In this document: positions 1-36,315 of the stretch, piece after piece
Position numbering within the stretch: position 1 is the first letter of the stretch
Layout: each line of letters begins with the position of its first letter
Source: Pseudonocardiales bacterium
GTDB taxonomy: Bacteria; Actinomycetota; Actinomycetes; Mycobacteriales; Pseudonocardiaceae
Length of the DNA: 36,315 nt
Direction: 5' to 3'
Assembly: GCA_026393175.1 (NCBI GenBank)
Contig: JAPLAT010000212.1
Span: 1 to 36,315, forward strand
Translations under genes and position numbers: made by a program
Notes under the pieces: generated by a model
Seen by the model: the letters and a program-made list of their open reading frames with translations, nothing else
Databases searched by the model: none
What the model was told of the DNA's origin: nothing

Positions 1-1775
1 AGGAGGCGCCGCCCGACGAGCCCGCCACCGAGCAGTTCCCGGCCGTCGACCCCGCGCTGTCGACCCTCGACACCACCGCCGGCGCCCACGGCCTCGGCGC
101 CGCCGGCCTCGCGGCAGGCGCGCTCGGCGCCGCGGGGGTCGCCGGGCAGCGCGACGCCGACGACGCCACCGGCGAGATCCCGCGCATCGACCCCGAGGCC
201 ACGACCGTCATCCCGGTCGTGTCCGACGCGGAGACCACGCAGCAGATCGACCTCTCCGCGGCCCCCGGCTCCGGGGAGGAGACGACACGGATCCCGGTGG
301 TCCCGCCCGTGACGCCGGGCGAGGAGGGTGGCCCCGCGGAGGCGGGCACGGACGACGCGGACGGCGCGACCGACGGCTCCGGTGCCGACGCCCCGGCCGC
401 CGAGACCGCGACTCCCGAGGCCCCTGCCGACGGCGACCCCTCGAGCGACGGCCCGGCGGAGGGCGACCCCGCCGAGGGGCGCACTGCCGATGACGCGGCC
501 GGTCCCGGGATCGGGGCCGGTACGGCCGCCGCGGGCGTGGGTGTCGGGGCGGCGGCGGTCGGGCTGGGCGCCGCCGCGGCCGGCACCCGCGCCGACGACG
601 CCACCGACGCCGACTCCGGTGCGCCCGCGGGTGACGTGCACGCCGACGACGCCTCCGCCGAGGGCGGCGCGCCGACCGACGAGCCCGGTGCCCAGAGCGA
701 CACGCCGGTGGCGGAAGCCCCCGAAACCGACCCGGCGACCGACCCGGCGACCGGTGAGGCGGCCATCGCCGACGACACGACCACCCCGGACCCGGCGACG
801 CCGGACCCGGCCGGGCCGGGAGCCTCCGGCGCAGCCGGTCTCGCCGCAGGAGCGGGGGCCGCGGCGCCGGGGGCCGCCGCCCTGCGCGGCGGTGACGGCG
901 GCGCCTCCGGCGCCACCGCCCCGGAGGACACGGGCGCGGCAGGCACGGCGAACGGGACCGCGGACCCGGACGGCCCGTACGGTCCCGGATCGGCCTCCCC
1001 CGGCCCCGACGGCGCGGCCCCGTCGGCGGCCTACGGGATCAAGGGCAACGGCGAGACCCGGCGCTACCACGGGTCCGACTCGCCCTACTTCGCCCGCACG
1101 CGGGCGACGGTCTGGTTCCGCACCGCCCAGGACGCCGAGGCGGCCGGGTTCGTCCGGTGGAACACCCGGGGCCGGCGGGTCGCGACCCGACCGGCGGGCG
1201 CGCCCACCGCCCCGTCGGACGCGGCCCCGTCCGGCACCGTCCCGTCGGACCCCGTCCCGTCGGACCCCGCCCCGGGAACCGCGACCGACACGGGGGCAGC
1301 GGGCACCGCACCGGCCGCCGCCGAGGCCACGACGGCGGCGCCGCAGGTGCAGGGCCTGGTCGCCGCGCCCGCGGCGCCGGCCGAGGCTGCGCCGGCCGAG
1401 GCTGCGTCGGCCGCGGCTGACACCACGCCGGCGGACCCGGGCGCGACCGCAACGGCCCCAGCCGACAGCGACCCGGGCGGCCACCCGACCGGCAGTGACC
1501 CGACCGGCACCCCACCGACCACCGCCACCACGGCGGAGGCCGACGCCGCACCGGCGGGGGCGGTCGTCGCCGGGCCGTTCCCCGGGTCGGCGCTCCCGCT
1601 GGACGGCGGGGCGGCCCCGACTCCGGAGCACACGATCAAGGGCAACGCCCAGTCGATGCTCTACCACACGACGGCGTCGCCCTACTACAGCCGCACGAAG
1701 GCGGAGGTCTGGTTCACGTCCACGGCCGACGCCGAGGCGGCCGGCTTCACCGACATCCGCCGGCGCAAGCGCTGA
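1..1775 (+). CDS. Ala/Pro-rich acidic protein with two C-terminal sunset domains, 5'-truncated
   Basis: The reading frame is open from the window edge (first full codon at position 3), so the true start lies upstream and the GTG at 219 is probably internal. Most of the visible ~590 residues are low-complexity Ala/Pro/Asp/Gly/Thr sequence, including three Ala/Gly-rich hydrophobic stretches (about 85-150, 517-590 and 825-885). Two related ~45-residue modules lie near 1033-1170 and at the C-terminus near 1633-1770. Both share the pattern IKGN-x(6-7)-YH-x(4)-SPY(F/Y)-x-RT-x(4)-WF-x(6)-AEAAGF. This matches the actinobacterial sunset domain, which is found at the end of envelope proteins including an ArfC channel-accessory variant. 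The family assignment is from memory of the motif. Function is unknown; an envelope-associated role is inferred. The stop codon lies in a hairpin shared with the convergent gene. Confidence 0.75.
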   Translation, partial: EAPPDEPATEQFPAVDPALSTLDTTAGAHGLGAAGLAAGALGAAGVAGQRDADDATGEIPRIDPEATTVIPVVSDAETTQQIDLSAAPGSGEETTRIPVVPPVTPGEEGGPAEAGTDDADGATDGSGADAPAAETATPEAPADGDPSSDGPAEGDPAEGRTADDAAGPGIGAGTAAAGVGVGAAAVGLGAAAAGTRADDATDADSGAPAGDVHADDASAEGGAPTDEPGAQSDTPVAEAPETDPATDPATGEAAIADDTTTPDPATPDPAGPGASGAAGLAAGAGAAAPGAAALRGGDGGASGATAPEDTGAAGTANGTADPDGPYGPGSASPGPDGAAPSAAYGIKGNGETRRYHGSDSPYFARTRATVWFRTAQDAEAAGFVRWNTRGRRVATRPAGAPTAPSDAAPSGTVPSDPVPSDPAPGTATDTGAAGTAPAAAEATTAAPQVQGLVAAPAAPAEAAPAEAASAAADTTPADPGATATAPADSDPGGHPTGSDPTGTPPTTATTAEADAAPAGAVVAGPFPGSALPLDGGAAPTPEHTIKGNAQSMLYHTTASPYYSRTKAEVWFTSTADAEAAGFTDIRRRKR

Positions 1776-1819
1776 CCGGGAGCGGGGCGGCGGCCGGCCC
1801 GCCGCCCCGCGCCGGTCAG
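1772..1819. terminator. Bidirectional hairpin between convergent genes, containing both stop codons
   Basis: An 8-bp outer stem (CTGACCGG at 1772-1779 with CCGGTCAG at 1812-1819) flanks a perfect 12-bp GC stem (1782-1793 with 1799-1810) around a 5-nt loop. The TGA of the upstream plus-strand gene (1773-1775) and the TGA of the minus-strand aldolase (1816-1818) form opposite arms. There is no U tract, as is common in high-GC actinobacteria. It probably ends transcription from both sides. Confidence 0.75.
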
Positions 1820-2649
1820 TCGAACAGGTCCGGCTGCTCGCGGCTGATGCGCTCCCAGATCGGCTGGAACTGGAACCAGCCGGCGAACTCGTAGCCCACC
1901 TGGCTGCGCGTCAGCTCCGCCTCCTCGTGGCTGATCTGCCGCGGCGGCGTGCCCAGCCCGGCGGCGGCGGCGTAGGCCTGGAGCTGGCACTGCGCGGTCC
2001 GCTCCAGCGTGAGGAACCACCAGGCCGCGCTGTCCACGCTGGTGCCGACGGTGAGCATCCCGTGGTTGCGCAGGATCACCGCCTTGTGCGGGCCGAGCGC
2101 CTCGCCGATGCGCCTGCCCTCCTCCGCGTCCAGGACGACGCCGCTGAACGTGTCGTGCACGCCGACGTCCTGGTAGAACGCGCACGCGTCCTGGGTCAGC
2201 GGCTCGATCCCCATCTCCAGCGACGACAGCGTCTTGCCGGCGGGGCCGTGGGCGTGCGCGGCGGCGAGGACGTCGGGCCGGGCCGCGTGCACGGCGCAGT
2301 GGATGGCGACGGCAGCGCCGTTGACGGCCCGGTCACCCTCGACCACCTGGCCCGCCTCGTCGACGCGCACGAGGTCGCTGCTGCGGACCATCGCGAAGTG
2401 CAGGCCGAAAGGGTTGACCCAGAACGTGTCCGGGTGGCCGGGGTCGCGCACGGTGATGTGCCCGGCCACGCCCTCGTCGAGGCCGGCGCGGCTGAACATC
2501 CGGAAGGCCGCGGCGAGCTTCGCCTTCCGGTGCGCGCGTTCCTCCTCGACGGTCTCGAACACCGGCGGCCGGACCATGGACAGCACGCGGCCACCGGCGC
2601 CGGTGGTGGCGGCCGAGGTCGGGGCGGGGGCGGGGGTGGTGGTCGTCAC
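1816..2649 (-). CDS. Class II aldolase/adducin family protein
   Basis: A class II aldolase domain covers nearly the whole protein (277 aa from the GTG at 2649). The expected metal-site motifs are present: an HxH in AAAHAHGPAG, preceded by a conserved ARPDV turn, and a third histidine in LRNHGMLTVG. These correspond to the zinc ligands of fuculose-1-phosphate aldolase-type enzymes. Members cleave or epimerise sugar phosphates, or act as decarboxylases. The substrate cannot be read from the sequence. The GTG at 2649 adds a Thr/Pro/Ala-rich leader; an in-frame ATG at 2577 (MVRPPVFE, 253 aa) starts just before the conserved domain and is a good alternative. The gene is divergent from the AbrB-type gene, with only 48 bp between the starts. 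It stands alone, with no sugar kinase or isomerase beside it. Confidence 0.85.
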   Translation of the reverse strand: MTTTTPAPAPTSAATTGAGGRVLSMVRPPVFETVEEERAHRKAKLAAAFRMFSRAGLDEGVAGHITVRDPGHPDTFWVNPFGLHFAMVRSSDLVRVDEAGQVVEGDRAVNGAAVAIHCAVHAARPDVLAAAHAHGPAGKTLSSLEMGIEPLTQDACAFYQDVGVHDTFSGVVLDAEEGRRIGEALGPHKAVILRNHGMLTVGTSVDSAAWWFLTLERTAQCQLQAYAAAAGLGTPPRQISHEEAELTRSQVGYEFAGWFQFQPIWERISREQPDLFD

Positions 2650-2697
2650 CGGGCCCAGTCTGCACCCCGGGGCGTGCGTGATCGAGGATCGAGGACG

Positions 2698-3747
2698 ATG
2701 GCACGGGGCGGCGGGTGGCGACGGTGGGCGCTGCTGGGCGTCCTCACCCTGGCGTTGACGCTGGTCATCGGGGCGCTGGGCGTGCCGTCGCCCGCGCTGT
2801 TCGCGGGGCTGATCGTCGCCGCGGGTCTGGCGCTGCTCGACCGTGCCCCCGAGCGCGTCCCGGTCGGCGCGACGACGCTCGCGCAGGCCGTCATCGGCGT
2901 CGTCATCGGTGTGCTGGCCCGCCCCGACGGCCTCGGTGCCGTGCTCGCCGAGTGGCCCGCGGTGCTCCTCGTGGTGGTCGGGACGCTCGCCGTCAGCATG
3001 GTCGCCGGGCTGCTGCTGGGGCTGCGCCGTGGCGTCACCCCGCTCAGCGGGATGCTCGCGCTCACCGCCGGCGGGGCGTCCGGGCTGGTCGCGGTGGCCC
3101 GCGAGCTCGGCGGCGACGAGCGGCTGGTCGCGGTCGTGCAGTACCTGCGGGTCGGGATCGTGACGGGCGCGATGCCGGTCGTCGCCGCGCTCGCGTTCGG
3201 CGCCGGCACCGGCGGCGCGGCACCGGCGACGCCCCCGGGGCCGGGGTGGGTCCTCGACGTCGGTTTCCTCGCGCTCTGCACGGTGCTGGGGCTGGGCCTG
3301 GCCCTCGTCGCCCGGGTCCCCGCGGGCGCGCTGCTCGGCCCGATGGCGGTGGCGCTGGTGCTCTCGCTCACCGGGCTGTCCGGCGGGGGGACGCCGCCCG
3401 AGCCCGTCGTCGAGATCGCCTACGCGGTGATCGGCTGGCAGGCCGGTGTCCGCTTCACCCGGCCGGCGCTGCGGGTCGTCCTCGGCGCGCTGCCCCTGGC
3501 CACGGCCCTGATCGTGCTGGTGATCGCGGCGTGCGCCGGGCTGGGGCTGGTGCTGTCCGCGCTGACCGGCGTCACCCCGCTGGAGGGCTACCTCGCCACC
3601 ACACCCGGCGGCATCTACGCCGTGCTCGCGACGGCCATCTCGGCGGGCGGGGACGTCACGTTCGTCGTGGCGGTGCAGGTGTTGCGGGTGGTCGTGATGC
3701 TGCTCGTCGCCCCGGTGATCGCGCGGCTCGCGCGCGGCCGCCCGTGA
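2698..3747 (+). CDS. AbrB family membrane protein (duplicated AbrB domain)
   Basis: A 349-aa hydrophobic protein with about ten membrane segments arranged as two similar halves, as in the AbrB/PF05145 family (once labelled putative ammonia monooxygenase). It is unrelated to the Bacillus DNA-binding AbrB. Family hallmarks are a TAGGASGLVAVARELGGD segment in the first half and TPGGIYAVLATAISAGGD followed by VAVQVLRVV in the second. Function is poorly established; some members are described as membrane regulators or transporters. The start is the ATG at 2698, with GAGGATCGAGGACG upstream as a plausible ribosome binding site. The stop is 4 bp before the methyltransferase start, so the two are probably co-transcribed. 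Confidence 0.85.
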   Translation: MARGGGWRRWALLGVLTLALTLVIGALGVPSPALFAGLIVAAGLALLDRAPERVPVGATTLAQAVIGVVIGVLARPDGLGAVLAEWPAVLLVVVGTLAVSMVAGLLLGLRRGVTPLSGMLALTAGGASGLVAVARELGGDERLVAVVQYLRVGIVTGAMPVVAALAFGAGTGGAAPATPPGPGWVLDVGFLALCTVLGLGLALVARVPAGALLGPMAVALVLSLTGLSGGGTPPEPVVEIAYAVIGWQAGVRFTRPALRVVLGALPLATALIVLVIAACAGLGLVLSALTGVTPLEGYLATTPGGIYAVLATAISAGGDVTFVVAVQVLRVVVMLLVAPVIARLARGRP

Positions 3748-3751
3748 CACG

Positions 3752-4474
3752 ATGCCCGCCGTGCCGACCAGCGAGGACCTCTTCTTCACCGCCCACTCCG
3801 GTCTGCCCCGCGAGGCACCCGGCTCGGCGGCGACCACCCGCCTGCTGCTGACGCTCGCCGGGCCGCTCCCGCCGCGGCCCCGCGTCGTCGACATCGGGTG
3901 CGGGCCGGGCACGTCGACGCTCCTGCTCGCCGAGCTGACCGGCGGCGACGTGCTCGGCGTCGACACCCACGCCCCGTTCCTCGACGAGCTCCGCCGCCGC
4001 GGCGGCACCGGCCTGCAGGCGTCGATGGAGGACCTGCCGCTGGCCGACGGGTCGGCCGACCTGCTCTGGGCGGAGGGCTCGGCCTACGTCATGGGGGTCG
4101 ACGCCGCGCTGGCCGCGTGGCGCCGCCTGCTCGCCCCCGGCGGGGTGCTGGTGCTCACCGAGGCCGAGTGGACGACGCCCGACCCCGCGCCCGGGGCCCG
4201 CGCGTTCTGGGACGACGCGTACCCCGCCATGCGCACTACGGCCGGCAACGTCGCGGCCGCGCAGGCCGCGGGCTGGACCGTCGCCGCGACCTACCTGCTG
4301 CCCGAGTCCGACTGGGACGCCTACTACGGCCCGCTCGCCGAGCGCCTCGCCGCCCTGCGGGCCGAGCACCCCGGGTCCGCCGCCGACCTCGACGCGATCG
4401 GCCACGAGATCACCGTCCGGGCCGAGCACGGCGCCGACTACGGCTACACCGCCTACGTCCTGCGCCCCCGCTGA
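3752..4474 (+). CDS. Class I SAM-dependent methyltransferase
   Basis: A 240-aa Rossmann methyltransferase. Motif I is VVDIGCGPGTS (about residues 46-56), followed by an acidic loop at GVDTHAPF. The segment MEDLPLADGSADLLWAEGSAY corresponds to motif II and the post-motif region, and LAPGGVLVLTE to motif III. The C-terminal part (AMRTTAGNVAAAQAAGWTV onward) resembles small-molecule methyltransferases of the UbiE/Methyltransf_11 type. The acceptor is unknown. The ATG at 3752 lies 4 bp after the AbrB-type gene, with no clear ribosome binding site between, so translation may be coupled. A GTG at 3761 is an alternative start. The gene is convergent with the signalling block that follows. Confidence 0.87.
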   Translation: MPAVPTSEDLFFTAHSGLPREAPGSAATTRLLLTLAGPLPPRPRVVDIGCGPGTSTLLLAELTGGDVLGVDTHAPFLDELRRRGGTGLQASMEDLPLADGSADLLWAEGSAYVMGVDAALAAWRRLLAPGGVLVLTEAEWTTPDPAPGARAFWDDAYPAMRTTAGNVAAAQAAGWTVAATYLLPESDWDAYYGPLAERLAALRAEHPGSAADLDAIGHEITVRAEHGADYGYTAYVLRPR

Positions 4475-4528
4475 CCCGCGCCGCGTGTCAGGGCGCCGCA
4501 CTGTCCGCGGAACCGCATCCACACGAGC

Positions 4529-4594
4529 CATGATCACCACATCGGCGCGAACCCGGCCGGATCCGGCCGACAACGCGCCCGACCGACGATCATG
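4529..4594. repeat. 66-bp interrupted palindrome between convergent genes
   Basis: Three nested inverted repeats share one centre (between 4561 and 4562). They are CATGATC/GATCATG (4529-4535 with 4588-4594), GGCGCG/CGCGCC (4544-4549 with 4574-4579), and a perfect 16-bp core CGGCCGGATCCGGCCG (4554-4569). The arms are separated by symmetric internal loops of 8 and 4 nt. It lies in the 197-bp gap between the methyltransferase and the receiver gene. It could be a bidirectional terminator, but the loopless core also fits a protein-binding dyad. Nothing else is recognisable in the gap. Confidence 0.55.
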
Positions 4595-4671
4595 AAGGTC
4601 TCCGAGCCGGAGCACCTCCCCCGGCCGACGACGCACCCGACCACCAGCACCCCCGGCCGGGACGCGGACCG

Positions 4672-5189
4672 TCAGGGCAGGGTGCGGGCGCGTTCCAGGC
4701 GGGCGCGGGCGCCGGCCACGTCGGGGTCCGGGCGGCCGAGCAGCCCCAGGGCCTGGTCGACGGCGGTGCGCAGGCGCCCCACCTCGGCGGCGCGGGCGGA
4801 GAGTTCGGTGTGCATCGACCACAGGTCGACGAACACCGCGACCTTGGAGCGCAGCACCCACGGGTCGAACGGCTTGGTGATGTAGTCCACTGCCCCGGCC
4901 TGGTAGCCGCGGAACGCCAGGTGCGGGTCGTAGTCCACGGCGGTGAGGAACAGGATCGGGATGTGCCGGGTGCGCTCGCGCTGCTTGACGTGCCCGGCGG
5001 TCTCGAAGCCGTCCATGCCGGGCATGTGGGCGTCGAGCAGGATCACCGCGTAGTCGCCGGTGAGCAGCCGCTTCAGGGCGTCCTCGCCGCTGGTGACCGA
5101 CTCGATCTCGATGGGCAGGCCCTCCAGGATGGCCTGCAGGGCGAGCAGGTTCTCCCGGCGGTCGTCGACGGCGAGCACCCGCGCCGTCG

Positions 5190-5193
<4 letters not shown>
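4672..5193 (-). CDS. Single-domain response regulator (receiver protein)
   Basis: A 173-aa protein with one CheY-like receiver domain (about residues 4-125). The acidic pair is D10-D11, the phospho-acceptor is D54 in ILLDAHMPGMDG, T84 precedes the switch region, and the conserved lysine is K107 in YITKPFDP. The remaining ~45 residues look helical, with no DNA-binding or enzymatic domain. It is therefore probably a phosphate shuttle or an output by protein contact. The GTG start at 5193 overlaps the TGA of the hybrid kinase by 4 nt (GTGA), indicating translational coupling. It is the likely partner or second acceptor of the kinase phosphorelay. Confidence 0.9.
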
Positions 5194-9548
<4,355 letters not shown>

Positions 9549-9616
9549 CGTGGTCCGACCCTAGGGACTCCCCCTCCGGCGCGCCAGGACGGCCCCCCGC
9601 CGGGCACACTGCACGG
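9549..9616. promoter_or_regulatory. Divergent intergenic region of the kinase and phosphatase genes
   Basis: Only 68 bp separate the two start codons, so the promoters for both directions must lie here or overlap the coding starts. I cannot assign -10 or -35 elements. On the minus strand a GGAGGGGGAG purine run lies about 20-30 nt before the kinase ATG, too far for a standard ribosome binding site. Confidence 0.4.
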
Positions 9617-11731
9617 GTGCCCGTTCAGACCGAGCGGCGGATGCGCCTGCCGCCGGACGCCCGATCCCCGGGCCGGGCGCGTCGGATGGTGGCGGAGATG
9701 CTCGCCGGGCCCGCGGCGGGCGATGCCGCCCTCGGCGACCTCGTGGACACGGCGGTGCTGCTCACCAGCGAGCTGGCCGAGAACTCCGTGCTGCACGCCG
9801 GCACCGAGTTCGAGGTGGCCGCCGAGATCACCGACGCGCAGGTCCTCGTGACCGTCTCCGACCGCGGCGCGGGACCCCTGGAGGCCCACCTCGCCCAGCC
9901 GCGCCGGCGCTACGGCCGCGCCGCCACGCACGGGCGCGGGCTGACCATGCTGACCCGGCTCGCGTCGGCGTGGGGCACCCGCCACGACGCCGACGGCACC
10001 CACCACACGTGGTTCAGCCTGGCCCGGCCCGACGGCCCGGCCGCCCCCGAGGTGCCCGACGTCCCCGACGCCCCCGCGTCCCCTCCGGCGACCTTCCCGG
10101 CCCGGCCGGACCGCACGCGCTGGCTGCTGCACCTGCCGGCCGGACTGGTGGACCGGCTCGGGCCCGAGGAGCTGGTCGCCGAGCTCGTCCGCCGCCTGCG
10201 CGAGGTGCTCGACGCCGGGTCGGTGCTGGTGGAGGTGGACGACGGCGACGGCACCGGGGTCCGCGAGATCGCCAGGACGGGTGTGCCCGAGCACGGCGGC
10301 GAGCTGTCGGTGGTGCTGCCGACCACCGCCCCGCTGCGGGGCGCGCTGCGGATCACCGGGCTGCCGCCCGCCGCGGCGCAGGAGGCGGCCGCGGTCCGCG
10401 AGCAGGCCGAGCTCGTGGCCCACCGGGTCGCGATGGCGATCGAGTCCGCCTGGCTGCGCGGGGTCGACCAGCGGCGGCGGGCCTGGATGACCTACCTCGC
10501 CGAGACCAGCGAGCTGCTGTCCCAGTCCCTCGACGTCGAGCTGGCCGTCGCCGTCGTGCCGCAGGTCGTCGTGCCGCGGCTGGGCCTGTGGTGCGCGGTG
10601 CACCTCGCCGACCCGCTCGGCCGACTGCGCCTGGCCGCGCTCACCCACGCCGACGAGGACGTGCTGCCCGAGCTGCGCGCCGCGCTCGACCCGGCGGCGG
10701 CCCCGCCGTTCGGCGGCCGCGACCCGGGGCACGAGCTGCGCAGGCGCCTGGCCGAGGTGGTGCGCGGCGAGGCCGGCACCGTGCGCTTCGCCCTGCCCAC
10801 GGACGGCGTCGCGGTGGCCCTGCGGGCCCGTGGCCGCACCCTCGGGACGCTGTCGGTGGGCCGGCCGGACGGGCGCCCGCACACGCCCGAGGACGTCGTG
10901 CTCATCGACGACATCGCCCGCCGCGCCGGGCTCGCCATCCACAACGCGCAGACCACCGCCGCGCAGGTCGACGTGTCCCAGGCCCTGCAGCAGGCCCTGC
11001 TCCCCCGCGCCCTGCCGATCGCCCCCGGGCTCGACCTCGCCGCCGGCTACCTGCCCGCGACCGCCGGGTCCGACGTCGGCGGCGACTTCTACGACGTCCT
11101 CACCATCGACGCCTCCCGCTGGCTGGTGTCGATCGGCGACGTGTGCGGCAAGGGGGCCAGGGCCGCGGCCCGCACGGGCACCGTCCGCGACGTGCTGCGG
11201 GTGCTCGTCCGCGACGGGCGGCCCCTGCCCCGCGCGGTGGAGATGCTCAACGACGTGATGATGGAGGCGGAGGACCCCTCCCAGTTCTGCACGCTCGCCA
11301 CCGCGCTCGTCACCCGCCCGGGCCCCGGCGAGCCGCGCGGCCTCGTCGCCGACCTCGTGCTGGCCGGGCACCTGCAGCCGGTGCTGGTGCGCGCGGCGAC
11401 CGCGGACGGACCGGCCGGGGCGGACCTGGTCGGGGAGTTCGGCACGGCCGTCGGCCTGGTGCCGCGACTGGCACTCACGGCGACCCGCCACCACCTCGCC
11501 CCCGGCGACACGCTGCTCGTCTACACCGACGGCGTCACCGAGCGCCGCCGCGGCGGGCCGCACGGGAACCGCGAGCAGTTCGGGGCGGACCGGCTGCTCG
11601 CGGCCGCGGCCGCGGCCGCGGGCCGGCCGGCGGCGCAGGTCGTCGACGCGGTCCGGCGCGCGGTGGAGGGCTTCTCCACCGACCCGCGCGACGACGACAT
11701 CGCCCTGCTGGCGGTGCGCGCCGCGCCGTGA
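9617..11731 (+). CDS. HATPase-GAF-SpoIIE (PP2C) protein phosphatase
   Basis: A 704-aa protein in three parts. The N-terminal HATPase_c_2 domain (about 20-140) is RsbW-like, with SELAENSVLHAG as N box, VSDRGAG as G1 and GRGLTML as G2. A GAF-like region spans about 285-450. The C-terminal SpoIIE/PP2C phosphatase (about 465-704) carries metal-binding acidic motifs DVGGDFYDV, IGDVCGKG, YTDGVTE and DDDIALL. In this family the phosphatase dephosphorylates anti-sigma-factor antagonists, and the HATPase resembles the anti-sigma kinase. One protein may thus hold opposing activities. The GTG at 9617 starts 68 bp from the divergent kinase ATG and just before the first conserved block. Proximity suggests it serves the same signalling pathway. 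No sigma factor or STAS antagonist lies in the window. Confidence 0.88.
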   Translation: MPVQTERRMRLPPDARSPGRARRMVAEMLAGPAAGDAALGDLVDTAVLLTSELAENSVLHAGTEFEVAAEITDAQVLVTVSDRGAGPLEAHLAQPRRRYGRAATHGRGLTMLTRLASAWGTRHDADGTHHTWFSLARPDGPAAPEVPDVPDAPASPPATFPARPDRTRWLLHLPAGLVDRLGPEELVAELVRRLREVLDAGSVLVEVDDGDGTGVREIARTGVPEHGGELSVVLPTTAPLRGALRITGLPPAAAQEAAAVREQAELVAHRVAMAIESAWLRGVDQRRRAWMTYLAETSELLSQSLDVELAVAVVPQVVVPRLGLWCAVHLADPLGRLRLAALTHADEDVLPELRAALDPAAAPPFGGRDPGHELRRRLAEVVRGEAGTVRFALPTDGVAVALRARGRTLGTLSVGRPDGRPHTPEDVVLIDDIARRAGLAIHNAQTTAAQVDVSQALQQALLPRALPIAPGLDLAAGYLPATAGSDVGGDFYDVLTIDASRWLVSIGDVCGKGARAAARTGTVRDVLRVLVRDGRPLPRAVEMLNDVMMEAEDPSQFCTLATALVTRPGPGEPRGLVADLVLAGHLQPVLVRAATADGPAGADLVGEFGTAVGLVPRLALTATRHHLAPGDTLLVYTDGVTERRRGGPHGNREQFGADRLLAAAAAAAGRPAAQVVDAVRRAVEGFSTDPRDDDIALLAVRAAP

Positions 11732-11810
11732 TCGCGGGCGAACCCCTTCCCAACGCTTCACAGTCCCTTTACGTTCAGCCGGTCGAGCGACACTCGAAAA
11801 GGGGACATCC

Positions 11811-13745
11811 GTGAGAAGACCACGCCCGCGCCCGGTGCGCGCCGCGATCGCCGCCACCGCGGCCGCACTCGCCCTGTTGACGGTCACCACCGGCACCGCC
11901 GCCGCCCATCCCGAACCGGACGCGATCGGCGCCAGGGAGCTGTTCCCGGGTGAGGGCGTCCTCGACGGGGCCAAGCAGCACGACGGCGACGAGGGGCACC
12001 TGCCGCCCGTGCAGACCGGCGCCATCGAGGTCGTCGGCAAGGGCGAGGTCACCAACCCGTCCGGGGCGGGCAACACCGGCCGGGTCGCCGACGTCACCGC
12101 GTACGGCGACTTCGCCTACCTCAACGCCTTCCGCGAGCCGACGTGCGAGGCGGGCGGCGTGCACGTCATGGACATCTCCGACCCGGCCGCCCCGGTCGAG
12201 CTGACCGAGGCGTTCATCCCGACCAGCCCCGGCTCCTACGCGGGCGAGGGCATCCAGGTCGTGCCGATGGCCAACGCGTTCTTCACCGGCGACCTGCTCG
12301 TGCACCAGAACGAGACCTGCGACCCGGCGCTCGTCACCGACCCCACGAAGGCCGGCGGCATCTCGCTGTGGAACGTCACCGACCCGGCGGCCCCGCAGCC
12401 GATCACGCTGCACACCGGGGACTTCACCAACGAGGAGGGCGGCCTGGACCCGGCGCCCAACACCACCCACTCGATGCGGGTCTGGACCAACGAGTTCGAC
12501 AAGCGCACCTACGTCGTGCTCGTGGACAACGAGGAGCTCACGGACCTCGACATCCTCGACATCACGAACCCGGCCGTCCCGGTGCTCGTGAACGACACCC
12601 TGGACCTCGCCGCGCTCTTCGGCGTCGACCAGGACTCCCCGGCCGGGCTGAACCAGGTCTTCAGCCACGACATGGACGTGTACAAGATCGGCCGCCGGTA
12701 CGTGATGAACGCGTCCTACTGGGACGGCGGCTACGTCCTGCTCGACGTCACGAACCCGACCGCGGTCACCCTCATCGCGGAGAGCGACTACGCCGCGCTC
12801 GACGAGGAGCGGGCGGCCCGCGGCGAGCAGATCAGCCCCGAGGGCAACGGGCACCAGTCCGAGCTCTCGCCCAACCGCCGCTTCATGCTCGCCACCGACG
12901 AGGACTTCGCGCCCTACCGGGCCAGGGCCGTGATCGACGACGGCCCCTACGCCGGCACCGAGTTCGCCGCCGCCGCGGCCCCGGACAGCCCGCCGGTCAC
13001 CGCCGAGAACCCGATCACCGGCCCGACGACCTACGTCGGGCAGGCCTGCTCGGCCACCGGACCCCTGCCCGCGGGCAGCGGCACGGCGCTCGTCGAGCGC
13101 GGCACGTGCGCGTTCCAGGAGAAGCTCGACAACGTCACCGCCGCCGGGTACTCCGCCGGCATCGTCTTCAACTCCGCGGTGCCGGGCTGCGACGAGCTCG
13201 TCACCATGGCCGCCGCGAGCGAGACCGTCCCGTTCGTCTTCGTCGGCCGGACCACCGGCCTGCAGCTGCTCGGCGTGCCCGGGGTGAGCCACTCCAGCGC
13301 CTGCACGACGCCCGCCCCGGCCCCGGGTTCGCCGTCGTTCGGCGCGACCATCACGGCGGTGTTCGACGGCTGGGGCTACGTGCGGCTGTTCGCCACCGAC
13401 ATCCCGCGCGGCCCGAACGGCGGGGCGGGGAGCATCAGCCAGGTCGACACGTACGCGGTGCCGGAGTCCCAGGACGCCGCGTTCGCGGAGGGTTTCGGTG
13501 ACCTGTCGGTGCACGAGGTCGCGATGGACCCCGAGCGGCAGGGACTGGCGTACCTGTCCTACTACGCCGCCGGGCTGCGCGTCGTCGAGTACGGACGGGG
13601 CGGGATCACCGAGGTCGCCTCGTTCATCGACGAGGGCGGCAGCAACTTCTGGGGCGTCGAGGTCTGGTTCGACGAGAACGGCGAGAAGTTCGTGCTCGCC
13701 AGCGACCGTGACTTCGGCCTCTACGTGTTCCGCATCGGCGGCTGA
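11811..13745 (+). CDS. Secreted LVIVD-repeat protein with inserted PA domain
   Basis: A 644-aa exported protein. The N-terminus has an Arg-rich head, a hydrophobic core (AAIAATAAALALLTVTTGTA) and a likely AxA cleavage site at TAAA/H, i.e. a Sec signal peptide. The body has beta-propeller-like LVIVD repeats (HVMDISDPAAPVELTE, SLWNVTDPAAPQPI, DILDITNPAVPVLV, VLLDVTNPTAVTLI). A protease-associated (PA) domain interrupts them at about 400-500, from GQACSATGPLP to FVFVGRTTG, and includes a cysteine pair. LVIVD and PA modules mediate protein contact; no catalytic residues are evident. The GTG at 11811 is preceded by AAAAGGGGACATCC, a good ribosome binding site. A strong terminator follows the stop. 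Confidence 0.88.
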   Translation: MRRPRPRPVRAAIAATAAALALLTVTTGTAAAHPEPDAIGARELFPGEGVLDGAKQHDGDEGHLPPVQTGAIEVVGKGEVTNPSGAGNTGRVADVTAYGDFAYLNAFREPTCEAGGVHVMDISDPAAPVELTEAFIPTSPGSYAGEGIQVVPMANAFFTGDLLVHQNETCDPALVTDPTKAGGISLWNVTDPAAPQPITLHTGDFTNEEGGLDPAPNTTHSMRVWTNEFDKRTYVVLVDNEELTDLDILDITNPAVPVLVNDTLDLAALFGVDQDSPAGLNQVFSHDMDVYKIGRRYVMNASYWDGGYVLLDVTNPTAVTLIAESDYAALDEERAARGEQISPEGNGHQSELSPNRRFMLATDEDFAPYRARAVIDDGPYAGTEFAAAAAPDSPPVTAENPITGPTTYVGQACSATGPLPAGSGTALVERGTCAFQEKLDNVTAAGYSAGIVFNSAVPGCDELVTMAAASETVPFVFVGRTTGLQLLGVPGVSHSSACTTPAPAPGSPSFGATITAVFDGWGYVRLFATDIPRGPNGGAGSISQVDTYAVPESQDAAFAEGFGDLSVHEVAMDPERQGLAYLSYYAAGLRVVEYGRGGITEVASFIDEGGSNFWGVEVWFDENGEKFVLASDRDFGLYVFRIGG

Positions 13746-13750
13746 CGCCG

Positions 13751-13797
13751 CCGGTCGTCCCGCCCCCCGCTCCCGGGGGGCGGGATGACGGGACCGG
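13751..13797 (+). terminator. GC-rich hairpin terminator after the LVIVD gene
   Basis: A perfect 11-bp stem, CCCGCCCCCCG (13759-13769) with CGGGGGGCGGG (13774-13784), closes a 4-nt loop. It is framed by a second pair, CCGGTC (13751-13756) with GACCGG (13792-13797). It begins 5 bp after the LVIVD stop. There is no U tract. Confidence 0.75.
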
Positions 13798-13822
13798 CGC
13801 GAGCGGGCACCCTGGGTACGGT

Positions 13823-15328
13823 ATGACCGAGACCCCCGCCACCCGCCCCGCCCCACCGACCGACGACACCCGGGCCCCGCTGCGGGCCCGGTCGTGGCCC
13901 GCCGCCCTGCTCGTCCTGTTCTGCCTGGTCGCGGGCATCCCGACCGTCGTCGCCCTGACCCCGGACCAGGGCGTCACCGCCTTCGGGCAGTACCTGCGCG
14001 TCGGGGCGAGGGCCCCGGACCTCGCGCCGGTCGGCCCCGCGCAGATCGTGCAGGTCGGCAACACCACCCTCGACGTCGACCGGGTGCGGGTCTGGGGCCC
14101 GCTGCGCCCGCAGCTCACGCTCGGGCCGGTGCAGCGCAACGCCGCGGCCACGGCGGTGTTCGAGCCCGGCGCCGCGCAGCGCATGGGTGCCCAGGCCGTC
14201 GAGTCGGTGACCCGCGGGTTCGTCGACTGGTACCTGCTGGCCGGGGCCGGGCTGCTGGCCTTCACCCTGGCCGCGTCGCTGGGCGCGGCGGGGCTGCGGA
14301 CGCTGCTGGTGCTGCGGCGGCAGAGCCGCTCCCCCGGCGGGCACGCCCCGCTGCCGGAGATCCTGCGGTACTGCGTCCGCGCCGGGCGGCGGATGACCGT
14401 CGTCGCCGTGGCCGCCGTCGTGCTGGCCTGGGGTGTCTCCGGCGTGCTCGCCTGGGCCGGGGCGTCCGACGGGCTGCGCAGCGTCGCGTCGCTGTCCCAG
14501 CTCGTGGGCGCCCGGCAGCTCACCCCGGACCCGGTCGGGCCCCCGGTCGAGGGCTTCGACGGCGCCGTCATCGGGGACTCCCGGGTCTCCCGCCTGGGCG
14601 GCCCGCCGCTGCCGGACGGGTCGGCCGCCGACGTCGCCTGCGGGCGCAGCACCGACTCCCTCGCCGCCCAGCTCGCCGCGCTGCGCGGCGAGCGGGTGCT
14701 CAACCTGGCCTGCCCGTCGGCGACGGTCACGGCCGGGCTGCGCGGGCCCCAGGAGCAGGGCGGGCAGCAGCTGCCGCCCCAGATCGGACTGCTCAAGCAG
14801 GTCCGGGACCTGGACTACGTGGTCGTCGCGATCGGCCCGAACGACGTGTCCTGGACCGACTTCCTGCTGTACTGCTACGGCGTGCCGGACTGCGCGGACA
14901 ACCTCGTGCAGGGCGAGTTCGACTACCGCCTCGCCGCGTTCGACAACGTGTGGTCCGACCTGCTCGTCGACCTCAACGAGCTGCCGGGCGACCCGCAGGT
15001 CGTCGTCATGACCTCCTACGAGGCGTTCCCGCCCGACGCCGGCTGCGGCGACGCCCGCGGCCCGCAGGAGTACCCCGGCCTCGACGCCGCGAAGATCGAG
15101 CTGCTCACCGAGCGCAACGACGCCCTCAACGAGGTCCTCACCGCGGGCGCGCGGGCCTACGGGTTCGCCGTGGCCGACCCGCCGGTGCGGGCGCTGTGCG
15201 AGCCGTCGGCCGACGGCCTGGGCCCGGACCTGCAGGGGCTGGGCGACCCCTTCCCCTTCCACCCCACCGGGGTCGGGTCGCTGCGGATGGCGGCCGGGGT
15301 CTCCGCTCTGCTGGACCGGGCGCCGTGA
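13823..15328 (+). CDS. Membrane-anchored SGNH/GDSL-type hydrolase
   Basis: A 501-aa protein with three predicted membrane segments (about 27-47, 137-157, 192-212) and a C-terminal extracytoplasmic SGNH hydrolase domain (about 245-500). Block I is VIGDSRVS with nucleophile S253, block III is VVAIGPNDVSW with N340, and block V is FPFHPTGVGSLRMA with the catalytic histidine. Cysteine pairs in the catalytic domain fit an exported fold. The family includes esterases and lipases; the substrate is not visible, and a cell-envelope lipid or polysaccharide ester is only a guess. The ATG at 13823 follows the terminator by 25 bp, so the promoter must lie close by. Its stop overlaps the polymerase start by 4 nt (GTGA), an odd pairing of functions. 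Confidence 0.85.
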   Translation: MTETPATRPAPPTDDTRAPLRARSWPAALLVLFCLVAGIPTVVALTPDQGVTAFGQYLRVGARAPDLAPVGPAQIVQVGNTTLDVDRVRVWGPLRPQLTLGPVQRNAAATAVFEPGAAQRMGAQAVESVTRGFVDWYLLAGAGLLAFTLAASLGAAGLRTLLVLRRQSRSPGGHAPLPEILRYCVRAGRRMTVVAVAAVVLAWGVSGVLAWAGASDGLRSVASLSQLVGARQLTPDPVGPPVEGFDGAVIGDSRVSRLGGPPLPDGSAADVACGRSTDSLAAQLAALRGERVLNLACPSATVTAGLRGPQEQGGQQLPPQIGLLKQVRDLDYVVVAIGPNDVSWTDFLLYCYGVPDCADNLVQGEFDYRLAAFDNVWSDLLVDLNELPGDPQVVVMTSYEAFPPDAGCGDARGPQEYPGLDAAKIELLTERNDALNEVLTAGARAYGFAVADPPVRALCEPSADGLGPDLQGLGDPFPFHPTGVGSLRMAAGVSALLDRAP

Positions 15329-16404
15329 GCGCCACCCCCGGGGGCGCCCCGCCGTACTGGGTGCTGCACGTCGACCTCGACCAGTTCATCGCGGCCGTCG
15401 AGGTGCTGCGCCGCCCCGAGCTCGCGGGCCGCCCGGTCGTCGTCGGCGGGTCGGGCGACCCGACGGCCCGGGCCGTCGTCGCGACGGCGTCGTACGAGGC
15501 CCGCGCGTTCGGCGTGCACTCCGGGATGCCGCTGCGCACCGCGGCGCGGCGCTGCCCGGACGCGGTGTTCCTGCCGGCGGACAACCCCGCCTACGACGCG
15601 GCGTCCGAGCGGGTGATGGCCGTGCTGCGGGCACGGCCCGGCGCCGTGGTCGAGGTGCTGGGCTGGGACGAGGCCTTCGTCGGGGTGCGCACCGGGGACC
15701 CCGAGGCCTGCGCCGCGGACGTGCGCGCCGCCGTGCTGGCGGCCACCGACCTGCACTGCGCCGTCGGCATCGGCGACACGATGGTGCGGGCCAAGCTCGC
15801 CACCGGGTTCGCGAAGGCGCCCGGCCCCGGGGTCTACCGGCTCTCCGCGGCGAACTGGGCCGCCGTCATGCACCACCGGCCCACCCGCGCGCTGTGGGGC
15901 ATCGGGGCGCGGACCGCGGCGAAGCTGGCCGAGCGTGGCCTGCACACCGTCGGCGACCTCGCCGCCGCGGACCCGGCGGCGCTGGCCGCCGACCTCGGCC
16001 CGGCGATGGGCCCCTACTACGTGCAGCTCGGGCGCGGGATCAGCCGCGTCGAGGTCTCCGGGGAGCCGTGGGTGCCGCGCTCGCACGGCCGTGAGACGAC
16101 GTTCCCCGCCGACCTCGCCGACTGGGCGCGGATCCGCGAGGAGACCGCCGGGCTGGCCCGCCGGGTGATCGCCGAGGGCGACCGGCCGGCCGCGCGGGTG
16201 GCCGTCACCGTCCGGCTGGTGCCGTTCACGACGAAGGTGCGCAGCGCCACCCTCCCCGCGCCGACGACGGACGCGGACGCGTTCTGCGCCGCCGCGCTGG
16301 AGGTGCTGGAGCGGTTCCGGCCGCTGGTGGAGCGGCCGGACCGGCCCCCGCGCGGGGTCAGGCTCCTCGGCGTCCGGGCCGAGTACCCGGTGCGGGAGGG
16401 GTAG
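15325..16404 (+). CDS. dinB2: DinB2-type Y-family DNA polymerase with Ile at the steric gate
   Basis: A 359-aa Y-family polymerase. Catalytic metal ligands are D17 (HVDLDQF) and D115/E116 (GWDEAF). The two small finger/palm signatures VVATASYEARAFGVHSGMPL and CAVGIGDTMVRAKLATG are present, as are the thumb helix-hairpin-helix (LWGIGARTAAKLAERGLHTVGDLA) and a little-finger domain. It lacks the C-terminal beta-clamp peptide expected in DinB1-type enzymes. The motif reads DLDQFIAAVE where E. coli Pol IV has DMDCFFAAVE, so the sugar steric gate is I22, not Phe or Tyr. From memory, Mycobacterium smegmatis DinB2 has Leu there and incorporates ribonucleotides. By analogy this enzyme may do so too. 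Start GTG 15325 overlaps the SGNH stop; the last 47 nt overlap the convergent kinase-family gene. Confidence 0.92.
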   Translation: MSATPGGAPPYWVLHVDLDQFIAAVEVLRRPELAGRPVVVGGSGDPTARAVVATASYEARAFGVHSGMPLRTAARRCPDAVFLPADNPAYDAASERVMAVLRARPGAVVEVLGWDEAFVGVRTGDPEACAADVRAAVLAATDLHCAVGIGDTMVRAKLATGFAKAPGPGVYRLSAANWAAVMHHRPTRALWGIGARTAAKLAERGLHTVGDLAAADPAALAADLGPAMGPYYVQLGRGISRVEVSGEPWVPRSHGRETTFPADLADWARIREETAGLARRVIAEGDRPAARVAVTVRLVPFTTKVRSATLPAPTTDADAFCAAALEVLERFRPLVERPDRPPRGVRLLGVRAEYPVREG

Positions 16405-17506
16405 TTGGCGTCGGGTCGTCGGGCGAGCGCTCGTCGTCGGACCGCTCCGGCACGCGCACGACCAGCGCCCCCGGGTCGACGCGGACGTCCATCTCGGTGA
16501 CGTCGCCGATCGGGTCGCCGTCGATCTGCGAGGCCTGCGGCTCGTCGGCCCGGATGACGACGCTGCGGCCGGTCCAGTGCTCGACGCGGCTGTGCCCGCG
16601 CCTTCGCCTGCTCGCCACCCGCGCCGCCACGGCGACCCAGCCGGGGATGCCCTTGGGGGCGAGGTTGACCACGTCGAGGATGCCGTCGTCGACGATCGCG
16701 TCGGGCATGAGGACGAGCCCGCCCAGCAGGGTGCCGCTGTTGCCGACCAGCACGGTCCGCGAGCGGCGCCGCATCGGCTCGCCCTCGTCGATGGTCAGCA
16801 CGACCCGCGTGCGGCGCCCGCGCATCGCCCGCAGCCCGGACACCACGTAGGCGAACGGGCCGACCCGGCCCTTGAGCGCCTCGGGCGTGTTCGCCATGAC
16901 GTCGGCGTCGAACCCGGTGCCGGCCATGACGAGGAACACGTGCTCGGCGTCGTCCATGTCGTGGCCGTCGGGGTCGACGCCCTGCACGCGCACGCGGCCG
17001 ATGTCGATGGCACGGTCGTCGCCGGTCAGGGCGACGCGGGCGGCCGCGGGCAGGTCCAGCGGCGTGCCCAGGGTGCGGGCCAGCAGGTTGCCGGTGCCGG
17101 CGGGCAGCAGGCCCAGCGCGACGCGGGTGCCGGCCAGCGACTCGGCCACCGACCGGACCGTGCCGTCCCCGCCCGCGGCCATGACGACGTCCGCCCCGCG
17201 GGCGACCGCCTCCTTCGCCTGCCCGATGCCCGGGTCCTCGACGGTGGTCTCGATCCACAGCGGCTCGGCCCAGCCGAGCTCGGCGCACAGCTCGGTGATC
17301 ACCTCGCGGGTGCCGGGCTCGACCTTCGTCGGGTTGGCGACGACGGCGGCCAGCGGCCGGTCCTCGGGCTCGGACACGGGCAGGGCCCCTTCCAGGTCGG
17401 CGGCCGCGGCCCGGCGTCGCGCGACGAGCACCGCCACGACGGTCACCGCGAGCGCGGCGACCAGCACGACGACGAGGGCCACCACCAGCCCGGGCACCGG
17501 ATCCAC
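16358..17506 (-). CDS. Diacylglycerol/sphingosine kinase family protein with N-terminal membrane anchor
   Basis: A 382-aa protein. An N-terminal transmembrane helix (about 5-30) is followed by a DAGK catalytic domain starting at [10 protein letters not shown] (about 51-61). The nucleotide motif GGDGT is at 112-116, followed by [17 protein letters not shown]. The C-terminal beta-sandwich substrate domain includes [17 protein letters not shown] and IDGDPIG. Such enzymes phosphorylate lipid hydroxyl groups such as diacylglycerol, or in actinobacteria contribute to phosphatidylinositol-type lipid metabolism. The exact lipid is not determinable. The C-terminal Pro/Asp/Arg-rich tail is encoded across the dinB 3' end. 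Start ATG 17506 follows the ald gene on the same strand after a 57-nt hairpin, so it is probably transcribed separately. Confidence 0.88.
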
Positions 17507-17590
17507 GGCCGAACCCTATGCGGGCCCCGGGGCCGTGCTCGCCGGGACCCGCCCCCGCCGCGCGTGCCGGGGGGTGGGGTCCGCGAGCCG

Positions 17591-17647
17591 GTTGCAGCAA
17601 GGCCACCTTCAGGCAAGCTCGTTGCGTGAAGGTGGCCTTCCTGCAAC
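17591..17647. repeat. 57-nt near-perfect inverted repeat downstream of ald
   Basis: The arms are 26 nt each (17591-17616 and 17622-17647) around the 5-nt loop GCTCG, pairing 24 of 26 positions. The two mismatches are C-C and G-G. The outer ends are GTTGCAG and CTGCAAC, and the core is AGGCCACCTTCA. It lies 19 bp after the ald stop. It could act as the ald terminator, but its length and AT-containing arms differ from the GC-only terminators elsewhere in this window. It looks like a dispersed palindromic element. Confidence 0.8.
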
Positions 17648-17666
17648 CCGGGGGACGGGCCGCGCC

Positions 17667-18785
17667 TCAGGCGGAGACCAGGGCGCCGGGCTCGGCGTAG
17701 GGCAGGCCCAGGTCGTGGGCGACCTGCAGGTTCGTCAGCCGGCCGTGGTGGGTGGACAGGCCCGCGGCCAGCGCGGCGTCGGCGGTGAGCGCGTCGGCCC
17801 AGCCCAGGTCGGCCAGCCGCAGCACGTAGGGCAGCGTGGCGTTGGTCAGGGCGAGGGTGGAGGTGTGCGGCACCGCGCCGGGCATGTTGGCCACGCAGTA
17901 GAAGACCGAGCCGTGCACGGTGTAGGTCGGGTCGGCGTGGGTGGTCGGGCGCGAGTCGGCGAAGCAGCCGCCCTGGTCGATCGCGATGTCGACGAGCACC
18001 GAGCCCGGCTTCATGCGCCGGACCAGGTCGTTGCTCACCAGCTTGGGGGCGCGGGCGCCGGGCACGAGCACCGCGCCGATCACCAGGTCCGCGGACAGGC
18101 AGGCCCGCTCGACCTCGTGGGCGTTGGAGACGACGGTGCGGACGCGGCCGGCGTAGCGCTCGTCGAGCGCGCGGAGCTTGGCCACGTCGAGGTCGAGGAC
18201 GGTGACGTCGGCCCCGAGCCCGACGGCCATCGCCACCGCGTTCTGGCCGGACACGCCCGCGCCGATCACGACGACGTCGGCCGGGCGGACCCCGGGCACC
18301 CCGCCCATGAGGACGCCGCGCCCGCCTGCGGCCTTCATCAGGGCGCCCGCGCCGGCCTGGGGCGCGAGCCGGCCGGCGACCTCGCTCATCGGGGCGAGCA
18401 GCGGCAGGGAGCCGTCGGGGAGCCGGACGGTCTCGTAGGCGATGGCGGTGGTGCCGGAGTCGAGCAGCGCCTGGGTGCACTCGCGCGACGCGGCGAGGTG
18501 CAGGTAGGTGAACAGCACCTGGTCGCGGCGCAGCCGGTGGTACTCCTGCTCGATCGGCTCCTTGACCTTGAGCAGCAGGTCGGCCGAGGCCCACACCTCG
18601 TCGGCGGTGCCGAGGACGCGGGCGCCCGCCTCCTCGTAGTCGGCGTCGGTGATCGCGCTGCCGATCCCGGCGCCGCGCTCGACGAGCACGTGGTGCCCGT
18701 GGCGGGTGAGCTCGTGCGCGCCGGCCGGGGTCAGGGCGACGCGGTACTCGTGGTTCTTGACCTCGCGGGGCACACCGATTCTCAT
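17667..18785 (-). CDS. ald: Alanine dehydrogenase
   Basis: A 372-aa NAD-dependent L-alanine dehydrogenase, which interconverts alanine with pyruvate plus ammonia. The N-terminus [20 protein letters not shown] is the family signature. Catalytic residues K75 (LLKVKEP) and H96 (LFTYLHLAA) are in place. The NAD-binding Rossmann motif is [15 protein letters not shown] second signature, [17 protein letters not shown], is followed by [10 protein letters not shown] and [14 protein letters not shown]. The length equals that of the mycobacterial enzyme. In actinobacteria, ald supports alanine use as a nitrogen source and redox balance under low oxygen. Start ATG 18785 was chosen for the family N-terminus. 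The divergent Lrp-type gene 67 bp away is the likely activator. Confidence 0.96.
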
Positions 18786-18852
18786 GCATCGAGGATGAAG
18801 AATCCAGTGATCCTGTGCAACGATTCCGCAGGACATTCGAGAGGAGCGCGTC
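18786..18852. promoter_or_regulatory. ald-lrp divergent regulatory region
   Basis: The 67-bp gap is the least GC-rich stretch nearby. It holds two small dyads: GGAT-5nt-ATCC (18793-18805) and an imperfect pair around TCCTGTGC (18811-18818) and GCAGGA (18828-18833). Lrp/AsnC regulators typically bind such degenerate dyads between themselves and a divergent target, so these are candidate sites. GAGAGGAG (18839-18846) is the ribosome binding site of the lrp-type gene. Confidence 0.45.
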
Positions 18853-19362
18853 ATGCCCCTCCCCGCTGCGGGGGACCGGCCGGATCGGGCGGTCGGTCCG
18901 CAGGATGTTCGGCTCGACGACACCGACCGTGCGATCGTCGCGGTGCTGGCCGACGACGCCCGGATCTCCAACAAGGACCTGGCCGAGCGCGTCGGCGTCG
19001 CGCAGTCCACCTGCCTGGCCAGGGTCCGGGCGCTGCGGACCCGCGGGGTGATCCGCGGCTTCCGCGCCGACATCGACCCCCGCGCGCTCGGCCACGACCT
19101 CCAGGCCATGATCGCGATCCGGCTGCAGCCCGACGCGCGGCGCGCCATGGGCGAGTTCACCGCCGGCCTGATCCGGCGCCCCGAGGTGCTGGAGGTCTAC
19201 TTCGTCGCCGGGGCGAACGACTTCCTCGTCCACGTGGCCACGGCCAGCACCGATGAGCTGCGCCGCTTCGTGGGCGAGGTGCTCAACCGGGACCGCGCCG
19301 TCGCGGGCACCGAGACCAACCTCATCTTCGAGCACACCCGCGCCGCCGGCCGCACGGCCTGA
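18853..19362 (+). CDS. Lrp/AsnC family transcriptional regulator, probable AldR
   Basis: A 169-aa regulator. The N-terminal winged helix-turn-helix spans about 22-75 ([47 protein letters not shown] in outline). A RAM/ligand-binding domain covers about 85-160, with the [10 protein letters not shown] motif near the effector site. An ~20-residue non-conserved N-terminal extension precedes the domain. Divergent placement beside ald matches mycobacterial aldR-ald, where the Lrp-type protein regulates ald in response to alanine. The specific name is inferred from context. Start ATG 18853 has a good GAGAGGAG ribosome binding site. Its stop codon is the first element of the 22-bp-spaced repeat array. 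Confidence 0.9.
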
Positions 19363-19576
19363 CGACTCGGGCACGCCCGGCCCCCGACCCGCGCACACCC
19401 ACACCCCGACTCGCGCACGTCGAGCCCCCGACTCGCGCACGTCCAGACCCCGACTCGCGGGGGGCGGGGCCGCCACTCCGCGAGTCGGGGTCTGGCGGTG
19501 CGCGAGTCGGGGTCTGACGGTGCGCGAGTCGGGGGCCCACGGTGCGCGAGTCGGGGGATGCGGGCGTCCGAGTCGC
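19362..19576. repeat. Dyad-symmetric array of ten 13-bp elements at 22-bp spacing
   Basis: Five copies of CCGACTCGCGCAC start at 19362, 19384, 19406, 19428 and 19450. Five copies of its reverse complement GTGCGCGAGTCGG start at 19476, 19498, 19520, 19542 and 19564. Every step within an arm is exactly 22 bp, and all pairs mirror about position 19469. Copies near the outer ends are more degenerate. The innermost spacers also pair (7 of 9), so the centre can form a long stem. It fills nearly all of the 245-bp gap between the lrp-type gene and the NAD(P)-binding gene and contains no credible gene. Confidence 0.9.
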
Positions 19577-19607
19577 GGGGCGCGGCCGGGCGGGGGAAGG
19601 TGGCGGC

Positions 19608-20510
19608 ATGCGTGTGCTGGTGACCGGGGCGTCCGGGTTCGTCGGGGGGAGGCTCGCGCCCGCGCTGGTCGAGGCCGGGCACGAGGTGCGGGCGATGACC
19701 CGCCGTCCGGAGCGCTACACCGGCGCGGGCACCCCCGTGCCCGGGGACGTGCACGACGGGGCGTCGCTCGTCGCCGCCATGGAGGGCTGCACGGCCGCGT
19801 ACTACCTCGTGCACTCCCTGGGCGACGCGGAGTTCGCCGAGCGCGACGCCGAGGCCGCCCGGACCTTCGCGAAGGCCGCGGCCGAGGCCGGCGTCGAGCG
19901 GATCGTCTACCTGGGCGGGCTCGGCGACGACGCCGACGACCTGTCCGAGCACCTGCGCAGCCGCCGCGAGGTGGAGCGGCTGCTCGGCGAGGGCGGCGTG
20001 CCGGTCACGGTGCTGCGGGCCGGCATCGTCGTCGGCCACGGGGGCATCTCGTGGGAGCTGACGCGCCAGCTCGTCGAGCACCTCCCCGCCATGATCACCC
20101 CGCGCTGGGTGCGGACCCGCACGCAGCCGATCGCCGTGGCCGACGTGATCCGCTACCTCGTCGGGGTCCTCGACGCCCCGGGGACCACCGGGCGCACGTT
20201 CGAGATCGGCGGCCCCGAGGTGCTGGAGTACGCGGAGATGCTGCGCCGCGTCGCCGCCATCGAGGGCCGGACGCTGTGGCTGGTCCCGGTGCCGCTGCTC
20301 TCGCCGCGGCTGTCGTCGCGCTGGCTCTCCCTGGTCACCGACGTGGACGTGCGGACCGGCCGCAACCTGATCGACTCGATGTCCAACGAGGTGGTCGTGC
20401 GCGACGACAGCATCCGCGCGCTCGTCCCCTTCGAGCCCCTCGACTACGACGAGGCCGTGCTCGCCGCCCTCGGCGACCGCGCCCGCAGCCTCCGGGAGAA
20501 GCGTTCGTGA
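19608..20510 (+). CDS. NAD(P)H-binding atypical SDR / NmrA-like protein
   Basis: A 300-aa Rossmann-fold protein. The N-terminal dinucleotide motif is [14 protein letters not shown] (about 3-16). AYYLVHSLG and [12 protein letters not shown] follow as the strand-4 and strand-5 regions. No classical Tyr-x3-Lys catalytic pair is seen, so it belongs to the atypical, NAD(P)H-binding SDR group whose members act as oxidoreductases or redox sensors. The segment [18 protein letters not shown] is typical of the family. Substrate is unknown. Start ATG 19608 has GGGGGAAGGTGG upstream. The stop overlaps the CPBP protease start by 4 nt (GTGA), so the two are translated together. Confidence 0.87.
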
Positions 20511-21286
20511 CCCTCCGCAGCCGCGTGCTGGACCTGCTGCCCGCCTGGCTCGCCGAGAAGGTGCCCCGCGACCACTGGGAGTCCGACGCGGCGTTCCGCC
20601 GCAGGCGCCGCGTCGTCGCCGGCACCTCGCTGGTCGGCGCCGGGCTGCTCGGGGCGTCGCTGTCCCGCGAGCCGGACTCCCCCGCCTTCTACGGCCTCAC
20701 GCTCGCCACCGCGGGCACGTGGGTCGCGGGCGGGCTGGCCTCGGGCAAGTTGCACCTGGGCCACATGCCCGACGTGTGGAAGCACGGCCCGGACCTGCGC
20801 CGGCCCGTCCTCACCCCGGTGCTGCTCGGCGTCGGCGCGTTCGGCCTGTTCTACGGCGCCGCGCTCGTCGCCCGCCGCATCCCGGTGCTCGAGCGGGCCA
20901 TCGCGGGCGTGCTGAGCTACGCCGACGAGGGCGACGACCGGCTCGTGCTGTTCACCACGCTCGCCAACGGCGCCGCCGAGGAGGTCTTCTTCCGCGGCGC
21001 GCTGTACGCCGCGATCGGGGTGCGGCAGCCCGTGGCCACCTCGACCGGGGTCTACGTGCTGGCCACCGTGGCCACCCGCAACCCGGCGCTGGTGCTCGCG
21101 GCAGGGGTGATGGGCACGCTGTTCGGCCTGCAGCGCCGCGCCACCGGCGGGATCCAGGCGCCGCTGCTCACCCACCTCACCTGGTCGACGCTCATGCTGC
21201 GCTACCTGCCGCCGCTGTTCCGCGACTCCCCCACGAACTCCGACAGGCCGGCGAGCAGGCGGTCGACGTCGGAGTCGTCGGAGTAG
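20507..21286 (+). CDS. CPBP family intramembrane metalloprotease
   Basis: A 259-aa membrane protein of the CPBP (Abi/CAAX protease-like) family. The motif E158-E159-V-F-F-R163 is the glutamate-rich EExxxR active-site element. A later TGGIQAPLLTHLTWS supplies the conserved histidine. Several hydrophobic segments flank them (about 38-52, 60-80, 102-122, 180-205). Family members cleave within membranes or have roles in prenyl-protein processing, self-immunity or protein maturation; the substrate is unknown. The C-terminal ~28 residues, rich in Ser/Arg/Asp, are read antisense through the end of the neighbouring aminotransferase gene (85-bp overlap), so the tail is probably not functionally constrained. 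Coupled to the upstream NAD(P)-binding gene. Confidence 0.87.
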   Translation: MTLRSRVLDLLPAWLAEKVPRDHWESDAAFRRRRRVVAGTSLVGAGLLGASLSREPDSPAFYGLTLATAGTWVAGGLASGKLHLGHMPDVWKHGPDLRRPVLTPVLLGVGAFGLFYGAALVARRIPVLERAIAGVLSYADEGDDRLVLFTTLANGAAEEVFFRGALYAAIGVRQPVATSTGVYVLATVATRNPALVLAAGVMGTLFGLQRRATGGIQAPLLTHLTWSTLMLRYLPPLFRDSPTNSDRPASRRSTSESSE

Positions 21287-22428
21287 GGCGCGAGCCCGAT
21301 CCGCAGCGCGCCGCCATCGCCCAGCCCGAGCCGGCGCGACGCCTCGAGGGCGTAGAAGGAGCTCGCCGGGGCGTTGACGCCGCGCTCGGCGAGGAAGCGG
21401 TACGCCTCGGCGGGCTCGCGACCCTCGATGGTCACGAGCAGGGTCGGGGTGCGCTGCGCCGCCCGCGACCACACGGTGGTGCCGGGCAGCGCGGCGAGGC
21501 CGTCCTCGATGCGGCGCCGCAGCCGGTCCTCGTGGGCCTCGACGGCGGCCATCGACGTGCGCAGCCGCGCGGCCCTGGTCCCGGTGCCCGACGCGATCGC
21601 CGCGAGGAAGTCGACCGCCGCCGTGGTGCCGGCGAGCAGCTCGTAGGGCAGGGTGCCCAGCTCGAAGCGCTCGGGCACCGCGTCGGAGCTGGGCAGCAGC
21701 TTGGCCGGGCGCAGGGTCTCCAGCAGCGCGGGCGCCGCGGCGAGCACCCCGCAGTGCGGGCCGAGGAACTTGTAGGGCGAGCAGGCGTAGAGGTCCGCGC
21801 CCAGCGCGGCCACGTCGACCGGGGCGTGCGCGGTCAGGTGCACGCCGTCGACGTGCACGAGCGCCCCGGCCGCGTGCGCCGCGTCGGCGATTGCGCGGAC
21901 GGGCGGGCGGGTGCCGAGCAGGTTGGACGCGCCGGTGACGGCGACCAGCCGGGTGCGCCCGGACAGCACGCCCGCGACCTCGTCCAGCTCGCCGGTGGCC
22001 GGGTCGAAGTCCAGCCACCGCACGGTCGCCCCGGCCGCCTCGGCGGCGAGCACCCAGGGCCGGATGTTGGCGTCGTGGTCGAGCCGGGTGACGACGACCT
22101 CGTCCCCCGGTCCCCACCCGGCGGCCAGGGTGCGGGCCAGGTCGAACGTCAGCGCCGTCATGCTGCGCCCGAACACGATGCCGCCCGGGTCGGCCCCGAG
22201 CAGGTCGGCCGTGGCCGCCCGCGCCTCGTGGACGACGCCGTCGGCCAGGCGCTCGGCCTCGGTCACGGTGCCGCGGTTGGCCAGCGGCGCGGTCATCGTG
22301 CGGGCGACGGCCTCAGCGACCGCGTCGGGCACCTGCGAGCCCCCGGGGCCGTCGAAGTGGGCGTACCCGGCCTTGAGCGACGGGAAGCGGGTGCGGAGGG
22401 CGGCGACGTCGTACGGGGAGGCGACCAC
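21202..22428 (-). CDS. Cysteine desulfurase-like PLP enzyme (VC1184 type)
   Basis: A 408-aa fold-type I, class V aminotransferase-like protein. The N-terminal signature AHFDGPGGSQVPDAVAEA fits the cysteine-desulfurase-like VC1184 subfamily. The PLP-binding motif is ADLYACSPYKFLGPHCG with K220, preceded by VHVDGVHLTAH, where the aspartate contacts the pyridine ring. NRG and RLDHDANIRPW further support the assignment. No Cys-containing mobile loop typical of IscS/SufS is obvious, and no Fe-S assembly genes are nearby. The biochemical role is therefore unclear. Start GTG 22428 was chosen because AGGGTGG lies ~5 nt upstream; GTG 22437 would add three residues. The 3' end overlaps the CPBP gene. 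Confidence 0.87.
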   Translation of the reverse strand: MVASPYDVAALRTRFPSLKAGYAHFDGPGGSQVPDAVAEAVARTMTAPLANRGTVTEAERLADGVVHEARAATADLLGADPGGIVFGRSMTALTFDLARTLAAGWGPGDEVVVTRLDHDANIRPWVLAAEAAGATVRWLDFDPATGELDEVAGVLSGRTRLVAVTGASNLLGTRPPVRAIADAAHAAGALVHVDGVHLTAHAPVDVAALGADLYACSPYKFLGPHCGVLAAAPALLETLRPAKLLPSSDAVPERFELGTLPYELLAGTTAAVDFLAAIASGTGTRAARLRTSMAAVEAHEDRLRRRIEDGLAALPGTTVWSRAAQRTPTLLVTIEGREPAEAYRFLAERGVNAPASSFYALEASRRLGLGDGGALRIGLAPYSDDSDVDRLLAGLSEFVGESRNSGGR

Positions 22429-22752
22429 GACGACCACCCTGCCATGATCGGCGCGTGCTGGACCGGCCCCTCGTGGACGGGCCGCTGCCGGTCGTGCCGC
22501 TCGGGCTGGGCGCCGTCGCGGCGGCGTCGTCCTCGGGGTGGCGCCGTCCTCGGGGTGGCGCCCGACCTGGGCGCCCGCCGGGCGGCCCGGCCGGTGCGCC
22601 GGACGCGGGAGCGACAGCGCCCTTCGTGACCCCTCGACGACCGACCGTCGCGTACACGCCGCCGACCGGCGCACGGTCCGCCGCCGGTCGGGAGAGCCCC
22701 GACGACCGTTGTACCCTCGCCACCGGCCGGAGGAGACCGTCGGAGGGCGCGG
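22429..22752. other. 324-bp divergent intergenic region with a 17-bp tandem duplication
   Basis: This gap separates the PLP-enzyme start from the CvnA-like start. It contains a perfect two-copy tandem repeat of GTCCTCGGGGTGGCGCC (22529-22545 and 22546-22562). Open frames here have no recognisable domains and look like GC-driven shadows. GGAGGG at 22742-22747 is the ribosome binding site for the downstream GTG. Promoters for both genes are expected here but I cannot place them. Confidence 0.6.
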
Positions 22753-24966
22753 GTGGTGCGCGACAGCAGGGAGACCGACGAGGTCCTGGTCTGCATGGCA
22801 CAACGCCTGCAGGGCCAGGTCGAGCGTCAGCTCACCCTCGTCGAACGGCTCCACGCCGCGGGCCCGGACGACTCGCTCGCCGACCTCGCCGAGCTGCGCA
22901 CCACGCTGCAGCTCTCGCTGCGCGGCATCGAGAACCTGCTGGTCCTGGGCGGGGCGCAGCAGGGGCCGCGCTCCCGGGGGCCGCGCACGGTGGCCGGTGT
23001 GCTCGCCGACGCCCGCGCCGGCGTGGACGACGCCGCCCGCATCGACCTGCGGCCCGCCCCGGACGCCAGCATCGCCCCGCGCGCCGTCGGCAACCTGGTC
23101 GCGCTGTTCACCGAGCTGCTCAGCCACGCGCTGACCGTCTCCCCCGGGCTGTCCGGCGTCGAGGTCACCAGCCGCCGCGCCGAGGACGGCGGGGTCCTGG
23201 TCGAGGTCGCCACCGACGGCGCCGGGCCCACGCCGGGCGAGCTCGACGAGCTCAACCGGCGGCTCGCCGACCGGCCGATCATCGACGACATCGTCTCCAA
23301 CCGGGTCGGGCTGTTCGTCGCCGCCCGGATCGCCGCCCGCAGCGGCGTCACCGTGCGGGTGCAGCACCGGCGGGTCAGCGGCCACGTCGCCGTCGTGCAC
23401 TGCCCGCCGGACGTGCTCGACGCCGTCGGCGTCGAGACCCCCCGCCCGTGGCAGCGCACCGAGCCCGGCCTGGCGCGCGGGCGCGGTCCGAACGGCGCCA
23501 ACGGGTACGGCTACGGGCCTGGTGGGCGGGGAGCGAACGGCTACGCGCCGAACGGCGGCATGCCGAACGGGGTCCCGAAGGGCGGCGTCCCGAACGGGAT
23601 CCCGAACGGCAGCGTTGCGAACGGCAGCGTCCCGAACGGCAGCGTCCCGAACGGCGGCGTCCCGAACGGCAGCCTTCCCCACGGCGGTCTCCCGAACGGG
23701 AACGGCGGCTACGGCAACGGCGGCTACGGCAACGGCGCGTACGGCAACGGCGCGCGCGGGGGCAACGGCCTCGGCACGGCGGGCGGGGGCCGCCCCGAGG
23801 CCCCGGATTCGTTCGGCGCAGATCCGCTCGGCGCAGATCCGCTCGGCGCAGACCCGCGCGGCGCAGACCCGTTCGGCGCAGACCCGTTCGGCGCCGAACC
23901 CTTCCTCCCCGACCCGCGCGGCGACCTGCTCGGCGGGGACCCGCTCGGCGACCCCCTCCGCCCGGGGCCCCGGCCCGACCCCCTGCGCGATCCCCTGCCC
24001 GGGCTGCGCCCCCCGGCCCCGCCCGACCCGCGGCCCGGCGGGTACGCGCCGGGCGGTGTCGACGGCCCCGGCTCCGGCGCGCACGAGCGCCCCGCGCCCG
24101 ATCCGCTCGGCCCCGGTGGGTACGACGCCGTCCAGGGCAGCGGCGGGTACGACCTCGGCGGTCCGGCAGGCGGTGACCGGGCCGGCGCCACGGGTGGGTA
24201 CGACGCCGTCACGAGCAGCGGCGGATACGACGCCGCCCAGCGCACCGGCGGATACGACACCGTCAGCAGCAGCGGCGGATACGACACCGTCCAGAGCAGC
24301 GGCGGGTACGACGCCGCCCGGCGCACCGGCGGGTACGACGCCGTCAGCGGCAGCGGCGGGTACGACGCCCTGGCCACCGCCGCGGGCGACGAGGTCCTCG
24401 GGGGCCTGCCCCTGCGCCGCCCGCGCGGGCCGGACCCCCGCGACTCCGGCGCGTTGGGCCTCACCCGCCGCCCCGACCCGCTGCTCGACCCCCTCCCGCA
24501 GCGCACCCCCGCGCCGTGGGACGCCGACCCGGCGCCGGTGCGCCGCCCCGATCCCGAGCCGGACTTCGGCGGCGCCGACGAACTGTTCGGCCCGCTCACC
24601 AGCAGCCAGCGCGACCGCATGCGCGAGAGCGGCCCGACCCCGATCTACGAGGCCGTCGCCTCGGCCTGGTTCGTCGAGGCGGGCGACGGGGACGGCACCG
24701 TCTCGGACTGGACCAGCCCCGGCGACGCGGAGTGGCGGGCGGCCTCCGAGCGGGCGTCCCGGCAGGCCCCGGAGCAGCACCAGTCCACCGCGGCCGGGCT
24801 GCCGCGGCGCCGCCCCGGCACGCAGATGGTCGCCCCGCCCCGGCACGGCACGCCCGCCCCCGCCGTCGGGTCCCGCGACCGCGAGCCGGAGCGGGTCCGC
24901 GAGCGGCTCGCCGTCTACCAGCAGGGCCTCGAACGCGGCCGCCACCGGGCGTCCGACGCGGAGTAA
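22753..24966 (+). CDS. Soluble CvnA-type histidine-kinase-like ATPase with long repeat region
   Basis: A 737-aa protein with no membrane segment. Residues ~1-75 resemble a dimerisation helix region (LVERLHAAGPDDSLADLAELRTTLQLSLRGIENLLVLGG), and ~95-220 a HATPase-like fold (LFTELLSHALTVSP as N box, VATDGAGPTPGELDELNRRLADRP as G1 region). The N box lacks the canonical Asn, so ATP use is uncertain. The middle contains PNG/GNG repeats (~240-335), GADP repeats (~355-382) and nine GGYD repeats (~455-540). The last ~110 residues (TPIYEAVASAWF, WTSPGDAEWRAA, TAAGLPRRRP, RERLAVYQQGLERGR) match the tail of actinobacterial CvnA/nitrate-sensing kinases. The extracytoplasmic sensor and HAMP of CvnA are missing, as are cvnBCD genes. 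Probably an orphan scaffold or signalling protein. Confidence 0.8.
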   Translation: MVRDSRETDEVLVCMAQRLQGQVERQLTLVERLHAAGPDDSLADLAELRTTLQLSLRGIENLLVLGGAQQGPRSRGPRTVAGVLADARAGVDDAARIDLRPAPDASIAPRAVGNLVALFTELLSHALTVSPGLSGVEVTSRRAEDGGVLVEVATDGAGPTPGELDELNRRLADRPIIDDIVSNRVGLFVAARIAARSGVTVRVQHRRVSGHVAVVHCPPDVLDAVGVETPRPWQRTEPGLARGRGPNGANGYGYGPGGRGANGYAPNGGMPNGVPKGGVPNGIPNGSVANGSVPNGSVPNGGVPNGSLPHGGLPNGNGGYGNGGYGNGAYGNGARGGNGLGTAGGGRPEAPDSFGADPLGADPLGADPRGADPFGADPFGAEPFLPDPRGDLLGGDPLGDPLRPGPRPDPLRDPLPGLRPPAPPDPRPGGYAPGGVDGPGSGAHERPAPDPLGPGGYDAVQGSGGYDLGGPAGGDRAGATGGYDAVTSSGGYDAAQRTGGYDTVSSSGGYDTVQSSGGYDAARRTGGYDAVSGSGGYDALATAAGDEVLGGLPLRRPRGPDPRDSGALGLTRRPDPLLDPLPQRTPAPWDADPAPVRRPDPEPDFGGADELFGPLTSSQRDRMRESGPTPIYEAVASAWFVEAGDGDGTVSDWTSPGDAEWRAASERASRQAPEQHQSTAAGLPRRRPGTQMVAPPRHGTPAPAVGSRDREPERVRERLAVYQQGLERGRHRASDAE
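23490..24375 (+). repeat. In-gene repeats encoding PNG, GADP and GGYD motifs
   Basis: Three blocks lie in one gene: short units encoding (P/G)NG(G/S)V (about 23490-23755), 15-bp units encoding GADP(L/F/R) (about 23815-23900), and nine GGYD units, most spaced 27 bp (about 24118-24375). The reading frame is preserved throughout, so they encode flexible linker sequence. Length variation between strains is likely. Confidence 0.85.
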
Positions 24967-25023
24967 CGCGCTCGTCACGGGTGCGGTCTGGCCCGCCGCC
25001 GCGACCCGTAGGAGGATGCGCGC

Positions 25024-26547
25024 GTGGCATCGGCCGAGCAGCACGACCCGCAGTCCATCGCCTACCCCGCCCGCGCCAGGGCCCGCCGCGCCCGGGGGGT
25101 CGAGGTGCTGCCGCCGCACGTCATCGTGCTGTTCGGCGCCACCGGCGACCTGGCCAAACGCAAGCTCCTCCCGGGCCTCGCCCACCTCGTCCAGTCCTCG
25201 TTCACCCCCGAGGTGCGGATCATCGGCACCGCGATGGAGGACCTGGACACCGACGCGTTCCGTACCCTGGCCCGCGACGCGGTGACCCGCTTCGGCACGC
25301 ACCGCCTCGATGACACGGGGATGGGCGGGTTCCTCGAGCGGCTCACCTACGTGCCGCAGGGCGCGGGCCCCGAAGCCCTCACGGCCGCCGTCAAGGACGC
25401 CGAGACGCTGCTCGGCGCCCTGCCCGACTCCCCCGGCGTCCGCAGGCTGCACTACCTGTCGGTGCCGCCCAAGGCCGCGCAGGCCGTCATCGGGATGCTC
25501 CGCGACGCCGACCTCGTCGAGAACTCCCGCGTGGTCATGGAGAAGCCGTTCGGCGACGACCTGGCCAGCGCCATCACGCTCAACGACTTCGTGCACCGGT
25601 ACTTCACCGAGTCGCAGGTGTTCCGCATCGACCACTTCCTCGGCAAGGAGGCGGCACAGAACATCCTGGCGTTCCGGTTCGCCAACGGCCTGTTCGAGCC
25701 GATCTGGAACCGCAACTTCATCGACCACGTGCAGATCGACATCCCCGAGACCCTGGGGCTCGACCAGCGCGCCGACTTCTACGAGGCCACCGGGGCCTAC
25801 CGCGACATGGTCGTCACGCACCTCATGCAGGTCATGGCGTTCGTCGCGATGGAGCCGCCGACGGCGCTGGAGCCGCGCGCGATCAGCGAGGAGAAGAACA
25901 AGGTCTTCCGCTCGATGCTGCCGGTGCACCCGTCGGACGTGGTGCGCGGCCAGTACGGCGGCTACCGCGAGGAGGCGGGCGTCGCCCCGGACTCCGACAC
26001 CGAGACGTTCATCGCGCTCAAGGTCGGCATCGACAACTGGCGCTGGGCGGGCGTGCCGTTCTACCTGCGCACCGGCAAGAAGATGGCCGAGGGGATGCGG
26101 ATCATCTCCATCGCGTTCAAGGAGGCGCCGCGGACGATGTTCCCGGCCGGCTCCGGCGTCGGGTCGCAGGGCCCGGACCACCTGACGTTCGACCTCGCCG
26201 ACTCCTCCCGGGTCTCGCTGTCGTTCTACGGCAAGCGCCCCGGCCCGGGCATGCGGCTGGAGAAGCTGTCGATGCAGTTCTCCACCCAGGAGACCGAGCG
26301 CGCGGGCGACGTCCTGGAGGCCTACGAGCGGCTGATCCTCGACGCCATGCGCGGCGACCACACGCTGTTCACCACCGCGGAGGGCATCGAGTCGCTGTGG
26401 GAGCGGTCGGCACCGCTGCTGGAGGACCCGCCGCCGGTGAAGAACTACCCGCCCGGCACGTGGGGGCCGAACTCGATCCACCAGCTCATCGCGCCGAACG
26501 CGTGGCGGCTGCCGTTCGAGCGGGCGTGGCGGGAGAAGAAGGCCTGA
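25024..26547 (+). CDS. zwf: Glucose-6-phosphate 1-dehydrogenase
   Basis: A 507-aa enzyme of the normal actinobacterial length. It oxidises glucose 6-phosphate to 6-phosphogluconolactone, the entry step of the oxidative pentose phosphate pathway. The nucleotide-binding motif is [16 protein letters not shown] ([10 protein letters not shown] at 38-47). The substrate signature [13 protein letters not shown] starts at R201, with H204 and K208. EKPFGDD and the [12 protein letters not shown] segment are also family features. Start GTG 25024 has TAGGAGG at 25009-25015. The usual partners (tkt, tal, opcA, pgl) are not adjacent, so this is probably a stand-alone or second zwf. Its last 39 codons are duplicated at 28780-28896. 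Confidence 0.96.
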
Positions 26548-26562
26548 CCGCGGAGCGGCTCA
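26545..26562. terminator. Short hairpin joining the zwf and antiporter stop codons
   Basis: TGACCGC (26545-26551) pairs with GCGG-c-TCA (26555-26562) across a 3-nt loop, with one bulged C. The zwf TGA and the antiporter TGA on the opposite strand form the ends of the stem. The stem is short (7 bp), so terminator function is uncertain, but the layout matches two stronger cases in this window. Confidence 0.4.
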
Positions 26563-28645
26563 CGAGCCCGCGGCGGCCGCCGGGACGTCGGGGGCGTCCC
26601 GGTCGGTGACGGTGACGTCGTCGAGGAAGCAGTACGCCCACCGCTCCCCCGGCTCGGCCGACGCCGCGATGGGGTGGTCGGTCTCCTCGTGGTGGGCGCG
26701 GGCGTGCCGCCCGGGCGAGGAGTCGCAACACCCCACGTGACCGCAGCTCAGGCACACCCGCAGGTGCACCCACGTCTCCCCGGCCCGCAGGCAGGCCAGG
26801 CAGGCGCCGGACTGTGCCAGCACCGGGCGCACCGCCGGGCCGTGCGGGCAGCCCGCGTCGGCGGGCCAGCGCACGTCGAGCAGCCGGGTGGTGTCGGCCC
26901 AGGTGCGGTCGGCCTGCGCGGGCAGCGGCGCGGGGGCGACCCCCAGCCGCTCCAGCACGGTGCGCACCAGCCGCGCGCGGGTGGCCAGTCCGGGGTCGAC
27001 GACGTGGTCGACCCCGGTGGCGGCCAGCTCCTCGAGGTCCGCCGCGTCGTTCGGGCGGACGACGACCGGCGCGGCGGTGAGGGACCGGGCGACCGCGGCG
27101 GCGCGGGCGGCGTCCTCGGAGGTGTCCTCGGCGATCACGACGATCCGCGCCGCCGTGATCCCGGCCTCGGTGAGCACGTGGACGTGCCGGGCGTCGCCGC
27201 GCACCACCGGGATCCCCGCGGCCTCGGCCTCCACGGCGCCCTCCGGGTTGAGCGTCGTCATCACCACGTCGACGCCGCGGGCGCGCAGCTCCACGGCCAG
27301 CGCGACCGACGCGTCCCCGTGCCCGACGAGCACGGCGTGGTCGCGGGGCGCCTCCTCGCCGGGCGGCGCCGGCTCGGGCGCGGCGGGGACCCGGCGGCGC
27401 TCGCCCGCGGCGAGGCGCCGGCCGGCCACGGCCAGCAGCGGGGTGGCGATCATGAGCAGGACGGTGGTGGCGACGAACACCTGCGCCCCGTCCTCCCCCA
27501 GCGCGGCCGGGCTCAGTCCGACCGCGACGCCGGCGGTGAGCAGCACGAAGGAGAACTCCCCGACCTGCCCGAGCAGCAGTCCGGTGCTCGCGGCCGAGCG
27601 CCAGCCGACGCGCAGCGGCAGCAGCGCGAGCGTGGTGGTGACCGTCTTGACCAGCAGCACCAGCGCGGCGGCGCCGAGCACGAGCGGCAGGTTCGCCAGC
27701 AGGAAGCCGACGTCGAGCAGCATCCCGACGGACACGAAGAACACCGCGGAGAACATGATCTGCAGCGGCAGCACCTCGGCGAGCGCGTGGGTGCTCTGCC
27801 GGCTCTCGCTGACGATCAGGCCGGCGAGGAACGCCCCCAGCGACACGCTGACCCCGGCCAGTGCGGTGAGCACGGCGGTGCCCAGGCAGATCGCGAGCAC
27901 GGTGAGCAGGAACACCTCGGGGGAGCACAGCGCCGCGACCCGCTCCAGCAGCGGGGGCATCACCCGCCGGGCCACCACCAGCACCACGGCGATGACCAGC
28001 ACCGCCACGCCCAGCGCGCGCACCAGCTCCAGCGGCCCCCCGCCGCCGCCGGTGCCCAGCACCGGCACGACGAGCACCATCGCCACGACGGCCAGGTCCT
28101 GGAAGATCAGCACGGCGAGCGCGAGCCGGCCGCGGACGCTGTTCGTCTCGCCGGCGTCGGACACCAGCTTGAGCACGATCGCGGTGGACGACAGCGCGAT
28201 GAGGAACCCGGTGAAACACGCCGGTGCCGAGGTCGCCGCCGAGGACGGCGACCAGGCCGATCCCGGCGAGCGTGGCCAGCAGCACCTGCGCGCCGCCGCC
28301 GACCACGATCCACCGCCACACGCGGGCCAGCCGGCCGAGGGAGAACTCGATGCCGATGGTGAACAGCAGCAGGATCACGCCGACCTCGGCGACGGCCTGC
28401 ACGGCGCCCTCCCCGGCGACGAGGCCGAGCTGGGCCGGGCCGATGACGACCCCGGCGAGCAGGAAGCCCACGATCGGCACCACGCGCAGCCGCACGCTGA
28501 GGTACCCGACCGCGGCGGCGGCGACCACGAGGACGGCGGAGGTCCCGAGGTACTCGGGAACCCCGGCCTCTGCCGCGAGCACGGTCTCGGCGGCGGACAC
28601 GGTCCCGGTGGCGAGCACGGACCCGGGACCCACCACGCCTCCCAC
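26560..28645 (-). pseudogene. CPA2 cation:proton antiporter-RCK-UBP zinc finger, interrupted by a frameshift
   Basis: Read from GTG 28645, the first ~145 codons encode antiporter membrane helices (VGYLSVRLRVVPIVGFLLAGVVIGP, LLLFTIGIEFSL). The frame then breaks at 28214-28216, an AAA on the plus strand. Dropping one base restores GVFTGFLIALSSTAIVLKLVSDAG and the rest continues intact to 26560; the span of 2086 nt is one over a multiple of 3. The restored protein has a Na/H-exchanger domain (about 30-405), a TrkA-N-like domain (about 425-545, degenerate GHGDAS motif) and a UBP-type zinc finger (about 598-675: CLACLRAGETWVHLRVC, CGHVGCCDSS, HARAHHEETDHP). It would exchange K+ or Na+ for protons. 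The break may be a sequencing error. Several GTG codons near 28645 could be the start. Confidence 0.85.
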
Positions 28646-28779
28646 GCGGCCCGCCCCGGGCGGGACTGCACGACGGGGGCCGAGCCGCCACTGTAGCGGG
28701 CCGCGCGGCCGCCGCGGCGGCGTTCACCTCCCGCTCACCTGCGCGAAGGCCGCTGCTCACCCGGTCGCGGTGACCGGCG

Positions 28780-28896
28780 GACCCGCCGCCGGTGACGAAC
28801 GGCCCGCCGGGCACGAGGGGGCCGAACTCGATCCACCAGGTCATCGCGCCGAACGTCCGGCGGCTGCCGTTCGACCGGGCGTGGCGGGAGAAGGAG
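28780..28896 (+). repeat. Duplicated 3' end of zwf (39 codons)
   Basis: Codon-by-codon alignment with zwf 26425-26541 shows about 11 mismatches in 117 nt and no gaps. It encodes DPPPVTNGPPGTRGPNSIHQ and then VIAPNVRRLPFDRAWREKE, against zwf endings with Y, W, L, A, W, E and K at the changed sites. The similarity stops at the end of the zwf coding region. It has lost the stop codon and remains in frame with the downstream M50 gene. It is a gene fragment with no start of its own; GTG 28792 is inside it. Confidence 0.9.
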
Positions 28897-28950
28897 GAGC
28901 CACCCCGCGACACCGTTAACGGCGCCCCGCTGTCCCGCGACGACGGGGGC

Positions 28951-29622
28951 ATGGTCAGCGACGTGATCGGCCCGGTGACACCCGGGTCCGCGGTCGTGCA
29001 CGTCGCCGGGTTCGTCGCGCTGATGCTCGTGACGTTCACCGGCCAGTGGGCGGGGTCGCTGGTGACCATCGTCCACGAGGGCGGGCACGTCGCCATGGGC
29101 GTGCTGAGCGGTCGACCCGTCACCGGTTTCAAGGTCCACGAAAACCACGCGGACGGCGGTGCGACCGAGGTACTCGGCGGCTGGGGTGTCTCCCGCCTGT
29201 TCGTGGGCGTGATCGGCTACATGACCGCGCCACTGCTCGGGCTGGCCGGTGCGAACCTCGTGCTCGACGGGAAGGCGTGGTCGGTCCTGTGGGCCTCGGT
29301 CTTCCTGCTCGTCTTCGCGCTGCTGCACGCCCGCGACTTCTTCACCAACCTGCTGGTCGTCGGCTACGGCGTGCTCATCGGCTGGGTCGCCGTGTCCGGC
29401 AGCCCGGATCTCCAGGCGACCGTCGCCGTGCTGCTCGTCTGGTGGATGCTGATGGGTGAGTTCCCCGGGCTGGTCGTGCTCGGCGTCGGGGGGAAGGGCA
29501 GGGGCGACCCGGCCTACCTGTCGCACAACACCTGGATCCCGGGCTTCGTCTGGGTCGCCCTCTGGTGGTTCGTCGCGATCGTCTGCCTCTGGGTCGGCGG
29601 GCGGCGCCTGCTGGGCTTCTGA
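28951..29622 (+). CDS. M50 family membrane metallopeptidase
   Basis: A 223-aa membrane protein. The zinc-binding motif is H42-E43-G-G-H46 in VTIVHEGGHVAMG, inside a hydrophobic segment, as in site-2-protease-like M50B peptidases. Four or five further membrane segments follow (LFVGVIGYMTAPLLGLAG, WSVLWASVFLLVFALL, LLVVGYGVLIGWVAV, ATVAVLLVWWMLMG, FVWVALWWFVAIVCLW). No PDZ domain is present. The substrate is unknown. Start ATG 28951 begins the conserved protein; the frame stays open upstream through the duplicated zwf tail to GTG 28792, which I regard as an accident. The ribosome binding site is weak (GACGGGGGC). The gene is convergent with the broken isomerase gene. Confidence 0.87.
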   Translation: MVSDVIGPVTPGSAVVHVAGFVALMLVTFTGQWAGSLVTIVHEGGHVAMGVLSGRPVTGFKVHENHADGGATEVLGGWGVSRLFVGVIGYMTAPLLGLAGANLVLDGKAWSVLWASVFLLVFALLHARDFFTNLLVVGYGVLIGWVAVSGSPDLQATVAVLLVWWMLMGEFPGLVVLGVGGKGRGDPAYLSHNTWIPGFVWVALWWFVAIVCLWVGGRRLLGF

Positions 29623-29654
29623 CCCGCGTGCGCCGCCCGCCGGACCCGGGTCAG
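29619..29654. terminator. Bidirectional hairpin containing both stop codons
   Basis: CTGACCCG (29619-29626) pairs perfectly with CGGGTCAG (29647-29654) across a 20-nt GC-rich loop. The M50 TGA (29620-29622) and the isomerase TGA on the minus strand (29651-29653) sit in the two arms. Likely transcription end for both genes. Confidence 0.6.
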
Positions 29655-30525
29655 GACGAGGAGAAGGCGCTGTCGAAGGCCGCCGACGGCGGGTCGAACG
29701 CCGTGCGGCGGACGAACTCCAGCGCGTCGGGGGCGCCGACGAGCCGGTCCATGCCGGCGTCCTCCCACTCCACCGAGATCGGGCCGTCGTAGCCGATCGT
29801 GTTGAGCATCCGGAAGCACGCCTCCCACGGCACGTCGCCGTGCCCGGTGGAGACGAAGTCCCAGCCCCGCCGGGGGTCGGCCCACGCGAGGTGGCTGCCC
29901 ATCCGCCCGTTGCGGCCGTTGCCGACCTGGCGCTTCGCGTCCTTGCAGTCCACGTGGTAGATCCGGTCGCGGAAGTCCCACAGGAACCCGACCGGGTCGA
30001 GGTCCTGCCAGACGAAGTGCGACGGGTCCCAGTTCAGCCCGAACGCCGGCCGGTGGCCGACGGCCTCCAGCGCGGCGACGGTCGTCCAGTAGTCGTACGC
30101 GATCTCCGACGGGTGCACCTCGTGGGCGAACCGCACCCCGACCTCGTCGAACACGTCGAGGATCGGGTTCCAGCGGTCGGCGAAGTCGCGGTAGCCCGCA
30201 TCCACCATCTCCTGGGGCACCGGCGGGAACATCGCCACGGTCTTCCAGATGCTCGACCCGGTGAACCCGACGACCGTGTCGACGCCCAGCGCCGCCGCGG
30301 CCCGGGCCGTCGTCCGCATCGCGTCGGCCGCGCGCTGCCGCACGCCCTCAGGTTCCCCGTCGCCCCACACCCGCACGACGGGTCCTCCACGGCGGCCCAG
30401 ACGTCGAAGTGGTCGCCCCAGCAGGCGATCTCCAGGCCGTCGTAGCCCCACTCCCCCGCGAGCCGCGCCACCTCCTCGAACGGCAGGTCGGCCCACTGGC
30501 CGGTGAACAGCGTGACGGGCCTCAT
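29651..30525 (-). pseudogene. Sugar phosphate isomerase/epimerase, broken by an internal deletion and frame change
   Basis: The N-terminal frame from ATG 30525 reads [20 protein letters not shown] and continues to [15 protein letters not shown]. It then runs into nonsense. A different frame resumes at [19 protein letters not shown] near 30380 and is intact to the stop at 29651, including [48 protein letters not shown] and [11 protein letters not shown]. From memory, intact relatives have about 40-45 residues between these two parts, including an AISNHLxGQAVCDDPID region that is absent here. The span (875 nt) is not a multiple of 3. It is an AP-endonuclease-2-type TIM barrel, which would isomerise or epimerise the sugar handled by this operon. 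The ATG overlaps the oxidoreductase stop by 4 nt. Confidence 0.85.
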
Positions 30526-31766
30526 GATCCGATCTCCTCCCAGGCGCTCCCGCGGGCGGCCGAGCGCTCCACGGCGTCCAGCACGAGCTGCACCTGCAGC
30601 CCGTCGGCGAACGAGGGCACCGGGTCGGTGCCCGCGGCGAGGTCGCGCACCAGGTCGGCGACCTCGTGGGTGAACGTGTGCTCGTAGCCCAGACCGTGCC
30701 CGGGCGGCCACCACGACCCCGCGTACGGGTGGCCGGGCTCGGTGACCAGGATCCGGCGGAACCCGGCCGTCGCGGCGTCCTCCGTGCCGTCGAAGAACGA
30801 CAGCTCGTTCATCGCCTCGAAGTCGAAGGCCAGCGAGCCGAGGCTGCCGTTGACCTCCAGCCGCAGCGCGTTCTTGCGGCCCGTCGCGAACCGGGTCGCC
30901 TCGAACGACGCCAGCCCGCCCCCGGCGAACCGGCCGAGGAACAGCGCGGCGTCGTCGACGTCCACGGTGCCCCGCCCGGTCCCGCCGGAGGCCGAGAGCC
31001 CGCGGGACTCCGGCATCTCAGCGGTGTCACCCTGCTGCGACCCGGTCGCAGCGGTGTCACCCCCCTGCGACGGGGACGCGGCGGGCAGCGGCCGCTCCCG
31101 CACGAACGTCTCGGTCAGCCCCGAGACGCCGGTCAGCAGGTCGCCCGTGACGAACTGCGCCAGGTCGACGACGTGCGCGCCGATGTCGCCCAGCGCCCCG
31201 GAGCCGGCCCGGTCCCGCTGCAGCCGCCAGACCAGCGGGAACTCCGGGTCGACGATCCAGTCCTGCAGGTAGGTGCCGCGCACGTGCCGGACCTCGCCGA
31301 TCCGCCCGTCGGCCACGAGCTGCCGCGCCAGCGCGACCGCCGGGACCCGGCGGTAGTTGAACCCCACCGTCGAGCGGACCCCGCGGGCCTGCGCCCGGGC
31401 GGCGGCGTCGGCCATCGCCCGCGCCTCGGCGACGGTGTTGGCCAGCGGCTTCTCGCACAGCACGTGCTTGCCGGCCTCCAGCGCCGCGATCGCGATCTCG
31501 GCGTGCGTGTCGCCGGGGGTGCAGATGTCGACGAGGTCGACGTCGCCGCGGTCGAGCAGGTCCTTCCAGTCCGTCACCGACTCCCGCCAGCCCCACCGGG
31601 CCGCGGCCTCGGCGGCGCGGCCGGCGTCGCGCCCGCAGAGGACGGCGAGGTCGGGCTCCAGCGGGAGGTCGAAGAACCGGCCCGCTGTGCGCCACGCCTG
31701 GGAGTGGGCCGCCCCCATGAAGGCGTGGCCCACCATCCCGACGCCCAGTCGCGAGGCCGCCGTCAC
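30522..31766 (-). CDS. Gfo/Idh/MocA family oxidoreductase
   Basis: A 414-aa NAD(P)-dependent sugar or polyol dehydrogenase. The N-terminal Rossmann motif is [18 protein letters not shown]. The conserved [11 protein letters not shown] and [11 protein letters not shown] segments are present. The C-terminal alpha/beta domain includes [16 protein letters not shown], where the histidine and preceding acidic residue sit in the substrate pocket. A low-complexity insertion of about 35 residues (from [19 protein letters not shown] onward) interrupts the C-terminal domain and is encoded by a 30-bp repeat. Start GTG 31766 overlaps the stop of the binding-protein gene by 4 nt, and its own stop overlaps the isomerase start, so the operon is tightly coupled. 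Substrate unknown; inositol-like polyols are common for this gene set. Confidence 0.9.
31012..31071. repeat. Two-copy 30-bp repeat inside the Gfo/Idh gene
   Basis: On the plus strand, two units share GCGGTGTCACCC followed by CTGCGAC, at 31021-31041 and 31051-31071, i.e. spaced 30 bp. Each unit is flanked by GTCGCAG/CTGCGAC-type ends, which makes it partly self-complementary. On the coding strand it reads as Gln/Gly/Asp/Thr-rich linker in frame. It looks like a short intergenic-type repeat that inserted in a surface loop without breaking the gene. Confidence 0.7.
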
Positions 31767-32839
31767 GATTCGAACCCCAGTGGCAGGTAGTCGGCCACGT
31801 TCTCGGCGGTGATGGTGGCGGAGGCGAGCGTGATCGAGGCCGGGACCTCGCGCTCGGCAAGGTCGCCCATGCCGCGCGACTGCGCGATGAGCCGGGCCAG
31901 CGAGATCGCCGAGGACGCCATCGACGGGCTGTAGGTCACGGTCGCCTCCAGCACGGTGTCGCCCGCCTGGATCGAGCGCATGGCGTTGGCCGAGCCGGCG
32001 CCGCCGACCATGAAGAACTCGTTGCGCCCGGCCTGCTGGATCGCGGCGAGCACGCCGATGCCCTGGTCGTCGTCGTGGTTCCACACCGCGTCGAGCTGCG
32101 GGGCGGCCTGGAGCAGGTTCGCGGTGACCCGCTGCCCGCCCTGCGCGGTGAAGTCCGCGGCCTGGCGGGGCCCGACCGCGAAGCCGAAGGCCGACAGCGC
32201 GTCGGCGAAGCCCTGGCTGCGGGCCTGGGTGAGCGGCAGGTTGTCGATGCCGGCGATCTCGCCGATCACCGGGTTCGCCACGCCGGCGTCCCGCAGCCGC
32301 TGCCCGATGTAGGTGCCCGCGGAGACGCCCATGCCGTAGTTGTCGCCGCCGATCCAGGTGCGGTAGGCCAGCGGGGAGTCGAAGATCCGGTCCAGGTTCA
32401 CCACCGGGATGCCGGCGTCCATCGCCTGGCGGCCGACGGAGGTGAGCTGGCTGCCGTCGTTGGGCAGCAGCACCAGCGCGTCGACGCCGCGGTTGATCAG
32501 CGTCTGCACGGCCGCGATCTGCTGCGTGATGTCGTTGGTCGGGTTCACCGCCTCCAGCGTCACGTCCGGGTACTGCTCGGCCTGGGCCGTCGCGTTGTTC
32601 GCGATCGCGGCGATCCAGCCGTGGTCGGCCGCGGGCGCGGAGAACCCGATGGTGACGGGCGTGCCCGCCTCGGCGTTGTCGCCCGCCGCGGCGACGGCCG
32701 GGCCGCCCGCGGGCGCGCCGCCCGCCGGGGCGTTGCTCGTGCACGCCGAGAGCGCGACGGCGCCGCCGAGGCCCAGCGCGCCGGTGAGGAAGCCGCGACG
32801 GCGCAGGACGCCGGTCGGGTCGGGGTGGGATGCAGCCAT
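31763..32839 (-). CDS. Sugar ABC transporter substrate-binding lipoprotein
   Basis: A 358-aa periplasmic-binding-protein-1-like (RbsB/Peripla_BP_4) component. The N-terminus has a twin-arginine stretch (RRRGFLTG), a hydrophobic core and lipobox LSAC with C33 as the lipidation site, followed by an Ala/Gly/Pro linker. The mature fold starts at VTIGFSAPAADHGWIAAI. NRGVDALVLLPND, GIPVVNLDR, WIGGDNYGMGVSAG and AVWNHDDDQGIGVLAAI are typical sugar-binding segments. It captures the substrate for the adjacent permease and ATPase. Start ATG 32839 has AAGGAGT upstream. Its stop overlaps the oxidoreductase start. Confidence 0.94.
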   Translation of the reverse strand: MAASHPDPTGVLRRRGFLTGALGLGGAVALSACTSNAPAGGAPAGGPAVAAAGDNAEAGTPVTIGFSAPAADHGWIAAIANNATAQAEQYPDVTLEAVNPTNDITQQIAAVQTLINRGVDALVLLPNDGSQLTSVGRQAMDAGIPVVNLDRIFDSPLAYRTWIGGDNYGMGVSAGTYIGQRLRDAGVANPVIGEIAGIDNLPLTQARSQGFADALSAFGFAVGPRQAADFTAQGGQRVTANLLQAAPQLDAVWNHDDDQGIGVLAAIQQAGRNEFFMVGGAGSANAMRSIQAGDTVLEATVTYSPSMASSAISLARLIAQSRGMGDLAEREVPASITLASATITAENVADYLPLGFES

Positions 32840-32863
32840 GATCGACTCCTTCGTCGGGGGTGA

Positions 32864-33880
32864 CTAGTCGCGCCGGGCGCGGGTCTGGATCAGCACCGCC
32901 ACGACGATGATCACGCCCTTGGCGATGTTCTGGACCTCGGTGGCGAGGTTGTTGAGCACGAACAGGTTGGTGATGGTGGTGAACACGAGGACGCCGAGGA
33001 TCGAGCCGATCAGCGTCCCCCGCCCGCCCGACAGCAGCGTGCCGCCGATGATCACCGCGGCGATGGCGTCGAGCTCGTAGAGCGTGCCGTGCGTGCTGGA
33101 CCCGGTGGTGGTCAGCGACGCGATCATGATCGCCGCGATGCCGGCGCAGAGCCCGGACACGACGTAGAGCGCGACGGTGTGCCGCCGCACGTCCAGCCCG
33201 GCCAGCCGGGCCGCCTCCGGGTTGCCGCCGATGGCGAACGTGCGCCTGCCGAACGTCGTGCGGTTGAGCAGCACCCAGCCCAGCGCCACGACCACGGCGA
33301 AGACGTAGACCAGCAGCGGGATGCCCAGCGGCCGGGTCGTGGCGATCCCGGCGATCACCGGGTCGACGACGATCTGGCTGCGCCGCCCGGAGATCCGCTC
33401 GGCGAGGCCCTGCGCGGTGATCAGCGCCGCGAGGGTGACGATGAACGGCACGATCCGCCCGTAGGCGATGAGCAGGCCGTTCACCAGCCCCGCCCCGGCC
33501 CCGACGGCCAGCGCGCAGAAGATCATGACCAGCGGCCCGTAGGACTGCGTGGCCACGGTCGTGGCCCACACCGAGGCCAGCGCCATCACCTTGCCGACCG
33601 ACAGGTCGATGCCGCCGCCGATGATCACGAACGTGACCCCGACGGTCAGCACGCCGATGATCGACGCCGAGGTGAGGATCGTCAGCAGGTTGGCCGTGGT
33701 GAGGAACGTGTCGGCGGTGACCGTGCCGACGACCCCCAGCAGCACCAGCACCGCGACCAGGCCGAGGTTGCGCCCGGCGCCGGAGTCGAGCATCCGGGCC
33801 GCCCGGCCCGGCGGCGGGGAGACCGCCACCGGGGGCGGCGTGCTCACCTGCCCCTTCGTCACCGACACCTGCTCAGCCAT
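32864..33880 (-). CDS. Sugar ABC transporter permease (RbsC type)
   Basis: A 338-aa membrane permease of the BPD_transp_2 family. About eight to ten hydrophobic segments are visible after a ~40-residue Pro-rich cytoplasmic N-terminus. Family motifs are TFVIIGGGIDLSVGKVMAL, IVPFIVTLAALITAQGLAER, FAIGGNPEAARLAGLDV (the ATPase-contacting loop) and AAVIIGGTLLSGGRGTLIGS. It forms the channel of the importer, probably as a homodimer. ATG 33880 lies inside the end of the ATPase gene (8-nt overlap), so translation is coupled. Confidence 0.94.
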   Translation of the reverse strand: MAEQVSVTKGQVSTPPPVAVSPPPGRAARMLDSGAGRNLGLVAVLVLLGVVGTVTADTFLTTANLLTILTSASIIGVLTVGVTFVIIGGGIDLSVGKVMALASVWATTVATQSYGPLVMIFCALAVGAGAGLVNGLLIAYGRIVPFIVTLAALITAQGLAERISGRRSQIVVDPVIAGIATTRPLGIPLLVYVFAVVVALGWVLLNRTTFGRRTFAIGGNPEAARLAGLDVRRHTVALYVVSGLCAGIAAIMIASLTTTGSSTHGTLYELDAIAAVIIGGTLLSGGRGTLIGSILGVLVFTTITNLFVLNNLATEVQNIAKGVIIVVAVLIQTRARRD

Positions 33881-35384
33881 GGACCCTCTCCTCGGTTCCC
33901 TGCAGCACCAGGTCCAGCACCCGGCCCTCGTCCAGCTCGTCCGCCGGGCCGGAGTGCACGACCCGGCCCTCCCGCATCACCAGCACCCGGTCGGCCAGCC
34001 CCAGCACCTCCGGCACCTCGCTGGAGACCAGGACGACCGCCACCCCGTCGGCCGCCAGCCTGCGCACGAGCGCGTAGATCTCGCTGCGGGCGCCGACGTC
34101 GACGCCGCGGGTGGGCTCGTCGAGCAGCAGCACCCGGCAGCCCTGCAGCAGCCAGCGGGCCAGCACCACCTTCTGCTGGTTGCCCCCGGACAGCGTCCGC
34201 ACCGGCCGGGTCGGGTCGGGCGGGCGGACGTCGAGCTGGGCGGTGACCTCGCGGGCCGCGCCCACCTCGGCGTCCGGGCTCAGGAACCCGCCCCGGGCGA
34301 AGCGGCGCAGCGCGGGCAGCGACACGTTGCGCGCCACCGGCTCGGCGAGCAGCAGCCCCTGGCTCTTGCGCTCCTCGGGGCTCAGGCCCAGCCCGGCGCG
34401 CACGGCGGCCGGCACCGAGCCGGGCCGCAGGGCCGCCCCGCGCACGCGGACGGTGCCCGCCGTGGCGCGGCGCGCGCCGTAGACGGTCTCCAGCACCTCC
34501 GAGCGCCCGGACCCGACCAGCCCGGCGAGCCCGACGACCTCCCCGGCGCGGACGGTGAACGACACGTCGGCGAACTCGCCGGCCCGCGCGAGCCCCTCGA
34601 CCTCCAGCACCACCTCGGCGCCGGGCTCGCCCACCCGCGGCGGGAAGCTGTGCTCCACGGTCCGGCCGGTCATCAGCCGCACGACGTCCGCGGTGGGGGT
34701 GGTGCGGGCGGGCAGGTCGCGGGCGACGGTGCGCCCGTCCTTGAGCACGGTGACGCGGTCGCCGATCTCGCGGATCTCGGCCAGGCGATGGGAGATGTAG
34801 ACGACGGCGACGCCGTCGGCGGTCAGCTCGCGGACCACGCGGAACAGGTTGCGCACCTCCTCCGGGTCCAGCACCGCCGACGGCTCGTCCATGACGATGA
34901 GCCGGGCGTCGCGGGCCAGCGCCCTGGCCATGCTCACCACCTGCTGCCCGGCCGCGGAGAGCCGCCCGAGCTCGCGGCGCACCGGGATCTCCGGGTGCCC
35001 GAGGCGCGCGAGCAGGTCGCGCGCCAGCCGCTCGGCGTCGCGGGGGCGGGTGAAGCCGTACCGGGAGGGCTCGCGCCCGAGCACGACGTTCTCGGCGACC
35101 GAGAGGCCCGGCACGAGGTCGAGCTCCTGGTGGATCGTCGCGATCCCGGCGACGTCGGCGGCGTGCGGCGAGGCGAACGAGACCGGCTGCCCGTCCCACA
35201 CGACCTCGCCCGCGTCCGGCCGGTGCGCCCCGGCCAGGACCTTGATCAGGGTCGACTTGCCCGCGCCGTTCTGGCCGAGCAGGCAGTGCACCTCGCCCGC
35301 GACGACCCCGAGGTCGACGCCGTCGAGCGCGCGCACTCCGGGGAACTCCTTGACGATCCCCCGCATCTCCAGCAGGTCCGCCAC
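33873..35384 (-). CDS. Sugar ABC transporter ATP-binding protein (RbsA type, two nucleotide-binding domains)
   Basis: A 503-aa duplicated ATPase. Domain 1 (about 5-240) has Walker A GQNGAGKST (37-45), signature LSAAGQQVVSMARAL and Walker B LIVMDEPSA. Domain 2 (about 260-500) has the degenerate Walker A GLVGSGRSE typical of RbsA/MglA, signature LSGGNQQKVVLARWL and Walker B VLLLDEPTRGVD. LSPEERKSQGLL is also characteristic. It powers sugar import with the permease and lipoprotein. Domain 1 reads LSAAGQQ instead of the usual LSxGQQQ, a mild oddity. Start GTG 35384 has GGGAGG about 6 nt upstream. It is first in the operon, divergent from the ROK repressor. Confidence 0.94.
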   Translation of the reverse strand: MADLLEMRGIVKEFPGVRALDGVDLGVVAGEVHCLLGQNGAGKSTLIKVLAGAHRPDAGEVVWDGQPVSFASPHAADVAGIATIHQELDLVPGLSVAENVVLGREPSRYGFTRPRDAERLARDLLARLGHPEIPVRRELGRLSAAGQQVVSMARALARDARLIVMDEPSAVLDPEEVRNLFRVVRELTADGVAVVYISHRLAEIREIGDRVTVLKDGRTVARDLPARTTPTADVVRLMTGRTVEHSFPPRVGEPGAEVVLEVEGLARAGEFADVSFTVRAGEVVGLAGLVGSGRSEVLETVYGARRATAGTVRVRGAALRPGSVPAAVRAGLGLSPEERKSQGLLLAEPVARNVSLPALRRFARGGFLSPDAEVGAAREVTAQLDVRPPDPTRPVRTLSGGNQQKVVLARWLLQGCRVLLLDEPTRGVDVGARSEIYALVRRLAADGVAVVLVSSEVPEVLGLADRVLVMREGRVVHSGPADELDEGRVLDLVLQGTEERVHG

Positions 35385-35428
35385 CGGTCGCCTCCCACCA
35401 CGTCGTGTCGGGAGGGACCGTAGGAGCG

Positions 35429-35458
35429 TTGACCAGTGCCGTACAACGTCGCGATAAT
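35429..35458 (+). promoter_or_regulatory. Candidate sigma-70-type promoter of the ROK gene, with nearby dyad
   Basis: TTGACC (35429-35434) and GATAAT (35453-35458) are each one base from consensus and are 18 bp apart, about 35 nt before the ROK start. Between the -10 and the start codon lies TTCCGGCCGAAA (35475-35486), symmetric at 10 of 12 positions, a possible operator. The same 109-bp gap must hold the promoter of the ABC operon on the other strand, which I cannot place. Confidence 0.5.
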
Positions 35459-35493
35459 GCCGCTTCTCGTCATATTCCGGCCGAAATGAGTTC

Positions 35494-36315
35494 GTGATGC
35501 TGGACCTCCCGCCGCTGCGCCTGTCGTCCCCGGCGCTGGCCGGACGCGCGGGCGCGGCGGTCACGCTCAGCACGCTGGCCCGGCTCGTCGCGTCCGGCGC
35601 GGCGGTGAGCAAGGCCGACCTCGTGCCGGCCTCCGGGCTGGCCCGCACCACCGTCAGCACGGCGGTGGACGAGCTGCTCGAGCGGGGCGTGCTGCGCCTG
35701 GACGGCACGCGGCCCACGGCCGGGCGGGGCCGCCCCGCCGACCGGCTGGCGCTCGACCCGCACGGCGGGCACGTCCTGCTCGCCGACGTCGGCGCCCGCG
35801 GCGCGCACCTGGCCGTGGTGGACCTGAGCCAGCGGGTGCTCGCCCACGAGCACACCGAGCTCGACGTCCGCGACGGGCCGCGGGCCGTGCTGGACCGCGT
35901 GGAGTCCCGGCTCGAGGCCCTGCAGGCCGGCTCGGCCGTGCCGGTGCGGTCGGTGGTGATCGGGCTGCCCGGCCCGGTCGACGGCCGCCTCGGCGCCCCG
36001 GTCCGGCCGCCGATCATGCCCGGCTGGCACGCCTACCCGGTCTCCGCGCGGCTGCGCGAGCGGTTCGGCGCCCCCGCCGTGCTGGAGAACGACGTCAACC
36101 TGCGCGCGCTGGGCGAGGCCAGGGCGCTGCCCGCGGACCAGGTCCCGCTGCTGTTCGTCAAGGTCGGGACGGGGATCGGCGGCGGGCTCGTGGACGTCAC
36201 CGGCGGGCTGCACCACGGGGCCGACGGCGCGGCGGGCGACATCGGCCACGTGCGGGTGCGCGGCGCCCCCGACGAGGCGTGCGTGTGCGGCAACGTCGGG
36301 TGCATCGAGGCCGTC
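35494..36315 (+). CDS. ROK family transcriptional repressor, 3'-truncated by the window
   Basis: The frame is open from GTG 35494 (or ATG 35497) to the window end, giving 274 codons without a stop. The N-terminal winged helix (about 20-85) includes SKADLVPASGLARTTVSTAVDELLERGVL. The ROK sugar-kinase-like domain follows: LLADVGARGAHLAVVDL as the phosphate-1-like region, GLPGPVD, LENDVNLRALGEARAL and FVKVGTGIGGGLV. At the edge lies the zinc motif CVCGNVGCIE. NagC/XylR-type members bind a sugar and release DNA. Divergence from the ABC operon indicates that it controls sugar uptake and itself. The C-terminal ~120 residues are outside the window. Confidence 0.92.
   Translation, partial: MMLDLPPLRLSSPALAGRAGAAVTLSTLARLVASGAAVSKADLVPASGLARTTVSTAVDELLERGVLRLDGTRPTAGRGRPADRLALDPHGGHVLLADVGARGAHLAVVDLSQRVLAHEHTELDVRDGPRAVLDRVESRLEALQAGSAVPVRSVVIGLPGPVDGRLGAPVRPPIMPGWHAYPVSARLRERFGAPAVLENDVNLRALGEARALPADQVPLLFVKVGTGIGGGLVDVTGGLHHGADGAAGDIGHVRVRGAPDEACVCGNVGCIEAV

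Follow-up and report, generated by a model that had tools for sequence, protein, structure and literature searches.

The 3' end of zwf, the gene for glucose-6-phosphate dehydrogenase, occurs twice in the window, the whole 36,315-base stretch of Pseudonocardiales DNA analysed here. One copy completes an intact gene, while the other lies in front of an M50 peptidase gene as a remnant without a stop codon, and an antiporter gene on the minus strand separates the two. The remnant is a non-functional, lineage-specific duplicate of the zwf end that was probably, though by no means certainly, produced when the antiporter integrated at the zwf 3' end.

A duplicated gene end

In the repeat search, the remnant aligns with the zwf end over 122 bases without gaps, and 110 of these are identical (90%), leaving 12 differing sites and a longest exact run of 23 bases. 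The copies are 2355 bases apart. In a search of the bacterium's own genome (5.5 Mb in 712 contigs), the remnant and zwf matched with E = 3.9e-42 and 167 bits, and no comparable third copy was found there, the next best match reaching 40.1 bits. Similarity breaks off sharply at both ends of the remnant, and the 60 bases upstream of it are without zwf similarity. G+C content around the remnant is 71-77%. An earlier note, made from the sequence alone, had described a gap-free copy of about 90% identity that had lost its stop codon. This is borne out, with the copy a little longer (28776-28897) than the 28780-28896 given then. The placement described there was also seen, with the antiporter between the copies and the frame open from the remnant into the M50 open reading frame (ORF). 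Among the papers listed in literature searches, none was seen to describe this zwf fragment.

Table 1. Positions of the zwf repeat pair, its neighbours and the proposed junctions in the window.
Feature	Position	Strand	Basis or remark
Left flank, ending at the HATPase gene end	9000..24962		Matches G067:C1:5328337-5345762, pieces in the same order
zwf, glucose-6-phosphate dehydrogenase, intact, functional copy	25024..26547	+	Pfam G6PD_N, G6PD_C
Parent segment, last 122 bases before the stop region of zwf	26421..26542	+	Repeat family D2
Left junction, between the ends of zwf and the antiporter	26543..26562		Similarity stops at 26542; antiporter ORF ends at 26560 (-)
KefB-type cation:proton antiporter, frameshifted, N-terminal limit approximate	26560..28645	-	Pfam on both halves; 24 homologues matched across two frames
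Remnant, decayed second copy of the zwf 3' end	28776..28897	+	Repeat search, genome search, site patterns
Right junction, between the remnant and the native M50 leader	28898..28912		CCGTTAACG at 28913-28921
Block: M50, TIM barrel, GFO/IDH/MocA, ABC transporter, part of ROK gene	28937..36315		Matches G067:C1:4695944-4703399
M50B-like peptidase gene, proposed start ATG 28951	28951..29622	+	Pfam Peptidase_M50B; MVSDVIG

Origin from the neighbouring zwf

The remnant most plausibly arose as a copy of this zwf after the lineage had split from the sampled relatives. Both copies were examined site by site against the 3' ends of 32 orthologous zwf genes from other genomes, 19 of them from a search of 59 genomes and 13 added. 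Both copies carry T at 26473/28828 (Ser for Ala), where all 32 related zwf ends have G. At ten of the 12 differing sites, the remnant's base occurs in no relative with a letter there (32 relatives, or 28 at 26539), and at six of these ten sites all 32 relatives agree with zwf. Counted against this reading are two third positions, 26454 and 26502, at which the remnant has the commoner base (23/32 and 19/32) and zwf the rarer one. The sequence nearest to the remnant is this zwf (110/122), while any relative reaches at most 103/122.

Taken together, the private base shared by both copies and the private differences of the remnant point to a duplicate of this zwf and not to a diverged paralogue. 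The latter origin, raised as a possibility in the earlier note, does not hold up: the base common to both copies is found in 0/32 relatives, the differences are mostly private and mostly non-synonymous, and the remnant does not group with another zwf lineage. A tree of zwf 3' ends that included the fragment had been proposed as a check. It pairs the remnant with this zwf as expected of a duplicate, but weakly, with a support of just 0.39 (FastTree on 38 codons).

No second zwf end was found in the 59 other genomes, for each of which 14 candidate places were scored; 19 genomes had one strong match each (87-134 bits), and the next best match was 54 bits. The age of the event can be roughly bracketed using the congener G067. 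The two copies differ at 9.8% of sites, whereas the fourfold-degenerate sites of five genes of the block to the right of the remnant differ from those of G067 by 31-41%. Because of this contrast, the duplication is probably younger than the split from G067.

The substitutions are as expected for a coding sequence that is free of selection, within the limits of a small sample. Across 26422-26541, nine of the ten differing codons encode another amino acid, with two changes from Trp to Arg. In the 38-codon core (26425-26538), 7 of the 8 differing codons are non-synonymous, against a mean of 7.2 expected under random substitution, and the three codon positions carry 4, 3 and 3 of the ten base differences. 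The five nearest zwf relatives, which have 9-11 differences, show only 2-4 non-synonymous changes among 7-10 changed codons, with 5-8 differences at third codon positions. Pooled over all 32 relatives, differences by codon position number 118/87/276. With ten differences, the remnant does not depart significantly from this pool in its share of third positions (Fisher p = 0.11). Non-synonymous changes are also numerous in the pool (165/379 changed codons), and both results count against the favoured reading. The earlier impression that the substitutions preserve most amino acids is true only insofar as most codons are unchanged. Derived from the neighbouring zwf and apparently unselected, the remnant has the features of a decayed partial gene duplicate, or pseudogene fragment.

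A rearranged neighbourhood

Both flanks of the window match the same congener, G067, at 78-86%, in two different places, and the zwf of G067 lies in a third (C1:3834416-3835892, 80% DNA identity). The left-flank match, for which the window was compared from 9000 onwards, stops 61 bases before zwf; G067 carries extra DNA between some of the matching pieces. On the right, the match resumes within 15-40 bases of the remnant, with the blastn match to G067 running from 28937. Two further features were seen in the left part of the window. Tandem 27-base repeats at 24115-24408 encode units of the GGYD type towards the C-terminus of the HATPase protein, and a hybrid histidine kinase at 5190-9545 (-) has eight HAMP matches along with GAF, HisKA, HATPase and receiver domains.

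The block of M50, TIM-barrel, oxidoreductase and ABC-transporter genes (28937-36315) seems to have been relocated as a whole in one of the two lineages, this one or that of G067; its far edge is past the end of the contig. In G067, M50 and a glyoxalase-family gene are arranged head to head. The counterpart of that glyoxalase gene in the bacterium's own genome is on contig C709, where it adjoins the gene at C709:12652-13137. The latter gene is 78% identical in amino acids to the G067 gene past the other end of the M50 block. At the own-genome counterpart of the G067 zwf site, a PfkB-type kinase gene and the downstream match are found on contig C145 with no zwf between them. On contig C3 (L160), the stretches 5286-6072 and 6096-6847 match the same G067 gene, a probable gene duplication.

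This zwf itself seems to change place often. Its product is about 73-84% identical in amino acids to those of the 32 orthologues. The surroundings of 21 of these were viewed over longer stretches, in part truncated by contig ends, and those of the other 11 over about 1.5 kb of flank. In a rough clustering of 19 genomes (L065-L083), zwf neighbours agree in about five pairs and hardly otherwise. The own genome has three zwf homologues, the other two being on contigs C706 and C460.

Contexts of M50 homologues were read in nine other genomes with a match at E <= 1e-36 (G007, G015, G021, G024, G033, G062, G067, G075 and G069, the last with its contig assigned by coordinates), some of them ending at contig ends. 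None of these contexts contains a zwf or the antiporter, and a separate small zf-UBP gene was seen in G021 only. Among the named relatives, a profile search of contigs with an M50 alignment gave two loci, each with an M50 homologue at 47% and with neither zwf nor antiporter. In G021 (L084 8854-9817), the M50 homologue (54-56%) is followed directly by the small zf-UBP gene, while in the window the zf-UBP domain is fused to the antiporter. No relative with the window's gene order was found, and hence no case of what the earlier note named as refuting it, this order without zwf-like sequence. Nor was any genome found in which zwf and the antiporter are neighbours or zwf and M50 adjoin without the antiporter; intermediates are thus unseen.

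The antiporter

Within 26543-28775, the antiporter is the sole convincing gene. Its product has TrkA_N and zf-UBP domains (Pfam), and it is interrupted by a frameshift near 28214-28215, on both sides of which it is about 50-67% identical to homologues. Either the gene was recently broken or the frameshift is a misread or assembly error.

The antiporter is probably a foreign, acquired piece. A full-length version was found in 0/22 other congeners, with only a partial match in G022. Across the order, 25 of the 397 genomes sampled have one, counting the bacterium's own. The other 24 include five from the same family and none from this genus. In this survey, three candidate places were scored per genome and genomes without a match were not all listed; since the survey names just two congeners, it is chiefly the set of 22 that speaks for absence from the genus. 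In the stretches read for 21 of the 24 antiporter-bearing relatives (20 and G043), neither zwf nor M50 lies beside the gene. The proposal that recombination at zwf ends brought in an antiporter-M50 block stands in part. The junction is there, with the flanks and zwf in three places in G067, but joint arrival of antiporter and M50 is not supported, as the M50 contexts read lack an antiporter and the antiporter relatives read lack M50 and zwf. A plasmid donor was likewise rejected: zwf relatives reach at most 71% identity among the 10 plasmid records listed out of 159, and a single record holds an antiporter, at 42% identity.

Proposed integration at the zwf 3' end

We infer that entry of the antiporter caused the duplication, and the same qualification applies to the recombination type and the sequence of events given below. 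The antiporter probably came in at the zwf 3' end, either through illegitimate recombination or on a molecule that bore part of the zwf end and integrated there in a single crossover. Either would leave about 122 bases of zwf on both sides of the antiporter. The inner copy would still complete zwf and remain under selection, while the outer copy, in the gap between the divergent antiporter and M50 genes, would lose its stop codon and drift. The M50 block would have been joined downstream of zwf by another rearrangement, earlier or simultaneously. Entry at the zwf end is the shortest path from zwf to the order zwf-antiporter-tail. A direct partial duplication of the target flanks the antiporter, itself absent at full length from the 22 congeners. 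A donor with a zwf end beside an antiporter was not seen in the 21 antiporter relatives read; one plasmid has an antiporter, of 42% identity.

The main rival is a lost second copy of this zwf, which yields the same end product. A full copy would have stood before M50, and all but its last 39-40 codons would have been deleted, perhaps when the antiporter entered. This is a possible but rather doubtful alternative. The remnant ends where zwf ends and has the private base of this zwf, as a second copy would. However, a large extra deletion is required, zwf similarity is missing from the 60 bases upstream, and a full second zwf before M50, which the earlier note had suggested looking for in related genomes, was absent from all M50 homologue contexts read. 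The idea that a second zwf locus once lay here thus keeps this modest standing for a copy of this zwf, and none for a diverged paralogue.

The reading frame into the M50 gene

Could the remnant now serve M50 as a promoter, as a 5' leader or by extending the protein at its N-terminus? From 28792 onwards the frame runs open through M50, and the remnant occupies much of the gap between two divergent genes. Such use is nevertheless improbable. Recognisable M50 similarity begins near ATG 28951, where MVSDVIG is common to the G067 and G075 homologues, and protein matches begin at MVSDVIG or at most 13 codons upstream. Within the 276-residue M50 ORF, in which the ATG is residue 54, they start at residue 48 (G067) and 41 (G075). 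No N-terminal extension of the ORF was found in homologues, and the M50 start is probably ATG 28951. Upstream of this ATG, the frame stays open for 59 codons in the window; in G067 and G075, which have no zwf remnant there, it does so for 565 and 128 codons. An open frame therefore means little, being common at such DNA composition, and the remnant is probably in frame with M50 by chance. The codon changes also look unselected, and a promoter scan found no sigma-70-like site, with none expected by chance, which carries little weight for an actinobacterium. It seems very improbable that the zwf tail has been exapted, whether as a transcribed leader or promoter region for the two divergent genes, antiporter and M50, or, in translated form, within a 53-residue extension of M50 in this lineage.

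The M50 gene appears to have kept its own leader. CCGTTAACG lies 38 bases before the M50 ATG in both the window and G067, and the 38-base leaders are identical at 25/38 positions. The right junction is placed directly at the remnant end because of this match.

Comparison with known systems

Integrative elements typically show direct repeats on either side of a foreign gene that sits at a conserved gene's 3' end. The zwf ends could accordingly be the attachment-site repeats of an element that brought the antiporter into zwf 3' ends, and the layout of the repeats around the antiporter resembles this. Unlike such elements, the interval holds a one-gene insert and no integrase; neither an integrase nor a transposase was found by Pfam among 14 window proteins. 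Use of the same site was also not seen elsewhere (0/59 other genomes with a second zwf end), making this reading highly improbable.

Homology-facilitated illegitimate recombination offers another parallel. From tests of this process in E. coli, one study (PMC3240628) describes integrants with 109-950 bp duplications of the lacZ end, ascribed to single crossovers in which the circles lacked a part of it. As at the zwf locus, part of a gene end was duplicated beside inserted DNA, and the size range brackets the 122 bp found here. Unlike here, where donor and mechanism are inferred, the lacZ end was on the donor plasmid and recombinants were selected. Orphan 3' gene ends and immunity genes left by incoming modules at T6SS and Rhs loci, as discussed in PMC5361080, provide a further comparison, as incoming DNA pushes an old gene end downstream and leaves an orphan tail. 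There, different alleles displace each other and the phylogenies argued against duplication, whereas the remnant is a duplicate of the same gene.

An assembly chimera is the least probable explanation. In its favour is the quality of the draft genome, with 712 contigs and 5.66% contamination, but 12 differences and no exact run above 23 bases make the repeat a poor bridge for misassembly and both flanks match the same congener.

Significance

The remnant probably does nothing and reveals no new system. It looks like ordinary genome debris, a decaying by-product of DNA rearrangement in one lineage. Its open frame has a practical consequence, as the M50 start may be set too far upstream by gene callers. 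The remnant marks a site where several rearrangements meet, and, as a small and roughly datable scar, it suggests that the duplication took place after the split from G067.
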